A stretch of DNA of 64,000 nt from Asticcacaulis sp. AND118 (lineage in GTDB: Bacteria > Pseudomonadota > Alphaproteobacteria > Caulobacterales > Caulobacteraceae). A program made the position numbers and the translations under genes. Where the stretch lies: NCBI RefSeq assembly GCF_020535245.1, contig NZ_CP084910.1, forward strand, positions 372,001 to 436,000. Reading direction: 5' to 3'. Positions 1 through 64,000 of the stretch are shown here, one piece after another; within the stretch, counting starts at the first letter, position 1; each line of letters begins with the position of its first letter. Under the pieces are notes generated by a model. It was not told the DNA's origin, did not search any database, and saw only the letters and a list, made by a program, of their open reading frames with translations.

Positions 1-21
1 TACAACCTTATCCATAGCCAT
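1..21 (-). CDS. 5' end of a divergent gene, truncated by the window edge
   Basis: Only the first seven codons are present on the minus strand, reading M-A-M-D-K-V-V. An ATG at 21 is preceded by a good Shine-Dalgarno sequence (CAGGAG, about 7 bases upstream). The gene is divergent from the LysR regulator at 120, the usual arrangement for a LysR target gene. The start resembles short-chain dehydrogenases (MDKVVxVTG...), but seven residues are too few to identify it; that is a guess. Confidence 0.45.
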
Positions 22-66
22 GTTCAACTCCTGTGAAAGTGACAGGAGCGAATTTAGGCGGCACCA

Positions 67-80
67 ATTGTCACGACAAT
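67..80. promoter_or_regulatory. Palindrome in the LysR intergenic region, candidate operator
   Basis: ATTGTC-AC-GACAAT is a perfect 6-bp inverted repeat lying between the truncated divergent gene (start 21) and the LysR regulator (start 120). LysR proteins generally bind short interrupted dyads in such divergent regions to control both themselves and the neighbour. The location and symmetry are seen; the binding is inferred. Confidence 0.45.
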
Positions 81-119
81 TTGCCCGTTGATTGACTTGG
101 TGGTAAGTTTAAATAACCA

Positions 120-1013
120 ATGCGGATTGATAAAAACATCATGGAACTGTTCGTGGCTGTCGCGGATGCCGGGAGTTTCCGGCTGGCGGCGGACCGTTTG
201 GGCGTGACCCGTTCGGCGGTCAGTCAGTCCATGCGGCGGTTGGAGGATCATCTCGGCATCTCGCTGGTCAGCCGCACGACACGCAGTTTCAGCCTTACCG
301 AAGCCGGTCAGCGCTTCTATGCGGAAGTCGCCCCGGCTATGGCCGAACTCAATGCCGCCGCCGAAGCCATAGGCGACCGCGCCGGGCCGCCCGTCGGCCT
401 GTTGCGGCTGGCCGTATCCTCCATCGCCGAACGCTTCATTTCGGGGCCGCTGCTGGCGTCTTTTATCGAGGCTTACCCCGCCATCGAACTGGACGTCACC
501 ATCACCGACGACACCTTCGATATTGTCGCCGAAAGGTACGATGCCGGGGTGCGTCTCGGCGAAGTCATTGCTCAGGACATGATCGCCGTGCCGGTGTCCG
601 GCGACCAGAGGCAACTGGCCTTCGCCGCACCCGCCTATATCGAACGCTACGGCGCGCCCGGCCACCCGCGCGATCTGATCCACCACCGCTGCATCGGCTG
701 GCGACCCGCGCCGGGCGTTGCGCCCTATCGCTGGGAGTTCACCGAAGAGGGGCGCGACTTCAATGTCGAGGTCAGCCCCAACCTGACCACCAATGATATG
801 GGCCTGATGGTCCGCACGGCCTGCGCCGGGGGTGGCGTCACCTTCGGTATGGAGGAAACCTTCCGCGCCTCTGTTGCGCGCGGCGAACTGGTGCCGCTGC
901 TGGAGGCGTTTTCCTCGGCCTTTCCGGGCTTCTATCTCTATTTTCCCAGCCGCCGAAACCTTGCGCCCAAGCTCAGGGCGCTGATCGATCATGCGCGGGT
1001 TTTCAAAGGATAA
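120..1013 (+). CDS. LysR family transcriptional regulator
   Basis: A 297-residue protein with the LysR plan: an N-terminal winged helix-turn-helix (about residues 1-62, with the typical run SFRLAADRLGVTRSAVSQS) and a substrate-binding domain of the periplasmic-binding-protein type (about 90-293). The length is normal for the family. It most resembles the CrgA-like branch, whose members often control a divergent oxidoreductase gene; here only the first codons of the divergent gene are visible. The ATG at 120 is directly after the AT-rich intergenic region; no strong Shine-Dalgarno sequence is seen. The effector is unknown. Confidence 0.93.
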   Translation: MRIDKNIMELFVAVADAGSFRLAADRLGVTRSAVSQSMRRLEDHLGISLVSRTTRSFSLTEAGQRFYAEVAPAMAELNAAAEAIGDRAGPPVGLLRLAVSSIAERFISGPLLASFIEAYPAIELDVTITDDTFDIVAERYDAGVRLGEVIAQDMIAVPVSGDQRQLAFAAPAYIERYGAPGHPRDLIHHRCIGWRPAPGVAPYRWEFTEEGRDFNVEVSPNLTTNDMGLMVRTACAGGGVTFGMEETFRASVARGELVPLLEAFSSAFPGFYLYFPSRRNLAPKLRALIDHARVFKG

Positions 1014-1054
1014 AGACGAAGGGCCAGTCAGCCCCTTCCCCCCATAAATTATAA

Positions 1055-1078
1055 AGCCCCGCTATTTCCGGCGGGGCT
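1055..1078 (-). terminator. Terminator after acnB
   Basis: AGCCCCGC and GCGGGGCT form an 8-bp perfect stem with an 8-base loop. Read on the minus strand it is followed by TTTATAATTT, so it fits a rho-independent terminator for acnB; it also lies 40 bp after the convergent LysR gene. Confidence 0.75.
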
Positions 1079-1128
1079 CCCTGTATCGGGGTGCAGGGGT
1101 CTGCGACCCCTGCGAGACTTAACCCGGA

Positions 1129-3717
1129 CTATTCCGCGGCGACGGTGCTGGCCACATCGGCATATTCTTCGATCTGGTCGAAGTTCATATAGCGATAGAC
1201 TTCCGCGCCGTTGGCGTTGATGACGCCCATGTCGGAGAGGTACTCTTCGACGGTCGGCAGGCGACCCAGCTTCGAGGCGATGGCGGCCAGTTCCGCCGAC
1301 GACAGGAAGACGTTCGAGTTCTTGCCGAGGCGGTTGGGGAAGTTGCGGGTCGAGGTGGAGACGACGGTGGCGCCTTCGCGGACCTGAGCCTGATTGCCCA
1401 TGCACAGCGAACAGCCCGGCATTTCCATGCGCGCGCCGGCGGTGCCGAGGACGTTGTAGTGGCCTTCCTTGGTCAGTTCGGCGGCGTCCATCTTGGTCGG
1501 CGGGGCGACCCACAGGCGCGTCGGTATGTCCTTTTTGCCGTTAAGCAGCAGGGAGGCGGCGCGGAAGTGGCCGATATTGGTCATGCACGAGCCGATGAAG
1601 ACTTCGTCGATGGCCGTGCCCTGAACTTCGGACAGCAGGCGCGCGTCGTCCGGATCGTTCGGCGCGCACAGGATCGGCTCATTGATGTCGGCGAGGTCGA
1701 TGTCGATGATGTGGGCGTATTCGGCGTCGGCGTCGGCTTCCATCAGCACCGGGTTGGCCAGCCAGTCTTCCATCGCCTTGATGCGGCGTTGCAGGGTGCG
1801 GGCGTCGGCGTAGCCGTCGGCGATCATGTTCTTCATGAGCACGATGTTCGAGGTCATGTACTCGATGATCGGCTCCTTGTTGAGCTTGACGGTGCAGCCG
1901 GCCGCCGAACGTTCCGCCGAAGCGTCGGTCAGTTCGAACGCCTGTTCGACCTTGAGGTCCGGCAGGCCCTCGATTTCGAGAATACGGCCCGAGAAGGCGT
2001 TGATCTTGCCCGCCTTGGCGACGGTCAGCAGACCGGCCTTGATGGCGTAGTAGGGGATGGCGTGGACGAGGTCGCGCAGGGTGATGCCCGGCTTCATGTC
2101 GCCCTTGAAACGGACGAGGATCGATTCCGGCATGTCGAGCGGCATGACGCCGGTCGCTGCACCGAAGGCCACGAGGCCCGAACCGGCAGGGAACGAGATG
2201 CCGATGGGGAAGCGGGTGTGCGAGTCGCCGCCAGTGCCGACCGTGTCCGGCAGCAGCAGGCGGTTCAGCCACGAGTGGATGACCCCGTCGCCCGGACGAA
2301 GCGCCACGCCGCCGCGGTTCGAGATGAAGGCGGGCAGTTCGCGGTGGGTCTTGACGTCGACCGGCTTCGGATAGGCCGCGGTGTGGCAGAAGGACTGCAT
2401 GACCAGATCGGCGGAGAAGCCGAGGCAGGCCAGGTCCTTCAGTTCGTCGCGGGTCATCGGGCCGGTGGTGTCCTGAGAGCCGACCGTGGTCATCTTGGGC
2501 TCGCAATAGGTGCCCGGACGGATGCCCTGACCTTCGGCGAGGCCGCAGGCCTTACCGACCATCTTCTGCGCCAGCGTATAGCCCGCCGTCGAACCGGCGG
2601 GCGGCACGGGCAGGCGGAATTCGGTCGAGGCGGCGATGCCGAGGAACTCACGCGCCTTGGCGGTCAGCGAGCGGCCGATGATCAGGTTGATGCGGCCGCC
2701 GGCCTGCACTTCGTCGAGGATGACGTGCGATTTCAGGGCGAACTCGGCCACCGTCGCGCCGTTCTTCTCGATCTTGCCCTCATAGGGGTAAATGTCGATA
2801 ACGTCGCCCATGTGAAGGTTCGACACGTCGACCTCGATGGGGAGCGCGCCGGAATCTTCCTGCGTGTTGAAGAAGATCGGAGCGATCTTGCCGCCCAGCG
2901 TCACGCCGCCGAAGCGCTTGTTCGGCACGTACGGGATGTCTTCACCGGTGGCCCAGATGACCGAGTTGGTCGCCGACTTGCGCGACGAACCGGTGCCGAC
3001 GACGTCGCCGACATAGGCGACGAGGTGGCCCTTGGCCTTGAGGTTTTCGATGAACTGGATCGGACCGCGCTTGCCGTCTTCTTCGGGCGTGATGCCGTCA
3101 CGGGCGTTCTTCAGCATGGCGAGGTAGTGCAGCGGGATATCCGGGCGCGACCAGGCGTCCGGCGCGGGCGACAGGTCGTCCGTATTGGTTTCGCCGGTGA
3201 CCTTGAACACGGTGACGGTGATCTTGTCGGCGACCTTGGGGCGCGAGGTGAACCATTCGGCGTCGGCCCACGACTGGATGACGCCCTTGGCGTTTTCGTT
3301 GCCGGACTTGGCCAGTTCGGCGACGTCGTGGAAGAAGTCGAACATCAGAAGCGTCTTCTTCAGCGCTTCGGCGGCGATGGCGCCCACGTTGGCGTCGGTC
3401 AGCAGGTCGATCAGCGGCTTGACATTATAGCCGCCAACCATGGTGCCCAGAAGCTGGGTAGCCTTTTCGCGGCTGATCAGCGCGACCGGGAAGTCGCCGT
3501 GCGCCACGGCCGACAGGAAGGAGGCCTTGACCTTGGCGGCGTCATCGACGCCGGGCGGCACACGGTAGGTGATCAGGTCGAGGAGGAATTCCGCTTCGCC
3601 GGCAGGGGGATTCTTGATCAGTTCGATCACATCGGCGGTTTGCTGCGCGGTCAGCGGCAGGGGCGGAATGCCAAGCGCGGCGCGCTCGGCCACATGGGCG
3701 CGATAGGCTTCAAGCAT
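1129..3717 (-). CDS. acnB: Bifunctional aconitate hydratase 2 / 2-methylisocitrate dehydratase
   Basis: Interconverts citrate and isocitrate through cis-aconitate in the TCA cycle; the B-type enzyme also dehydrates 2-methylisocitrate in propionate catabolism. The 862-residue length and the N-terminus ([20 protein letters not shown]) are typical of AcnB, with the HEAT-like domain first, then the swivel domain, then the catalytic domains. The 4Fe-4S ligands are visible as a Cys near residue 710 ([12 protein letters not shown]) and a CxxC near 769 (PGCSLCMGN). The start has AAGGTG upstream. An aconitase A gene lies on the same strand 1.8 kb away, separated by unrelated genes. A terminator follows. 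Confidence 0.98.
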
Positions 3718-3899
3718 CGGTACACCTTAAAGTGTAAGGGTCTGAGGGCAGACTTATAGAGTCCTTACGCTGCGCATATCGCAGGCGCGAAGCCTTGCAT
3801 AGGGCGCGGGGGTAAAATGGCCGTGAAAGCGTGCAGAATTTTGCATGGGTGAAGCGTGTTTTTTATATTTGAACGATGCTTTTGGCCATGACGCGGGCG

Positions 3900-4454
3900 T
3901 TAGGATTGCGACCTATTTGCATCCAGATATTGCAGGATTTCCCTGCCGATGTCGGCGGGCCACGCGGCCAAGCGTTTGGTCAGGGCGGCGGTATCTCCTG
4001 CAAACAAGGCGCGTGAGGCCTCTTCGAAGCCTTCACGGTCTCCGGCCAGCGTGACCATGACCTGATAAGCGGCGTTGGTGCGCGCCTTGAGGTCGGACCC
4101 GCTCTTGCGCGCCGCGTCGATCAGTTTGCGCAGCGTCACCGACGCGCCGCCCGGTTGTTGTGCCAGCCAGTCCCAGTGCCGGGGCAGGAGTGTGACTTCG
4201 CGCGCCACCACGCCCAGTTTCGGTCTGCCGCGTCTGGCGGTTTCGGTAACGGGCGTATATCGCGCGGCTATCTCCTGTGCGTCGCCGCGCAGGTCGAGAT
4301 CGACCACCTTGCCGGTCTCGCGATCGAAGATGAGAACGGGGGCGTCGGGTCGGTTATCGGTCGCCTGCCGGGCGGTAAGTGCGGCTTCGGCGGGGCTGCC
4401 GAGGATCAGACGTTTGGCGTCCTGAAACACGGCGTAGAGAGGTTCGGAATCCAT
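3900..4454 (-). CDS. DUF2239 family protein
   Basis: A 184-residue cytoplasmic protein of the DUF2239 family, whose function is not known. It contains the basic segment RRGRPKLGVVAREVTLLPRHWDWL, in two adjoining halves typical of the family, followed by an alpha-helical C-terminus. The ATG at 4454 is preferred over the one at 4526 because it has GAGG 5 bases upstream and because the longer form would overlap the divergent GIY-YIG gene at 4525. The two genes have a shared intergenic region of only 70 bp, so a bidirectional promoter is likely. A functional link between the two is possible but inferred. Confidence 0.85.
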   Translation of the reverse strand: MDSEPLYAVFQDAKRLILGSPAEAALTARQATDNRPDAPVLIFDRETGKVVDLDLRGDAQEIAARYTPVTETARRGRPKLGVVAREVTLLPRHWDWLAQQPGGASVTLRKLIDAARKSGSDLKARTNAAYQVMVTLAGDREGFEEASRALFAGDTAALTKRLAAWPADIGREILQYLDANRSQS

Positions 4455-4524
4455 CACGGCCTCAAAATTTATTTTACCCGGATAAAAATATCGGTTACGA
4501 ACGCCCCTGTCAAAGGAGAATGTC

Positions 4525-4863
4525 ATGGATGCTCATGAAAAGAAGGCTGCGGTCGCCGCCTATAAGGAGCGCAAATCGATCAGCGGAGTCTATGCGGTGA
4601 TCTGCAACGCGACGGGTGAGGTCTGGGTGGGCGCCAGCCGGAACCTTGAGGCGCAGCAAAACGGTCTGTGGTTCACACTGAGGTTGGGCCATCACATCCA
4701 CAAGTCGTTGCAGGCCGTCTATCATGAACACGGCGCGGAGGCGTTTCGTTACGAAGAACTGGACCGTGTGCCGGAAGACTATTCCGACATGGCGCGCAAG
4801 GATGAGCTGAAGCGCCGCAAGGCTCTGTGGCAGCAGAGATTGCAGGCAGAGGGATTGCTCTAA
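4525..4863 (+). CDS. GIY-YIG nuclease family protein
   Basis: A 112-residue protein with the GIY-YIG core in modified form: GVYAV near residue 20 and VWVGASRNLE about 12 residues later, so the second motif reads VWVGAS. An Arg (R in ASRN) and a downstream Glu (around residue 75) are in the expected places for the fold, but activity is not certain. Proteins of this small type are common in alphaproteobacteria and have no settled function. It is divergent from the DUF2239 gene. The start has AAAGGAG upstream. The stop codon touches the left end of the DUF559 element at 4865. Confidence 0.85.
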   Translation: MDAHEKKAAVAAYKERKSISGVYAVICNATGEVWVGASRNLEAQQNGLWFTLRLGHHIHKSLQAVYHEHGAEAFRYEELDRVPEDYSDMARKDELKRRKALWQQRLQAEGLL

Positions 4864-4864
4864 T

Positions 4865-5410
4865 CATTCCTCCCCAGTTTACTGGGGAGGGGGACCGCAC
4901 GAGCGAACGTAGTGAGTGAGATGTGGTGGTGGGGTATCTTAATTTCTTGGACACACCCGCTAGCGTGTTCATATGACTGATGTCCCAAACCAAAGATCGC
5001 CTTGGCCCGTAAGCTGCGCAAAGCGCAAAACCTGTCGGAGTGGCTTATCTGGGAACGGTTGAAAGATCGCAAATCTTTGGGTGCCATCTTTCGCCGTCAG
5101 CATGCTATCGGGCCGTATATTCTCGACTTCTATTGCTTCAAAGCCCAGCTTTGCATTGAGATTGATGGAACCTTGCATGGGGAAGAGACGCAACGCGCCA
5201 AGGACATGCAGCGCGATCAGTGGCTTCAGAGTCAGGGCCTGACGGTCTATCGAATTACTGCCGCCGAAGTGCTGCGTGATGCCGATGCGGCGGCGGATGG
5301 GATTATCCAATTGGCTTTGGCGCGGATCGCACAAAATTAAGATACCCCACCACCACATCTCACCTTCGGCTCGTGCGGTCCCCCTCCCCACCAAAGGTGG
5401 GGAGGAATGA
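4865..5410. mobile_element. Type A element carrying a DUF559 nuclease gene
   Basis: About 545 bp bounded by long imperfect terminal inverted repeats of roughly 75-80 bp. The left arm (4865-4945) runs from ATCATTCCTCCCC through a terminal hairpin, GGGGGACCGCACGAGC, an internal hairpin and GAGATGTGGTGGTGGGG to TATCTTAATTT. The right arm (5335-5410) is its reverse complement and ends GGGGAGGAATGAT. The single gene inside is the DUF559 protein, and its stop codon overlaps the right arm. The arms are shared with about ten gene-less or partial copies elsewhere in the window. No transposase is present; mobility is inferred from dispersal only. Confidence 0.75.
5002..5340 (+). CDS. DUF559 domain endonuclease-like protein
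   Basis: A 112-residue protein of the DUF559 family, which has the Vsr/PD-(D/E)xK nuclease fold. Visible family motifs are FRRQHAIGPYILDFYC and LCIEIDGTLHG, carrying the likely acidic catalytic residues, then the C-terminal GLTVYRITAAEVL. The only in-frame start is TTG at 5002 because TGA lies in frame at 4978. An ATG at 4973 is in another frame and would join the gene after a one-base shift, so the N-terminus may be slightly damaged. It is the only gene of a type A element. The substrate is unknown; a role in repair or in moving the element is speculation. Confidence 0.82.
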   Translation: MARKLRKAQNLSEWLIWERLKDRKSLGAIFRRQHAIGPYILDFYCFKAQLCIEIDGTLHGEETQRAKDMQRDQWLQSQGLTVYRITAAEVLRDADAAADGIIQLALARIAQN

Positions 5411-5443
5411 TAAAAAGAAAGCCCCGCTGTTGCCAGCGAGGCT
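5411..5443 (-). terminator. Terminator after acnA
   Basis: AGCCCCGCT and AGCGAGGCT pair around a 6-base loop (5420-5443). On the minus strand the stem is followed by TTTCTTTTTA, giving a clear U-tract for acnA transcripts. The similar stem after acnB suggests the two terminators share ancestry or sequence preference. Confidence 0.75.
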
Positions 5444-5493
5444 CCCTGTATCGAGGTGCAGGAGGCGAGCCTCCTGCATAATGATCCGCGATT

Positions 5494-8172
<2,679 letters not shown>

Positions 8173-8379
8173 GGTCGCTTTTCCTTCCGACCGCGGAGGG
8201 TGGGAACATCGCGGCCCCCAATGGGCCTGAACCGGCGTCGCGCGCCCAGCGATGACGGACGCACAGGGTACCGTCCAAGGTCGCGCGGTTACCGGCCGAT
8301 GGCGCGGTCAATTGCCTTCTAAACCGCTTCCGGTTACTCGTCTATGACGAAGCCCCCGGCAGTCAGAAGTTTTGTATTA

Positions 8380-9006
8380 ATGGACGTAAATCTGGAGATC
8401 GTTTCCCTGAGCCTGAAGAAGGGCTATCGGCGCCTGATCCACGACCTGTCGTTCGCGGTCGCGCCGGGGGAATGCGTGGCGCTGACCGGGCCGAACGGCG
8501 TGGGTAAGACGACGCTTCTGCGCGCTCTGGCCGGGTTTATCCGGCCGGATGCCGGGCGTGTGCGCTATGGCGGCGTCGATCCGGACGGGGCTGCGGCGGG
8601 ACAGGCGCACTATCTGGGCCATGCGGAGGCCCTGTCGCCGGGGCGTCTGGCCGGGGCGGAGCTGGCGTTTCAGTGTACGTATCTCGGCGGGACGGCTGAG
8701 GGGCGGGTCGAGGCGGTTAAGCGGCTGAACCTCGCGCCGCTGCTCGATCTGGAGACGCGGATGCTGTCGGCAGGGCAGAAGCGGCGTTTGTCATTGGCGC
8801 GGCTGATCATGGTCAAGCGGCCCGTGTGGCTGCTGGACGAGCCGATGTCGCCGCTGGACAGCGAGCATCGGGCGAAGCTGGCGGCGTTGATGACAGAGCA
8901 TCTGAGCCAAGGCGGGCTTATCGTGTGCGCGGTGCATGATGCCCTGCCGTTCGAGGTGCGGGAACTGCGGCTGACCCCTCCGGTGATGGAGGCGGTGTAT
9001 GGGTGA
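8380..9006 (+). CDS. ccmA: Haem ABC exporter ATP-binding protein CcmA
   Basis: ATPase of the CcmABCD complex, which releases haem-loaded CcmE at the inner membrane during cytochrome c maturation. It has Walker A (GPNGVGKTT), the ABC signature in the form LSAGQKRRLSLARL, Walker B (VWLLDEP) and an H-loop (AVHDAL). About 208 residues from ATG 8380; an ATG at 8344 would add 12 residues, and neither has a strong Shine-Dalgarno sequence. The shorter form fits CcmA homologues better. It is first in the row ccmA-B-C-D-G and divergent from acnA. Confidence 0.95.
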   Translation: MDVNLEIVSLSLKKGYRRLIHDLSFAVAPGECVALTGPNGVGKTTLLRALAGFIRPDAGRVRYGGVDPDGAAAGQAHYLGHAEALSPGRLAGAELAFQCTYLGGTAEGRVEAVKRLNLAPLLDLETRMLSAGQKRRLSLARLIMVKRPVWLLDEPMSPLDSEHRAKLAALMTEHLSQGGLIVCAVHDALPFEVRELRLTPPVMEAVYG

Positions 9007-9015
9007 CGCCGCCAT

Positions 9016-9150
9016 TTCTCCTCCCTTGCAAGCCTTTTGGCGCAGCGGGGGAGGTGGCGCAGCTTGTCTGCGACGGAGGGGGCATTCGACCCGTGCCGCC
9101 CCCTTCACCACTTCGTGGTCCCCCTCCCCCGCTACGCAGGGGAGGAGAAA
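9016..9150. repeat. Type B palindromic repeat between ccmA and ccmB
   Basis: CTCCTCCC at the left and GGGGAGGAG at the right enclose inner segments GGGGGAGGTGGC, GACGGAGGGGGC and CCCCCTTCACC. It is the same family as the repeats at 22079, 23693 and 43863. Its right end supplies the ribosome-binding site of ccmB. Confidence 0.7.
9141..9147 (+). promoter_or_regulatory. Repeat-derived ribosome-binding site of ccmB
   Basis: GGAGGAG is the terminal arm of the type B repeat and lies 8 bases (from GGAGG) before the ccmB ATG at 9154. It decides the start: the longer reading frame opening at 9037 is made only of repeat sequence. Confidence 0.7.
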
Positions 9151-9153
9151 AAT

Positions 9154-9828
9154 ATGACACTCCTCTCCACTTCTCTCGCCCTGCTCAGACGCGACCTGTC
9201 CCTTTCACTTGCACGCGGTGGGGGGCCGGTGCTGGCGGCCGGGTTCTATCTGACTCTGATGGCCATGGTGCCGCTGAGCCTTGGGCCCGAATCGCAAACC
9301 CTGTCGAAGATCGCGCCGGGCCTGACCTGGCTGTGTCTGGCGCTGGCCTCGCTTTTGTCTTTAGAACGCCTGTTCGAGCGCGATTACGAGGACGGCGTGT
9401 TCGACCTGCTGCGCACCGGACCGCTGGCGCTGGAATGGGTGGCCTTTCTCAAATGTCTGGCGCAATGGCTGGGGACGGGGCTGATTCTGTCGCTGATGAC
9501 GCCGGTGGTGATGATCGTGCTGGGCGCGCCGGCGGACGTGGCGGGGCTTGCCCTGATTGCCGCCCTGATCGGTTCGTTCAGTTTCGCCCTGATCGGCGGC
9601 GTGGGGGCGTCGCTGACCCTGGGCTCGCGCAAGGGCGGTGTGCTGATCGCGCTTCTGGTCCTGCCGTTTTATGTGCCGCCGGTCATCTTCGGCGCAGGCC
9701 TGATGCAGGCCTTTGTTACCGGTGCGCCTGTCGTTCAGGCCCTCAGCCTGCTCAGTGCCTATGGCCTGTTCGCGCTGGCGCTCGGCCCCATCGCCATGGG
9801 CGCGGCGTTGCGCAGCGCGCTTAATTGA
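9154..9828 (+). CDS. ccmB: Haem exporter permease CcmB
   Basis: Membrane permease of the CcmABCD haem-handling complex. 224 residues with about six hydrophobic helices, for instance VLIALLVLPFYVPPVIFGAG, a segment characteristic of CcmB, and an N-terminal cytoplasmic stretch (LALLRRDLSLSLARGGG). The frame is open upstream to 9037, but that part is translated repeat; the ATG at 9154 follows GGAGGAG with ideal spacing. It lies between ccmA and ccmC. Confidence 0.95.
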   Translation: MTLLSTSLALLRRDLSLSLARGGGPVLAAGFYLTLMAMVPLSLGPESQTLSKIAPGLTWLCLALASLLSLERLFERDYEDGVFDLLRTGPLALEWVAFLKCLAQWLGTGLILSLMTPVVMIVLGAPADVAGLALIAALIGSFSFALIGGVGASLTLGSRKGGVLIALLVLPFYVPPVIFGAGLMQAFVTGAPVVQALSLLSAYGLFALALGPIAMGAALRSALN

Positions 9829-9840
9829 TACGCGCCGATG

Positions 9841-9886
9841 AGCCCCCCTCACCCTAACCCTCTCCCCGCGGGGGAGAGGGGATTTC
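9841..9886. repeat. Half copy of a type C repeat
   Basis: CCCCCCTCACCCTAACCCTCTCCCC followed by GCGGGGGAGAGGGG, written here in two parts, forms a hairpin of the CCCTCTCCC family also found at 20742, 53774 and 58800. It sits between ccmB and ccmC. Similar sequences are common in proteobacterial intergenic regions. Confidence 0.65.
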
Positions 9887-9926
9887 CTCTCTTGCCGCCT
9901 ATTCCTGAAAGCCGTATGTCACCATC

Positions 9927-10661
9927 ATGATCTTAAGCTGGCTGGCCAATCCGGAACGTTTTTCCAAGGTGTTCGCGCCCGTGCGTCCGTGGGTGGCCGG
10001 GCTGGCGGCGGTGCTGTTCGTCTGGGGGCTCTATCTCAGTTTTGCTTCGCCTGAAGACTATCAGCAGGGCGACACGGTGCGCATCATGTATATCCACGTC
10101 CCGGCGGCGTGGATGGCCCTGTTCACCTACCTCGTCATGGGCGTGGCCAGCTTCTTCGGCCTGATCTTCCGCCATTCTCTGGCCGATGCCGCCGCCAAGG
10201 CCGCCGCGCCCATCGGCGCGGTGTTCACGGCGCTGGCGCTGGTCACCGGCTCCTTGTGGGGCAAGCCCATGTGGGGGACGTGGTGGGAATGGGACGGACG
10301 CATGACCTCGGTGCTGGTGCTGTTCCTCTTCTATATCGGCTACATCGCCTTGCACGCCTCGATCGAGGACGAACAGCGGGCAGCGAAATCGACCGCTATT
10401 CTGGCCCTGATCGGGCTGGTCAACCTGCCGATCATCAAGTTTTCCGTCGACTGGTGGAACACCCTGCATCAGGGGGCGTCGGTCTTCCGCGCCGACGGGC
10501 CGACGGTCGCGCCGGCGATGCTGTGGCCGCTGCTGATCATGGCGCTGGCCTATAAGGCCTTGTTCGTCTGGCTGTGGTTGCTGAGGATCGATGCGGAGAT
10601 TCTGGGGCGCAAATATAACGGCCTGCGCGCGCGGTTGAGCTTCCGAGAAGGAGGGGCGTGA
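9927..10661 (+). CDS. ccmC: Haem lyase/transporter CcmC
   Basis: Inner-membrane protein that presents haem to CcmE. 244 residues, six hydrophobic helices, and the tryptophan-rich haem-binding motif WGTWWEWD near residues 116-123 in a periplasmic loop; conserved histidines lie in YIHVPAAW (about 56) and NTLHQGAS (about 178). The stop codon overlaps the ccmD start (ATGA), so ccmC and ccmD are translationally coupled. Type C repeat sequence separates it from ccmB. Confidence 0.97.
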   Translation: MILSWLANPERFSKVFAPVRPWVAGLAAVLFVWGLYLSFASPEDYQQGDTVRIMYIHVPAAWMALFTYLVMGVASFFGLIFRHSLADAAAKAAAPIGAVFTALALVTGSLWGKPMWGTWWEWDGRMTSVLVLFLFYIGYIALHASIEDEQRAAKSTAILALIGLVNLPIIKFSVDWWNTLHQGASVFRADGPTVAPAMLWPLLIMALAYKALFVWLWLLRIDAEILGRKYNGLRARLSFREGGA

Positions 10662-10837
10662 TGGACCTCGATATGGGCAAATATGTACTGTTTGTCTGGG
10701 GCAGCTACGGCCTCAGTGCCGTGGCGCTGATCACGCTGACGGTTCTAAGCGTAAATACCCACCGCGAGCGGGCGGCGAAGCTGAAGGCGCTTCAGGACCA
10801 ACTGGCCGCCGAAAAGGCGCAGAAGGTCGACGCATGA
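10661..10837 (+). CDS. ccmD: Haem exporter subunit CcmD
   Basis: A 58-residue protein with one membrane helix (about residues 8-30, YVLFVWGSYGLSAVALITLT) and a charged cytoplasmic tail, which is the standard form of CcmD, the small subunit that stabilises CcmABC-CcmE. It starts at the ATGA overlap with ccmC and ends at an ATGA overlap with ccmG, so the position in the operon supports the call as much as the sequence does. Confidence 0.9.
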   Translation: MDLDMGKYVLFVWGSYGLSAVALITLTVLSVNTHRERAAKLKALQDQLAAEKAQKVDA

Positions 10838-11373
10838 AACGCCTGCTACTGGCTGTGCCGCTGGTTCTGCTGGTGGGGCTGCTGGCCGTGCTCGGCTGGT
10901 ACAACTTCCACAAAAAGACCGAATACGCCCCGGCGGAGCTGGTCGGTAAGCCGGTGCCGGAGCGCGCTCTGACCGACCTGCGCGACGGCTCGCTGGCGTC
11001 TTTGCAGGAGATCGCGCGGGCGTCGGGCAAGCCGGTGCTGGTCAATATCTTCGCTTCGTGGTGCACGCCGTGTTTGGCCGAACACCCGTATCTGATGGAC
11101 CTCAAGGCCAAAGGCGTCATCATCATTGGCATCGATCATAAGGACACGCCGATCAATGGCTTGAGCTTTATCGAAAAGCACGGTGACCCCTATGCGCGCA
11201 TCCTGTCCGACGAAGACGGTCAGATGGGGCTCGATCTGGGGATTTCAGGCGTGCCGGAGACGTTTATCGTCGGTCCCGACGGCGTGGTGATCGACAAGAT
11301 TACCGGCCCGATCGTGCCGGAAACCCTGCCTGTGGTTTATACGGCCGTCAGCGAAGGGACGAAGCTGCCATAA
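10834..11373 (+). CDS. ccmG: Thiol:disulfide interchange protein CcmG/DsbE
   Basis: Membrane-anchored periplasmic thioredoxin that keeps apocytochrome c cysteines reduced for haem attachment. 179 residues: an N-terminal anchor (about 1-22), the thioredoxin-fold domain with the active site WCTPC near residues 75-79, and the family motif GISGVPETFIVGPDG with its cis-proline. It is translationally coupled to ccmD. ccmE, ccmF and ccmH are not in this window, so the maturation set is split. A type A repeat begins directly after the stop. Confidence 0.95.
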   Translation: MKRLLLAVPLVLLVGLLAVLGWYNFHKKTEYAPAELVGKPVPERALTDLRDGSLASLQEIARASGKPVLVNIFASWCTPCLAEHPYLMDLKAKGVIIIGIDHKDTPINGLSFIEKHGDPYARILSDEDGQMGLDLGISGVPETFIVGPDGVVIDKITGPIVPETLPVVYTAVSEGTKLP

Positions 11374-11570
11374 TCTTATACCTCCCCGCCTATGGCGGGG
11401 AGCCGGGCGGCCTGTGCCGGGGACCATTTGCGAAGCAAATGGTGGTGGGGTGCCTTGCTGTATGCCACCTGCACAGCTTGTTGAAGTTAAGAAAGAACCC
11501 CCCCCACCACCTCTCACCGCCGTTGGCGACTCGTGCGGTCCCCCTCCCCAACAAGTTGGGGAGGTATAGA
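11374..11570. repeat. Type A repeat, complete without a gene
   Basis: Starts 1 base after the ccmG stop with TCTTATACCTCCCC and ends GGGGAGGTATA. The terminal stems are CTCCCCGCC/GGCGGGGAG at the left and CTCCCCAAC/GTTGGGGAG at the right. The inner left hairpin is CCATTTGC/GCAAATGG. The core (CCTTGCTGTATG...GTTAAGAAAGAA) matches the core of the copies at 17016, 25756 and 62380. The left arm has a short extra GC-rich stretch (GCCGGGCGGCCTGTGCC). Confidence 0.75.
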
Positions 11571-11576
11571 AATAGC

Positions 11577-11606
11577 AAAGCCCTCCTGACAGTGCCGGAG
11601 GGCTTT
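11577..11606 (-). terminator. Terminator after pheA
   Basis: AAAGCCCTCC and GGAGGGCTTT form a perfect 10-bp stem with a 10-base loop. On the minus strand it is followed by GCTATTTC. It lies between the converging ccmG and pheA genes. Confidence 0.75.
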
Positions 11607-11660
11607 GAAACTTCCGGGGTGAAGGGGCCGGCTGGCCCCTTCGTCTCAATCTCCTGGAGA

Positions 11661-12515
11661 TCAAACCCCTTGCGAGGCGCGGAAGGGGTCCATCGGATAG
11701 ACGCCCAGCAGTTCCACCTCTTCGGCGAAGAAGGCCAGTTCCTCGAAGGCCAGTTTCAGCAGGCGGTCGCTGGGGCGGCCCTCGACCTCGGCATAGAAGA
11801 AGGCCGAGATGAAGATGCCGTCGCGGATATAGCTTTCCAGCCGGATCATGTTGACGCCATTGGTGGCAAACCCGCCCAGCGCCTTATACAGCGCCGCCGG
11901 GATGTTACGCACGCCGAAGACGAAGCTGGTCAGGATGCGGCCTTCTTCTGACGGCTCCGTCACCTCGCTCTGGGCGCTCAGGACCAGAAAGCGCGTGGTG
12001 TTGTTGTGCGCGTCTTCGAGATTGCGGCGCAGGATTTTCAGCCCGTACAGTTCGGCGGCGATTTCCGGCGCGATGGCGGCGCGGGTCTTTTCGCGCGTTT
12101 CGCTGAGGCGGCGGGCGGCGCCGGCGGTATCGTGGTAGATTTCCGGCAGGATGCCCAGCGCGTTCAGCGAGTGGCGGCACTGCATCAGCGCCATGGTGTG
12201 CGAAAAGGCCACCTTGATGTCCGACAGTTCGGCGTCCGGCGTGCCCATTAGCGTCATCTCGATGGGCAGGAAGCGCTCGCCGATGATCTTCAGTCCCGAA
12301 TGCGGCAGGAGGTGATGAACGTCGGCCACCCGGCCCGCCAGCGCGTTTTCGACCGGGATCATGCCCAGCGCGCACTCGCCCGCCGCCACCGCCGCAAACG
12401 CCGCCTCGAAGGTCGGGAAGGCGGTCGGTTCGTGATCGGGGAACCAGCGGCGGCAGGCCTGATGGCTGAAGGCACCGGGTTCGCCCTGATAGGCGATCTT
12501 GGGGGAGGCGGTCAT
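11661..12515 (-). CDS. pheA: Prephenate dehydratase
   Basis: Converts prephenate to phenylpyruvate in phenylalanine synthesis. 284 residues: the catalytic domain (1-185, opening KIAYQGEPGAFSHQA and carrying the TRF motif in NNTTRFLVL near 172) and a C-terminal ACT domain (about 197-280) with the SFVFGVRNIPAALYKALGGF segment that binds phenylalanine for feedback inhibition. There is no fused chorismate mutase; that activity is encoded at 60236. It is transcribed alone and convergent with ccmG. Confidence 0.96.
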   Translation of the reverse strand: MTASPKIAYQGEPGAFSHQACRRWFPDHEPTAFPTFEAAFAAVAAGECALGMIPVENALAGRVADVHHLLPHSGLKIIGERFLPIEMTLMGTPDAELSDIKVAFSHTMALMQCRHSLNALGILPEIYHDTAGAARRLSETREKTRAAIAPEIAAELYGLKILRRNLEDAHNNTTRFLVLSAQSEVTEPSEEGRILTSFVFGVRNIPAALYKALGGFATNGVNMIRLESYIRDGIFISAFFYAEVEGRPSDRLLKLAFEELAFFAEEVELLGVYPMDPFRASQGV

Positions 12516-12858
12516 GACTTTGCGTAACCTGAAGGACGGAAAGCGCCGTATCTGCCTGTCTTTCCCCCGTTTTTCAAGGCTTTCGAGGCTTGTTGTGGAT
12601 AGCGCTGGAAATAAACCGCGATTTGGCTTAGAGGCAGGAGCGTACCCGCGGCCTCAGGGCCGGGTGTGACGATTTGACACAGGGGGCCGGACGGGGCGGA
12701 ACCGCGCGAATGGCGGCTTGCCTATCGGGGCCTTTTCGTGTCAGAGAACAAGGATAAATAGCCGCACCCGGCATTGCCCCCTTGGGACCCCTTGGGGGCG
12801 GTCCGGTCAAATCTGCGGTTGAACGCTGGGATATAGAGAGTCGGGACGTCGAGGCGGC
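12516..12858. other. Intergenic region between pheA and the cytochrome c gene
   Basis: A 343-bp divergent region. No convincing small ORF or repeat of the families described here is present. The one structure seen is a GCCCCC/GGGGGC hairpin near 12776-12800, close to the cytochrome gene. Promoters for both genes must be here, but no clear -35/-10 pair was recognised. Confidence 0.5.
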
Positions 12859-13572
12859 ATGAGCGGTAATCTGCAGTTTAACAAGATCATGGCGGCGGGC
12901 CTGATGGCGGCGCTGGCTATCGTCGTGGTGCGCGTCGGCGTCGACGCCCTCTACCACACCGAGCCGCCGGAAAAGCCGGGCTACGCCATCGAGGTGGCCG
13001 AGACCGAAGCCGGTGGCGGCGCGGCGGCGGCCGAGATCGATCCCGATTGGGGCACGGTTCTGCCGACGGCGGATCTGGCCGCCGGTGAAAAAGCCTTCGG
13101 CAAGTGCGTCTCGTGCCATAATGTCGATCCGGCCAATGCCAATATGACCGGTCCGGGCCTGTGGGGCGTGGTCGGTCGCGCGACCGCTTCGCACGCGGGC
13201 TTTGCCTATTCCGACGGCATGAAGGCGCACGCCGCCGAAGCGCCGACCTGGACCTACGATCAGCTCTATCACTTCCTCGGCAACCCGGCGAAGTGGGTCA
13301 AGGGCACCAAGATGGGCTTTGCCGGCATCAAGAAGCCGGAAGAGCGTATCGCCCTGATCGCCTATCTCCATTCCAAGGGCTCGACCGGTTACGCCATCCC
13401 CGCGCCCGATCCTGCGCGTCAGCCCGGCGCAGCGCCGGCTGCCGGTGAAGCTCCGGCGCAAGCCGCGCCTGCCGAGGGTGCGGTGGCTACGCCGCCTACC
13501 GGCTCGACCTCCGGCGGTCCCGCTGCGGCGGGTTCGGCTTCGGCCTCCGCGGCGCCTGCGGCGGCGCACTAA
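12859..13572 (+). CDS. Membrane-anchored cytochrome c (CycM type)
   Basis: A 237-residue class I cytochrome c of the cytochrome c552/CycM kind, which passes electrons between complex III and terminal oxidases in alphaproteobacteria. Residues 8-28 form an uncleaved membrane anchor; the haem motif CVSCH is at about 83-87, and the likely axial methionine is in KGTKMGFAG near 151. The conserved TGPGLWGVVGR and FLGNPAKWV segments are present. After the domain comes an odd tail of about 55 residues made almost only of Ala, Pro, Gly and Ser, probably a flexible periplasmic extension. A strong terminator follows. Confidence 0.93.
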   Translation: MSGNLQFNKIMAAGLMAALAIVVVRVGVDALYHTEPPEKPGYAIEVAETEAGGGAAAAEIDPDWGTVLPTADLAAGEKAFGKCVSCHNVDPANANMTGPGLWGVVGRATASHAGFAYSDGMKAHAAEAPTWTYDQLYHFLGNPAKWVKGTKMGFAGIKKPEERIALIAYLHSKGSTGYAIPAPDPARQPGAAPAAGEAPAQAAPAEGAVATPPTGSTSGGPAAAGSASASAAPAAAH

Positions 13573-13583
13573 ATCCGATAAAG

Positions 13584-13614
13584 AAAAAACCCGCCGGGAA
13601 CGGCGGGTTTTTTT
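13584..13614. terminator. Bidirectional terminator
   Basis: AAAAAACCCGCCG-GGAA-CGGCGGGTTTTTTT is a strong stem with a tetraloop, A-tract on one side and T-tract on the other. It serves the cytochrome gene and the convergent NlpC/P60 gene. Confidence 0.92.
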
Positions 13615-13633
13615 GTGTCTGAATGTCGGTGCC

Positions 13634-14488
13634 TCAGAGCCTGCGGAAGGCGATGGGCTTGCCCACCCCGGCGGCTTCGATACGATCCACCGCGTCGCGC
13701 AGCGGCTCGATGACCGTCTTCATATGGTGGCCGTTGGCGTGGATGATGTGGTCCTCGTCGCGCATGATGGCGACGTGGCCCTTCCAGAAGACGAGATCGC
13801 CACGATAGAGGCCCTTGAGGTCCGTGCCGATGTCGAGCGCATCGCCCATGTGCGACTGCATGTCCGAATCGCGCGGGCAGGCCTGACCGACGGCATAGAG
13901 CGCCTGCTGCACCAGACCGGAGCAGTCGAGCCCGTCGCTTTCGCGGCCGCCCCACTGATAGGGCGCGTTGAGGTAGGTTTCGGCGACGCTGACATAGTCG
14001 TGGCCGAAGGCGGTGAAATCCGACAGGTGCGCGGTGTAGATCCAGCCGAGATCGTTGAGTTGGGAATATTTGCCGTCCTCAGCGGTGACGCTGACCAGCG
14101 CGTTGAGGCTGAGGGCGCAGTTGATGCGCGATTTCAGGTTCGGCTCGGAAAAGACGTAGCTGCGCAGGGTCGACACATAATGGGTCGGCACGAACCAGTC
14201 GCGCGACAGGTCGGTTTCGCGCACATAGCCGCAATAGCCGTCGCGCAGGGCCTGACCCCAGACGTAGTCGCGCGAACGCTCGATAACCCGGAAGCGCTCA
14301 CCGAACAGCAGTTGGTCCAGTTGTTCGGCGCTGTCGTTCGGGGCGGAGCGGATGGCGCTGACCGGCGCGGCGCAAGCCAGGGTTTCGCCCACCACGAAGC
14401 TTTCCGCCCGCATCAGGCCCTGAAGGCGCTGATCGGCCTTGCCGTCCTTGAACGGCGTCATGCGCGGGTCGAAATCGTCGTGGGCCAT
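13634..14488 (-). CDS. NlpC/P60 family peptidase with SH3 domains
   Basis: A 284-residue peptidoglycan hydrolase candidate. Two bacterial SH3-like segments (about residues 40-100 and 105-150) precede a C-terminal C40 peptidase domain. The catalytic Cys is in DGLDCSGLV near 188, and the His in WKGHVAIM near 237, followed by IIHANGHH. Such enzymes cut the D-Glu-diaminopimelate bond of cell wall peptides. There is no clear signal peptide, as in the dipeptidyl-peptidase VI-like members that recycle murein peptides in the cytoplasm, so recycling is a reasonable but unproven role. The aminopeptidase gene just upstream on the same strand fits that idea. Confidence 0.9.
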   Translation of the reverse strand: MAHDDFDPRMTPFKDGKADQRLQGLMRAESFVVGETLACAAPVSAIRSAPNDSAEQLDQLLFGERFRVIERSRDYVWGQALRDGYCGYVRETDLSRDWFVPTHYVSTLRSYVFSEPNLKSRINCALSLNALVSVTAEDGKYSQLNDLGWIYTAHLSDFTAFGHDYVSVAETYLNAPYQWGGRESDGLDCSGLVQQALYAVGQACPRDSDMQSHMGDALDIGTDLKGLYRGDLVFWKGHVAIMRDEDHIIHANGHHMKTVIEPLRDAVDRIEAAGVGKPIAFRRL

Positions 14489-14620
14489 TCTGCTGCCTTC
14501 ACTCTCACCATCATGCCCTTTTCACCTGTTTAACCTTCGTAAAAAAGTCTTAACAGAGAAAGGCTTAGAGGCTGACGATAGCGCAAAGATGCGAATGTCC
14601 GGTTAATGGCGGAACGATCG

Positions 14621-16036
14621 TCAGAGATCGCGGATCAGCCGGAACGCCGCGCGCAGGGTCTGCGCCTCGGCCCCGACAGGGAAGCCCGGACGGCTGCGCG
14701 GGTTCCAAGCATAGAGGTCGAAATGCACCCAGGCCCCGGTCTGTGGCGCGAATTTTTTCAGAAAGAGGGCGGCGGTGACCGAACCCGCCTGCGCCCAGCC
14801 CTGCGGATCATTGCGCAGATCGGCGATGTCCGATTCCAGCGCATCGCGATAACCGGCCCACAAGGGCATGCGCCACAGCGGGTCGTTCTCGGACAGGGCC
14901 GCGACCTCCAGCCGCCGCGCGATGTCCTCGTCGTCGGTGTAGAAGGGGATGACCTCCGGTCCCAGCGCCACGCGCGCCGCGCCGGTCAGGGTGGCGAAAT
15001 CGAGCGTCAGGTCGGGCTGAAGCTCGGTGGCCCGCGTCAGGGCGTCGGCGAGGATCAGGCGGCCTTCGGCATCGGTATTGCCGACCTCGATCGATTTTCC
15101 GGCGCGCGAGGCGATGATGTCGCCGGGGCGGAAGGCGTCGCCGGAAATGGCGTTTTCGACCGCGCTGATCAGCACATGCAGCCGCACGCGCAGGTTCGCC
15201 CCCATGATCAGCCGCGCCAGGCCCAAAGCGTGGGCTGCGCCGCCCATATCCTTTTTCATCAGCCCCATGCCGGCGCCGGACTTGATATTCAGCCCGCCGG
15301 TGTCGAAGGCTACGCCCTTACCCACCAAAACGACGGTCGGTTTAGGCGCGTCGCTCAGGTCCTGAATGTGCGGCGTCCAGTCGATCTCGATAAAGCGCGG
15401 GGCGCGTTTGTCGACCGCGGCGCGGCCGACGGCGTGCACGGCGGGAAAGTTCTCGCTCAGTAGCTCGTCGCCGCTGATGACGGTGATATTGGCGTTGAAC
15501 TCGGCGGCCAGTGCGCGGGCAGCGGCCTCTATCTCCGCCGGGCCCATATCGTTGGCGGGGGTGTTGACCAGATCGCGGACCAGATCGTGCGCCGAGACCT
15601 CCAGCGCGATGGCGTCCTGCGCGGCTGTATCGAGGTCGGCCGCGTCAAGCTGCACCTCCTCGCGCAGGTTGCGGCCCGCCTTGTAACGGTCGAAGACGTA
15701 AGACCCTAGTTGGAAGGCCACGTGTATGGCCTTGCGGTCCAGCGCGGCGTCGGTCTTCAACCGCCATACGCCTTGCGGCAGTTGCGCCGGTAAGGCGCGG
15801 AAACACAGAGGGTTATAGGCCTTGCGCGCCCCCAGCCCGAACCAGGCCGACACCCCGCTCTTGCCCGTCGGCAGCAGGACCAGCGACCCGGCTTTACCCG
15901 TGAAAGCGCGGGCCTTGAGGAAGGCCGCATCGGCTGCGTCCAGGGCCGCCAGCGCGCTTTCCGCCTCGTCTTCGAACAGGCCGTAGATGATGTTTTCGGC
16001 CTTGGCGGCGGGCGGGGTCGGCAGGGGCTTGGGCAT
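14621..16036 (-). CDS. M17 leucyl aminopeptidase family protein
   Basis: A 471-residue cytosolic metallo-aminopeptidase. The catalytic half carries VGKGVAFDTGGLNIK (about 239-253, metal and active-site Lys), KKDMGGAA and the family signature NTDAEGRLILADAL near 317, so all expected metal ligands are present. It is slightly shorter than PepA, as in the PepB-like alphaproteobacterial branch. It precedes the NlpC/P60 gene on the same strand with 130 bp between, suggesting a common role in peptide breakdown. Confidence 0.95.
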   Translation of the reverse strand: MPKPLPTPPAAKAENIIYGLFEDEAESALAALDAADAAFLKARAFTGKAGSLVLLPTGKSGVSAWFGLGARKAYNPLCFRALPAQLPQGVWRLKTDAALDRKAIHVAFQLGSYVFDRYKAGRNLREEVQLDAADLDTAAQDAIALEVSAHDLVRDLVNTPANDMGPAEIEAAARALAAEFNANITVISGDELLSENFPAVHAVGRAAVDKRAPRFIEIDWTPHIQDLSDAPKPTVVLVGKGVAFDTGGLNIKSGAGMGLMKKDMGGAAHALGLARLIMGANLRVRLHVLISAVENAISGDAFRPGDIIASRAGKSIEVGNTDAEGRLILADALTRATELQPDLTLDFATLTGAARVALGPEVIPFYTDDEDIARRLEVAALSENDPLWRMPLWAGYRDALESDIADLRNDPQGWAQAGSVTAALFLKKFAPQTGAWVHFDLYAWNPRSRPGFPVGAEAQTLRAAFRLIRDL

Positions 16037-16165
16037 CTGGGTTCTCTGGTCGCAATCTCTGATTGGCGTGGATTTAACCTTATATTTAGGTCTCTAAATC
16101 AAAGCTTAAAGTCCATCTGTTTTTGCGAGGCCAGAACGCCTCCCGCTGTATCCGGGGTGTCCCGC

Positions 16166-17008
16166 ATGACACGTCTCGCGTCTGTCCTGATCCTTGCCGC
16201 CGGCCTGCTGGCCGCGCCTGCCCTGACGTCTTCGGCCCTTGCCGATGAGGCCAGGCCGAACAAGGCCGCGCTCAAAAACGTCAAAGTAGCCGAAGAGGCC
16301 GCGCAACCCAAGTTCATCAAGGCCAACAAGCAGGAACGCGAAGCGGCGATGCGCATGGAGCCTCTGGCCCGCGCCGCTTTCTTCAATCGCGAATATGCGG
16401 GAGATCCGACCGATGTCGAAGCAGGGCTGGCCCTGTCCGATGCTCAGCGCGCGCTGGGCAACCCCAAGGAAGCCGCCGATACGGCGCACCGCGTCCTGCT
16501 GTTCGCGCCGAAGAATTACGAGGCCCTGCTGGCGGCGTCGCGGGCGCACATCGCCGACAACAACGCTTTCTTCGCCATCGACCTGCTGCAAAGCGCAACG
16601 GAGTTGAAGCCCGACGACTGGCGCGCCTTTTCGCTGCTGGGCGTGGCGCTGGACGAGTCGAGGCGCAGCGACGAAGCCATGCCCATGTGGGACAAGGCGC
16701 TGACCCTGTCGCCGAACAACCCCGCCGTCCTGACCAATCAGGCCATGTTCAAGGCGGGCCATGGCGACCTCGCTCAGGCCGAAGCCCTGCTGCGCCGCGC
16801 CGTGGCCCTGCCGGGCGCCAGCGTGCAGGTGCGCCAGAATCTGGCGCTGGTGCTGGGGATGCAGGGCAAGCTGCCAGAGGCTGAGAAACTCCTGCGTCAG
16901 GACCTGCCGCCGGACGTGGCGGACAAGAACCTCGCCTGGCTGCAATCGGCGCTCAAACCGGCGGACGCCAGCCCGGCCCGCGACTGGAACAGCCTCAAGG
17001 GCGGGTAA
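16166..17008 (+). CDS. Exported TPR repeat protein
   Basis: About 280 residues. A signal peptide is evident (MTRLASVLILAAGLLAAPAL then SSALA, cleavage about residue 26). The mature part contains several tetratricopeptide repeats between about 75 and 270, for example NYEALLAASRAHIADN, WRAFSLLGVALDESRRSDEA and NPAVLTNQAMFKAGHGDLAQA. It resembles pilus-assembly TadD-type TPR proteins, but no tad genes are nearby. The frame also allows GTG 16157; ATG 16166 begins the signal peptide properly. Partners are unknown. Confidence 0.85.
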   Translation: MTRLASVLILAAGLLAAPALTSSALADEARPNKAALKNVKVAEEAAQPKFIKANKQEREAAMRMEPLARAAFFNREYAGDPTDVEAGLALSDAQRALGNPKEAADTAHRVLLFAPKNYEALLAASRAHIADNNAFFAIDLLQSATELKPDDWRAFSLLGVALDESRRSDEAMPMWDKALTLSPNNPAVLTNQAMFKAGHGDLAQAEALLRRAVALPGASVQVRQNLALVLGMQGKLPEAEKLLRQDLPPDVADKNLAWLQSALKPADASPARDWNSLKGG

Positions 17009-17015
17009 AAGTACT

Positions 17016-17195
17016 TTATTCCTCCCCATCTTTGATGGGGAGGGGGACCATCAAGCGTAGCGAAGATGGTGGTGGGGTATCTTGCGATACATCCACCGGC
17101 TTAGTCCGCTGAAATTCAGTAAGAACCCCCACCCCCACATCTCACCGCCGTTGGCGGCTCGTGCGGTCCCCCTCCCCAACAAGTTGGGGAGGTAT
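17016..17195. repeat. Type A repeat, complete without a gene
   Basis: Begins just after the TPR gene stop (TTATTCCTCCCC) and ends GGGGAGGTATA. The left terminal stem is CTCCCCATC/GATGGGGAG and the right CTCCCCAAC/GTTGGGGAG. The inner left hairpin uses CCATC/GATGG. The core TCTTGCGATACATCC...CTGAAATTCAGTAAGAA is in the same orientation as at 25756 and 62380. Confidence 0.78.
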
Positions 17196-17302
17196 ATTAT
17201 ATTCCGACTCCAAACGTCCCTGTCAGGTGTGTTAAACTCTGTTAACGCCCATGCGACTCACCTCGTCAGGTGAAAACATCCCCAGACCGCGACAATGTGC
17301 AC

Positions 17303-17349
17303 ACACAAGATGTAGATATTCATCTGGTGTTAACCACAAATAGTGGTGA
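17303..17349 (+). promoter_or_regulatory. Tandem NrdR-like boxes upstream of nrdB
   Basis: Two imperfect matches to the NrdR box (ACACWATATATWGTGT): ACACAAGATGTAGATA at 17303 (about 11 of 16 positions) and CCACAAATAGTGGTGA at 17334 (about 9 of 16). Their starts are 31 bp apart, three helical turns, which is the usual spacing of paired NrdR boxes. They lie 40-85 bp before nrdB. NrdR represses ribonucleotide reductase genes in response to dATP. A GATTC (CcrM methylation site) is at 17370. Confidence 0.6.
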
Positions 17350-17387
17350 TATAGGGGCCAGTCAGTGTCGATTCGGAAGGTCTTTCC

Positions 17388-18440
17388 ATGAGCCTCATCA
17401 TCCCCGGTTCCCAGCCCAAGGCGGGCCTGCTCACCCCCTCGATCGCCTATAAGCCCTTCCGCTATCCGTGGGCCTTCGACTTCTGGCAAAAGCAGCAGCA
17501 GGTCCACTGGCTGCCCGAGGAAGTGCCGCTGGGCGAGGACTGCAAGGACTGGGCGTCCAAGCTGAACGACAACGAGCGCAACCTGCTGACCCAGATCTTC
17601 CGCTTCTTCACGCAGTCGGACATCGAGGTTCAGGACAACTACATGGAAAAATACGGTCGGGTGTTCAAGCCGACCGAGATCAAGATGATGCTGTCGGCCT
17701 TCGCCAATATGGAGACCGTCCACATCGCCGCCTACGCGCTTCTGCTCGAAACCATCGGCATGCCGGAATCCGAATTCGGTGCGTTCATGGAATACGAGGC
17801 CATGCGCGACAAGCACGACTTCATGCAGAAGTTCGGCGTGGACAGCGATGCCGACATCTGCCGCACGCTGGCTATGTTCGGCGGCTTCACCGAAGGGCTG
17901 CAACTGTTCGCCTCCTTCGCCATGCTGATGAACTTCCCGCGCTTCAACAAGATGAAGGGCATGGGCCAGATCGTGTCGTGGTCGGTGCGCGACGAATCCC
18001 TGCACTGCGAAGGCATCATCAAGCTCTATCACGCCTTCAACAAGGAAACCGGTGCGGTGACCAAGTCGGTCGCCGACGACATCATCGACTGCTGTAAGAC
18101 CGTCGTGAGCCTCGAAGACAAGTTCATCGACCTGTCGTTCGAAATGGGCCCGGTCGAAGGCATGACCCCCGACGACATCAAGCAGTACATCCGCTACATC
18201 GCCGACTGGCGTCTGCGCCAACTGGAACTGCCGGAAGTGTTCGGCGTGCAGGAAAACCCGCTGCCCTGGCTGCAGGTCCTGCTGTCGGGCGTCGAGCACG
18301 CCAACTTCTTCGAAGCCCGCGCCACAGAATATTCCAAGGCCGCGACCAAGGGCGCGTGGACCGGCGGCGAAGGCGTGTGGGATGCGTTCGATACGCTGCT
18401 CAAGAAGCGCTCGGAAGCCACGCGCGGCGTGAATGTTTAA
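17388..18440 (+). CDS. nrdB: Class I ribonucleotide-diphosphate reductase, beta subunit
   Basis: Radical-generating subunit of ribonucleotide reductase, which makes deoxynucleotides. 350 residues. The ETVHIAAY segment (about 108-115) gives the Glu, the His three residues later and the radical-site Tyr seven residues later, as in the E. coli enzyme; the second helical ligand set is in RDESLHCEG near 205. The nrdA gene is not nearby, a separation common in alphaproteobacteria. The ATG follows GGAAGG. Candidate NrdR boxes lie upstream and a terminator downstream. Confidence 0.97.
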   Translation: MSLIIPGSQPKAGLLTPSIAYKPFRYPWAFDFWQKQQQVHWLPEEVPLGEDCKDWASKLNDNERNLLTQIFRFFTQSDIEVQDNYMEKYGRVFKPTEIKMMLSAFANMETVHIAAYALLLETIGMPESEFGAFMEYEAMRDKHDFMQKFGVDSDADICRTLAMFGGFTEGLQLFASFAMLMNFPRFNKMKGMGQIVSWSVRDESLHCEGIIKLYHAFNKETGAVTKSVADDIIDCCKTVVSLEDKFIDLSFEMGPVEGMTPDDIKQYIRYIADWRLRQLELPEVFGVQENPLPWLQVLLSGVEHANFFEARATEYSKAATKGAWTGGEGVWDAFDTLLKKRSEATRGVNV

Positions 18441-18487
18441 GGAGTAAAGGCTTCCGGGGTCAGTTGACCCCGGACCCCATGAATTAC

Positions 18488-18523
18488 AAAGCGCTCCATC
18501 GGTTGCCGGTGGAGCGCTTTTTT
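18488..18523 (+). terminator. Terminator after nrdB
   Basis: AAAGCGCTCCA and TGGAGCGCTTT pair with a 10-12 base loop, followed by further T residues. Reading the other way it also precedes the end of the convergent proline-rich gene. Confidence 0.88.
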
Positions 18524-18570
18524 GGTTTCGGGGTCTGGGGCCTGCGGCCCCAGAGTCTTCTAAACTTGGC

Positions 18571-19371
18571 TTAAAACAGCTTCTCAGGCCGTTTCTGCAA
18601 GGTGCAGTAGCCTTCCTCGTACTCGCCCGGCCCTTCCTTGATCACGGCTGAGCCGCCTAGCGGCAGCTTGCCGTCGGTGCGGCGGGCGAGGTAGGCCCCC
18701 GTATAGCGGTCGAGCGTCACGCGAAGCTGCGCGCCGCGCTTGGTGCGGGCGTTATAGAGGTCGTAATAGTTGGGGCTGATCGTCACGCGGCATTCGATGG
18801 TTTCGCAGGCGGTGTCTTTCAGCAGGCTTTCGTGGCGCGGGTCGGCCATCACCATTTTGAAGCGCGCGGTGTCGTCGGGAAAGACGGCCGACAGGCCGAC
18901 TTCCAGATAGAACTGGCCTTTGGAGATGAGGCCTTTGGGTCCGACCACCTGGGTTTCGCACTTCATGTCGTGCGTGACGCTGGGCAACAGGGACAGGGGA
19001 GCCGAAGTATCCACCGGTGCGATCGGCGCCGTCTGGGCGATGATGGCCGGCGGAGGCGGAGGGACATGGGCAGGCGTGGGCACTGCAATAGGTGTGACCG
19101 GATGGGCCTCGACCCTGGCGATGGTCGGGTGTGGGGCCGGAGTGGCCTGCAATTGCGTGTAGGGGATCGGGGCGTCGGGCAGCTTGGGCGCGGGGGCGAC
19201 GACCTTGGGTTTGGGCTTGGGCTTGGGGCGCGGCCTGGGTTCAGGCTTGGGTGCGTCCGTGGTTGTCTCTTCGCCCACAGGACCGGTCGAGCCCTCGCCG
19301 TCGGGCGGCTCGGCATGGGCTGCCGCCGTCAGCGCCGCGCAGGTCATGAGGAGAAGGGCGAGGCGCTTCAT
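18571..19371 (-). CDS. Proline-rich exported protein of unknown function
   Basis: 266 residues. There is a signal peptide (about 1-20, ending AHA-EP), then a low-complexity stretch of about 100 residues dominated by Pro, Lys and Ala, with a P-K/R-P repeat (PRPRPKPKPKPK) reminiscent of TonB-type spanning linkers, then a folded C-terminal half (about 130-266) with four or more cysteines (MKCETQV, TACETIECRV, EGYCTLQ). No known domain was recognised. The stop of HPr upstream and this start are 1 base apart on the same strand, so the two may be cotranscribed. Confidence 0.75.
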   Translation of the reverse strand: MKRLALLLMTCAALTAAAHAEPPDGEGSTGPVGEETTTDAPKPEPRPRPKPKPKPKVVAPAPKLPDAPIPYTQLQATPAPHPTIARVEAHPVTPIAVPTPAHVPPPPPAIIAQTAPIAPVDTSAPLSLLPSVTHDMKCETQVVGPKGLISKGQFYLEVGLSAVFPDDTARFKMVMADPRHESLLKDTACETIECRVTISPNYYDLYNARTKRGAQLRVTLDRYTGAYLARRTDGKLPLGGSAVIKEGPGEYEEGYCTLQKRPEKLF

Positions 19372-19372
19372 C

Positions 19373-19657
19373 TCAGGACTCTTCGCCGAAGCGGTCGGAG
19401 ACCAGCGCCACCAGTGCGTCTACGGCGTCCTGCGCCTGATGGCCTTCAGCCTCGATGTCGATGAAGGTGCCTTTGGAGGCGGCCAGCATCAGCAGGCCCA
19501 TGATCGACTGCGCATCGACGCGCGAGTCGTCCTTCAGCACGTAGATCTGGGCGTCGTACTGGGCGGCGGTCTTGACGAACTTGGCCGACGCGCGGGCGTG
19601 CAGCCCTTTATCGTTGACGATTTCGACGCGTGCCGAGATGGGAGTGGAGTCGCTCAT
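19373..19657 (-). CDS. ptsH: HPr family phosphocarrier protein
   Basis: A 94-residue phosphocarrier. The phosphorylatable His lies in GLHARASAKFV (about residue 20) and the regulatory Ser in AQSIMGLLMLAAS (about 51), the target of HPr kinase. It probably belongs to the regulatory PTS chain (EI-Ntr to HPr to EIIA) rather than to sugar transport. In many alphaproteobacteria ptsH follows hprK and the EIIA gene; here those are 19 kb away at 38275 and 38859, so the cluster is broken up. A CtrA-like site lies about 56 bp upstream. Confidence 0.94.
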   Translation of the reverse strand: MSDSTPISARVEIVNDKGLHARASAKFVKTAAQYDAQIYVLKDDSRVDAQSIMGLLMLAASKGTFIDIEAEGHQAQDAVDALVALVSDRFGEES

Positions 19658-19712
19658 GGGGCCCTGTACCGGTAATGGCGGCGATTTTAACCGCGTCTGT
19701 CTTAGCGGGTCG

Positions 19713-19727
19713 TTAACACCTGTTTAC
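19713..19727 (-). promoter_or_regulatory. CtrA-like binding site upstream of ptsH
   Basis: TTAA-N7-TTAC; read on the minus strand GTAA-N7-TTAACG, close to the CtrA consensus TTAA-N7-TTAAC. It lies 56-70 bp before the HPr start. The match is 7 of 8 core positions; function is inferred. Confidence 0.4.
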
Positions 19728-19772
19728 CGTAAAGGCCATCTGCCGTGTTGTTGGGTTGCGAAGAGAAGATTG

Positions 19773-19920
19773 GCCACGGAAAACACGGAAAGCACGGAAA
19801 GGCGCGTTGAAGCGTTGAGCCCGAAGGGCCTCAAATCAATGCGTTTCAATAGCCAGATGGGGGCGCTTCGCGCCGATTATCCACGCAATGAAGTCCGTGC
19901 TTTCTGTGTTTTCCGTGGTT
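19773..19920. repeat. Inverted repeat with CCACGGAAAACACGG ends (type E)
   Basis: The left arm CCACGGAAAACACGG-AAAGCACGG (19773-19796) matches the reverse complement of the right arm (19895-19918) with one mismatch over 24 bases. The roughly 98-bp interior shows no gene. Single copy in this window. Repeats with these ends occur in many bacterial genomes and, from memory, are often found around GxxExxY-type nuclease genes; that link is not testable here. Confidence 0.7.
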
Positions 19921-19927
19921 AAAATTC

Positions 19928-20722
19928 TTATCCCCTCGGTTCGAGGTATTGCGTCTGCATGGAGCGTTGTGTGTCTTCGAGGGCCATGCGGATGAGGGAT
20001 TCCATGCACCATCGGGCGGCGCCGGCGTCCTGGCGCTTGATGGCGTCGAAGACCCGCCGGTGGTCAGGCACCGGGTCGCGCGTCAGGGCCTGATGGCGCT
20101 GCTTGAAGCGCGTCGACCAGGCGACCGCGGCACCGATCGAGTGGCTCAGCGATGCCAGCGCCTCGTTGTGCGTGGCGTGCATCAGCGCGTCGTGGAAGTC
20201 GAGATCGGCTTTTCGCCCGGCTTCGGTCGCCAGCGTCTCGGACTGCATGAGGTCGAGCGCCTTGTCCATGATGCGCAGGTGATCCTCCGTCCGGCGCAGG
20301 GCCGCCAGTTCCGCCGCCGCCGGCTCGGTGATCAGGCGCAACTCGAACAGGCCCTTGATGAAGTCTTCCGACGGCTCGGTCTCGAACATCCAGCCCAGAA
20401 CCTCCGGATCGAGCACGTTCCAGCGGCGGCGCGCGGTGACGCGCGTGCCGGCCTTGGGGCGGCTCTCGACCATGCCCTTGGCCGCCAGAATGCGGATGGC
20501 CTCGCGATAGGCCGAGCGCGAGATATCGAGCGTCGAGGACGAGTCGATCTCGTTGGGCAGGACCTCGCCGGGCTTGTAGACGCCCCTGAGGATGTCGACG
20601 CCCAGACGATGGGCCAGCGCCCCGTGCAGGCGGCCCTGAAAATGCACACCGTAAGCGGCGGCTTCGCCACGCGCGGTATGGGAACGGTCGAGCGGTGCGG
20701 GGCTGGGGCGGTTTACGGTCAT
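19928..20722 (-). CDS. FadR/GntR family regulator with FCD domain
   Basis: A 264-residue regulator: a GntR winged helix-turn-helix (about 35-100, LPNEIDSSSTLDISRSAYREA) and an all-helical FCD effector domain (about 118-245) with metal-ligand type residues in DLDFHDALMHATHN and PDHRRVFDAI. Such proteins usually bind sugar acids or organic acids. It is divergent from the AraD1-family gene at 21049, the likely target. A type C repeat lies in the shared intergenic region. Confidence 0.92.
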   Translation of the reverse strand: MTVNRPSPAPLDRSHTARGEAAAYGVHFQGRLHGALAHRLGVDILRGVYKPGEVLPNEIDSSSTLDISRSAYREAIRILAAKGMVESRPKAGTRVTARRRWNVLDPEVLGWMFETEPSEDFIKGLFELRLITEPAAAELAALRRTEDHLRIMDKALDLMQSETLATEAGRKADLDFHDALMHATHNEALASLSHSIGAAVAWSTRFKQRHQALTRDPVPDHRRVFDAIKRQDAGAARWCMESLIRMALEDTQRSMQTQYLEPRG

Positions 20723-20741
20723 TCAGGTCCCTGTCGTTTAT

Positions 20742-20931
20742 TCCCTCTCCCTTGAGGGAGAGGGTCGGGCCGCATTGCGGACCGGGGTGAGGGGGGCAAA
20801 GGTGGGAAAATGTCCTACCTCCGCGCAGTAGCAGAAACGGTGTTGCGCACGCCCCTCATCGAAGAATGGCTGGCCGATCTGCCCCCTCACCCGCCGCTGA
20901 CGCGGCACCCTCTCCCTCAAGGGAGAGGGGA
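20742..20931. repeat. Type C repeat, complete
   Basis: CCCTCTCCCTTGAGGGAGAGGG at the left (a 22-base hairpin) and CCCTCTCCCTCAAGGGAGAGGG at the right, with inner GACCGGGGTGAGGGGGG and CCCCCTCACCC segments that pair with each other. It fills much of the space between the FadR-type regulator and the AraD1 gene. Confidence 0.72.
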
Positions 20932-20966
20932 AAGTTTGAGAATCTCCCGGTGATCATAAACACGAT

Positions 20967-20995
20967 TTGACAAACGGCAAAGTCGAGCCTAATTC
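20967..20995 (+). promoter_or_regulatory. Candidate promoter of the AraD1-family gene
   Basis: TTGACA (20967) is a perfect -35 element; 17 bases later TAATTC (20990) is a weak -10. It lies 54 bp before the ATG at 21049 and outside the type C repeat. The -35 match and the spacing are seen; use in vivo is inferred. Confidence 0.4.
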
Positions 20996-21048
20996 GTCAC
21001 GAAGAATTGTCTGAGTTTTAAGAGCAATTATCCTCCGAGGAGCGACCC

Positions 21049-22071
21049 ATGACCCTTCGCCTGATCCAGTTTGTCGATGCCCACGGGGCGCGCGGCGTGG
21101 CCGCCGGAGAGGATGACGGCTCGGCCAGGGTCATTCTGGGTGTGACCTCGACCTACGAACTGGCGCGGGCCGCCATTGCCGCCAAGCGCTCGATCGTCGA
21201 TCAGGTCAGGGAACAGGGTCTGGGCGAAGCGGTGGACATCAGGCTGGCGCTTTCGGAAGGCCGCGTGCTGGCCCCGATCGACCATCCGGATGCGGCGCAC
21301 CTGCACCTGACGGGTACGGGCCTGACGCACCTCGGTTCGGCCGAGGGCCGCGACAAGATGCACGCCAAGGCCAAAGACGCCGCCAAAGACGCGGGCGGCG
21401 AGGAGAACCTGACCGACTCGATGCGCATGTTCCTGATGGGCGTGAAGAACGGCAAGCCGGCGTCGGGCACGGCGGGGGCGCAGCCGGAATGGTTTTACAA
21501 GGGCAATGGCCACGCCCTGGTCGGTCCGGGCGCCGAACTGGTGTCGCCGGGCTTTGCCGAGGACGGCGGCGAGGAGCCGGAAATGGCCGGCATCTACGTC
21601 ATCGGCGACGACGGTCAGCCGTACCGCACCGGCTTTGCACTGGCCAACGAGTTCTCGGACCACGTGACCGAGAAGCAGAACTATCTGTGGCTGGCGCACT
21701 CCAAGCTGCGTCCGGCCAGCCTGGGGGTGGAGATCCTGACGGGCGACCTGCCGCGCCATGTCGAGGGCACGTCGAAGATCGTGCGCGGCAACGAGGTCAT
21801 CTGGGAAAAGCCGTTCATCTCGGGCGAGGACAATATGTCCCACACGTTCGAGAACCTTGAGCACCACCACTTCAAGTACGAACTGTTCCGGGTGCCGGGC
21901 GATGTGCACGTGCACTGCTTCGGCACGGCGACAGCGAGCTTTGCCGACGGCGTCAAGACGCAGGCCGGCGACGTGTTCGAGATCGACGCCCGACCCTTCG
22001 TCCACGCGCTCAGAAACCCCCTCAAAACCACCGAACCCGTCGCGCAGACCGCCAAAGTCCTCAGGCTTTAG
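21049..22071 (+). CDS. AraD1/GguC-type fumarylacetoacetate hydrolase-fold protein
   Basis: 340 residues of the FAH fold in the AraD1/GguC group, several members of which dehydrate 2-keto-3-deoxy sugar acids (L-arabinonate or D-xylonate routes). Visible segments are NGHALVGPG, PEMAGIYVIGDDGQPYRTG, ANEFSDHVTEKQNYLWLAHS and VHVHCFGTATASFADG. The ATG follows CCGAGGAG. The neighbouring FadR-type regulator supports a sugar-acid role, but no other pathway gene is present here, so the substrate is open. Confidence 0.85.
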   Translation: MTLRLIQFVDAHGARGVAAGEDDGSARVILGVTSTYELARAAIAAKRSIVDQVREQGLGEAVDIRLALSEGRVLAPIDHPDAAHLHLTGTGLTHLGSAEGRDKMHAKAKDAAKDAGGEENLTDSMRMFLMGVKNGKPASGTAGAQPEWFYKGNGHALVGPGAELVSPGFAEDGGEEPEMAGIYVIGDDGQPYRTGFALANEFSDHVTEKQNYLWLAHSKLRPASLGVEILTGDLPRHVEGTSKIVRGNEVIWEKPFISGEDNMSHTFENLEHHHFKYELFRVPGDVHVHCFGTATASFADGVKTQAGDVFEIDARPFVHALRNPLKTTEPVAQTAKVLRL

Positions 22072-22078
22072 GAGGTTC

Positions 22079-22263
22079 CCTCCTCCCTGTGCCGATGGCG
22101 TGGGGAGTGGCTCCGAGTGTAACGGGGAGACGGAGGGGACGACGCAGTCTGTCCGTTTGTCGTACAACTATAATCAGGGCCTGTGTCCTTCCGTCTTCCG
22201 AGACATCCCCCTCCGTCACGCCTTCGGCGCGCCACCTCCCCACGCTAAAGCGCAGGGAGGAGA
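22079..22263. repeat. Type B repeat
   Basis: Left end CCTCCTCCCTG, right end CAGGGAGGAG, with inner GACGGAGGGGA and TCCCCCTCCGTC pairing across the element. It occupies nearly all the space between the AraD1 gene and the RamB/ScfR-like gene and reaches the stop codon of the latter. Confidence 0.72.
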
Positions 22264-22264
22264 G

Positions 22265-23683
22265 TTACTGTGCAAACGGAAACGCCGTGGCCGACTTGAT
22301 CCACTCATCGACGGCCAGGGTCTTGGTCACCGGCGGGGCGGCGCGTTCGCGGCAGTTGGGACGTTCGCACAGCCGGCACATGGGGCCGGTCTCCACGGCG
22401 GCAGGGTTGGTGAGGTCCAGCCCCTTGGCATAGACCAGCTTGTCCGCGTATTTCAGATCGCAACCCAGTCCCAGCGCCTGTTCGCTATAGGCCCCGCCGT
22501 CCCAGCCGCGCAGGCCCCGGTCGAGCGTACGCGCCAGCGTAAAATATCGGGCCTTGTCCGGCGTTTCGATCACCTGAGTCAGCACGCGGCCCGGCGACTG
22601 AAACGCCTGATGGATGTTCCAGCGCGGGCAGGCCCCGCCGAAGCGCGAAAAGGGAAACTTGCCCGCAGCGAAGCGTTTGGAGACATTACCCGCGGAATCG
22701 ATGCGCATCATGAAGAAGGGCACGCCGCGACGGCCCGGTTGCGACAGGGTGGTCAGGCGGTGGGCCGCCTGCTCGAAGCTGACGCCGAACGGGGCGCGCA
22801 GCAGTTCGAGATCGTAGCCGCAGGCCTCCGCCGCCTCGTGGAAGCGGCCGTAGGGCATAAGGGTCGCGGCGGTCAGATAGTTGAGGAGCGCGATCTTGAA
22901 CATGCGGCCCGATGCCAGATCGGGTGCCTTGGCGCGTTCGACGCGGGCGTTCAGTTCATTGCCGTATAGCGACAAGGCCAGTTGGTAGACGATAGCGAAG
23001 ACGCGCGACGAGGGGGCCAGCGTCTCCGACAGCATCAGGCGGCGCCGGTGCGGGTCGTAGCGGCGCTGGTAGATCAGCATGACCGAGGCCGGCATGAAGC
23101 GCACGCCGATGCCGAAATCGCTTTGCAGCTTGCGTTCGGCGGCGGCTTCGAGTGTGTGCGCATCGCCCCCCAGCGCCTCGAACAGGGCCTCGCCGCGTTC
23201 ATCGAAGTCCGGGAAGTGGTTGTTGGCCGCCTGCACCTGATCGCGGGTCCAGTCGGCGGGGGAGTGTTCGTTGAGGATTTCCGCCGAACCGAGGTCGATC
23301 ACCTCACGCACCTTGCGCTCCTTATAGGCGCGGTACAGCCGCAGCATGGCCTCGGCCACCGTGGGGGAGGCGGCGACCAGATCGGCGATTTCGCGGCGCG
23401 GCGCGTGCAGGTCCTTGAACAACGGATCGCTCAGCACCTCGGCCAGATCGGCCTCGCCCGACGGGTCGGCCTCCGAGGTGAAGCTGCGCATGTCGAGGTC
23501 ATAGGTCGAGGCCAGTTTCAGCAGCACCTGCGCCGTCACGGGGCGCTGATTGCGCTCCAGATGGTTGAGGTAGGAGGGCGACACGCCAAGGTCTTCGGCC
23601 ATGCGCGTCTGGGTCAGGTTCAGATCGTGCCGCAGGCGCTTGAGGCGGCCCCCCAGGAAGAGTTTGCGATCAAGTTCGGACAT
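22265..23683 (-). CDS. RamB/ScfR-like XRE family regulator
   Basis: About 472 residues: a Cro/C1 helix-turn-helix (about 10-66, LRHDLNLTQTRMAEDLGVSP), a long central IrrE-like region (about 150-320) and a C-terminal domain ending with cysteines in MCRLCERPNCRERAAP. This plan is that of RamB and ScfR, regulators of acetate, propionate and short-chain acyl-CoA metabolism. It is divergent from isocitrate lyase, which RamB controls in actinobacteria, so control of the glyoxylate shunt is likely. The start ATG at 23683 is preferred: the frame beyond it is translated repeat, and GGAGGAGAG lies just upstream. Confidence 0.88.
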   Translation of the reverse strand: MSELDRKLFLGGRLKRLRHDLNLTQTRMAEDLGVSPSYLNHLERNQRPVTAQVLLKLASTYDLDMRSFTSEADPSGEADLAEVLSDPLFKDLHAPRREIADLVAASPTVAEAMLRLYRAYKERKVREVIDLGSAEILNEHSPADWTRDQVQAANNHFPDFDERGEALFEALGGDAHTLEAAAERKLQSDFGIGVRFMPASVMLIYQRRYDPHRRRLMLSETLAPSSRVFAIVYQLALSLYGNELNARVERAKAPDLASGRMFKIALLNYLTAATLMPYGRFHEAAEACGYDLELLRAPFGVSFEQAAHRLTTLSQPGRRGVPFFMMRIDSAGNVSKRFAAGKFPFSRFGGACPRWNIHQAFQSPGRVLTQVIETPDKARYFTLARTLDRGLRGWDGGAYSEQALGLGCDLKYADKLVYAKGLDLTNPAAVETGPMCRLCERPNCRERAAPPVTKTLAVDEWIKSATAFPFAQ

Positions 23684-23691
23684 GTTTTCCA

Positions 23692-23859
23692 CTCTCCTCC
23701 CTGCGGCGAAGCCGTGGGGAGGTGGCATTTGGCAAAGCCAAATGACGGAGGGGGATGGCGCCAAGCTTTGCAGCGTGGCCGATCTTCGGAGTCGTCCCCC
23801 TCCACCGCTGCGCTTCGCTGGCGGTCCCCCTCCCCATCGCTGCGCGACAGGGAGGAGAT
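23692..23859. repeat. Type B repeat
   Basis: CTCCTCCCTGCGG at the left and ACAGGGAGGAG at the right enclose GGGGAGGTGGCATTTGGC, GACGGAGGGGG and a CCCCCTCC...GGTCCCCCTCCCC stretch. The inner hairpin ATTTGGC/GCCAAAT is well formed. Its left end gives the GGAGGAG in front of the RamB/ScfR-like start. Confidence 0.7.
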
Positions 23860-23867
23860 AAGATGAG

Positions 23868-23918
23868 TCATTTAGTCATAAATTTACAAAAATTGCAAGG
23901 TCGGGTTTTGCTAAATGA
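23868..23918. promoter_or_regulatory. Candidate operator region of the aceA operon
   Basis: TCATTTAG (23868-23875) and CTAAATGA (23911-23918) are perfect inverted repeats 35 bp apart. Between them is the AT-rich stretch AAATTTACAAAAATTGCAAGG, here 21 bases in all, which recalls the RamB-type site (TTTGCAAA). The location between regulator and aceA makes this the likely control region. Binding is inferred. Confidence 0.4.
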
Positions 23919-24016
23919 CGCGAGAGATGGGCTGAAAAACCTACACTTGTGAGGATTTGAAGCGCTTAATCGTCTCATCACACAGCGCGGCCCTGCCGCC
24001 AGAAAGGAGACGCATT

Positions 24017-24205
24017 ATGACAAATATATCCATATTTACACCGTTTCTGAGCCCGTTCGACCTGGCTACCGCTTACGTGTCTTCGTTCGGCGCAGCGGCG
24101 GTGTTGTCGCGTCAGGCCACCCTGATGGCCCACCGTGAAAGCCTCAGCCGCGAAATTTCGCTGACGCGAGCCCAGCCCCAGCCCCACCCGGAGACCCTGT
24201 CATGA
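24017..24205 (+). CDS. Small protein encoded just before aceA
   Basis: A 62-residue ORF starting at ATG 24017 behind a strong GAAAGGAG site. Its stop overlaps the aceA start (ATGA), so the two are translationally coupled. The N-terminal half is hydrophobic ([20 protein letters not shown]), the C-terminal half polar and rich in Arg and Pro. No family was recognised. It could be a functional small protein or a leader whose translation sets aceA expression. Confidence 0.6.
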
Positions 24206-25527
24206 CCACTTTCGAGCAACTGGTGCCCAATGCCCCCAAGGGCCGTTTCGACGGCATCACCCGTCCGTACACGCCGGAAGAGGTAATGCGCCTGCGCGGT
24301 TCGGTGCATATCCAGAACACGCTGGCCGAGCGCGGGGCCAACCGCCTGTGGCAACTCCTGCACGAAGAGCCGTTTATCAATGCGCTGGGGGCCGTCACCG
24401 GCAATCAGGCCATGCAGATGGTGCGGGCGGGCCTCAAGGCCATCTACCTCTCCGGCTGGCAGGTGGCGGCGGATGCCAATACCGCTTCGGCCATGTATCC
24501 GGATCAGTCGCTCTACCCGGCCAATGCCGCGCCCGAACTGTGCCGTCGCATCAATCGCACGCTTCAGCGCGCCGATCAGATCGAGCATTCGGAAGGTGGC
24601 GCGAAACGAGATTGGTTCGCGCCCATTGTGGCTGACGCCGAAGCCGGTTTCGGCGGGCCGCTGAACAGTTTCGAGATCATGAAGGCCTTTATCGAGGCCG
24701 GTGCGGCGGGCGTGCATTTCGAGGATCAACTGGCTTCGGAAAAGAAGTGCGGCCACCTCGGCGGCAAGGTGCTGGTCCCGACCCAGGCGCATGAGCGCAA
24801 CCTGATCGCGGCGCGTCTGGCGGCCGATGTGATGGGCGTGCCGACGCTCACCGTGGCGCGGACGGATGCAGAATCGGCGCAACTGATCACGTCCGACATC
24901 GATGAGCGCGACCATCCGTTCATCGAGCGCGACAGCCGCACGCCGGAAGGCTTCTTCCGCCTGAAGGCCGGTACGGGCCTCGATCACTGCATCGCGCGCG
25001 GTCTGGCCTATGCCAAATACGCCGACCTGCTATGGTGGGAGACCTCGCATCCGGACCTCGACGATGCGCGCCGCTTTGCCGAGGCCGTGCACCGCGAACA
25101 TCCGGGCAAGTTGCTGGCCTATAACTGCTCACCGTCCTTCAACTGGAAGGCCAGGCTGGACGAGGCGACCATCGCCAAATTCCAGCGCGAACTGGGGGCG
25201 ATGGGCTATAAATTCCAGTTCGTCACGCTGGCCGGGTTCCACTCGCTGAATAACGGCATGTTCGAACTGGCTTCGGGCTACCGCGACCGCGGCATGGCGG
25301 CCTATTCCGAGCTTCAGCAGCGCGAATTCGCCAACGAAGCGGCGGGCTACACCGCCACCCGCCACCAGCGCGAAGTCGGCACCGGCTATTTCGACAAGGT
25401 CGCCCTGACCATCAGCAACGGACAATCGTCCACCACGGCTTTGAAGGACTCCACGGAGACCGCGCAATTTTACCCCGCGCTCAAGCAGCGAAGCGGTAGC
25501 GCAACTGAAATGACACCTGCCGAGTAA
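24202..25527 (+). CDS. aceA: Isocitrate lyase
   Basis: Splits isocitrate to succinate and glyoxylate, the first step of the glyoxylate shunt used for growth on acetate or fatty acids. 441 residues, with the catalytic signature KKCGHLGGK near 181-189 and [12 protein letters not shown]-like text ([12 protein letters not shown] near 140) binding Mg2+. It is coupled to a 62-residue ORF upstream and followed 12 bp later by a 69-residue ORF. Malate synthase is not in the window. The divergent RamB/ScfR-like regulator is its probable controller. Confidence 0.97.
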
Positions 25528-25539
25528 AGGAGAACGACA

Positions 25540-25749
25540 ATGAATACCTACACCCGTCCCGACACCATCATCGACTTCTGTCTGGCCCCGCTGCAACTCG
25601 ATCCGCGCTCCGAGGCCTCGCGTGAGACCCGCCGCCGACTGGAGCACGTGCTGCGCACCTATCAACTCAAGCTGGCCCAGCCGGTAGCGGTCGATTTCAG
25701 CCACATGCCGACCCTGACCATCAATGAAGCCGCTCACGGTTACGAGTAG
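25540..25749 (+). CDS. Small protein encoded just after aceA
   Basis: A 69-residue ORF with a strong Shine-Dalgarno sequence (AAAGGAGAACG) 12 bp after the aceA stop, so very likely in the same operon. It has no membrane segment; the middle is helical and basic (SEASRETRRRLEHVLRTYQ). No known family recognised. A type A repeat begins just after its stop. Confidence 0.65.
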   Translation: MNTYTRPDTIIDFCLAPLQLDPRSEASRETRRRLEHVLRTYQLKLAQPVAVDFSHMPTLTINEAAHGYE

Positions 25750-25755
25750 AGTTTG

Positions 25756-25939
25756 ATCATTCCTCCCCGACTTCTCGGGGAGGGGGACCATTTGCAGAGC
25801 AAATGGTGGTGGGGTGTCTTGCGATATGCCCCACCTGATCAGTTTACTGAAATTAAGAAAGAAACCCCACCACCACATCTCACCGACCTTTGGTCGGCTC
25901 ATGCGGTCCCCCTCCCCGGCATAGCCGGGGAGGTATGAT
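25756..25939. repeat. Type A repeat, complete without a gene
   Basis: ATCATTCCTCCCC to GGGGAGGTATGAT, 7 bp after the small ORF stop. The left terminal stem is CTCCCCGA/TCGGGGAG, the right CTCCCCGGC/GCCGGGGAG. The inner left hairpin is CCATTTGC/GCAAATGG, and the inner right is CGACC/GGTCG. The core TCTTGCGATATGCC...CTGAAATTAAGAAAGAA is typical. Confidence 0.8.
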
Positions 25940-26020
25940 TTTTCGTCAGGCATTGTTTGACGCCCGCCGCGCGTTTCAGTAAGGCTAGGCCAAACCCCAC
26001 AATCAGCGTGGCATAAGTCT

Positions 26021-26233
26021 ATGAGCACCGTTCCTCCCCCCGAAATTATCTATGTCGATGGCCACAAGGTCGCCTGCAATGGCGGCGGCGGGGCGCTGGG
26101 CCACCCGTTGACCTATTACGAGCTGGGCGCCAATGGCGAGGTCGAATGCGGCTATTGCGACCGTAAGTTCGTCCATAAGGATCACGCGCACGACTATGTC
26201 GATCCGGCCCCGCGTCCCGAAGGCAGTCACTAA
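26021..26233 (+). CDS. Zinc-finger (CHCC) domain protein
   Basis: A 70-residue protein of the zf-CHCC family related to the NDUFS6 accessory subunit of complex I. The ligands are Cys in VACNGGGG, His in ALGHPLTY and CxxC in [10 protein letters not shown]. In alphaproteobacteria such proteins can be associated with NADH dehydrogenase. Its stop overlaps the start of the glyoxalase-fold gene by one base (TAATGAGG), so the pair is coupled. Confidence 0.9.
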
Positions 26234-26700
26234 TGAGGTATCTTCACACGATGATCCGTGTGAAGGATCTGGACGCCGCGCTGGATTTCTACTGCCGGGG
26301 TCTGGGCCTGTTCGAAGTGCGCCGCAATGTCAGCGAAAAAGGCCGGTTCACGCTGGTCTTTCTGGCCGCGCCGCTGGATTCGGCGACGGCGACCGTCAAT
26401 GGCGGCGACCGCGCCGCGCCGCATGTCGAGCTGACCTATAACTGGCCGGACGACAATGGCGTGGCCGAAGACTATACCGGCGGCCGCAATTTCGGGCATC
26501 TGGCCTATGAGGTCGATGACGTCTACGCAACGTGTCAGCACCTGATGGATATGGGCGTGGTGATCAACCGTCCGCCGCGCGACGGCAATATGGCCTTCGT
26601 GCGCTCTCCGGACGGCATCAGCATCGAACTGCTGCAAAAGGGTCAGCCGAAACCGCCGCAGGAACCGTGGGCGAGTATGCCGAATACGGGGAGCTGGTAG
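26233..26700 (+). CDS. gloA: Lactoylglutathione lyase-like VOC protein
   Basis: A 155-residue glyoxalase I family protein. It shows the two VOC modules, with metal-ligand His in LHTMIRVKD (residue 5), Glu in HVELTYNW (about 62), His in NFGHLAYEV (about 82) and Glu in ISIELLQK (about 131), so the full GloA set is present. It would turn the methylglyoxal-glutathione adduct into S-lactoylglutathione. It is coupled to the zinc-finger gene upstream and followed by a terminator. Confidence 0.88.
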
Positions 26701-26703
26701 GTG

Positions 26704-26735
26704 AAAGCCGTTCGGGATAACCGGGCGGCTTTTTT
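26704..26735 (+). terminator. Terminator after gloA
   Basis: AAAGCCG and CGGCTTTTTT pair, with an inner CGG/CCG extension around GATAA. It begins 4 bp after the gloA stop and has a good T-tract. Confidence 0.75.
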
Positions 26736-26749
26736 CGTTGCCCCCAAGC

Positions 26750-26811
26750 CACCCCACCCGTCATTTGGCTGGCGCCAAATGCCACCCTCCCCGCCAGCGG
26801 GGAGGTATGAA
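26750..26811. repeat. Type A right-half repeat
   Basis: ACCCCACCCGTCATTTGGC then GCCAAATGCCACCCTCCCC and GGGGAGGTATGA. Only the right arm is present. Its inner hairpin is ATTTGGC/GCCAAAT and terminal stem CTCCCCGC/GCGGGGAG. A second element with the opposite arm starts 20 bp later at 26830. Confidence 0.65.
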
Positions 26812-26829
26812 TAATTTTAAAGCATGCTA

Positions 26830-27311
26830 ATATACCTCCCTGCACTTTAGTGCGGGGAGGGGGACCGTTCGCGGAGCGAAGGGTGGTGGGGTGCTCTCTT
26901 TGTCAGCCACAGATCCGAAGCAAATTGTCAGGGCGCGGCGGTTCCGTAAGGCATTGACTCAGCCGGAATGGCTGTTGTGGGAGCGTTTGAAGCATCGCCT
27001 TGACGATGGGTTGATCTTTCGTCGACAGCATCCGGTAGGGCCCTATATTCTCGACTTCTATTGTAAAGCCGCGGCCTTATGCATCGAGGTTGACGGTGGT
27101 TTGCATAGTCTCGGGGATAGGCCGGAGCGAGATGCTGAGCGCGACCGGTTTCTGGGGGCGCAGGGGTTGGAGGTCTATCGCATTCCGGCGGCAGAGGTTT
27201 ATGCTGATCCGGATGCGGTGGCCGATGGGGTGAGGTTGAAGGCGTTGGCGCGGGTGGAAGGGTTGTGAGCCACCCCACCACCATAGGCTCCGCCCTCCTG
27301 TCAGCGCGGAG
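26830..27311. mobile_element. Second type A element with a DUF559 gene
   Basis: The left arm (26830-26893) is intact: TATACCTCCCTGCACTTTAG, GTGCGGGGAGGGGGACCG, GGTGGTGGGGTG. The DUF559 gene follows at once, beginning within the arm. The right arm (27269-27311) is decayed: CCACCCCACCACCATAGG is clear, but the outer hairpin is reduced to CTCCTGTCAGCGCGGAG. Compared with the copy at 4865 the gene is closer to the left arm by about 60 bp. Confidence 0.7.
26891..27268 (+). CDS. DUF559 domain endonuclease-like protein
   Basis: 125 residues, the same family as the gene at 5002 and clearly its paralogue: FRRQHPVGPYILDFYC, CIEVDGGLH and GLEVYRIPAAEVYADPDAV match closely. The likely catalytic acidic residues of the Vsr-like fold are present. 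It starts at GTG 26891 inside the GGTGGTGGGGTG of the left arm, so the repeat itself supplies the start region. The sequence appears intact, unlike the possibly shifted N-terminus of the other copy. Its role is unknown. Confidence 0.85.
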   Translation: MLSLSATDPKQIVRARRFRKALTQPEWLLWERLKHRLDDGLIFRRQHPVGPYILDFYCKAAALCIEVDGGLHSLGDRPERDAERDRFLGAQGLEVYRIPAAEVYADPDAVADGVRLKALARVEGL

Positions 27312-27405
27312 TTGGTCATCTTCCTGCCAATCCCTGACGCTTTGAATTGGCATCGTTCGCGGATGGCTCTATGAAGCCTGCATACCTTGTTTGAAGCGAG
27401 CCCTC

Positions 27406-30267
27406 ATGTCTGCAAAGCGCCTCGTCCTGATCGACGGTTCCGGCTATATCTTCCGCGCCTATCACGGCTTGCCGCCGCTGACGCGCAAGTCTGACGGCCT
27501 GCCGGTCGGGGCCGTGTCGGGCTTCTGCAACATGCTGTATAAGCTCATCAAAGAGAACCGCGGAGATGACGCACCTTCGCATCTGGCGGTCATTTTCGAC
27601 GCCGGGGCGCATACCTTCCGCAACGATCTTTACGATCAGTACAAGGCGCACCGCCCGCCGCCCCCCGAAGACCTGATCCCGCAATTTCCGCTGATCCGTC
27701 AGGCCACCAAGGCCTTCGGCATCCACAATGTCGAGCTTCTGGGCTTTGAGGCCGACGACCTGATCTGCACCTATGCCGATATGGCGGTGAAGGAAGGGTT
27801 TGAAGTCACCATTATCTCGTCCGACAAGGATCTGATGCAACTGGTCAACGACCACGTCTCGATGCTCGATCCGGTCAAGGGTACGCATGTCGGCCGTGAG
27901 CAGGTCATCGAAAAGTTCGGCGTGCCGCCGGAACTGGTCGTCGATGCGCAGGCCCTGATCGGCGATTCCACCGACAATGTCCCAGGCGCGCCGGGCATCG
28001 GCATCAAGACCGCCGCGCAACTGATCCTCGAATACGGCTCGCTCGATGCGCTGCTGGAGCGCGCGCACGAAATCAAGCAGCCCAAGCGCCGCGAGGCCCT
28101 GACCGAGTTCCGCGACCAGATTCTGATGTCGCGCGAACTGGTGCGTCTGCGTTGCGACGTGCCGCCGCCGTGCCCCATCGACGAATTTGCGCTGAAAGAC
28201 CCGGATGCGGCGGAACTGGGCGCGTTTCTGGCCGAGATGGAATTCACCTCTCTGGCGCGCCGCGTCGGCGGATCGCTGACGACGCTCGAAACCGCGCAAT
28301 CCACGCCGCGCGACATTTCCGTACCGGTATCGAAGCCGCTGTTCGGCGGCAGCGCGCAGGCATCGGTCCCCCGTGCAGCGACGCCCGAAGCCCTGCTGAC
28401 TCCGGTCAATTACGAAGCCTATCAATGCCTTCAGGACAGGGAGGCGCTGAAGGCCTATCTGGCGCAGTGCCGCGCAGCGGGCGTCTTTGCCGTCGATACC
28501 GAAACCGACTCGCTGTCGGCCACGGCGTCGGGTCTGGTCGGCGTGAGTTTGAGCTGCGCGCCGGGATCGGGGGTCTATATCCCGCTGGCCCATGAATCCG
28601 ACGACGGCGGTCTGGCCCTGTCCGGTGACGAACTGAAGCAGATTGCGCTGGTCGAGGCCTTGGCCGAACTGAAACCGCTGCTCGAAGACCCGACCGTGCT
28701 CAAGGTCGGGCAGAATATCAAATACGACCTGTCTGTCTTTGCGCGCTACGGCATCCGCGTCGCCCCCTATGACGACACCATGCTGATTTCCTACGTGCTC
28801 GAAGGCGGCCTGCACGGGCACGGCATGGACGAGTTGTCGGAACTGCACCTCGGCCACACGCCGATCCCGTTCAAGCAGGTCGCCGGCACGGGCAAGAACG
28901 CCAAGTCGTTCAAGTTTGTGGACCTCAAGCCTGCGACCGAATACGCCGCCGAAGACGCCGACATCACGCTGCGTCTGTGGCACGTGCTCAAGCCGCAACT
29001 GGCGCAGAAGCGGCTGGTGACGGTGTATGAGACGCTGGAGCGCGCCCTGCCGACCGTGCTGTCGGACATGGAACTGGCCGGGGTGCGCGTCGATCCGCAG
29101 GTGCTGCGTCAGTTGTCGCAGGATTTCGGCGTGCGCATGGGCGAGATTGAAATTGAGGCGCACGGCGTCGCCGGCCACCCGTTCAACCTCAACTCGCCAC
29201 AGCAACTGGGCGCTATCTTCTTCGACGAAATGGCCCTGCCGGGCGGCAAGAAGACGGCGACGGGTCAATGGGCCACCGACGTCAAGGTGCTGGAAGAGAT
29301 CGCTGAAAAGGGCACGCACGAGCAGGGCAAACGCCTCGCCCGGCTGCTGCTCGACTATCGTCAGATGGCCAAGCTGAAGGGCACCTATACGGACGCCCTG
29401 GTCGAATATGCCGATCACGAAACGAGCCGTATCCACACCAGCTATCAACTGGCCTCGACGACAACGGGCCGCCTGTCGTCCAACGAACCGAACCTGCAGA
29501 ACATCCCGATCCGCACCATGGAAGGCCGCAAGATCCGTACCGCCTTTATCGCGCGTCCGGGGCATAAGCTGATTTCAGCCGACTATTCGCAGATCGAACT
29601 GCGTCTGCTGGCCCATATCGGCGACATCGGCCAGCTTAAGAAGGCGTTTCAGGACGGCATCGACATCCACGCCCTGACGGCGTCGGAAATGTTCGGGGTG
29701 CCGGTCGACGGGATGCCGTCGGACGTGCGCCGCCGCGCCAAGGCCATCAATTTCGGCATCATCTACGGCATTTCGGCCTTCGGTCTGGGCAACCAGCTCG
29801 GCATCGATAACGCCGAGGCGGCGCGCTACATCAAGACCTATTTCGAGCGCTTCCCCGGCATCAAGGCCTATATGGACGCGGCCAAGGAACAGGTGAAGGC
29901 GACGGGCTATGTCGAGACCATCTTTGGCCGCCGTATCCATATTCCGGACATCAGCGCCAAGTCGGCAGGGCAGCGCGCCTTTGCCGAGCGCGCAGCGATC
30001 AACGCGCCGATTCAGGGCACGGCGGCCGACATCATCCGCCGCGCCATGATCCGCATGCCGACCGCGCTGGAATCGGTCGGCCTGACCACGAAAATGCTGC
30101 TTCAGGTCCACGACGAACTGATCTTCGAAGCGCCGGACGACGAGGTCGAAACGGCGAAGCGGGTCATCTCCGACGTGATGCGCAATGCGGCGCTGCCGGC
30201 CATCGATATTTCGGTGCCGCTGGAGGTCGAGGCCAAGGCGGCGGATAACTGGGACGAGGCGCACTGA
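27406..30267 (+). CDS. polA: DNA polymerase I
   Basis: About 953 residues with all three domains: the 5'-3' exonuclease (1-290, opening LVLIDGSGYIFRAYHGLPPL), the 3'-5' proofreading exonuclease (about 355-540, with the intact DTETD motif near 366) and the polymerase (about 560-953) with motif A (SADYSQIELRLLAH), motif B (RRRAKAINFGIIYG) and motif C (LLQVHDELIFEA). It is used in Okazaki fragment processing and repair. ATG 27406 is preferred to an in-frame TTG at 27391. Confidence 0.98.
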   Translation: MSAKRLVLIDGSGYIFRAYHGLPPLTRKSDGLPVGAVSGFCNMLYKLIKENRGDDAPSHLAVIFDAGAHTFRNDLYDQYKAHRPPPPEDLIPQFPLIRQATKAFGIHNVELLGFEADDLICTYADMAVKEGFEVTIISSDKDLMQLVNDHVSMLDPVKGTHVGREQVIEKFGVPPELVVDAQALIGDSTDNVPGAPGIGIKTAAQLILEYGSLDALLERAHEIKQPKRREALTEFRDQILMSRELVRLRCDVPPPCPIDEFALKDPDAAELGAFLAEMEFTSLARRVGGSLTTLETAQSTPRDISVPVSKPLFGGSAQASVPRAATPEALLTPVNYEAYQCLQDREALKAYLAQCRAAGVFAVDTETDSLSATASGLVGVSLSCAPGSGVYIPLAHESDDGGLALSGDELKQIALVEALAELKPLLEDPTVLKVGQNIKYDLSVFARYGIRVAPYDDTMLISYVLEGGLHGHGMDELSELHLGHTPIPFKQVAGTGKNAKSFKFVDLKPATEYAAEDADITLRLWHVLKPQLAQKRLVTVYETLERALPTVLSDMELAGVRVDPQVLRQLSQDFGVRMGEIEIEAHGVAGHPFNLNSPQQLGAIFFDEMALPGGKKTATGQWATDVKVLEEIAEKGTHEQGKRLARLLLDYRQMAKLKGTYTDALVEYADHETSRIHTSYQLASTTTGRLSSNEPNLQNIPIRTMEGRKIRTAFIARPGHKLISADYSQIELRLLAHIGDIGQLKKAFQDGIDIHALTASEMFGVPVDGMPSDVRRRAKAINFGIIYGISAFGLGNQLGIDNAEAARYIKTYFERFPGIKAYMDAAKEQVKATGYVETIFGRRIHIPDISAKSAGQRAFAERAAINAPIQGTAADIIRRAMIRMPTALESVGLTTKMLLQVHDELIFEAPDDEVETAKRVISDVMRNAALPAIDISVPLEVEAKAADNWDEAH

Positions 30268-30269
30268 CC

Positions 30270-30298
30270 TTGTGTAATTACGAAATTGTAGTTACAAT
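30270..30298 (+). promoter_or_regulatory. brnT promoter overlapping an operator-like palindrome
   Basis: TTGTGT (30270), 17 bases, TACAAT (30293) fit a sigma-70 promoter with a near-perfect -10. An inverted repeat TGTAATTAC (30273-30281) / GTAGTTACA (30288-30296), with 8 of 9 positions paired, covers it, as expected for autorepression by BrnA. The predicted transcript start coincides with the ATG at 30305, implying a leaderless mRNA. Confidence 0.6.
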
Positions 30299-30304
30299 AG
30301 GGCC

Positions 30305-30601
30305 ATGACAGATACGCTGTTCGAATGGGATGACGTCAAGGCGCTGAGCAATCTCCGCAAACACGGCGTCGACTTCGATACGGCGACACTGGTCTTTTAC
30401 GACCCTTTCGCGGTTACGGAAATGGATCGTATTGAGGGCGGCGAGCAGCGTTGGCAGACACTGGGCCGGGTCAACGATACGCTTCTGCTTCTGGTGGCCC
30501 ATACCGTTTGGGATGACGACGACACAGAAATTATCCGCATCATTTCCGCTCGACAGGCTGTACCCAAGGAAAGGCGAAAATATGAGCAGCAAAATCGTTA
30601 G
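30305..30601 (+). CDS. brnT: BrnT family toxin
   Basis: A 98-residue RelE-fold ribonuclease toxin. It has the family text FEWDDVKALSNLRKHGVDF and a conserved C-terminal RIISARQAVPKERRKYE, in which the catalytic Arg/Glu residues lie. BrnT blocks translation by cutting RNA and is neutralised by BrnA. No Shine-Dalgarno sequence is present and the promoter sits immediately upstream, consistent with leaderless translation. The antitoxin gene overlaps its 3' end by 20 bp. Confidence 0.92.
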   Translation: MTDTLFEWDDVKALSNLRKHGVDFDTATLVFYDPFAVTEMDRIEGGEQRWQTLGRVNDTLLLLVAHTVWDDDDTEIIRIISARQAVPKERRKYEQQNR

Positions 30602-30899
30602 ACGTATCTTCGACCCCGCTAATCCGCCGGTTCTGACCGAGGCGCAGAAGAGGCAACTCGAAGCCTTGGCCGCACGTCCGGACAGTGAGATCGACGTCAG
30701 CGACATTCCGCCGCTGACCGATGGTTTCTGGGAAAACGCCCTGCGCAATCCGTTTATGCGACCTGTCAAACAGCAGGCGACGGTACGTCTTGATGCCGAT
30801 GTGCTCGACTGGCTCAAATCGTCCGGCAAGGGCTATCAGACGCGACTCAACGCGATCCTGCGCAAGGAAATGCTGGCCGATCTCAAACGGCGCGCCTGA
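30582..30899 (+). CDS. brnA: BrnA family antitoxin
   Basis: A 105-residue antitoxin with a C-terminal ribbon-helix-helix DNA-binding part (KQQATVRLDADVLDWLKSSG, then YQTRLNAILRKEM). The ATG at 30582 has AAGGAAAGG upstream and overlaps the brnT end. The frame is open to 30432, but that portion is a shadow of brnT. BrnA dimers bind BrnT and repress the operon; the palindrome at 30273-30296 is the probable operator. Confidence 0.92.
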   Translation: MSSKIVRRIFDPANPPVLTEAQKRQLEALAARPDSEIDVSDIPPLTDGFWENALRNPFMRPVKQQATVRLDADVLDWLKSSGKGYQTRLNAILRKEMLADLKRRA

Positions 30900-30903
30900 C
30901 ACT

Positions 30904-31338
30904 GTGAACGCACTCATCCACCGTCACAACGGCGAGTTTCTCGGCCTTATTCTGGTGGCCTGCCCGGCGTGCGGCGGCAAGGCGCAGTTAACGGAACGCG
31001 ACGGTGCGGCCGCGCGGCGGCTGGTCTGTACGGCCTGTGGACACAACCGTGACATAGAACCCCGCAACGCCTGTGTGTCAACCTATCCGCCGACCGACAA
31101 TATCTGCAACGGTCTCTCGCTCTGGCTCGAAGTCGAAACGCGGCATGGTCGGCTATACGCCTTCAATGAAGCGCACCTCGATCATATTGCCGACTATGTC
31201 GCCTCGAACCTGCGCGAGATGGCCCCGACGTCAGGTCTGCGTAACGCCTCAGTTACCTCACGCCTGCCCCTATGGATCAAGCAGGCCAAAAACCGCACCG
31301 AAGTCCTCAAACTCATCGACAAGCTGAGATCAAAATGA
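30904..31338 (+). CDS. Zinc-ribbon protein of unknown function
   Basis: 144 residues from GTG 30904, 4 bp after brnA. Two CxxC pairs (ACPACGGK near 20, VCTACGHN near 40) make a zinc ribbon, followed by a domain with many aromatic and charged residues (LSLWLEVETRHGRLYAFNEA). Proteins with such ribbons can be mis-named as PriA or primases, but no helicase part is present. Its stop overlaps the next start (ATGA), so it is coupled to the VOC gene. Confidence 0.7.
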   Translation: MNALIHRHNGEFLGLILVACPACGGKAQLTERDGAAARRLVCTACGHNRDIEPRNACVSTYPPTDNICNGLSLWLEVETRHGRLYAFNEAHLDHIADYVASNLREMAPTSGLRNASVTSRLPLWIKQAKNRTEVLKLIDKLRSK

Positions 31339-31733
31339 CCGTCGTCAAACGCCTCGATCACTTCAATATCCAGACCCACGATATGGCCGGCACCATCGCC
31401 TTCTATGCCGACCTGCTCAATCTCGATGCCCGTACGGCCCCTGAGCGAGACCCGGCGGATCGCATGTGGCTTTACGATTCGGGCGACCGGGCGGTGATCC
31501 ACCTCAACCGCTTCGGCACGGACAACACCATTCCGCGCGAGGTCGTGCCGGGCCATCCGACCGGGGCCATCCACCACATCGCCTTCGAGTGCGAGGGCTA
31601 TGACGAGACGGTCGAAAAGCTTAAGATCAGGGGGCTTTTCTACGCCACCAATGACATCCCGCGGATCAACCTGCGACAGCTATTTGTTGCCGATCCGAAC
31701 AACGTGCTTCTGGAGCTTAATTTCAGAAATTGA
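31335..31733 (+). CDS. VOC family protein
   Basis: A 132-residue vicinal-oxygen-chelate protein (glyoxalase/bleomycin-resistance/dioxygenase fold). Metal-ligand positions are visible as His in RLDHFNIQT (residue 8), His in AIHHIAFE (about 80) and Glu in VLLELNFRN near the end. The substrate cannot be told. ATG 31335 overlaps the zinc-ribbon gene stop; the longer frame is a shadow. Confidence 0.85.
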   Translation: MTVVKRLDHFNIQTHDMAGTIAFYADLLNLDARTAPERDPADRMWLYDSGDRAVIHLNRFGTDNTIPREVVPGHPTGAIHHIAFECEGYDETVEKLKIRGLFYATNDIPRINLRQLFVADPNNVLLELNFRN

Positions 31734-31877
31734 ATACTTGCCATAATTACGGAACGCCTTGTATCATTTCGTTTTATAACTGAGCATTGTCTTTAAGTTA
31801 ACGTTACATTTATAGTTAAGCGGGAAGATCAGAACCCTGTTGTCCCAAGGGCCAGGCCCTGTTTCCCGTGTGTTCCG

Positions 31878-33560
31878 ATGTTCAAAAATCTCACCATTCG
31901 CGCGCGCATCGTCGCGGCGTTCGCTCTCATCTTGTTCAGCACGATAGGGTTGGGCCTGTTCAGCGTCACGCAGTTGAACGCCGTCAACAAATCGGTGGAC
32001 GAACTGGGTTCGAACTGGCTGCCTACGGCGAACGTGCTGGGGGATATGTCTCAGACGTTCGAGCTTATGCGTCTGCGTCAGTTGCAATTACTGAGCGCCG
32101 GGGACGCTGATCGCGCCGAGATTACGGAAAATATCGCCAAATCGTCGAAGGAACTCGAAGCCACGCTCGAAAAATACAAGCCGATGATCACGGCGGGCGA
32201 GGAGCAGGCGCTGGCTGACAAGATTTTCGGCACGATGGACGAATATCGCACCAACAGCCAGCTTTACCTGAATAGGGTGCAGGACGGGGACATGGCCGGG
32301 GCGCAGACCTTCTTCATGAACGATATGCAGGCTCAGGCCCGCACCCTGCGCGAGGCCATCCGCGCCGACCGCGCCTATCAACTGAAGGCCGGCAACGAAG
32401 CGGCTGCCTCCGGTATCGCCACGGGCAAGGCCGCTTCGCTGATGATCATGATCGCCCTGGGCGTCACCGCCGTCTTCGCGTCTATCATCGGCTTTATGAT
32501 GATCCGCAGCGTATCGGCCCCGATCTCGCACATGGCCGACGTGATGAAGTCGCTGTCGAGCGGCCAGACCGACGTGAAGGTGCCGAATCTGGGTGAGCGC
32601 AACGAAATCGGCAATATGGCGTCGGCGGTCGAAGTCTTCCGCGATGGCATGATCCGCAACAAGGCGCTGGAAGCCGAGGCCGCCAAGGCCCGCGAAGATG
32701 CGGAATATCAGCGCAAGCAGGCCATGCGCGATCTGGCCGCCGACTTCGAAGGCGCCATCGGCGGCGTGGTCGAAATGGTCTCTTCCGCGGCCACCGAAAT
32801 GCAGGCCACCGCGGCGCAACTGACGGCTTCGGCGCAGGAATCCTCGGCTCAGGCGCAGTCGGTTTCGGCCGCCGCCGAAGAGGCCGGCACCAATGTGACC
32901 TCGGTCGCCGGTTCGGCCGAAGAACTGGGCGCTTCGGTGTCCGAAATCAGCCGTCAGGTCCAGCATTCGCTGGTCAAGGCGCGCGAGGCGGTGGGCGAGG
33001 CCGAAGCGACCTCCGCCATCGTCAACGAACTGTCCGAAGCCGCCGCCCGCATCACCGGTATTGTCGACATGATCTCCGGCATCGCCGCCCAGACCAACCT
33101 GCTGGCGCTCAACGCCACCATCGAATCGGCGCGCGCCGGTGAGGCGGGCAAGGGCTTCGCGGTCGTCGCCGCCGAGGTCAAGACGCTGGCCACGCAGACC
33201 GCTCGCGCCACGACCGAGATCAACCAGCAGATCGCCGGCATCCAGTCCACGACCGAGCAGGCGGTGCGCGCCATCGGCAGCATCTCCGAAACCATCCGCG
33301 CCATCAACGAGTCCTCGGCGACCATCGCCGCCGCCGTCGAGCAGCAGGGCGCAGCGACCAGCGAGATCGTGCAGGCGGTCAATCAGGCCTCGATCGGCAC
33401 CACCGAAGTGACGCAGAACATCACCGGGGTGGCCCGCATGGCCGAAGAAACCGGCATGGGCGCGTCGCAGGTGCTGGGGGCGTCTTCCGAACTGGCGCAG
33501 CAGGCCGAAAACCTGCGCGGTCAGGTCAATAACTTCCTGGCGCAGGTCCGCGCCACGTAA
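31878..33560 (+). CDS. Methyl-accepting chemotaxis protein
   Basis: 560 residues: TM1 (about 9-30), a four-helix-bundle periplasmic sensor domain (about 35-185), TM2 (about 186-208), HAMP (about 210-262) and a cytoplasmic signalling domain (about 290-556) with the CheA/CheW hairpin tip [20 protein letters not shown] near 394. There is no C-terminal CheR-tethering pentapeptide. No chemotaxis operon is nearby, so it is an orphan receptor. The ligand is unknown. A terminator follows. Confidence 0.96.
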
Positions 33561-33583
33561 GCGCGGGCGCAATTAAAGAAAAG

Positions 33584-33606
33584 GCCCGGCGTATATGCCG
33601 GGCTTT
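33584..33606 (+). terminator. Terminator after the chemoreceptor gene
   Basis: GCCCGGC-GTATAT-GCCGGGC with a short T-run (TTTA). It separates the chemoreceptor from the convergent large unknown gene. Confidence 0.7.
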
Positions 33607-33615
33607 ATAATGATC

Positions 33616-35325
33616 TTATGCCGCCAACCCGGCCTGCACCAGCAGCGGTTTCAACTGCCCCAGCGCCGCGGGATCGCCCAGCAGACTGGCGCGCACGTCG
33701 GGGAGGCGCAGTTGTTTCATCACCTCGGCCTTGGCCATCTCGCTCAGCGCGCCCTGCGGGCCGGCCTGGCCGGTGGCGAAGCTCAGCAGGGCCAGCATAC
33801 ACTGTAGCGGCGTCTTCGAGCCCTTGAGGATGTGCGGGATGAGGTGGATGTCGGCGGCGATTTGCGCGCCGATCTGCCCCAGCCGCCCCTGAGCGGCCTC
33901 GGTGTCGCTTTCGCTGAGGCTGGCCTTGGCGATGCGGCGTTGCAGGTGCGCCAGCAGTTGCAGGCGCTGGCCTGCCGGACGTTTGGGGTCGCGCAGGTCG
34001 TTTTCAAATCGGTGCGCCGTCAGAGACGACATCAGCCAGCGCGCGGCCTGTTTCTTGTTGGCGGGCCCGACCACGTTCTCGCACAGCCACAGGATGCGCT
34101 CGATCTCTTCGACGCAGTGGGCCGCGCCGTGGGTCAGGCCTTCGACGAAGGTGCTGGAGACCAGCATCTTCGAGCGCTCGATAAAGGCTTCGGAAATGTC
34201 CTCACGCTCGGTCTGTTGCTGGCTGCCGGCGGTCAGGGCCAGCGCCATGGCGCGCAGCAGGTCGATCTCGCCCACCGGGTCTTCGGGCTTCAGACGTTTC
34301 ACGCCGCGCAGTTCGCTCAGCACGTTACGGAAGGCCTGCAGGCGCAGGTCGCGGAAGTGACCGCGGCGGATCAGGCGCGCGAAATCTTCCAGATGCGCCG
34401 GCGGCGGGGGCAGGGCGCGCCCGATGGCGGCATCCAGGTCCGACAGGCGCGCGATGGCGTCGCCGCTGACCATGTGGGTCAGGAAGGCCAGTCCGTCACC
34501 TATGCTGACCTCACCGCCCAGAATTTCGGCCAACCCGCCTTTGCGCGCAAACAGTTCGACCACGGGCGTTTCGATAGCGTCGAGCGCCCATTTCAGTTCC
34601 GGCTTTTCGGCGATGGTCGTGGCGATCTGCGTCAGGGGCGCGAGCTTGCGTCCGCTGTTGCGATCGACGGCCATCAGCTTGGCCACCGCCCCGCCCAGCG
34701 CGTAGGCGCGCTCCGGCTGCTGAGCGATGCGCGCTACCTGAGCCGGGATGTCGCCGCTCAGGTCGATGTCGGCAAAGGTCTTCTTGCGGCCGTCGCCGAT
34801 GACGCGGTTGATGGCCTTTTCGGACAGGGTCGTCCAGCGGCGCATGATTTCGTGAATCGACGCGCCGGTCTCTTCGGATTCCGGGATGGCGATCTTCTGG
34901 ATGGCGTGGGTCAGGTCGTTGGTCGACACGTCCAGCCGCTCGCACAGGACCGGGCTGTGCAGCAGTTCAAACACGGTGGCACCCTGCCGGCGCAGCCAGT
35001 CTTCCAGCACGCGGGCGATGGTTTCGCGGGCATGGCGGCTGTAGAGGTCCTGCGGTGAGGTGCAGACCGGCTCGGCGCTGGTGGCGACCTTGGGCTTGCT
35101 CTTCACTTCGGGCAGACCCTCGGTCAGGAGGGTGTAAGAGCGGAATTCGCCGGTATCGTCCGAAAAGACTTCCTTGGTCACCTTGATCGCGGCGGCGCGG
35201 CGCGTGGTCAGAAGTTCGCGCGCCTGAGCCAAGGCTACGTCGCGATTGTCGAGCGCGTTCTGCAGCACCCAGCCCGCCTGCGGCGTCTTGCGCGAGAAGA
35301 CTTCGTAATGAATCTGACCGGCCAT
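33616..35325 (-). CDS. Unknown protein, 569 residues
   Basis: A cytoplasmic, mostly alpha-helical protein with no membrane segment or signal peptide. The N-terminal 70 residues look like a small alpha/beta domain (GQIHYEVFSRKTPQAGWVLQ, then ALAQARELL and AAAIKVTKEVFSDDTG) of a type I associate with Caulobacterales proteins; the rest is leucine- and alanine-rich helices, possibly HEAT-like. No catalytic motif was recognised. It is divergent from chvI, with 265 bp between. Probably family-restricted; function not assigned. Confidence 0.8.
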   Translation of the reverse strand: MAGQIHYEVFSRKTPQAGWVLQNALDNRDVALAQARELLTTRRAAAIKVTKEVFSDDTGEFRSYTLLTEGLPEVKSKPKVATSAEPVCTSPQDLYSRHARETIARVLEDWLRRQGATVFELLHSPVLCERLDVSTNDLTHAIQKIAIPESEETGASIHEIMRRWTTLSEKAINRVIGDGRKKTFADIDLSGDIPAQVARIAQQPERAYALGGAVAKLMAVDRNSGRKLAPLTQIATTIAEKPELKWALDAIETPVVELFARKGGLAEILGGEVSIGDGLAFLTHMVSGDAIARLSDLDAAIGRALPPPPAHLEDFARLIRRGHFRDLRLQAFRNVLSELRGVKRLKPEDPVGEIDLLRAMALALTAGSQQQTEREDISEAFIERSKMLVSSTFVEGLTHGAAHCVEEIERILWLCENVVGPANKKQAARWLMSSLTAHRFENDLRDPKRPAGQRLQLLAHLQRRIAKASLSESDTEAAQGRLGQIGAQIAADIHLIPHILKGSKTPLQCMLALLSFATGQAGPQGALSEMAKAEVMKQLRLPDVRASLLGDPAALGQLKPLLVQAGLAA

Positions 35326-35590
35326 GAATCTCCGACGCCGACAAGGCTGCTATGGGCTCTTTATGACCCGCTTGTCACAAAGGCTGCCATTCGCGTCGAA
35401 TTATGGACGAATCCTGTTAAATTAACGTTGAAGCGCCGCAGGGGCCTGATTATCACCCCGGAGCGGCCTATATTTGGTCAATAATTGAGTGTTTGGCGTA
35501 AACAGCGTTATATCTTTATGGACTAAACGCGGAATGTAACGGCGAGCAGCGTATCCGCTATTGCCAGACCAGAAGACAACCGGAGGGCTC

Positions 35591-36301
35591 ATGGCCAGAA
35601 TTACCCTTGTCGATGATGACGAAAACATTGTCACCAGCGTTTCGCTGGCGCTCGAAAGCGGGGGGCACGTGGTGCAGGCCTATCATGACGGCGCGGCCGG
35701 TCTGGCGGCGCTGGAGAAGGATCCGCCCGATCTGGCCATCCTCGACGTCAAGATGCCGCGCATGGACGGTATGGAAGTGCTGCGCCGCCTGCGCATGAAC
35801 TCCAATCTGCCGGTCATCATCCTGACCTCAAAGGACGATGAGATCGACGAAGTGCTGGGCTTCAACCTCGGTGCCGACGACTATATGCACAAGCCCTTCT
35901 CGCAGCGCCTGCTGCTGGAGCGCGTCAAGGCGGTGCTGCGCCGCGCTGGCGTCATCGAACAGGGCGAGCCGCCCGAAGTTCAGGAGGCCCTGAACGCCAA
36001 GTCGCTCAAGCGCGGCAAGCTGGTGATGGACGCGGCGCGTCACGAATGCACCTGGGAAGGCCGCCCGGTGCGCCTGACCGTCACCGAGTTCCTGCTGCTG
36101 CACGCGCTGGCGCAGCGTCCGGGCTTCGTCAAGAGCCGCGACAACCTGATGGACGCCGCCTATGACGATCAGGTCTATGTCGACGACCGCACCATCGACA
36201 GCCACATCAAGCGTATGCGCAAGAAGTTCCGTCTGGTCGATCAGGAGTTCGATTCCATCGAAACCCTCTACGGCGTGGGCTACCGTTACCGCGAAGTTTA
36301 A
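35591..36301 (+). CDS. chvI: Two-component response regulator ChvI
   Basis: 236 residues, OmpR/PhoB type: receiver domain (acidic pocket DDD at 8-10, phospho-Asp in [13 protein letters not shown] near 54, Lys near 104) and winged-helix output (about 135-235). Sequence and position before a ChvG-type kinase and hprK match the ChvI/ChvG envelope- and acid-stress system. The ATG at 35591 follows CGGAGGG; the frame upstream to 35561 lacks a good start. A type A repeat separates it from chvG. Confidence 0.93.
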
Positions 36302-36322
36302 CCGATGCTGTTGGCCTGCCTG

Positions 36323-36505
36323 TCTTATACCTCACTGGCAATGCCGGGGAGGGAGACCGCACGAGCCGCCGCAGGCGGTGAGATGTGGTGGTGGGGTGTC
36401 TTGCGAAACCTTCCGCCGACGCGCAGGCTGAACGCGATTAAGCCCCCCCACCACCCCGCCCTTACGGGCGCGGTCCCCCTCCCCAACAAGTTGGGGAGGT
36501 ATGAT
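36323..36505. repeat. Type A repeat between chvI and chvG
   Basis: TTATACCTCACTGGC at the left, GGGGAGGTATGAT at the right. The left terminal stem has decayed slightly (CTCACTGGC/GCCGGGGAG). The inner left hairpin is CCGCC/GGCGG within GACCGCACGAG...GAGATGTGG. The core (CTTGCGAAACCTTCC) differs from other copies. Its right end is the ribosome-binding site of chvG. Confidence 0.75.
36493..36499 (+). promoter_or_regulatory. Repeat-derived ribosome-binding site of chvG
   Basis: GGGGAGG, the terminal arm of the type A repeat, lies 7 bases before ATG 36507. The ATG at 36501 is only 1 base away, too close for initiation, so the repeat decides the start. Confidence 0.6.
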
Positions 36506-36506
36506 T

Positions 36507-38090
36507 ATGCAGACATCTGAAACGCCTCAACGCCGCATCCCCCTGCCGCCCTTCACGCGCATCGGTTTCTTCCGGGCGCGGCTGGGGCGGCTTATCCTGC
36601 TGCTCAATCTGGCGGGATTGCTGGTGCTGGTCATCGGCGCGCTGGTGCTCAACGAATTTCGTCAGGGCCTGATCGATAACCGCAAGGAGTCGCTGATGGC
36701 TCAGGCGGAGACGATGGGCGAAATCATCGCCTATGTCGCGACCGCCGGCGATCCGGAGCCCTATCTCAGCGCGCAGGATGCGGTGCAGCCGCTGGCGCGC
36801 TTTATCCCGCCCGAGCAGCGCGCGCGCCTGTTCGATGGCAATGGTCAGGTGCTGACCGATTCCTATACGGTTTCCGAACTGATCGACGTTCGGGCCCTGC
36901 CGCCGGTCAACGAGTCACGGCCCACGCCGGAAATGCGTCAGGCCGCGGGCCGCAAACAGGAAGCCGCGCGTGAGGCGCTGGAAACCGAGGTCAGGCTGGC
37001 CCTGACCGGTGAGCGCGTGGCGTCGGTCCGTTATAATGAACGGGGCGAAAAGGTCGTCTCGGTCTCGGTGCCGATCCGTCGGGTCAAGGCGATCCTCGGC
37101 GTCCTGACGCTGGAGGCCGGCGATGTCGACGCCATCGTCGCCGCCCAGCGCTGGGCCATGCTGCCCTTCATTCTGGTGGCGCTGGGCGTCAGCCTCTTTT
37201 CCTCCCTGTTGCTGCACTGGCTGGTCAGCCGCCCCATCCACCGCCTGTCCGACGCCGCCGACGCCGTGCGTATGCAGAAGGCGCGGACCTTTTCGTTGCC
37301 CGACCTCGAATCGCGTTCCGATGAGGTGGGGATTCTGGCCCGCTCGCTGCAATCCATGACCGAGGCCCTGCAAAAGCGCATGGACGAGATCGACCGCTTC
37401 GCCGCCGACGTGTCGCACGAGATCAAGAACCCGCTGACCTCGATCCGCAGCGCGCTGGAAACTCTCAATCTGGTCAAGGACGAGGCGGCCAAGGCGCGGC
37501 TGATGGCGGTGATCCAGCAGGATGTGCGCCGCGCCGACCGCCTGATCACCGATATTTCCAATGCCTCGCGCCTCGATGCCGAACTGGCGCGCGATGTACC
37601 CAGGCCGGTCGATGTCGGCGCGCTGCTCGACGATATCGTCTCGCTCTATCAGCACATGCCGGACGGCGTGGCGGTCAGCCTGAGCCGCAATGTGACGCCG
37701 GCGGCGTCGAAGGTCATGGGCCGCGAAGGGCCGCTGGGGCAGGTCTTCCGCAATATCATCGACAATGCCCGTTCCTTCTCGCCCGAAGGCGGCACGGTGC
37801 GCGTCACCGTCGCTCATTCCGACGCCGACCCGGCGCGACCCCTACAGATCGTGGTCGAGGACGACGGCCCCGGCATCCCGGCGGAAAATCTGGAGACCAT
37901 CTTCCAGCGCTTCTACACCTCGCGGCCCAAGGGCACCGACTTCGGGCGCAATTCGGGGCTGGGCCTGTCGATCTCGCGTCAGATCATCGAGGCACAGGGC
38001 GGCCGCGTCTGGGCCGAGAATCGCACGGATGCCGATGGCGCCGTGGCCGGTGCGCGCTTTACCATCGCCCTGCCGAACGTGTATCAGTAA
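36507..38090 (+). CDS. chvG: Sensor histidine kinase ChvG
   Basis: About 527 residues: TM1 (about 28-50), a periplasmic sensor domain (about 52-205), TM2 (about 208-230), HAMP (about 232-285), HisKA with the phospho-His in DVSHEIKNPLTS (near 305), and HATPase (N box DNARSFSPEGG, G1 box EDDGPGIP). It phosphorylates ChvI. In relatives the periplasmic repressor ExoR inhibits the kinase; exoR is not in the window. The start uses the GGGGAGG of the repeat between chvI and chvG. Confidence 0.94.
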   Translation: MQTSETPQRRIPLPPFTRIGFFRARLGRLILLLNLAGLLVLVIGALVLNEFRQGLIDNRKESLMAQAETMGEIIAYVATAGDPEPYLSAQDAVQPLARFIPPEQRARLFDGNGQVLTDSYTVSELIDVRALPPVNESRPTPEMRQAAGRKQEAAREALETEVRLALTGERVASVRYNERGEKVVSVSVPIRRVKAILGVLTLEAGDVDAIVAAQRWAMLPFILVALGVSLFSSLLLHWLVSRPIHRLSDAADAVRMQKARTFSLPDLESRSDEVGILARSLQSMTEALQKRMDEIDRFAADVSHEIKNPLTSIRSALETLNLVKDEAAKARLMAVIQQDVRRADRLITDISNASRLDAELARDVPRPVDVGALLDDIVSLYQHMPDGVAVSLSRNVTPAASKVMGREGPLGQVFRNIIDNARSFSPEGGTVRVTVAHSDADPARPLQIVVEDDGPGIPAENLETIFQRFYTSRPKGTDFGRNSGLGLSISRQIIEAQGGRVWAENRTDADGAVAGARFTIALPNVYQ

Positions 38091-38093
38091 TTA

Positions 38094-38272
38094 TCATCTT
38101 ATGCCTCGCCAGCTTGCTGGGGAGGGGGACCGCACGACGCGCGCAGCGCTAGATGCGGTGGTGGGGGTTCTTTTTGGCTCAACGGTTACAGCGTGTTGAG
38201 CCGTAGTAAGATACCCCACCACCCCGCCCTGCGGGCGCAGTCCCCCTCCCCGACAAGTCAGGGAGGAATGAT
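38094..38272. repeat. Type A repeat between chvG and hprK
   Basis: ATCATCTTATGCCTCGCC to GGGAGGAATGAT. Its core is reversed relative to most copies (GTTCTTTTTGGC...AGTAAGATA) and contains its own hairpin GGCTCAAC/GTTGAGCC. It begins 3 bp after the chvG stop and its right end serves as the hprK ribosome-binding site. Confidence 0.75.
38261..38267 (+). promoter_or_regulatory. Repeat-derived ribosome-binding site of hprK
   Basis: GGGAGGA is the right end of the type A repeat, 8 bases (from GGAGG) before the TTG at 38275. There is no in-frame ATG here; an ATG at 38268 is in another frame. Confidence 0.55.
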
Positions 38273-38274
38273 AT

Positions 38275-38715
38275 TTGGAGCCGCCCTTGTCCCGTATCAT
38301 CATCCACGCGACTTCGCTGACCGTGCCGATCCGCGGCCAATGGCGGGGCGTGTTGCTGATGGGGCCGTCGGGGGTGGGCAAAAGCGATCTCGCCTTGCGC
38401 GCGATGGAATCCGGTTTTCGGCTCATAAGCGATGACTATTCCGTGCTCTGGGCGTCCGGCGATCACATTTTCGCCAGCGCGCCTGACACCATCGCCGGCC
38501 GTATGGAGGTGCGCGGTGTCGGCATCACCGCTCAGGCCCGCCGCACCCTGACCCGCGTAAGTCTTTGTGTGCAATGCCAATTATCAAAGCCGGAGCGTCT
38601 GCCGGAGGTCGAGCTGACCCCTGTTCTGGGTCACGATATCCCCACCTTGCGCCTTAACCCAAGGGAAGCTTCGACTGTGGCCAAACTGCTCACAAGGCTG
38701 AGACTTCTGTCGTGA
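38275..38715 (+). CDS. hprK: HPr kinase/phosphorylase, short alphaproteobacterial form
   Basis: 146 residues, only the catalytic domain, as is usual in alphaproteobacteria. Walker A is GPSGVGKSDLA (about 30-40), followed by the SDDY segment near 52 and the capping region EVRGVGI near 80. It phosphorylates the regulatory Ser of HPr. It starts at TTG with a repeat-derived Shine-Dalgarno sequence. It lies between chvG and the EIIA gene, the standard order, while ptsH is at 19373. Confidence 0.92.
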   Translation: MEPPLSRIIIHATSLTVPIRGQWRGVLLMGPSGVGKSDLALRAMESGFRLISDDYSVLWASGDHIFASAPDTIAGRMEVRGVGITAQARRTLTRVSLCVQCQLSKPERLPEVELTPVLGHDIPTLRLNPREASTVAKLLTRLRLLS

Positions 38716-38858
38716 TCCCGCCGTTCGGCCTTGGCACCGTCGCATTTTCGTCCTAAACCGAAAGACCTTTTTGCAGTGCGGTGAATTGGGTCTATACTCG
38801 CGCTCTTGTGCCCCGCCCCGATGTCTTCGGGCGGTCATGTGTAAGGATGACGTCTAAT

Positions 38859-39263
38859 ATGATCGGACTGGTGATCGTGACCCACGGTGGTCTGGCGGAA
38901 GAGTTCGTGTCCGCCATGGAGCACGTAGTGGGACCGCAGGATCAGGTGACGGCCATCTGTATCGGGCCCGAAGACGACATGGCCCAACGCCGTCAGGACA
39001 TCCTCAAGGCCACCTTCGCCAATGACAGCGGCGACGGGGTGATTCTGCTGACCGACATGTTCGGCGGCACGCCGTCGAATCTGGCCATTTCGGTCATGGA
39101 ACAGACCAAGGCCGAGGTCATTGCCGGGCTCAACCTGCCCATGCTGATCAAACTGGCGACCCTGCGCAAGATCGAGGCCCTGTCCGATTGTGTGCAGCAC
39201 GCCCAGGAAGCCGGGCGCAAATACGTCACCGTCGCCTCGTACGTCCTGTCGGGTGATAACTAA
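38859..39263 (+). CDS. PTS EIIA component, mannose type
   Basis: A 134-residue EIIA(Man)-like protein; the phospho-His lies in MIGLVIVTHGGLAEEF (residue 9) and the fold continues with ILLTDMFGGTPSNLA near 67. With HPr and HprK it makes an incomplete PTS without a sugar permease, thought to be regulatory in alphaproteobacteria. ATG 38859 matches homologues and follows AAGGA; upstream starts give non-homologous N-termini. Confidence 0.93.
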   Translation: MIGLVIVTHGGLAEEFVSAMEHVVGPQDQVTAICIGPEDDMAQRRQDILKATFANDSGDGVILLTDMFGGTPSNLAISVMEQTKAEVIAGLNLPMLIKLATLRKIEALSDCVQHAQEAGRKYVTVASYVLSGDN

Positions 39264-39274
39264 GCTTTTAAGAC

Positions 39275-39323
39275 GCGCATTTGATACCAAAAACCGGTGC
39301 CCACTTTTTGTAATGCGCTTGTC
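39275..39323. repeat. Type D palindrome
   Basis: GCGCATTTGATACCAAAAAC then CGGTGCCCACTTTTTG and TAATGCGCTTGTCG. The GCGCAT/ATGCGC ends and inner CAAAAA/TTTTTG pair. The same element recurs at 42824, 44895, 47107 and 59976. Similar palindromes are widespread in Rhizobiales and Caulobacterales. Confidence 0.7.
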
Positions 39324-39385
39324 GAATTTGATCGCAAGGCGCGGGACGCGCGCGGCGACTTAAAGGCGCACAGTGGAGATCCCAT

Positions 39386-40462
39386 ATGACCGAGGATCGC
39401 CCCATGACCGCCCCCTTCCCCATCACCGAAGATCCGCGCTGGCAGGCCGTCATCACCCGTGACGCCGCACAGGACGGCGCGTTCGTCTACGGCGTGAAGA
39501 CGACCGGCGTCTATTGCCGCTGCACCTGCGCCGCGCGCCTGCCCAAGGCGGAGAATGTGCGCTTCTTCGAGACGGGCGCGCAGGCCCAAGCGGCGGGCTT
39601 TCGCGCCTGCAAGCGCTGCAAGCCCGATCAGGCCGGCGAACGCGCGCGTCAGGCGCAGATGATCGCCGCCGCTTGTCGTGAGATCGAAACCGCCGAGATC
39701 GAACCGAAGCTGGGCGATCTGGCGCAACAGGCGGGTCTCAGCCCCTTTCATTTCCATCGCGTGTTCAAGGCGGCTACGGGCCTGACGCCCAAGGCCTATG
39801 CCCGTGCCCATCGCGGCGGGAAGATGCGCGCCGCCCTGAAGGCCAGCGGCAGCGTGACCGAGGCCATTTATGAGGCCGGTTTCAACGCCCCCAGTCGTTT
39901 CTATGCCGATACGGCCGGGGCGCTCGGCATGTCGCCGCGCGTATTCCGCAATGGCGGCGCGGCGGAGGTGATTCGTTTCGCTGTGGGGCAGTCGCGCCTG
40001 GGCGCGCTTCTGGTGGCCCGCAGCGAGAAGGGGGTTTGCGCCGTGTTTCTGGGTGACGATCCCGATGCGCTGGTGCGTGATCTTCAGGACAGCTTCCCCA
40101 GGGCTGAACTGATCGGCGGCGATGCCGGATTCGAGACGACCCTGGCGCGTGTGGCCGGGGTGATCGAAGCGCCGGAAACGCCGCTCGACCTGCCGCTCGA
40201 TATCCGCGGCACGGTGTTCCAGCAGAAGGTGTGGGCGGCCTTGCAGACCATCCCGGCCGGGACGCGCGTTTCCTATGCCGAACTGGCCGAGCGGGTAGGG
40301 CTGCCGGCGGCGGTGCGCGCTGTGGCCTCGGCCTGCGCGGCCAACAAGATCGCGGTGGCCATTCCCTGTCACCGCGTGGTGCGGATGGACGGCGCGCTGT
40401 CCGGCTATCGCTGGGGCGTCGAGCGCAAGGCGGTGCTGCTGGAGGCCGAACAGGCAGAGTGA
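39386..40462 (+). CDS. ada: Ada: bifunctional DNA methyl-transfer protein and regulator
   Basis: 358 residues with three parts: the N-terminal Ada zinc domain (about 15-85; Cys in GVYCRCTC, then FRACKRCKPD), an AraC-type helix-turn-helix (about 95-185) and the methylguanine methyltransferase domain (about 200-355) with the acceptor Cys in IPCHRVVRMDG. It repairs O6-methylguanine and methylphosphotriesters and activates the adaptive response when methylated. The ATG follows GTGGAG. dinB follows, forming a DNA-damage pair. Confidence 0.95.
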   Translation: MTEDRPMTAPFPITEDPRWQAVITRDAAQDGAFVYGVKTTGVYCRCTCAARLPKAENVRFFETGAQAQAAGFRACKRCKPDQAGERARQAQMIAAACREIETAEIEPKLGDLAQQAGLSPFHFHRVFKAATGLTPKAYARAHRGGKMRAALKASGSVTEAIYEAGFNAPSRFYADTAGALGMSPRVFRNGGAAEVIRFAVGQSRLGALLVARSEKGVCAVFLGDDPDALVRDLQDSFPRAELIGGDAGFETTLARVAGVIEAPETPLDLPLDIRGTVFQQKVWAALQTIPAGTRVSYAELAERVGLPAAVRAVASACAANKIAVAIPCHRVVRMDGALSGYRWGVERKAVLLEAEQAE

Positions 40463-40472
40463 ATCTGGCTTG

Positions 40473-40512
40473 TTGATTTGTTCTCTTTTTGTGCTATGTT
40501 CCCTCTACGTTC
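40473..40512 (+). promoter_or_regulatory. dinB promoter with alphaproteobacterial LexA box
   Basis: GTTC-CCTCTAC-GTTC (40498-40512) is an exact match to the alphaproteobacterial SOS box GTTC-N7-GTTC. A promoter TTGATT (40473), 16 bases, TATGTT (40495) overlaps it, so LexA would block the -10. This predicts damage-induced dinB. Confidence 0.8.
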
Positions 40513-40535
40513 TAATGACGTTGCGGAACCGCATC

Positions 40536-41624
40536 ATGGAAAACGAGAACATCGAACCTCTGCGCAAGATCATCCATGTCGATATGGATGCCTTCTATGC
40601 CTCGGTGGAACAGCGCGATAATCCCGAACTGCGCGGCAAGCCCGTCGCCGTGGGCGGCATGGAACGCGGCGTCGTCGCCGCGGCCTCTTACGAAGCGCGC
40701 AAGTACGGCATCCGTTCGGCCATGCCTTCGGTCACCGCCCGGCGCAAATGCCCGGACCTGATCTTCGTCAAGCCGCGCTTCGACGCCTATAAGGCCGTGT
40801 CGAAGCAGATTCGTGAAATCTTTGAGGACTATACGGAGTTGGTCGAGCCGCTGTCGCTGGACGAGGCCTATCTCGATGTCACCCATAATCACAAAGCCAT
40901 CGCTTCGGCGACGCTGATCGCGCAGGAAATCCGCGCGCGCATCAAGCTCAAAACCGGGCTGACGGCTTCGGCGGGGGTGTCCTACAACAAGTTTCTGGCC
41001 AAGATGGCCTCGGATTATCGCAAGCCCGACGGTCTCTACGTCATCACGCCACGCATGGGACCGGAATTTGTCGAGACCCTGATGGTCGGGCGTTTCCACG
41101 GCATCGGCCCGGCGACCGAAGAAAAGATGAACCGGCTGGGCATCATGACCGGCGCCGATCTCAAGGCGCAGGATCTCGCCTTTCTGCAAAAGCATTTCGG
41201 CGTGTCGGGCGAGTACTATTACAATATCGCGCGCGGCATCGATCATCGCCGCGTACGGCCCGACCGGGTGCGCAAGTCGGTGGGGGCGGAAAACACCTTC
41301 TTTCAGGACATCTTCTCCCCCGATGCCGCCAGGGCCGCGCTGCAGCCCATCGTCGACAAGGTATGGCGCTATTGCGATCAGCACGGCACGCGCGGGCGCA
41401 CCGTGACGCTGAAGGTCAAATATACCGACTTTCAGCAGATCACCCGCAGCCACACGGCGGCCGCCACCTTGCTCGACAAGGACGAACTGTCGCGCCTGTC
41501 GCGCAATCTGCTCGAAAGCGTCTTTCCGATCGCCAAGGGCATCCGCCTGCTGGGCGTGACCCTGTCGTCGCTGGGGGCCAATGACGCGCAGCCCGAGCCG
41601 CAGCAACTGAGTCTCGCCATTTAA
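40536..41624 (+). CDS. dinB: DNA polymerase IV
   Basis: Y-family translesion polymerase of about 362 residues. Catalytic acidic residues lie in HVDMDAFYASVEQ (about 13) and SLDEAYLDVT (about 107); the palm, finger and little-finger domains are complete. The C-terminus PEPQQLSLAI resembles a beta-clamp binding motif (QLSL). ATG 40536 is chosen because ATG 40515 lies only 2 bases from the LexA box; 40515 remains possible. The SOS box suggests induction by DNA damage. Confidence 0.95.
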   Translation: MENENIEPLRKIIHVDMDAFYASVEQRDNPELRGKPVAVGGMERGVVAAASYEARKYGIRSAMPSVTARRKCPDLIFVKPRFDAYKAVSKQIREIFEDYTELVEPLSLDEAYLDVTHNHKAIASATLIAQEIRARIKLKTGLTASAGVSYNKFLAKMASDYRKPDGLYVITPRMGPEFVETLMVGRFHGIGPATEEKMNRLGIMTGADLKAQDLAFLQKHFGVSGEYYYNIARGIDHRRVRPDRVRKSVGAENTFFQDIFSPDAARAALQPIVDKVWRYCDQHGTRGRTVTLKVKYTDFQQITRSHTAAATLLDKDELSRLSRNLLESVFPIAKGIRLLGVTLSSLGANDAQPEPQQLSLAI

Positions 41625-41625
41625 C

Positions 41626-41685
41626 TATGCCTCCCCGCTGGCGGGGAGGGGGACCATTGGCAGAGCCAATGGTGGTGGGGTGGGG
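41626..41685. repeat. Type A left-half repeat after dinB
   Basis: CTATGCCTCCCCGC and GCGGGGAGGGGGACCATTGG then CCAATGGTGGTGGGG. Only the left arm is present, starting 1 base after the dinB stop. The terminal stem is CTCCCCGC/GCGGGGAG and the inner stem CCATTGGC/GCCAATGG. Confidence 0.72.
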
Positions 41686-41693
41686 AACCGCCT

Positions 41694-42080
41694 TTAATTA
41701 AACGTCGTGGCGATGTCCGCGCCTTCCTTGAGCGTCAGGGTCACCGGCGTGCGTTCGACCACATCGGCCAGCCGTGCCTTCTGCGCGTCATCCAGCGGGC
41801 CGGTCAGGGTCAGGACGCGCGTGATCTTCGAGCGCTTGTCGTCCTTGCTGTGGTGCAGATCGACGTCGATGGCCTCAAGCGGCCACCCCTTGCGCGCCGC
41901 ATACATGCGAAGCGTGATACAGGTGCAGGCCGCCAGCGCCGACAGCAGCAGATCGTAGGGCGCGAAACCGGCATTGCCGCCGCCCAGCGCTTCGGGCTCG
42001 TCGGCGGTCAGGGTACGCCCGGCGCTTTCGATCGTGGTCAGGAAGTCGGTGGTGCCGATATGGGCGCGGGCATGGGCCAT
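41694..42080 (-). CDS. OsmC family protein
   Basis: 128 residues of the OsmC/Ohr fold. The family core [21 protein letters not shown] (in two parts: [21 protein letters not shown]) holds one redox Cys pair region; the second conserved Cys of Ohr is missing, so it is an OsmC-like (YhfA-type) protein and peroxidase activity is doubtful. The start has AAGGAGACC upstream. It is divergent from the PNPOx-fold gene. Confidence 0.9.
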
Positions 42081-42196
42081 GAGGGTCTCCTTTTCTCGCA
42101 GACTATATCCGCAAGGCCGGGCTTCCTATGGCTATTTTACGCTTGAGGAAGGCAAAATACACCGGCGGCGGGGCAGCCAAACTCATGAGGTAACGC

Positions 42197-42823
42197 ATGA
42201 CGACCCTGTATGGCCGTGAGGCCCGCGAACGCATCTGGTCCCTGATCAAGGACACCAAGGTAGCCATGCTGGCGACCCACGCGCCCACCGGGCTGATGCA
42301 CGCCCGACCGATGATGCCGCAAATCCGCGACCACAGCGACAAGGCCTTCGACGGCGTTTTGTGGTTCTTTACCGGCGCCGACACCGGTAAGATCGATGAG
42401 ATCGACGCCAATCCGGCGGCGTTGCTGACCTTCTCCGACCCCAAGGGCCACAACTACGTTTCGATGAACGGCACGGTGAGCGTCAGCCGCGACCCGGCGA
42501 TCATAGAGGAACTGTGGTCTTTCGCCGACAAGGCCTGGTTCCCGAAGGGCAAGGACGACCCTAATCTGCGCCTGCTGCGTTTCGAAGCCATCGACGCCGA
42601 ATTCTGGGACAGCCCCGGCCTGATCGCCACCGGGATTGCCCTTCTGCAAGGCATCGCCAGCGGGCAGCCCGCCGATCCGGGCGACCACGGTTATGCCGAT
42701 CTCGATATTCCGGCTTTTCCGGACGAGCGTACCGGCCCGCGCGGCGTCGGCCCGCGCTCTCCCAACGAACCGCCGCGCGAGACGGTGCTGGTCTCCGCCG
42801 GCCCGCGTGATCCGATGGGTTAA
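42197..42823 (+). CDS. Pyridoxamine 5'-phosphate oxidase-fold (general stress type) protein
   Basis: 208 residues with a split-barrel flavin-binding fold of the general stress protein 26 kind: IKDTKVAMLATHAPTGLMHA, DGVLWFFTGADTGKIDEI, NPAALLTFSD and DKAWFPKGKDDPN are diagnostic. It likely binds FMN or FAD. The C-terminal 40 residues are proline-rich and probably disordered. It is divergent from an OsmC gene, a grouping in keeping with stress protection. Confidence 0.88.
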   Translation: MTTLYGREARERIWSLIKDTKVAMLATHAPTGLMHARPMMPQIRDHSDKAFDGVLWFFTGADTGKIDEIDANPAALLTFSDPKGHNYVSMNGTVSVSRDPAIIEELWSFADKAWFPKGKDDPNLRLLRFEAIDAEFWDSPGLIATGIALLQGIASGQPADPGDHGYADLDIPAFPDERTGPRGVGPRSPNEPPRETVLVSAGPRDPMG

Positions 42824-42871
42824 AGCGCATCCCAAAAAGTGTGAAGCGGTTTTTGGAATCAGATGCGCGAC
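42824..42871. repeat. Type D palindrome
   Basis: GCGCATCCCAAAAAGTGTGA then AGCGGTTTTTGGAATCAGAT and GCGCGACA. It starts right after the PNPOx-fold stop. The inner CCAAAAA/TTTTTGG pairing is perfect and GCGCAT/ATGCGC forms the outer stem. Confidence 0.7.
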
Positions 42872-42883
42872 ACTTGAAATCCC

Positions 42884-43855
42884 TTAAGGGATTAGCAGCG
42901 TGCTGCTCGTGGTGGCGCGGCTCTCCAACGCCTGGTGAGCCGCGCGCGCCTCGGTCAGGGCGAAGCGCTGATCGATCCGCACCTTGAGCTTGCCGCTTTG
43001 GATGACATCGAACAGTTCGCCCGCCGACTCCAGCAGGGTGGCGCGATCACGGTTATACCCAAAGACAGAGGGGCGTGTCAGAAACAGCGAGCCCTTGGCG
43101 TTGAGCACCGAAATATCGACCGGCGGCACTGCGCCCGACGACTGGCCGAACGACACCATCAGGCCGAGCGGCTTCAACACGTCGAGCGAGCCGTCGAAGG
43201 TGTCCTTACCGACGGAATCGTAAACCACATCGACCTTGCGGCCTTCGGTGATCTCCAGTACGCGGGCCACGAAATCCTCGCTGCGGTAATTGATCAGGTG
43301 GTCGTAGCCGTTCTGCCGCGCCAGTTCGATCTTCTCCGCCGAACCCGCCGTGCCGATCACGGTCGCGCCGAGCGCCTTGGCCCATTGCCCGGCGATCAGT
43401 CCCACGCCCCCCGCCGCGGCGTGGATGAGGATGGTGTGCGCCGGTCCGACCCGGAACGTCCGGCGCAGCAGATATTGCGCGGTCAGGCCTTTGAGAAACG
43501 CGGCCGCCGCGACTTCATCGCTCACACCTTCCGGAATGGGGACCAATTTGTCGGCGGCGATCAGGCGCTTTTCGGCATAGCCGCCGGGCGTCGCCGAATA
43601 GACCACGCGGTCGCCGGCTTTCAGGAAATCGACGCCTTCGCCTACGGCCTCGACAATGCCCGCGCCTTCATTACCGGGTGTGAAGGGCAGGGCGGTTTTA
43701 TACAGGCCAGAACGGAAATAGGTGTCGATGAAGTTGACGCCGATGGCGGTGTGTCGCACCCGCGCCTCGCCCGGACCGGGATCGCCGACCTCGATCTGTT
43801 CGACCTGAAGAACGTCCGGCCCGCCGGTCTGATGCACGCGAATGGCTGTGGTCAT
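42884..43855 (-). CDS. qor: NADPH:quinone oxidoreductase, zinc-independent MDR type
   Basis: 323 residues of the medium-chain dehydrogenase family without the zinc ligands. The N-terminal GVNFIDTYFRSGLY, the coenzyme-binding AAAGGVGLIAGQWAKALGA (about 150-168) and the later YDSVGKDTFDGSL are typical of quinone oxidoreductase 1. The ATG follows AGAGGTGATCC at the edge of a type B repeat. It would reduce quinones with NADPH. Confidence 0.92.
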   Translation of the reverse strand: MTTAIRVHQTGGPDVLQVEQIEVGDPGPGEARVRHTAIGVNFIDTYFRSGLYKTALPFTPGNEGAGIVEAVGEGVDFLKAGDRVVYSATPGGYAEKRLIAADKLVPIPEGVSDEVAAAAFLKGLTAQYLLRRTFRVGPAHTILIHAAAGGVGLIAGQWAKALGATVIGTAGSAEKIELARQNGYDHLINYRSEDFVARVLEITEGRKVDVVYDSVGKDTFDGSLDVLKPLGLMVSFGQSSGAVPPVDISVLNAKGSLFLTRPSVFGYNRDRATLLESAGELFDVIQSGKLKVRIDQRFALTEARAAHQALESRATTSSTLLIP

Positions 43856-43862
43856 GGATCAC

Positions 43863-44013
43863 CTCTCTCCTCCCTATCGCGTGGCGATGGGGAGGTGGAT
43901 TTTGGAGCGTAGCGACAAAAGACGGAGGGGGCGAAGCCTTTAGAGTCACCCCCTCCGTCATCGCCATAAATGGCGCTGACACCTCCCCATTGCTACGCAA
44001 CAGGGAGGAGAAA
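43863..44013. repeat. Type B repeat
   Basis: CTCTCCTCCCTATCG to AACAGGGAGGAG. Inner parts GGGGAGGTGGATTTTGG, GACGGAGGGGGCGA and CACCCCCTCCGTC pair across the element. It fills the 160 bp between qor and the amidotransferase gene. Confidence 0.75.
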
Positions 44014-44015
44014 TA

Positions 44016-44777
44016 TCAGACCACCTCGCCCGACCGGAAGATCAGCGACGAACCCGGTTCGATCGGCGTCCAGACCTCGTCATGGGTCAGGGGTTGGGTG
44101 GCGATAATGATCACCTTGTCGTCCGGCGTCGTTTCCTGCGCGAAATCGACCACCATGTCCTCATCGATCAGGGTCGCCTGACCGAAAGGCGCACGGCGCT
44201 GAATATAGGTCAGCTTTTTCGTGCAACTGGCGTAGAGCGAGCGGCCGTCGGTCAGCAAGGCATTGAACACGCCCATCTTCCTCAGTTCACCGAACAGCCG
44301 CTTGACCTCCTTGTCCAGCACGCGGGCCGGCGGATAGTCCATATATTTGCGCACCAGTTGATCGAGTATCCAGCAGAAGGCGTGCTCGGAATCGGTCGTG
44401 CCGATGGGGCGGAAGAAGCTCAGGGGCAGGGCTTTCACGCCCTTGAGTTGGCCATTGTGCGCAAAGGTCCACGCCCGGCCCCACAGTTCGCGGGTAAAGG
44501 GGTGGGTGTTTTCCAGCGCCACGCGTCCGCGATTGGCCTTGCGCACGTGGGCGATGACCGTCTTGGACTTGATGGGGTAGTTGCGCATCAGCGCCGCCAG
44601 TTCCGACGTCGCCGACGGGTTCGGGTCGTGGAAATTGCGGCAGCCCTTCTGCTCATAGAAGCTTATGCCCCAGCCGTCGGCGTGCGGACCGGTGGCCCCG
44701 CCGCGTTTGGCCAGGGCCGTGAAGGAAAATCGGATGTCGGTGGGCACATTGGCGCTCATGCCCAGAAGTTCGCACAT
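44016..44777 (-). CDS. Class II glutamine amidotransferase (YafJ type)
   Basis: 253 residues with an N-terminal nucleophile Cys directly after Met (MCELLGMSANVPTD), the class II signature. Further active-site segments are HADGWGISFYE (about 32), AHVRKANRG, NTHPFTRELWGRAWTFAHNG (about 90-110) and DSEHAFCW. It is a stand-alone amidotransferase domain like YafJ; in other species such proteins may act on gamma-glutamyl compounds. No partner synthetase is adjacent. Confidence 0.9.
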   Translation of the reverse strand: MCELLGMSANVPTDIRFSFTALAKRGGATGPHADGWGISFYEQKGCRNFHDPNPSATSELAALMRNYPIKSKTVIAHVRKANRGRVALENTHPFTRELWGRAWTFAHNGQLKGVKALPLSFFRPIGTTDSEHAFCWILDQLVRKYMDYPPARVLDKEVKRLFGELRKMGVFNALLTDGRSLYASCTKKLTYIQRRAPFGQATLIDEDMVVDFAQETTPDDKVIIIATQPLTHDEVWTPIEPGSSLIFRSGEVV

Positions 44778-44894
44778 ATCGGTCTACCGGAACGCTGTCT
44801 TTTCTCAGGTGTAACAGGCGCAACGGGACGGCGGCAAACGAGGCTTTCTATCTGCTTGGGTGAGAAGAGATGCGCCAATCGTGCAAGACGGCTG

Positions 44895-44943
44895 AAGCGC
44901 AATCCACAAAGTGGGAACCGGCTTTTGGATTCAATGGCGCGAC
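44895..44943. repeat. Type D palindrome
   Basis: AGCGCAATCCACAAAGTGGG then AACCGGCTTTTGGATTCAAT and GGCGCGACC. The copy is imperfect (CCACAAAG opposite CTTTTGG). It lies in the 269-bp gap before the OsmC gene at 45047, which otherwise holds a small GC hairpin near 45000 and no gene. Confidence 0.65.
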
Positions 44944-45046
44944 CCCTTTAATGTGATTGCCCGTTTACAAATCCCGGTCTACCAATGCGTCCGGTATTTT
45001 CCGGCCGCGTTCGGGCCGCCTTTTTCATTTCAGACGGAGACTTCTC

Positions 45047-45481
45047 ATGAAACGCACGGCAACCGCCCAGTGGCGCGGCGACGGCATGACCGGCACCGGC
45101 ACGCTCACCACTCAGAGCGGCGCGTTCAAGGCCCAGCCCTACAGTTTCAAGACCCGTTTCGGCGACGAAGAGGGCAAGGCCGGGACCAATCCGGAAGAGC
45201 TGATCGCGGCGGCGCATTCGGGCTGTTTCACCATGGCCCTGTCCTTCGCTCTGGCCAAGGCCGGCTTCACGGCGGAGCTGCTGGAAACCGAAGCCGTGGT
45301 CGAGGTCACGCCCTCGGAAGCGGGCTTTTCCATTACCGGCATCACGCTGAAGCTCAAGGCCAATATTCCGGGTGTCTCGCCGGAGCAGTTCCAGGAACTG
45401 GCCGCCGGGGCCAAGGCCGGCTGCCCGATTTCCAAGGCGCTGGCTGCGGTGCCGATCACGCTGGAAGCCGAACTGGCTTAA
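45047..45481 (+). CDS. osmC: OsmC family peroxiredoxin
   Basis: 144 residues, close to E. coli OsmC in plan: TNPEELIAAAHSGCFTMALS (first redox Cys near 61) and AGCPISKALA (second near 125), so both catalytic cysteines of an organic hydroperoxide reductase are present, in contrast to the OsmC-like gene at 41694. ATG 45047 follows CGGAGA; the frame upstream is open but includes a type D repeat. A type A repeat follows. Confidence 0.92.
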   Translation: MKRTATAQWRGDGMTGTGTLTTQSGAFKAQPYSFKTRFGDEEGKAGTNPEELIAAAHSGCFTMALSFALAKAGFTAELLETEAVVEVTPSEAGFSITGITLKLKANIPGVSPEQFQELAAGAKAGCPISKALAAVPITLEAELA

Positions 45482-45483
45482 TC

Positions 45484-45664
45484 CTCTTATACCTCCCTGC
45501 CTCTGGCGGGGAGGGGGACCGCACGAGACGGCGAAGCCGTTGAGATGTGGGGGTGGGGGTTCTTTCTGAATTTCCGCGAACCCATAGGGTGGATAGATCG
45601 CAAGATACCCCACCACCACACCCTGCGGGCGCGGTCCCCCTCCCCAGCAAGCTGGGGAGGTATA
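45484..45664. repeat. Type A repeat, complete, core reversed
   Basis: CTTATACCTCCCTGCC at the left and GGGGAGGTATAG at the right. The core TTCTTTCTGAATTTCC...GATCGCAAGATA is the reverse complement of the usual core, so the element is in the opposite orientation. Stems: CTCCCTGCC/GGCGGGGAG (left), CTCCCCAGC/GCTGGGGAG (right), inner ACGGC/GCCGT (left) and CCTGCGGG (right). Confidence 0.78.
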
Positions 45665-45670
45665 GTTTCC

Positions 45671-46429
45671 CTACTTAAACAACGCCCGCTCGCCCCCGAT
45701 GACGCGCTCATAACCGAACAGCACTTCGGCATCGGGTTGCGGCACATCGACCGAATAGGCCGGGCAGCCCAGACTATGCAGGACGTGGCGGATGATATTG
45801 ATCCGCGCGTCCTTTTTCTTGTCGGTCTTGACGCAGGTCCACGGCCCGCCCGCGTGGTGCGAGCGGCGCAGCATCTCGTCGCGCGCCGCGGAATAGGCGT
45901 CCCACTTGTCCTGCGCCACCGCATCGAGTGGTGACACCTTCAGGCGTTTTAGCGGGTCCGAGCGCCGGTCGTCCAGCCGTTCCTTCTGCTCTTTCTTGGA
46001 AATATCGAGCCACAGCTTGATCAGGACGATGCCGGCGTCGTCGAGCATCATCTCGAACGGCGTCACGTCGCGCAGAAAGATTTCCTGTTCCTGCGGCGTG
46101 GAAAATCCCATGACTTTTTCGACGCCGGCGCGGTTATACCAGGAGCGGTTGAAGATGACCCATTCCCCGGCGGCGGGCAGGTGTTCGGCATAGCGCTGAA
46201 ACCACCACTGGGTCTTTTCTCGGTCCGATGGCTTGGGCAGGGCGATGACGCGCGTCTGGCGCACCGACAGATGCTCGGTGATGCGTTTGATGGCCCCGTC
46301 CTTGCCCGCGCTGTCGCGGCCTTCGAGGACAAGGCAGATCTTCTTGCCCTCAGCCTGCGCCCAGATCTGGGCGTCGACCAGCGCCACCTGCAGCCGGGCC
46401 AGTTCCGCTTCGTAGACGTCGTCGTTCAT
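45671..46429 (-). CDS. ppk2: Polyphosphate kinase 2
   Basis: 252 residues, PPK2 class I: Walker A GRDSAGKDGAIKRI (about 37), FNRSWYNRAGVEKVMGF (about 95) and the lid DDRRSDPLKRLKVSPLD (about 153). It uses polyphosphate to phosphorylate GDP or ADP. ATG 46429 is preferred because ACAGGAGCG lies upstream; the frame extends to 46477 without a good site. Confidence 0.94.
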   Translation of the reverse strand: MNDDVYEAELARLQVALVDAQIWAQAEGKKICLVLEGRDSAGKDGAIKRITEHLSVRQTRVIALPKPSDREKTQWWFQRYAEHLPAAGEWVIFNRSWYNRAGVEKVMGFSTPQEQEIFLRDVTPFEMMLDDAGIVLIKLWLDISKKEQKERLDDRRSDPLKRLKVSPLDAVAQDKWDAYSAARDEMLRRSHHAGGPWTCVKTDKKKDARINIIRHVLHSLGCPAYSVDVPQPDAEVLFGYERVIGGERALFK

Positions 46430-46492
46430 GCGCGCGCTCCTGTGTCCAAAGCGGGCAGCGTGACGCGCACAGGTCAAAAATTCAATAGTGAC

Positions 46493-47065
46493 TTAGGCCA
46501 CGCGACGGTCGTTGAGCACGATCAGGCGTGTATGGGCCTGCAGCACCTCGGTCTGGGTGTCCTCGATCTGGGCGGCGTGCAGGGTCAGCGGTCCGGCCAG
46601 CGGCGCGCCCATGTCGAGCGGATGCGTGTGCTCGAAATCCGCGGGCAGACCGCTCTTGATCTCATAGATGCCGGCGAAGCGATCGACCAGGCCGTCTGCG
46701 TTGCGCAGCGGCACGAGGACCATTTCGGCGCCGAGGTCGCCCGCTTGCGTCGGCAGGCTGATTTTGAGGCGCAACGCCTCCTCGCGCTGACGCGCCAGGG
46801 TCAGGGCGGCGACCAACAGCGCCTGATGCGGTTTCTCGAACAGGCCGCTGAAGGCGCGCCCCTTGAAGCCCGTTCCGTGCAGGCGCTCGACCCGCTCGCC
46901 GATCAGGCGAAAGCGGAAGCCGTCGCGCGCCGTCAGCACGAAGACCGAAGGCAGGAGCGACTTCAGTTGAACCGGATCGAAGGCGGCGCGCTGCGGCGTC
47001 TGCCCGGCCTTGCGGCGCAGGTTCTGCCAGTAGGTGAGAAACATCCCTGTATCATTGTGAGCCAT
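46493..47065 (-). CDS. PAS domain protein (PAS_5 family)
   Basis: 190 residues, with a single PAS_5-type domain common in alphaproteobacteria (TYWQNLRRKAGQTPQRAAFD, then LLPSVFVLTARDGFRFRLIG and RLHGTGFKGRAFSGLF). There is no output domain. The ATG follows AAAGGAGG. In Caulobacter such proteins occur in several copies with roles mostly unknown. It precedes ppk2 on the same strand with about 60 bp between. Confidence 0.88.
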   Translation of the reverse strand: MAHNDTGMFLTYWQNLRRKAGQTPQRAAFDPVQLKSLLPSVFVLTARDGFRFRLIGERVERLHGTGFKGRAFSGLFEKPHQALLVAALTLARQREEALRLKISLPTQAGDLGAEMVLVPLRNADGLVDRFAGIYEIKSGLPADFEHTHPLDMGAPLAGPLTLHAAQIEDTQTEVLQAHTRLIVLNDRRVA

Positions 47066-47441
47066 GGGGGCCTCCTTTTCCGATGACGGAGCAAAAAGCC
47101 GGCCTGCGAGCGCGATCCGAAAAGTGGGAACCGGTTTTCGGATTAAATTGCGCGACCACTTACGTCACGCACCCTGAGGGGGAAATATCTTTCAACGGGA
47201 GCCGTCCCGCTTAATATTACCGCAAGACGCCTGTGCTATGACCGCCGCAACTATACTTTCACCCCCGATCTGCGGGACTGAACCCGTCCGGTACGGAACT
47301 TGCTCAGGGTGTGGCAGAACGGGCCCCACGTGTGTCAGGATGGCGCATTTCGGGACACACCGATCGCAAGACCACAGACCTTTGAGCGGTTGCCGTGCCC
47401 GGAACGAACGGGCGGCCCGACCCAGACTTTAGGAGCGTTAC
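47066..47441. other. Intergenic region between the PAS gene and the exported unknown
   Basis: 376 bp, divergent. It contains a type D palindrome near its left end. In the rest no reliable gene is seen; a 64-codon frame at 47238 has no Shine-Dalgarno sequence and unconvincing composition. A TTAGGAGCG site precedes the ATG at 47442. Confidence 0.5.
47107..47157. repeat. Type D palindrome, best conserved copy
   Basis: GAGCGCGATCCGAAAAGTGG then GAACCGGTTTTCGGATTAAA and TTGCGCGACC. The inner ATCCGAAAA/TTTTCGGAT stem is perfect and the GCGC ends pair. Confidence 0.75.
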
Positions 47442-48266
47442 ATGCGCGTTAGCTTTGCGAAAACACTGGCGGCCCTGGTCGGGTTCGGCATGATGATGAC
47501 GGCCAGCGCCGCCCTGGCTGGCGCGGGCTGCAATAACGGCTGTTCGCCGCCCCCGCCGCCCAGCCCGCCTTCGCATCCGGGTAAGCCCGGCATGCCCTGC
47601 GGCGGCGGCAAGTGCGGCGGCGGCGGTAATGTCAACGTTAATGTCAATGTGAACGTCAAGGCCAGCGCGAGCGCCGGCGCCTGGGGTCCCGGCGCCTTCA
47701 ACGGCTCGAATTCCGGCGCGGTCGCTTACGGCGGCGGCTACGGCAACTGGTCTCAGGCGCAGGGCATCCCCTCGACCATGGGCCTGAACGTCGAAGGCGG
47801 CGAAATGCGCGCCATGGAATCCTATCAGGCCTCGCGCTCTTCGACCCGCATGATGATCATCGAAGCCGCCTGCATCGACGACAAGGGCGTCCCGCACCCC
47901 GCGTCGCAGGTCTTCGGCGGCAAGGACGTCAACAGCGCCTATGCCGGTGAAGTCTACCGCTGCATCGCCGGGACGAAGATGCGCTACACACTGACCGACA
48001 AGGAAGGCGGCGACGGCAAGTCCTACGACTGCCGCAAGGGCGAGGCCCTGTGGCACGAAGGCAATCAGGTCCGCTGCCAGACGCAGCAGGCCGCGCGCGC
48101 CTGTAACGAGCGCTCGCTGCTGCGCAAGTTCGGCGCCGGCATCAAGATCCTGACCCTGGTCACCACCGAGAACTATATGGCCCAGCGCGAAGTCGTGAAG
48201 CAGTCGTCGGCGTCGTATTCGTCGACCATGGTCTTTGACGGCGGCGTCGGCGGGTTTGTTCAGTAA
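47442..48266 (+). CDS. Exported protein of unknown function with a repeat-rich N-terminus
   Basis: 274 residues. After a signal peptide (about 1-26) comes CNNGC, a proline run (PPPPPSPPSHPGKPG), CGGGKCGGGG and the alternating NVNVNVNVNV followed by KASASA. The C-terminal half (about 120-270) is a folded domain with cysteines (AACIDD, YRCIAG, YDCRKG, VRCQTQ, RACNER), likely disulfide bonded. The Asn-Val run suggests a beta-strand or surface role, but no known family was recognised. A terminator follows. Confidence 0.8.
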   Translation: MRVSFAKTLAALVGFGMMMTASAALAGAGCNNGCSPPPPPSPPSHPGKPGMPCGGGKCGGGGNVNVNVNVNVKASASAGAWGPGAFNGSNSGAVAYGGGYGNWSQAQGIPSTMGLNVEGGEMRAMESYQASRSSTRMMIIEAACIDDKGVPHPASQVFGGKDVNSAYAGEVYRCIAGTKMRYTLTDKEGGDGKSYDCRKGEALWHEGNQVRCQTQQAARACNERSLLRKFGAGIKILTLVTTENYMAQREVVKQSSASYSSTMVFDGGVGGFVQ

Positions 48267-48361
48267 AAGGCTTGCCCGGAACCGGCAGTCTCGCCGCGTC
48301 CGACCGGCGTTTTCCAGGACCAAACGATAGGCCTATAACCAGAAACTCGGCTGATATCCTT

Positions 48362-48392
48362 AAGCCCCGGTTCGTGAGAGCCGGGGTTTTTT
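48362..48392 (+). terminator. Terminator after the exported unknown
   Basis: CCCCGG and CCGGGG with A/T extensions form a stem around a 10-base loop, followed by TTTTTT. It stands between that gene and the convergent small membrane protein. Confidence 0.82.
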
Positions 48393-48395
48393 ACG

Positions 48396-48629
48396 TCAAT
48401 AGCGTACCGGCGTGTCGGTCTTCAGGCCCAGCACGGTCAGGACGTGGATGATCAGAAAGATCGTCACCGTCGCCGACAGCAGCATGAGGAAGCGCCACGG
48501 GATCAGCCGCGGGGTTTCCTTGCGCAGATCGGGTGGTTGCGCACCCAGCCAGCCGGACAGAACGGTCAGGCCCGCGAACAGGGCCAGCAGGGTCAGGGTT
48601 AAGGGCAGCGGTATATCCATGCGCCGCAT
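48396..48629 (-). CDS. Small membrane protein of unknown function
   Basis: 77 residues with two hydrophobic helices (LTLTLLALFAGLTVLSGWLG and RFLMLLSATVTIFLIIHVLT) joined by a short loop (AQPPDLRKETPRLIPW). ATG 48629 has AAAGG five bases upstream; ATG 48620 is possible. Conserved arrangement and clean helices make it a likely real gene. It is divergent from podJ. Confidence 0.65.
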   Translation of the reverse strand: MRRMDIPLPLTLTLLALFAGLTVLSGWLGAQPPDLRKETPRLIPWRFLMLLSATVTIFLIIHVLTVLGLKTDTPVRY

Positions 48630-48770
48630 ATGGGCCTTTAAGCGCGCCCCGACGCAAGGGGTGTTGCGTTTTTTTGTGGATAAGCGGTATGGAGAGACTG
48701 GCTTCGCCAGAAAAGCGATTCGTTCAGGTGCGTCTTCCACAGAAGAATGACGTTCTCCCAGATGTTGGGG

Positions 48771-48786
48771 TTAACAAAAGGTTTAC
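48771..48786 (+). promoter_or_regulatory. CtrA-like site upstream of podJ
   Basis: TTAAC-AAAAGG-TTTAC contains TTAA-N7-TTTA, 7 of 8 positions of the CtrA consensus, about 55-70 bp before podJ. A CcrM site GATTC is at 48832-48836, between the site and the ATG. In Caulobacter, podJ is controlled by the cell-cycle regulators, which fits; binding here is inferred. Confidence 0.45.
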
Positions 48787-48838
48787 ACCCCAGATGATGC
48801 GTATTAGCCTTTTTCGCAAAGGTTGATAGGGGATTCGT

Positions 48839-51800
48839 ATGAGCGGCACGCCTTGGAGCGTAAAGGGCATTGACGCCAAGGCGCGGGAAGTGGCCAAGGA
48901 ACTGGCGCACCGGTCCGGCATGACGCTCGGCGAATGGCTCAACCAGATGATTCTCAAGGGCGAAGATGTCGACGCGGCCATCCGCCGTGAGCGCCAGCGC
49001 GCCGCCCGTTCGCCCGCGCCGCGCACCCGTCGCGCGCCCGAACCCGTTCAGGATTACGCCGAAGGCGAGTTCGAAGATGACGTCTACGAACTGCGCGATC
49101 CGGCACCGCAATCGGCACCTGCGCGCCGTCCGGCTCCCTATTCCGCTGCGGCCGAACGCCAAATGGATGCTCGCCGCCGGGCGCCCATCGCCGCCCCCTA
49201 TTACGACGAAGCGCCCACCCGAGACAGAGATGGCGGCGATATCGGCAAGGTGACGCGTGTTCTGGAAACGCTCGGTTCGCGCATCGAATCCTCCGAAATG
49301 CGTTCGGCCACAGCCGTGCGCGGGGTGTCGCACGCCGTGGAGGCCTTGCTCAACCGTCTGGAGCGCTCGGAAAGCGCGCTGGCGGACTCCGTGGCCGAAA
49401 CCGAGGCCCGCTTTAGCGACAAGACCCGCGAAGTCCTCGATTCGATGGCCGATTCGCGTGAGTGGCTGGCGCGCGGCGATGCCGACCGCTCGGCCCTGTC
49501 CGAACGTCTCGAAACGGCGGAGCGTCTGGTCGATGCGCAGGCCGAGCGACTTGAGGGCCTGTCCGGTCACCTGCGCGAAGAGCGCGAGCGCATCGCCCGT
49601 CTCGAAGCCGAACTGAAAGCCAATCCGGCCAAGGACGCGTTCGCCACCGTCGAAGGCGCGGTGGGCCGTCTGGCCAATCAGCTTTATGAGAATGACGTCC
49701 GTTCGCGCGACGTGCTGAAAGACCTGCGCGGCGATCTGGTCGGCCTGTCGCACCGTCTGAGCCAGGTCGAACTGCGCGACCCGGATGCGGCGGCGCAGGC
49801 TCTGGTCGATCGTGTGGCGGCGCAGTTTTCGCAGCGCCTTGAGGCCGCCGAAGCGCGCACCTCGACCGCCATCCGCAGTCTGGAGCAGGCCTTCACGGCG
49901 CTGGACGCCCGCCTGAATCGCGCCGAAGCGCAGGGCGACGTCACCGATCCCGAATCGGTGCAATCGCTGAGCCGTCTGACCGCCGATCTGACCCGCCGCG
50001 TCGAGGAATCGCGCTACGAGGTCATCCGCCTGCTGGAAAACAGCCAGAAGCAGTCGCTGGACGAGACCGTGGCCGCCGTCGATGCCCGCCTGAAGGCTGC
50101 CGAATCGCGTCAGGCGCGCGCCATCGAAACCCTGGGACAGGACGTCCTGAAAATCGCCGACAACCTCAACCGCAAGGTGGCGGCCGTGCAGAAATCGGGT
50201 AACGACGCCGTCGCCCATATCGCGGCGGACATGAAGCGTCTCAACGACCGCGTCGAAGCAGGCTTCCACGAGGCCGACGCCACTCACGCCCGTGCGCTGG
50301 AGCGCCTGAGCGGTGAGATCGCGCGCATTTCCGAAAGCCTGACGCGCAAGATTTCCGACACGGAAAAGCGCACGGCGCAGGTGCTGGAAGGCGTGGGCGA
50401 GGAGATGGACACCCGCCATCAGCGCGTCCATTCCGACATCGCCGAACGTATCCGCCAGAGCGAGGAGCGGACCCAGAAGCTGCTCGAAGAGGCGCGCAAC
50501 AAGATCGATGCGCGCCTTGGGCACGCCCAGACGCAGAGCCTCCTGCGCGAAGCCGAACGCGAGGAGCCCAAGGCTCCAATCTTCGCGCCGACCGAATTGC
50601 AGCAAAAGCCTTTCTCGGCCTTTGAGCACGGCTTCGACGAGGCGCCGCAGGCCACACCCGTTGCGACCCCGCTCGCGGCGGCGGAGCCGGTGGTCAAGGC
50701 TGAGGTCAGGAGCGATGTCACCGACACCGACATCACGGGCCGTTTGCTGGAGCCGGTGACGCAGTTCGGGCATGATCCGTTCGAGGATGACCCCTTCGAC
50801 GATCTGGTCGAGCCTGAGGCGAGCAAGGTGGCGGACCCCTTTGCCGAGGCCCTGACCCACGAACCGCTGACCGAGGATGACGGTCTGGCCATGCAGGCCC
50901 CGCTCAAGCCGCACGTCAGCCGCGAGCCCGATCCGTTCAACGACGACTTCGACTCAGACCCGTTTGCCGATGTCGATGCGTCGCGCAAGGCCGCTCCGGC
51001 CAATTTGCACGACGCGCCCGCCTATGAGGACGGCGTTTCGATGTCGACGCGCGACGCCCTGGCGGCAGCGCGGGCGGCGGTGCGCGCCTCGATCGAGGGG
51101 GCGGACGCCAAGAAGCCGCTGGGCCTGAAACTGGGCGTGTCGCGCACCCGCGATGCCGAGCCCAAGCCGGCGAAGGCCAAGGGCAAGACCCTGCTCAATG
51201 CTTTCAAGGCGTCGTCCGTTGCGGTGATCCTCACCGCGGGCGCTGTGGGCACCTATTATCTGGCGCGCGACAAGGACGACGCTGCGCCCAAAGCCAAGCC
51301 GACGCTGGCCGCCACCGCCGTGGCCTCGCCGCAGCCGGTGGCGCATAGCCCTGAAGACCTGAACCGCCTGAAAGCCATGTACGAATCGGCGGCGATGGCG
51401 CTGAAAGCCAACGACGCCAAGGCGGTCGAGGCCATGCGCACCGTCGCCGACATGGGTTATCCGGCGGCGCAGTACGAGATGAGCGTCATGTACGACGAAG
51501 GCATCGACGGCCTCGTCGTGGCGGACAAGGTGCAGGCTCGTCGCTGGGCCGGCCTCGCCGCACAGGGTGGTCATCCGTCGGCCATGTATAATTTCGGCCT
51601 GATGAACTATACCGGTCAGGGCGGCCCCGTCGATTATAACGCGGCCGCCTCGTGGCTGCGCAAATCGGCGGAATACGGCGTGCGCGACGGTCAATTCGGC
51701 ATCGGCGTCATGTACATGCAGGGGCAGGCCGTCGCCGAAAACGCGCCGGAGGCCTATAAGTGGCTGTCCATCGCCGCGCGCAACGGCGATACCGAAGCCG

Positions 51801-51925
51801 AAAGCATGCTCAAGGATTTGCGCAAGCGTCTGACGCCGGAGCAACTGGCCAATGCCCAGGCGGCGGCTCGTGCCTATTCGCCGCTGAAAGCCCGGACCGA
51901 CGACGCCAGCTTAGCGGCCCGTTAA
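48839..51925 (+). CDS. podJ: PodJ-like polar organelle development protein
   Basis: 1028 residues. The start SGTPWSVKGIDAKAREVAKE and SGMTLGEWLNQMI is the PodJ N-terminus. Then follow a Pro/Ala-rich stretch (about 50-120), long coiled coils (about 130-560), an acidic region with DPFxDD repeats (about 640-700), one membrane helix (SVAVILTAGAVGTYYLA near 800) and periplasmic SEL1-like repeats (about 855-1000; AAQGGHPSAMYNFGLM, SAEYGVRDGQFGIGVMY). PodJ marks the new pole and recruits factors for pili, holdfast and asymmetric division. The C-terminal peptidoglycan-binding domain of the Caulobacter protein is not visible. Confidence 0.88.
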   Translation: MSGTPWSVKGIDAKAREVAKELAHRSGMTLGEWLNQMILKGEDVDAAIRRERQRAARSPAPRTRRAPEPVQDYAEGEFEDDVYELRDPAPQSAPARRPAPYSAAAERQMDARRRAPIAAPYYDEAPTRDRDGGDIGKVTRVLETLGSRIESSEMRSATAVRGVSHAVEALLNRLERSESALADSVAETEARFSDKTREVLDSMADSREWLARGDADRSALSERLETAERLVDAQAERLEGLSGHLREERERIARLEAELKANPAKDAFATVEGAVGRLANQLYENDVRSRDVLKDLRGDLVGLSHRLSQVELRDPDAAAQALVDRVAAQFSQRLEAAEARTSTAIRSLEQAFTALDARLNRAEAQGDVTDPESVQSLSRLTADLTRRVEESRYEVIRLLENSQKQSLDETVAAVDARLKAAESRQARAIETLGQDVLKIADNLNRKVAAVQKSGNDAVAHIAADMKRLNDRVEAGFHEADATHARALERLSGEIARISESLTRKISDTEKRTAQVLEGVGEEMDTRHQRVHSDIAERIRQSEERTQKLLEEARNKIDARLGHAQTQSLLREAEREEPKAPIFAPTELQQKPFSAFEHGFDEAPQATPVATPLAAAEPVVKAEVRSDVTDTDITGRLLEPVTQFGHDPFEDDPFDDLVEPEASKVADPFAEALTHEPLTEDDGLAMQAPLKPHVSREPDPFNDDFDSDPFADVDASRKAAPANLHDAPAYEDGVSMSTRDALAAARAAVRASIEGADAKKPLGLKLGVSRTRDAEPKPAKAKGKTLLNAFKASSVAVILTAGAVGTYYLARDKDDAAPKAKPTLAATAVASPQPVAHSPEDLNRLKAMYESAAMALKANDAKAVEAMRTVADMGYPAAQYEMSVMYDEGIDGLVVADKVQARRWAGLAAQGGHPSAMYNFGLMNYTGQGGPVDYNAAASWLRKSAEYGVRDGQFGIGVMYMQGQAVAENAPEAYKWLSIAARNGDTEAESMLKDLRKRLTPEQLANAQAAARAYSPLKARTDDASLAAR

Positions 51926-52013
51926 CCCTGAACGGGCGATAAGACATGGCCAGCCATGGCGGAGTGTGACAGCCTCCATCCGCCGAAAAGCCCGGTCGTC
52001 AGCGAGGCCTGAA

Positions 52014-52934
52014 GTGGAACTGTACCTGCCCATCGCCGAAATGTCGGTGAATGTCTGGCTTATGGCCGGACTGGGCGTCGTCGTGGGTTTCCTGTCAGGC
52101 CTGTTCGGCGTCGGTGGCGGCTTTCTGATGGCGCCGGTGCTGGTGGCGCTGGGCATCCCGCCGTCTATCGCCGTGGCGTCTCAGGCCGGGCACGTGCTGG
52201 CCACCTCGACCTCTTCCGTGATGAGCTATGGCCGTGAGGCCAATGTCGACTACCGCATGGGTGCGGTCATGGCCGGCGGCGGCGTTGTCGGCGCCATTGC
52301 CGGCGTCGAGGTCTTTCGTATTCTACGCCTGCTGGGTCAGGCCGATCTGATGGTCGCGGTGCTCTATCTGCTGTTGCTCGGCACCATCGGCGGCATGATG
52401 CTCAATGAGAGCCTGCGCGCCCTGTTCCGGGCGCGCGACGGCCTGCCTGCCGAACGGCCCAAGGTCAAGCGTCCCGGCTGGCTCTACGCCCTGCCGTACA
52501 AGATGCGTTTCCCGGTGTCGGGTCTCTATATCTCGGTCATTCCGCCCATCGCCATCGGCTTCGTCGTCGGGCTGCTGGCCGCGCTGATGGGGGTCGGCGG
52601 CGGCTTTCTGGTCGTGCCGGCCATGATCTATCTGCTGCGCATGAAGGCTTCAGCCGTGGTCGGCACCAGCCTGTTTCAGATCGTCATTACAACCCTTGTC
52701 ACCATGATCCTTCAGGCCGTGCGCAACCATACGGTCGATGCGGTGCTGGCCTTCATCCTGCTGATCGGCGGGGTGATAGGCGGGCAATTGGGTATCCGCG
52801 CCGCGACCCGCTTCCGCGCCGAGCAGATGCGCGTGGTGCTGGCCATTATTATCCTGATGGCGGGTCTGCAGATGGGCTTCACCCTGTTCGTGCCGCCCGA
52901 AGACCCGTTCATCCTCGCGCCGACAAACGGATAG
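52014..52934 (+). CDS. TauE/SafE family (TSUP) anion transporter
   Basis: 306 residues from GTG 52014 (GAGG 6 bases upstream). About eight hydrophobic helices, with two repeats of the family motif: GFLSGLFGVGGGFLMAPVL and VGLLAALMGVGGGFLVVPAM. Such transporters export sulfite, sulfoacetate or other organosulfonates. It is followed 9 bp later by the TIGR02186 gene, its regular partner in alphaproteobacteria, so the two probably act together at the membrane. Confidence 0.93.
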   Translation: MELYLPIAEMSVNVWLMAGLGVVVGFLSGLFGVGGGFLMAPVLVALGIPPSIAVASQAGHVLATSTSSVMSYGREANVDYRMGAVMAGGGVVGAIAGVEVFRILRLLGQADLMVAVLYLLLLGTIGGMMLNESLRALFRARDGLPAERPKVKRPGWLYALPYKMRFPVSGLYISVIPPIAIGFVVGLLAALMGVGGGFLVVPAMIYLLRMKASAVVGTSLFQIVITTLVTMILQAVRNHTVDAVLAFILLIGGVIGGQLGIRAATRFRAEQMRVVLAIIILMAGLQMGFTLFVPPEDPFILAPTNG

Positions 52935-52943
52935 GGGAGGGAT

Positions 52944-53771
52944 ATGGTCGCCGCCTCGCTCCCTGCCGAAATCACCGCCCCGGCCCCCGCCGCGCCGGCG
53001 CCCTATATCGAGACGCAACCGGCGGCGGGGGTGTCTCAGGAACTTCTGTCCACCGACCTGACCCAGAACCGTATCGAGGTGTCGTCCTCGTTTCAGGGCG
53101 CGAAAGTCATCCTCTACGGCGCGGTGTTTCAGCCGGACGATGAGCCCTCGGACGTGGTGGTCGTCATTCGCGGGCCGCAGGCCTCGATGCGCCTGATCCG
53201 CAAGGTCAAGGCCGGAGCGGTGTGGCTCAATTCGCGCCCGGTCGTCTTTGAAGGCGCACCGGGCTACTACATGGCGGCGTCTTCGCAGCCGCTCGACCGC
53301 ATCACCGACTTTTCGCACCGGCGGCTGCTGGGGCTGGGGCTCGACTATATCGCCATGGACACGTCGCGCGAGAACAAGGTGGTGACGCGCTATGGCGTCA
53401 AGGATGTGGTCGTCAACGGCATCGAAGACGACTATCTCGACTGGCGGCGCGCGGTTATCCGGCTGAAGACCAAGGCCGGACTGTATAACGACAATCCGCT
53501 GGGCGTGCGCTTTGTGGATCGCAACCTGTTCCGCGCCGAAGTGACTCTGCCGTCGGAAGCGCCGATCGGCGACTATACGGCGGAGGTCTGGCTGTTCCGC
53601 GACGGCCAGCCGGTGGGCTACAGCGAAAAGTCCCTGACGGTGGAGAAGGTCGGCTTCGAGCGCTTCATCTTCAATGTCGCCCATCGCCATGCGTGGCTGT
53701 ACGGGTTCGCCTGCGTGGTTATGAGTATGGGCATGGGTGCGCTGGCGTCGCGATTGTTCAGACGGGGGTGA
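52944..53771 (+). CDS. TIGR02186 family membrane-anchored protein
   Basis: 275 residues: the N-terminal part is Ala/Pro-rich, the middle a beta-rich domain (about 35-235; QNRIEVSSSFQGAKVILYGAV, VVIRGP, LFRAEVTLPSEAPIGDY) and a C-terminal membrane helix (about 250-268). The family is of unknown function and is generally encoded next to TauE/SafE transporters, as here. A typical signal peptide is not clear from the chosen ATG. Confidence 0.88.
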   Translation: MVAASLPAEITAPAPAAPAPYIETQPAAGVSQELLSTDLTQNRIEVSSSFQGAKVILYGAVFQPDDEPSDVVVVIRGPQASMRLIRKVKAGAVWLNSRPVVFEGAPGYYMAASSQPLDRITDFSHRRLLGLGLDYIAMDTSRENKVVTRYGVKDVVVNGIEDDYLDWRRAVIRLKTKAGLYNDNPLGVRFVDRNLFRAEVTLPSEAPIGDYTAEVWLFRDGQPVGYSEKSLTVEKVGFERFIFNVAHRHAWLYGFACVVMSMGMGALASRLFRRG

Positions 53772-53773
53772 TT

Positions 53774-53882
53774 TTCCCTCTCCCTTGAGGGAGAGGGTGG
53801 CCTGAAAGGCCGGGTGAGGGGGATAAGTACTGAGATTGTAACTCCCCCCTCACCCCAGCCCTCTCCCTCAAGGGAGAGGGGG
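53774..53882. repeat. Type C repeat
   Basis: CCCTCTCCCTTGAGGGAGAGGG and CCCTCTCCCTCAAGGGAGAGGG at the two ends, with GGTGGCCTGAAAGGCC and GGGTGAGGGG / CCCCCTCACCCC pairing inside. It extends the open frame of the helicase upstream, where translation is unlikely. Confidence 0.75.
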
Positions 53883-53918
53883 CTTTTACTCGCGAGCCAT
53901 AACGACTACATTGCCCCG

Positions 53919-56846
53919 GTGAGTCCTGAGTTTCCCGACATCGCCGATCAGACGCCGTCCGTTGACACGGACGCCCCCCTGCGCGTGCATCTGCCGGCGC
54001 AGGGCTTCGCGCTGCTGCCGTCGAGCGGTGCCTTCAGCGACGGGCACGTGTCGCGGCGTATCGGGGCGCCCGAAGCGCGTGAAGCCTGGGGTCGTGAGCC
54101 GCTGCTGATCGTCAATGCGCCGCTGATCCGTCAGCGCCTGTTTGGACAGCGCGCTTTCCGCGAAGCCAAGCATTTCGATCTTCTGGAGCTGTTTGCCTTT
54201 GTGCGTCCGGCGCGATTTGCCGCCCCATCGGTGGCCGGCATGGCGCTGGCGATGGGCTATGGCGAGCCCGAAGGCGCCGAGGCGCAGGCCGCCGTCGTCT
54301 ATCAGGTGGCGCTGGCGCTGGGCCGCGAACTGTCCGACGCGCCGCTGGCCTTTCGTCTGATGGCCAAGGCCTCGCTCGATTTCATGAAGCGGCAGGGCTG
54401 GGCCTGGGGACCATTCGTCGAGGCGGCGCTGGATCAGAAACCGGTTCCCGAAGGCTATGTCGCCCCGCCGCCGCTGGAGGTGTGGTCGCTGCTCGAAGAG
54501 TGGGAGGAGCAGGCCCCCGCCGGCGATGCGCGTCAGGTCAGCCTGAGCGAGGACGAGGTGCTCAAGGGCTTGAAGGACAATCTCAACCGCGCGGGTCTTC
54601 AGGAAGGGCGTCCGGAGCAACAGACCTTCGCCCTCAGAACGCGGGAAATGTTCGCGCCGAAATGGGCCAGCGAACAGCCCAACATGCTGCTGCTCGAAGC
54701 CGGGACCGGCACGGGAAAGACGCTCGGCTATCTGTCGCCCGCGCGGCAATGGGCCGAAAAAGCGCAGGGCCGCGTCTGGGTTTCGACCTATACCAAGGCC
54801 CTGCAAAAACAGATATATAACGATACGCGCGCCCTGTTCGACAGCGAGGGTGAGCGCGAAAACAAGGTCGCCATCCGCAAGGGGCGCGAAAACTATCTGT
54901 GCCTGCTGAACTGGCAGGAGCGGCTGGCCCCCCTGACGCAGGGGCCGGGTGAGGCGATTATTGCGGCGCTGGTGGCGCGCTGGATCGTCTACAGCCGCGA
55001 CGGCGATATTGTCGGCGGGGACTTTCCCACCTGGCTGCCGTCGCTTCTGCCGGCGGGTTCGGCGGCGGCCATGTTCGGCGCGCTCAACCCGGCCCATCTG
55101 GTCGACCGGCGCGGCGAGTGCATCTACAGTGCCTGCGCCCACTACCGGACCTGCTTCGTCGAAAAGTCGATCCGCAAGGCCAAGTCGGCGCAAATCATCA
55201 TCGCCAATCATGCGCTGGTCATGGCGCAGGCCGCCTACGACGTGCGCGAAGCGTCGAAGGCCGAGCAGGGAGCCCCGACGGTCGAGCCGGAAACGCCGGG
55301 CCTGTCGCGGCTGGTTTTCGACGAAGGCCACCATGTGTTTGAGGCCGCCGACGGGGCTTTTTCCTCGGAACTGTCGGGCTTCGAGGCCTATGAGCTGCGC
55401 CGCTGGATACGCGGCAATGAAGGGCGCGGGCGGCGCTCGCGCGGGCTGGAGCAGCGTCTGGGCGACCTGCTGGCGACGCGTGAAGTGGCGCAGAACGCCC
55501 TGAAGGACCTGATCCGCGCCGCGCACCTGCTGCCCTCCGAGGGCTGGTCGCAGCGCCTGACCACGCGCACCCAGTCGGGCGAGATGATGGCCCCGGTCGG
55601 GCCGGTCGAGGCTCTGCTGGCCGCCGCGCTGAAACAGATCGAGGTGCGCGGGCAGGAGAGCACGGCCCGAAGCCGCTATCGCCCCGAAGCCGACAATGCC
55701 GAATGCGAGGCGCATCCCTGCCTGCCCGAAGTCGCCGAAGCGGCCTCGCTGGCGGCAAGGGCGCTGCAATCGATCGAAGCGCCGCTGCTGGCGCTGGTGC
55801 GCGCTATTGAAGATATTCTGACCGGCGAGGAAGAGATCGATCTGGCCGAACGCACGCGGCTGGACGGGGCCTTGCGCGGGCTGGAGCGGCGCGCGCGTAT
55901 GACGCTCCCGGCGTGGCGCAGCCTGTTGCAGCAACTGGCCTATGCCGAAGACGAAGACCCGACACAGCCCTCGCCCTATGTCGACTGGTTCGCCACCATC
56001 ACACACGGCGGGCGTCTGGTCGATGTCGGCCTGCACCGCCACTTCGTCGATCCGTCCGTGCCGCTGGCCGACTATGTGCTGAAACCGGCGCATGGGGTGC
56101 TGATGGCCTCGGCGACCTTGTCGGACAAGGCATTGGCGGAACAACCTGCCGAAGACCCGTTCTCGCTGGCCAGGCAGCGCACCGGGGCGGCGCATCTGTC
56201 GATGGGGGCCAAGACCCTGCGCATCGCCTCGCCCTTCGATTACGAAGCGCAGGCGCGGCTGTTCGTCGTCACCGACGTGCCGCGCGACGACCCGCGCGCC
56301 GTGGCCACGGCCATGAAGGCGCTGTTCCTGTCCGCCGGAGGCGGGGGGCTGGGGCTTTTCACCGCCATCCGCCGTCTCAAGGCCGTCTATGAGCAGCTTT
56401 ACCGGCCCTTGGGCGAGGCGGGGATTTCGCTCTATGCCCAGCACGTCGATCCGCTCGACGTATCGGACCTGATCAGTGTATTCCGTTCCGAGCGCCATTC
56501 GTGCCTGCTGGGGACCGACGCCGTGCGCGACGGGGTGGACGTGCCGGGGCAGGCCCTGCGGCTGATCGCCTTCGACCGCATTCCGTGGCCGCGCCCGGAC
56601 GCCCTGCACAAGGCGCGACGCGCGCATTTCGGGGCCAAGCTGTATGACGACGCGCTGGTGCGTGCCAAGCTGGCTCAGGCCTTCGGGCGACTGATCCGCC
56701 GGGCCGACGACCGGGGCGTGTTCGTGATGCTCGACTCCGCCGCTCCGACACGGCTGTTCGCCTCATTGCCGGACGGGGTGGTGTTGCAGCGCTGCACGCT
56801 GGCCGAGGCGGTGACGGCGATCGAGGGGTTTCTGCCGCGGGAGTAG
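53919..56846 (+). CDS. DinG/YoaA-type ATP-dependent DNA helicase
   Basis: About 975 residues, superfamily 2 XPD-like helicase. Walker A is EAGTGTGKTLGY (about 263), the four iron-sulphur Cys are in NYLCLL (about 327) and GECIYSACAHYRTC (about 400-413), motif II is VFDEGHH (about 467), and motif VI QAFGRLIRRADD (near 922). The N-terminal 220 residues are extra and not recognised. It unwinds 5'-tailed DNA in damage tolerance. GTG 53919 is chosen because the frame upstream (to 53814) is repeat; the true start is uncertain. Confidence 0.93.
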   Translation: MSPEFPDIADQTPSVDTDAPLRVHLPAQGFALLPSSGAFSDGHVSRRIGAPEAREAWGREPLLIVNAPLIRQRLFGQRAFREAKHFDLLELFAFVRPARFAAPSVAGMALAMGYGEPEGAEAQAAVVYQVALALGRELSDAPLAFRLMAKASLDFMKRQGWAWGPFVEAALDQKPVPEGYVAPPPLEVWSLLEEWEEQAPAGDARQVSLSEDEVLKGLKDNLNRAGLQEGRPEQQTFALRTREMFAPKWASEQPNMLLLEAGTGTGKTLGYLSPARQWAEKAQGRVWVSTYTKALQKQIYNDTRALFDSEGERENKVAIRKGRENYLCLLNWQERLAPLTQGPGEAIIAALVARWIVYSRDGDIVGGDFPTWLPSLLPAGSAAAMFGALNPAHLVDRRGECIYSACAHYRTCFVEKSIRKAKSAQIIIANHALVMAQAAYDVREASKAEQGAPTVEPETPGLSRLVFDEGHHVFEAADGAFSSELSGFEAYELRRWIRGNEGRGRRSRGLEQRLGDLLATREVAQNALKDLIRAAHLLPSEGWSQRLTTRTQSGEMMAPVGPVEALLAAALKQIEVRGQESTARSRYRPEADNAECEAHPCLPEVAEAASLAARALQSIEAPLLALVRAIEDILTGEEEIDLAERTRLDGALRGLERRARMTLPAWRSLLQQLAYAEDEDPTQPSPYVDWFATITHGGRLVDVGLHRHFVDPSVPLADYVLKPAHGVLMASATLSDKALAEQPAEDPFSLARQRTGAAHLSMGAKTLRIASPFDYEAQARLFVVTDVPRDDPRAVATAMKALFLSAGGGGLGLFTAIRRLKAVYEQLYRPLGEAGISLYAQHVDPLDVSDLISVFRSERHSCLLGTDAVRDGVDVPGQALRLIAFDRIPWPRPDALHKARRAHFGAKLYDDALVRAKLAQAFGRLIRRADDRGVFVMLDSAAPTRLFASLPDGVVLQRCTLAEAVTAIEGFLPRE

Positions 56847-56852
56847 GGGGTA

Positions 56853-57012
56853 AGAAAGATACCCCACCACCACATCTCGCCGCCTTTGGCGGGCGCGTGC
56901 GGTCCCCCTCCCCGGCATAGCCGGGGAGGTATAGGTTCGCCTGACATCATACCTCCCCAACTTGTTGGTGAGGGGGACCATGAGTGAGGCGAAGAGTGGT
57001 GGGGTTTCTTGA
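56853..57012. repeat. Two type A half elements in inverted order
   Basis: A right half (56853-56935: AAAGATACCCCACCACCACA, CTCCCCGGC/GCCGGGGAG, GTATAG) is followed after about 9 bp by a left half (56945-57012: ATCATACCTCCCCAAC, GAGGGGGACC, GTGGTGGGGTTTCTT). This back-to-back order could arise if two elements recombined or a central part was excised. Confidence 0.7.
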
Positions 57013-57087
57013 GTCACACACTGCATTGACCCCCCGTCCGTCACGGCCTAAGAGTGCGCGCGAAATCGCCGTGCAGAGTAGCCTGAC

Positions 57088-58761
57088 ATGATGCTGAAAA
57101 ATCCCGCCAGCAAGTATCGCCCCTTCGTCTTCCCGTACGACATGTCCGACCGGACCTGGCCGTCGAAGACCATCGACAAGGCGCCACGCTGGCTATCGAC
57201 GGACCTGCGCGACGGCAATCAGGCGCTGGCCGACCCGATGGATGTCGAAAAGAAGATGCGCTTCTGGAAGACGTTGATGCAGATCGGCGTCAAGGAGGTC
57301 GAGGTCGGCTTCCCCTCCGCGTCGCAGATCGAGTTCGATTTCGTGCGCAAGCTGATCGAGGAAGATCACATCCCCGACGACGTGACGATTCAGGTGCTGG
57401 TGCAGGCGCGCGAAGACCTGATCCTGCGCACCTTCGAGTCGCTCAAGGGTGCGAAGAAGGCCTGCATCCACTTCTATAACGCCACCTCGCCGCTGTTCCG
57501 CCGCGTGGTGTTCGGGCTGGAAAAGGCCGATGTGCTGGCGCTGGCCGTAAAGGCCGCCGGCATCATCAAGGCCGAAGCGGCGAAAGCCCCTGAGACCGAG
57601 TGGTCGTTCGAATATTCGCCGGAGACCTTCTCGGCCACCGAGCCCGACTTTGCGGTAGAGGTCTGCGAGCGCGTGATGGACGTGTGGGAGGCATCGCCGG
57701 AAAAGCCGGTCATCCTCAACCTGCCGGCCACGGTCGAGGTGTCGTCGCCCAACATCTATGCCGACCAGATCGAATGGTTCTGCCGCCAACTGACGCGTCG
57801 GGATTCGGCCATCATCTCGCTTCATCCGCACAATGACCGGGGCACCGGCATCGCGGCGGCGGAACTGGGGATTCTGGCCGGGGCCGACCGCATCGAAGGC
57901 TGTCTGTTCGGCAATGGCGAGCGCACCGGCAATGTCGATCTGGTGACGCTGGCGCTCAACATGTATACGCAGGGCGTCAGCCCCGACCTCGATTTCTCCG
58001 ACATGCGCTCGGTGGTCAATACGGTCATCCACTGCAACAATATCCCGGTCCATCCGCGCCACCCCTATGCCGGCGAACTGGTCTTCACGGCCTTTTCCGG
58101 TTCGCATCAGGACGCGATCAAAAAGGGCTTTGCGGTGCATGAGCAGCGCAATGACGATGTCTGGGACATGCCCTACCTGCCGATCGATCCGGCGGACCTC
58201 GGCGAAAACTATGAGGCGGTCATCCGCGTCAATTCTCAGTCGGGCAAGGGCGGCATCGCCTGGATTCTGGAGCAGGACAAGGGGCTGAAACTGCCGCGCC
58301 GTCTGCAGGTCGATTTTTCGCGCAAGGTGCAGGAAATCGCCGACGCCACCGGTAAGGAGATGCAGGCCGCCGACATCTGGCACGCCTTCGAAGACGCCTA
58401 TTTTCTCAAAGGCACGCCGAAATACGAACTGGTCGAATATATCGACTCCGGGGCGCGCCGTGCGGGCGTCGATCGCCTGTTCGCCGGGCGCATCACCCAT
58501 GACGGGATTGAAACCCCGGTGACCGGGCGGGGCAACGGCCTGATGGCCGCCGCCGTCGATGCGCTCAATGCCGCCTATGCGCTGGGGATCGAGGTGTTGG
58601 ATTATCACGAGCACGCCCTGAGCCGCGGCACCGACGCCAAGGCTGTGGCCTATGTCGAATGCCGCACGCCCGACGATCGCAAGGTCTTCGGCGTCGGCAT
58701 GGATGTCGATAGCGCCACGGCATCGGTCAAGGCGATCCTGTCGGCAGCGAATGCCTTGTAA
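57088..58761 (+). CDS. leuA: 2-isopropylmalate synthase
   Basis: First enzyme of leucine synthesis, joining acetyl-CoA and 2-ketoisovalerate. 557 residues of the LeuA type 2 form. [15 protein letters not shown] near residue 35 and the metal-binding HxH in [11 protein letters not shown] near 249 define the DRE-TIM barrel; the C-terminal regulatory LeuA_dimer domain (about 435-555) binds leucine. It stands alone; leuBCD are not here. No attenuator-like leader was recognised upstream, only repeats. Confidence 0.97.
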
Positions 58762-58799
58762 AAGCCGGTAAGGCTAGTAAGTTTAGGTTAACAGGTAAG

Positions 58800-58904
58800 A
58801 CCCCCTCTCCCTTAAGGGAGAGGGTGGCCCGCGAGGGCCGGGTGAGGGGGCTGTCCCGCGCCGGTTTCCCCCTCACCCCAGCCCTCTCCCTCAAGGGAGA
58901 GGGG
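58800..58904. repeat. Type C repeat
   Basis: CCCTCTCCCTTAAGGGAGAGGG and CCCTCTCCCTCAAGGGAGAGGG ends, with inner GGTGGCCCGCGAGGGCCGGG and the pair GGGTGAGGGGG / CCCCCTCACCCC. It fills the gap between leuA and the DUF2125 gene. Confidence 0.75.
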
Positions 58905-58920
58905 GTTGAACGGAGCCCTC

Positions 58921-59973
58921 ATGGCCGAAAATCAGGTTGACGTTGCCAAACCGAAAAAGAAGCATTCGCGGCTGGGTCTGTTCCTGCCGATCGGATTGTT
59001 CCTGATCGTGGCGCTGGGGTGGAGCGGCTACTGGGTCTTCACCGCGCATCAGATCGAGACGCGTCTGGCCGAACAGACCCAGGTTTTGACCGGCAAGGGC
59101 TATAAGGTCGCTCATGCGCCGTTTTCGGTGCAGGGCTATCCCTTCCGCATGTTCATCGAACTGAAGGACGTGCAACTGATCGCGCCCAATGGCAAGGGTC
59201 TGTCCGTGCCGGCGCTGGAAGCCGAAGCCTCGGCCTTTGCCCTCGACAAATGGATGTTCGTCGCCACCGACGGCCTGACGCTTTATCGCGGCCGGGCGGG
59301 CGATCAGACCGAACTGGGGCAGGTGGCCGTGACCGGCGATGCCCTGCGCGTCAGCGTTTCGGGCTGGACCCAGCCGCTGCAAACCATCGGCCTCGAAGGG
59401 CTGAACGCCACCTTCACGCCGTCGAAGCCGGAATATCCCTTCGTCCTGCAAACCGCCCAGCGCCTTGAGGCGCGCGTCACGCCCACTAAGGATGGCGTCG
59501 ATACGGTCGATTTCATCTGGCGCGCATCGGGCGCTCAGGCCCATCCGCAGAGCCTGCTGGGGCGTCTGGGGCAGGGCAAGAATTTCGACATGGCCTTCCA
59601 AGGTCAGATGGCGCAGGCCTCCAAATTCCGCGGCGACCTGAACGGCTGGCGCGAGACCGGCGGCGCCCTGCGTCAGGTGCAGGCCTCGCTGCATGTGGGT
59701 GAGCTTGAGGTCTTCGGACGCTCCGAGGCCCTGCTGCTCGACCCCAATCTGGCGCTCAGCGGCCCGCTCGGGCTGGAGGTCAAGGGTTCGGGTGATCCGT
59801 TCGCCTTCCTGCTCGGGGCCGGGCTGATCTCGCCGGAATACGAGCCGCTGGCGCGCGCCTTTGTCGGCACCACCATGACGGCCGATAAGCCGGTGAAACT
59901 CGACTTCGTTTTCCGCGACGGCGGGGCCTATGTCGGGCCGTTGCGGGTTTCGGCGGCTCCCGTTATCCGCTAA
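58921..59973 (+). CDS. DUF2125 family protein
   Basis: About 350 residues with one N-terminal membrane helix (LGLFLPIGLFLIVALGWSGY, about 18-37) and a large periplasmic domain rich in beta strands, typical of DUF2125, an alphaproteobacterial family of unknown role that may be AsmA-like. It contains FSVQGYPFRMFIELKDVQL and LRVSVSGWTQPLQTIGLEG. ATG 58921 follows ACGGAG; the frame upstream is repeat. Confidence 0.85.
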   Translation: MAENQVDVAKPKKKHSRLGLFLPIGLFLIVALGWSGYWVFTAHQIETRLAEQTQVLTGKGYKVAHAPFSVQGYPFRMFIELKDVQLIAPNGKGLSVPALEAEASAFALDKWMFVATDGLTLYRGRAGDQTELGQVAVTGDALRVSVSGWTQPLQTIGLEGLNATFTPSKPEYPFVLQTAQRLEARVTPTKDGVDTVDFIWRASGAQAHPQSLLGRLGQGKNFDMAFQGQMAQASKFRGDLNGWRETGGALRQVQASLHVGELEVFGRSEALLLDPNLALSGPLGLEVKGSGDPFAFLLGAGLISPEYEPLARAFVGTTMTADKPVKLDFVFRDGGAYVGPLRVSAAPVIR

Positions 59974-59975
59974 CT

Positions 59976-60078
59976 AGAGCGAGATGATTTAAAGTGGAAA
60001 CATCATCTCGCTCTCAGTTTTTGAGTGGTCGCGAAATTTTTCCGAAAAGTGGTGCCCACTTTATCGGATTGCGCTCTA
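59976..60078. repeat. Compound type D palindrome
   Basis: Two hairpins: AGAGCGAGATGATTT...ACATCATCTCGCTCT, then GGTCGCGAAATTTTTCCGAA, AAGTGGTGCCCACTTT and ATCGGATTGCGCTCT. The final GCGCTCT can also pair with the first AGAGCG. The rest of the 262-bp gap holds AT-rich promoter-like DNA before the chorismate mutase gene. Confidence 0.72.
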
Positions 60079-60235
60079 AAGAACCGATTGCGTGACGGAT
60101 ATTGTAAAATCACGCGTTTTGTACTGTAATTGAGGGAACTACACTTTCGTTTCTTGCGAAACGAATATGTGCCCTGTGTATAGTTTAGTAAAAGCCCGAC
60201 CGGCCTGGCCGGGACAGAGGTAATGGAGACCGAGC

Positions 60236-61072
60236 TTGGCCCTCAATGTCCGCGAGCAGACCCCCCAGTCTCAGCCAGAGTCGTTAAACGACCTGCGGCT
60301 CCGGATCGACGCGCTCGATGCCGAACTCCTGCGCCTCATCGATGAGCGCTCGGCCCTGGCGCGCGACATCGCCGCCGCAAAGACGCGCGAAGGCGGCGAT
60401 GCCTCGGCTTCCCTGCTGCGCCCCGACCGCGAAGCCATGCTGCTGCGCAAGCTGACGGGCAAGACGCGCGCGGCGGCCTCCGATGCCGCTATCGTGGCCA
60501 TCTGGCGCGAATTGATCTCGGAATCGCTGCGCATTCAGGGTGAAGGTCATGATGGTCTTCACCTTAATTTTTGGGCGGGAGAGGCTTCGGCCAATCTGCT
60601 CAAATGGAGCCGCGAACGCTTTGGGGCCGCCCCCGCTGAGGCGGGACTGGCCGAACCGGTGCAGGTCATCGCCGCCGCCCGCGATCCGCGCCATATCGGC
60701 ATACTCAGCCTCGACGCCCGCGCCGGGGCGTGGTGGGCGCGGCTTCTGGCCGAACCCTCTGTGCGCGTCATCTGCGCCCTGCCGGAACGCACGCCGGAAC
60801 GTCCGAGGGGGTTCGCCATCGCCGCGCTGAAACCCGAACCCACCGGCGACGATGTCAGCTATTGGGTGAGCGACAGCCGTCTGTCTGAGGCGGGGCTGAC
60901 TGAACTTCTGGGACAGCGCGGTCTTGCCGCCGAATGGCTGTGTTCGACCGGCGGCATGAAGCTCTTCGGTCTGTCCGGTTTCGTGCAGGAAAACGACAGC
61001 CGTCTCGATCCCAAGGCCGACAAGGCGCTGGGCAGCCTGTCCGGGATTATCGGCACCTCGCCGCGGATTTAA
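60236..61072 (+). CDS. Chorismate mutase with an extra C-terminal domain
   Basis: 278 residues. The first 100 form an AroQ-type chorismate mutase (LNDLRLRIDALDAELLRLID, ERSALARDIAAAK, RPDREAMLLRKL), converting chorismate to prephenate. The next 170 residues are an extra domain (QVIAAARDPRHIGILSLDAR, WWARLLAEPSVRVICALPE) that recalls a degenerate prephenate-dehydratase-like binding fold found in alphaproteobacterial homologues; this is inference. It starts at TTG with GGAG 7 bases before. hisC follows, and pheA is at 11661. Confidence 0.9.
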   Translation: MALNVREQTPQSQPESLNDLRLRIDALDAELLRLIDERSALARDIAAAKTREGGDASASLLRPDREAMLLRKLTGKTRAAASDAAIVAIWRELISESLRIQGEGHDGLHLNFWAGEASANLLKWSRERFGAAPAEAGLAEPVQVIAAARDPRHIGILSLDARAGAWWARLLAEPSVRVICALPERTPERPRGFAIAALKPEPTGDDVSYWVSDSRLSEAGLTELLGQRGLAAEWLCSTGGMKLFGLSGFVQENDSRLDPKADKALGSLSGIIGTSPRI

Positions 61073-61077
61073 CTTTT

Positions 61078-61191
61078 CATCCTCCCCTGTAGCGAAGCGT
61101 ACGGGGGAGATGTCGCCGCGAAGTCGTCGACGGAGGGGCATTTCCCCCATCACCCGGCCTTTCGGGCACCCTCTCCTCGTGGGGCGAGGGA
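61078..61191. repeat. Type B fragment joined to a type C half
   Basis: CATCCTCCCCTGTAGCGAAG, CGGGGGAGATG and GACGGAGGGGCA belong to type B; the following CCCCCATCACCCGGCC, GGGCACCCTCTCC and GGGGCGAGGG belong to type C. It lies between chorismate mutase and hisC. Confidence 0.6.
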
Positions 61192-61272
61192 TTTGGTGAA
61201 AGCGTCGCATTGAAGAGCGATCTCTGAACTGCTAACAGCGCACCCATAAGACCACACGTGCAGGACATCCCG

Positions 61273-62376
61273 ATGGATACCGTTTCGCCGCCCGCCTCCC
61301 AGCCCGAACCCAAAGCCGGTATCTGGGACATCGCCGCCTATGTCGGCGGCAAGTCGAAGATCGAGGGCGTGGCCGAGCCGGTCAAGCTGTCGTCCAATGA
61401 GAACGCGCTGGGCACTTCGTCCAAGGCCGTCGCCGCCTTCGAAGAGGCCCGTGCCAAGCTGTTCCGCTATCCCGACGGTCACGCCACCCCTCTGCGTGAG
61501 GCGGTCGCCGCCTATCACGGCCTCGAACCCGGCCGCCTGATCTTCGGCAATGGTTCCGATGAGGTCTTCGGCGTCCTCAATCAGGCCTGGCTGGAAGCCG
61601 GCGATAATATCGTGACTGGCGAGCACGGCTTCCTCGCCTACCGCATCAGCGCCGAAGCCTGTCAGGCCGAGGTGCGTCTGGCCCCGGAGCCGGCCCAGCG
61701 CGTCGAGATCGAGCGCCTGCTGGCGCTTGTCGATGCGCGGACCAAGATCGTCTACATTTCCAACCCGGCCAATCCGACCGGCACCTGGAACACCCCCGAA
61801 GAACTGGCCGATCTGCGCAGCCGCTTGCCCGCGCATATCCTGCTGGTCGTCGACGAGGCCTATGCCGAATTCGCCGATGAACCGACCTATCAGAGCGCCT
61901 TCGGTCTGGCGCGCGGGCACGATAACATCATCGTCACGCGCACCTTTTCCAAGATTCACGGTCTGGCCGGGCTGCGCGTCGGGTTCGGCTATGCCCCGGC
62001 GCGGGTGATCGAGGCGCTGGAGCGCATTCGCATGCCGTTCAACGTCAATCTGCCGGCGCAATATGCCGCCGTGGCTTCGCTGGGCGATCAGGTGCACCTC
62101 GATGCCTCGCGGGCGCAGGTCCTGCAATGGCGGCCGCGTTTCTATCAGGCGGTGCGGGCGCTGGGCTATCGCATCGACCGGAGCCAGGGCAATTTCGTGT
62201 TGATCCATTTTGCCGATGAAGCTCAGGCCGTGCGCGCCAATGCGCACCTGATGCAAAAGGGCTTTATCGTGCGTCATGTCGCGAATTATGGCTTGCCGCA
62301 GTGCCTGCGCGTGACGATCGGCAAGGACCACGAGAACGAAGGCTTCCTGGCGGCGCTGGGCGAGTTCGAGGGATAG
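61273..62376 (+). CDS. hisC: Histidinol-phosphate aminotransferase
   Basis: About 367 residues, PLP-dependent fold I. The Schiff-base Lys is in RTFSKIHGLAGLRVGFG (about 220), and SNPANPTGTWN (about 163) and VDEAYAEFAD are typical of HisC. Position after chorismate mutase matches the alphaproteobacterial hisC2-tyrA arrangement, in which the enzyme also transaminates aromatic 2-oxo acids; tyrA, however, is not present here. ATG 61273 is preferred over GTG 61258. Confidence 0.95.
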   Translation: MDTVSPPASQPEPKAGIWDIAAYVGGKSKIEGVAEPVKLSSNENALGTSSKAVAAFEEARAKLFRYPDGHATPLREAVAAYHGLEPGRLIFGNGSDEVFGVLNQAWLEAGDNIVTGEHGFLAYRISAEACQAEVRLAPEPAQRVEIERLLALVDARTKIVYISNPANPTGTWNTPEELADLRSRLPAHILLVVDEAYAEFADEPTYQSAFGLARGHDNIIVTRTFSKIHGLAGLRVGFGYAPARVIEALERIRMPFNVNLPAQYAAVASLGDQVHLDASRAQVLQWRPRFYQAVRALGYRIDRSQGNFVLIHFADEAQAVRANAHLMQKGFIVRHVANYGLPQCLRVTIGKDHENEGFLAALGEFEG

Positions 62377-62379
62377 AAA

Positions 62380-62560
62380 ATCATACCTCCCTGGCTATGC
62401 CGGGGAGGGGGGACCGCGCCCGAAGGGCGGGGTGGTGGGGTGTCTTGCGATATACCCACCTGCTCAGTTTTCTGAATTCAGTAAGAACCCCCACCACCAC
62501 ATCTCACTCACTACGTTCGTTCCTGCGGTCCCCCTCCCCAACAAGTTGGGGAGGTATAGA
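62380..62560. repeat. Type A repeat, complete without a gene
   Basis: ATCATACCTCCCTGGC at the left and GGGGAGGTATAGAT at the right, starting 3 bp after the hisC stop. The core TCTTGCGATATACCC...CTGAATTCAGTAAGAA matches the 17016 and 25756 copies. Stems: CTCCCTGGC/GCCGGGGAG, CTCCCCAAC/GTTGGGGAG, inner CGCCC/GGGCG at the left. Confidence 0.8.
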
Positions 62561-62648
62561 TACGGTGGTGCGACAAATAATCCCTTTCAGGGGCGGGGCG
62601 CGCTGACTATATTCGCCGCTTGCGCCCACTCTGTGTTATCGTTTGCCC

Positions 62649-63752
62649 ATGCCCGATCAATCCGCCCCGCCCGTCACCAAAGAACGCCTCGTCTTCGGAC
62701 AGGGCTACCTGAAGGACGCCTGGTATTTCGCGGCGCTGGCGGATGATCTGAAGCCGGGCAAGCTGCAACGCTACGAAATCCTCGGGGAGCCCGTGCTGCT
62801 GGCGCGCGACACCCAAGGCAAGGCCTATGCGATGCGCGACATCTGTCCGCACCGCGCCGCGCCTTTGTCAGCGGGCAAGATGATCCCGGACCCCAGGACG
62901 GGGCAGCCGGTGGTGCAATGCCCCTATCATGGCTGGACATTCGGCACCCATGGCGGGTGCACCGCCGTGCCCTCGCTGACCTCGGACCAGCCGATGGATG
63001 TGGAGCGCATCAAGGTGCGGTCGTACGCCGTGAGGGAACAGCAGGGCATGGTGTGGATCTACATAACCAACGATGCACGCCGTTCGACCGCGCCCGATCA
63101 TGAGCCGCCGGTCCTGCCGGGCGTGGTCGGCGGAAAGCCGATTATCGTCGAGAGCATGGACTTCGACAGCCACATCGACCACGCGGTGGTGGGGTTAATG
63201 GACCCCGCCCACGGCCCCTATGTGCATCAGCAATGGTGGTGGCGCTCCTCCAAGAAACAGCTCGAAAAGTCCAAGGCCTTCGAGCCGCGCGAGTTCGGTT
63301 TCGCCATGGTGCGTCACGCACCGTCGAAGAATTCCCGCGCCTATCGCATCCTCGGCGGCGCGCCGGCGACCGAGATCACCTTCCGCCTGCCGGGCGTGCG
63401 CTACGAGCATATCCAGATCGGTGAGCGACAAATTCTCGGCCTGACCTGCCTGACGCCGGTGCACGCGACCAAGACCCGCATCACGCAGATATTCTGGTCG
63501 GATCACTCCATCTTCCGCGCGATAGCGCCCCTCTTCAAATACGGCGCCAAGGCCTTCCTCAAGCAGGACGGCGACATGGTCAATCTGCAGAACGAAGGGC
63601 TGAAATACGATCCGTCGCTGCTGTGGATCGACGACGCCGACACGCAGGCCAAATGGTATCAGCAGCTCAAGAAGGAATGGATGGCGCATCGTTCGGAAGA
63701 CCGGCCTTTCGCCAATCCGCTCAAACCGGTGACCTTGAAGTGGACGAGCTGA
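62649..63752 (+). CDS. Rieske-type aromatic ring-hydroxylating oxygenase, alpha subunit
   Basis: About 367 residues. The Rieske 2Fe-2S ligands are CPHR (about 66-69) and CPYHGW (about 90-95), and the C-terminal catalytic domain carries the mononuclear iron site in FDSHIDHAVVGLMDPAHGPYVH (in two parts: FDSHIDHAVVG, MDPAHGPYVH, about 177-198). It resembles the vanillate/PaO-like group of single-component oxygenases; the substrate and the reductase are not identifiable. ATG 62649 is preferred over TTG 62643. Confidence 0.92.
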   Translation: MPDQSAPPVTKERLVFGQGYLKDAWYFAALADDLKPGKLQRYEILGEPVLLARDTQGKAYAMRDICPHRAAPLSAGKMIPDPRTGQPVVQCPYHGWTFGTHGGCTAVPSLTSDQPMDVERIKVRSYAVREQQGMVWIYITNDARRSTAPDHEPPVLPGVVGGKPIIVESMDFDSHIDHAVVGLMDPAHGPYVHQQWWWRSSKKQLEKSKAFEPREFGFAMVRHAPSKNSRAYRILGGAPATEITFRLPGVRYEHIQIGERQILGLTCLTPVHATKTRITQIFWSDHSIFRAIAPLFKYGAKAFLKQDGDMVNLQNEGLKYDPSLLWIDDADTQAKWYQQLKKEWMAHRSEDRPFANPLKPVTLKWTS

Positions 63753-63773
63753 CCTTTTCCTGAAACCCAAATG

Positions 63774-63806
63774 AAAAAGCCGCCGGAGAAACTCCGGCGG
63801 CTTTTT
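63774..63806. terminator. Bidirectional terminator
   Basis: AAAAAGCCGCCGGAG-AAA-CTCCGGCGGCTTTTT is a perfect 15-bp stem with a triloop, serving the Rieske gene and the convergent gene at the window end. Confidence 0.93.
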
Positions 63807-63827
63807 CATGGGAGGAAGAAAAGTAGT

Positions 63828-64000
63828 TTACGCCGCAGCCTTGAGGCCGGAGACGATCAGCTCGACCTGAAAACGCAGGCGTTCGCTGGTGGCGGCGAAG
63901 GCTTGCCCGTCGCGATGGGCGCGGCGCAGGTTCGAGAAGGTCAGGTCTTCGAGGATTTCCGCGCCATGCTCAATGTCGGCCTTGGCCGGCAGTTCGTCAT
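63828..64000 (-). CDS. 3' end of a gene cut by the window edge
   Basis: The last 56 residues and stop of a minus-strand gene are present. They are helical, for example AEILEDLTFSNLRRAHRDGQ and LRFQVELIVSGLKAAA. This could be the C-terminal helix pair of a TetR-type regulator, but the fragment is too short to say. It converges on the Rieske gene across a strong terminator. Confidence 0.6.
   Translation of the reverse strand, partial: DELPAKADIEHGAEILEDLTFSNLRRAHRDGQAFAATSERLRFQVELIVSGLKAAA

Follow-up and report, generated by a model that had tools for sequence, protein, structure and literature searches.

Introduction

The closest described counterparts of the element reported here are the RAYT (TnpA-REP) transposases and the REP and REPIN sequences associated with them. 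RAYT genes are under purifying selection. As in that system, the element at 4863-5411 has one small nuclease gene flanked by inverted palindromes, gene-less inverted dimers are found elsewhere, and the gene, in this case DUF559, evolves under purifying selection. Unlike RAYT, it encodes a PD-(D/E)xK catalytic domain and not a Y1/HUH domain (PF01797). Its arms, unlike REPs, carry no GTAG tag, the edges in the source genome being by reading GGTGGTGGGG, GACGGAGGGG or GGGTGAGGGG. Two hairpins per arm, and up to ten genes per genome with arms that differ from one another, further separate it from the RAYT/REP arrangement.

The REPs with a CGTC tag form a superfamily found mainly in Alphaproteobacteria; the part of their description considered here reports no association with a transposase gene, a dedicated transposase being apparently absent (Di Nocera 2013, PMC3733652). 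Set against the same part of that description, one of the three arm types of our source genome (type B), as read from its sequence, appears to have CGTC on one side and a CCA-like tail on the other, and it forms inverted dimers. In type B the CGTC ends point inwards, towards the gene, unlike those of the predominant HH dimers of the paper, which lie outside; most type B stems are not of 8-9 bp, and the two other types (A and C) have no CGTC tag (PMC3733652). The resemblance is a lead, not an identity, and a reading of type B as plain CGTC REPs was dropped, as the tags face the other way in the part of the description compared.

Among nucleases of known function, the homing endonuclease I-Bth0305I, an EDxHD enzyme (PDB 3r3p) whose gene is located in an intron, has the catalytic fold that modelling predicts for DUF559. 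Its gene differs in setting from those for DUF559, which lie between dispersed palindromes at many unrelated sites in intergenic DNA. We found no report of a link between DUF559 and repeats in the full-text literature, covered at the level of titles and abstract openings, with subscription papers and preprints outside this scope. The available part of the RepRanger paper of 2025 (PMC12306157) makes no mention of a nuclease, a transposase or RAYT, and the corresponding part of the study of VsrA, a DUF559 protein of Caulobacter crescentus, describes no link to repeats and does not contain the string 'palindrom' (PMC12907096). We regard the partnership of DUF559 with palindromes as new, because the element lacks the defining enzyme of any known family and yet would work in a REP/RAYT-like manner.

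Results

A DUF559 gene between two nested-hairpin arms

The window, the whole stretch of 64,000 nucleotides that was analysed, covers positions 372001-436000 of contig NZ_CP084910.1 in the 4.05-Mb genome of Asticcacaulis sp. AND118. The intergenic element at 4863-5411 (Table 1) lies downstream of a gene that we take, from its translation, to be acnA-like. Folding gives an outer and an inner hairpin in each arm, the left one being 83 bp and the right one 78 bp long. The two arms are complementary at 30/30 inner bases, at 25/27 middle bases and at 74% over 31 nt in the terminal hairpins. Only one ORF lies between them. In a profile search it matches PF04480 with E=1.1e-27 (96.5 bits, curated cut-off 20.6); an in-frame TGA at 4978-4980 means that it can start no further upstream than this codon, and its TAA stop codon occupies 5338-5340.

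The exact outer hairpin CCTCCCC-N-GGGGAGG is present in 14 copies in the window and in none of 100 shuffles. Two copies belong to the element and 12 lie elsewhere, eight of the latter in pairs that enclose no gene, face each other and are spaced by about 150 bp, the partner being mostly inexact. The shuffles, the control genes and the reversed patterns (see below) rule out chance or base composition as the source of the arms. The preliminary description of this locus, a gene between inverted arms of about 75-80 bp with two hairpins each, its stop codon within the right arm and the same arms repeated without the gene across the window, holds in all these respects once its coordinates are shifted by a few bases.

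A small gene at window 4525-4863, which from its translation is presumably of the GIY-YIG kind, adjoins the element and matches group I intron endonucleases weakly (E 0.001). In one relative (G001) a similar stretch (L307) is found elsewhere, next to the site that corresponds to window 17000, and given this different location the gene may itself be mobile.

Table 1. Arms, genes and gene-less dimers in the window (positions in window coordinates)
Feature	Position	Strand	Remarks
Left arm	4863..4945	+	terminal ATCATT, outer hairpin CCTCCCC-loop-GGGGAGG (4869-4890), inner hairpin, inner edge GGTGGTGGGGTATCTTAATTT
DUF559 (PF04480) nuclease ORF	5002..5340	+	TTG start, 112 aa, stop codon within right arm
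Right arm	5334..5411	-	inverted copy of left arm; outer hairpin 5383-5405; end AATGAT
Second DUF559 element, left arm	26831..26893	+	
Second DUF559 domain (L004; G000:C1:398924-399232)	26924..27232	+	profile match
Second DUF559 element, right arm remnant	27271..27293	-	outer hairpin gone
Gene-less type A dimer	11381..11564	.	
Gene-less type A dimer	17021..17192	.	absent at same site in G015, G007, G018, G004, G006
Gene-less type A dimer	25762..25933	.	
Gene-less type A dimer	36330..36499	.	
Gene-less type A dimer	38104..38266	.	
Gene-less type A dimer	45492..45660	.	
Gene-less type A dimer	62386..62554	.	
Gene-less type B-like dimer	43867..44010	.	GACGGAGGGG edge; type bracketing DUF559 at L005
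Gene-less type C dimer	53777..53879	.	CCCTCTCCC..GGGTGAGGGG; type bracketing DUF559 at L001
Gene-less type C dimer	58804..58902	.	

Three arm types in the source genome

Besides the ORF at 5002-5340, the window contains another bracketed DUF559 gene (Table 1), and two further repeat types of the genome are each represented around a DUF559 copy; both points had been overlooked in the preliminary description. All five DUF559 genes of the source genome have inverted arms. Type A arms (CCTCCCC..GGGGAGGGGGACC..GGTGGTGGGG) flank L002, which is the 4863-5411 element, L003, and L004, where the right arm is truncated; the type B arm (..GGGGAGGTGGC..GACGGAGGGG) is that of L005, and the type C arm (CCCTCTCCC..GGGTGAGGGGG) that of L001. 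Each of the three types also forms gene-less inverted pairs within the window. Over the whole genome the exact patterns were found 78 times for type A and 54 times for type B, the reversed-pattern control giving 0. No Rfam model matched the window at its gathering score.

Bracketing of DUF559 genes within and beyond the genus

DUF559 is present in 23 of the 25 genomes of the genus, with 113 matches and 0 to 10 per genome. Bracketing was defined as a local inverted match between the 350-bp flanks with a score of at least 30. Ninety-six genes out of the 113 matches, including a few partial or frameshifted copies, were scored; 15 matches (lower-scoring ones, fragments and those at contig ends) remained outside the scoring. 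Also left out of these counts was L108, a 1622-residue open frame of different architecture with a DUF559-like match at residues 1338-1393. By this definition 78 of the 96 genes are bracketed and 18 fall below the threshold, compared with 3 bracketed genes among 380 controls, taken from the window and from 20 stretches of 20 kb of the same genus. The arms lie at a median distance of 60 bp before the domain (10th-90th percentile 38-126) and of 25.5 bp after it (15-83). Arm sequences diverge strongly between copies and match within one copy, and of 60 elements whose arms match strongly, 29 have the stop codon within the right arm.

Outside the genus, loci were picked by protein match only, mostly as the single best locus per genome. 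In a class sample of 142 genomes, taken as Alphaproteobacteria and including nearly one genome per family (about 138 families), a strong DUF559 match was obtained in 37; bracketing was found at 23 of the 29 loci with full flanks and at 1 of 33 neighbour genes. The corresponding figures were 16/26 and 1/26 in a phylum sample that again includes members of the class, and 62/79 and 5/117 in a set of named loci from other classes and phyla (80 loci, 79 scored). Six class, ten phylum and 17 named loci were below the threshold. The three sets overlap in a small number of loci, L130 and L197 among them. L130, from the class sample, looks like the same locus as the named L197 of Desertibaculum subflavum, and the assignment of the sample to Alphaproteobacteria rests on this resemblance. 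Chloroflexi, Melainabacteria, Nitrospira, Desulfobacterales and beta- and gammaproteobacteria are among the bracketed named loci.

The common form of the arm combines a C-rich hairpin, for instance CCCTCTCCC-loop-GGGAGAGGG, with a subsequent G-rich edge, for instance TTGGGGTGAGGG. Because the repeats share this consensus, mismatched arm pairs of the named set also reach a score of at least 30 (67/400), and neighbour genes are therefore the better control; at a score of at least 50, 47 of 79 own arm pairs stand against 8 of 400 mismatched ones. These data bear out the expectation that DUF559 genes in relatives are flanked by repeats, both in the genus and at most other loci tested, and the opposite case, in which such genes would mostly lack flanks, is clearly rejected in the genus, class, phylum and named sets. 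The bracketing of DUF559 genes by matched inverted palindromic arms is thus established as a general and not a local feature.

The flanks of E. coli K-12 ycjD (L325) are without paired arms (inverted match score 18). A hairpin of about 16 bp lies just upstream of this gene and a degenerate CTCTCCC..GAGGG stretch extends over its stop codon; both are possibly relics of arms.

At one conserved site (L001, L006-L012, L020, L021, L040, L057), DUF559 reads in frame into a ribD-like gene, the downstream gene at sites of the L001 type being assumed to be ribD from its translation. The in-frame run is present in 12 of 14 genomes examined, and in several of them the right arm is translated as a linker of the pattern PHPNPLPxGGERG.

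Variable inner stems that remain complementary on average

The inner stems vary, folding having been applied to 79 distinct inner parts of type A and 36 of type B. Their median energies are -4.0 and -2.8, compared with -1.8 and -0.8 for chimeras that combine halves of different copies. As the inner parts fold better than the chimeras, structure rather than sequence is kept on average; the distributions differ, though only 17/79 type A and 7/36 type B parts lie below the 5% mark of the chimeras. Folding replaced an earlier measure, the uninterrupted stem, which was too strict: stems of at least five uninterrupted pairs occurred in 9/47 type B and 5/50 type A parts, and in 17 and 2 of 2000 chimeras.

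A conserved nuclease under purifying selection

An AlphaFold2 model of the protein, based on an alignment of 56 sequences, has a pLDDT of 88.6. E13, D42, E53, D55 and H59 are invariant in these 56 sequences, and among 83 sequences of the genus, 82 or 83 retain the active-site residues. The fold together with the acidic and histidine active-site residues identifies the ORF as a predicted nuclease of the EDxHD/Vsr type of the PD-(D/E)xK superfamily. The best structural matches of the model are the I-Bth0305I domain (3r3p, E 1.8e-5), the nearest among solved structures whose function is known, and the Neisseria protein NGO0050 (3hrl, E 1.9e-5); by sequence profile they are matched with 9e-39 for 3hrl and 9.3e-5 for 3r3p. 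The fold is shared with Vsr and with VsrA (CCNA_02930), which contains a DUF559 domain, but Vsr itself is only a distant structural match (1vsr, E 0.033). PADLOC models matched were DpdF (E 8.4e-10), a methyl-directed restriction enzyme (5e-4) and a homing endonuclease (3e-3).

The dN/dS ratio was estimated for 22 pairs, of which 20 match in both outer flanks, one matches in one flank and one is L077/L069. Its median is 0.10 over the 19 computable pairs and its maximum 0.23; this, with the retention of the active-site residues, indicates an intact nuclease that is maintained by selection. Many of the DUF559 loci have orthologues in other species, which, combined with purifying selection, suggests that the gene serves the host and does not move freely.

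Filled, half-filled and empty sites

Pairs of filled and empty sites, foreseen in the preliminary description, do exist, and half-filled sites as well. Six of the 25 genus genomes share the neighbour gene of the acnA-like site and were compared downstream of it. The source genome (G000) has the whole element, G007 one arm and no gene, and G015, G006, G018 and G004 neither arm nor gene. At the L005 site, examined in 14 of the 25 genomes, G000, G015, G013 and G005 carry DUF559; others, such as G008, have repeats without the gene, and no repeat is found nearby in G018, G001 and G024. The arms of G004 at this site (L278) enclose a 27-residue C-terminal piece of DUF559 that is 89% identical to the G015 gene (E 7e-12), so that an internal-deletion derivative of a DUF559 element is here in plain view.

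Gene and arms also recur together in unrelated flanks. L077 and L069, two 77% identical copies of one genome, can be aligned from arm end to arm end, and their flanks are unrelated. Similar proteins at different sites have a median arm score of 81 (21 pairs, not independent), against 22 over 2190 pairs. A Mantel test on 38 site representatives gave a correlation between protein and arm similarity (rho 0.18, p=0.008), and none was found within one genome (rho 0.07, p 0.44).

Twenty gene-less type A dimers of G001 (L326-L345), chosen as inward pairs about 45 bp apart, have centres of 43 to 46 bp, and their edges (GTTCTTGCTTACTTA..) resemble the inner edges of the DUF559 element of the same genome over about 10-14 bp. 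Most of them have one long and one short inner hairpin around the centre. A constant centre of 45 bp fails as a general rule outside these chosen pairs: among 48 exact-edged pairs, 22 have gaps below 100 bp, which spread from 15 to 89.

Like classical insertion sequences and MITEs, DUF559 elements have terminal inverted repeats. Unlike them, they show no target-site duplication, a direct repeat of at least 3 bp being present at 0 of 60 elements; repeats of 2 bp occur at 6 of the 60, compared with 3 by random pairing. Element ends were set by the inverted match, and a duplication in self-palindromic ends such as TATA would escape this count. No element was caught in movement among the genomes compared.

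Co-occurrence of repeats and nuclease

A generic arm pattern was counted in the class sample, overlapping matches included, and genomes were taken as repeat-positive when two or more matches remained after subtraction of the reversed control; 14 genomes with only weak DUF559 matches were scored as negative for the gene. Repeats are present in 34 of the 37 genomes with a strong DUF559 match and in 10 of the 105 others (p=2e-20, without control for G+C). The co-occurrence is found both in genomes of at least 3 Mb (25/26 with DUF559, 4/30 without) and in those of 1 to 3 Mb (9/11 and 6/69), and when two arms are subtracted for each DUF559 gene it amounts to 30/37 against 10/105 (p=9e-16). The reversed pattern, which was subtracted, gave 1 to 3 matches in a few genomes and 110 in G080, compared with 155 forward. 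Three genomes of the sample (G027, G035 and G163, the first and last belonging to one family) have 12 to 25 arm-pattern matches and no DUF559 match; these may be relics or depend on another enzyme. Pattern matches were also found in 21 of 22 genomes of the named set, with 2 to 173 each, overlaps counted, in a series chosen for holding DUF559 loci and thus without a DUF559-free comparison.

Within the genus, copies of type A arms show no correlation with the number of type A DUF559 genes (rho 0.14, p 0.49), and no dosage link was found for this type. The relation is weak for type B (rho 0.43, p 0.03), and for total arms and total DUF559 rho is 0.16 (p 0.46). G024, with no DUF559 match, has 40 type A and 9 type B arms; G006, also without DUF559, has one and five. 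Independence of copy number from DUF559, which would have refuted the initial proposal, is rejected across the class, and within the genus the picture is mixed.

A profile search for the Y1 domain of RAYT-type transposases (PF01797) gave no match in the source genome at E 0.001. Across the class, Y1 is matched in 11 of the 44 genomes with repeats and in 21 of the 98 without, and the two are not associated (Fisher p=0.67).

Discussion

Our results are probably best explained by an autonomous palindromic element whose sole gene is the DUF559 nuclease, and which spreads or maintains its gene-less relatives. The stretch 4863-5411 would then be one unit, in which a pair of inverted arms with nested hairpins encloses one gene for a Vsr/EDxHD-type PD-(D/E)xK nuclease. 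Gene-less dimers with the same arms would be its non-autonomous relatives, in part at least internal-deletion derivatives. The proposal that DUF559 mobilises or maintains these repeats is favoured by the generality of the link, by the filled and empty sites and by the co-occurrence across the class; the copy number of type A arms within the genus speaks against it.

If DUF559 moves the repeats, the nuclease would recognise its hairpin arms, in all likelihood while replication leaves them extruded or single-stranded, and would nick or cut them, acting also in trans on gene-less copies. PD-(D/E)xK nucleases cleave DNA but are not known to join strands on their own, and host functions would therefore have to complete the process, host replication or repair finishing the copying or insertion. 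DUF559 may in this way do on its arms the work that RAYT does on REPs, with an unrelated catalytic fold.

The main competing accounts are maintenance and homing. According to the former, a resident Vsr-like repair or hairpin-processing enzyme keeps the arms paired or limits hairpin damage, the arms being its binding sites and regulators, which it does not move. The dN/dS ratio near 0.10, the long residence at orthologous sites and the inner stems that vary yet stay complementary on average are all consistent with such a role, as is the SOS response reported for VsrA upon loss of a cytosine methyltransferase in the part of the study considered here (PMC12907096). Maintenance nevertheless leaves unexplained the presence and absence of whole elements, the finding of gene and arms together in unrelated flanks and the up to ten DUF559 genes per genome, and we regard it as rather unlikely.

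Homing would require that DUF559 cuts gene-less sites or repeats and that the arms serve as homology for copying of the gene, the repeats being landing pads spread by other means. The structural match to I-Bth0305I, the one arm without a gene at the acnA-like site of G007, and the arms and short inner edges that gene-less dimers and gene-bearing elements have in common would fit this scheme. At the acnA-like site, however, arms and gene alike are missing from four relatives, left and right arms match within an element despite wide divergence between elements, and repeats are rare in class genomes without DUF559, so that homing appears unlikely.

It is very unlikely that DUF559 genes are passengers that insert into or between pre-existing palindromic hot spots and have no effect on them: palindromes are known insertion targets, for example of ISPpu9 in REPs, but the arm-to-gene spacing, the matched inverted arm pairs, the similarity of proteins and arms across sites and the co-occurrence across families argue against it. 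Mobilisation by RAYT (Y1/HUH) transposases, with DUF559 incidental, can practically be dismissed, since these known partners of REPs, although matched in a quarter of the repeat-bearing class genomes, have no match in the source genome and no class-wide association with the repeats.

Returning to the autonomous palindromic element, a broader view can be put forward tentatively, at somewhat less than even confidence. DUF559 could be the dedicated enzyme of a large, multi-phylum group of C-rich palindromes (CCYYCCC-loop-GGGRRGG plus a G-rich edge), cutting hairpins in single-stranded DNA or cruciforms and moving or copying the elements without an HUH or DDE transposase, while foldback copying would keep the varying stems complementary.

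Many bacterial genomes are rich in dispersed palindromes, whose origin is unexplained outside the REPs linked to RAYT. The bracketing of DUF559 genes in several phyla provides a concrete enzyme candidate for such palindromes. In turn, the repeats offer a biological setting for DUF559 and other Vsr-like nucleases and, perhaps, point to a new way of moving DNA.
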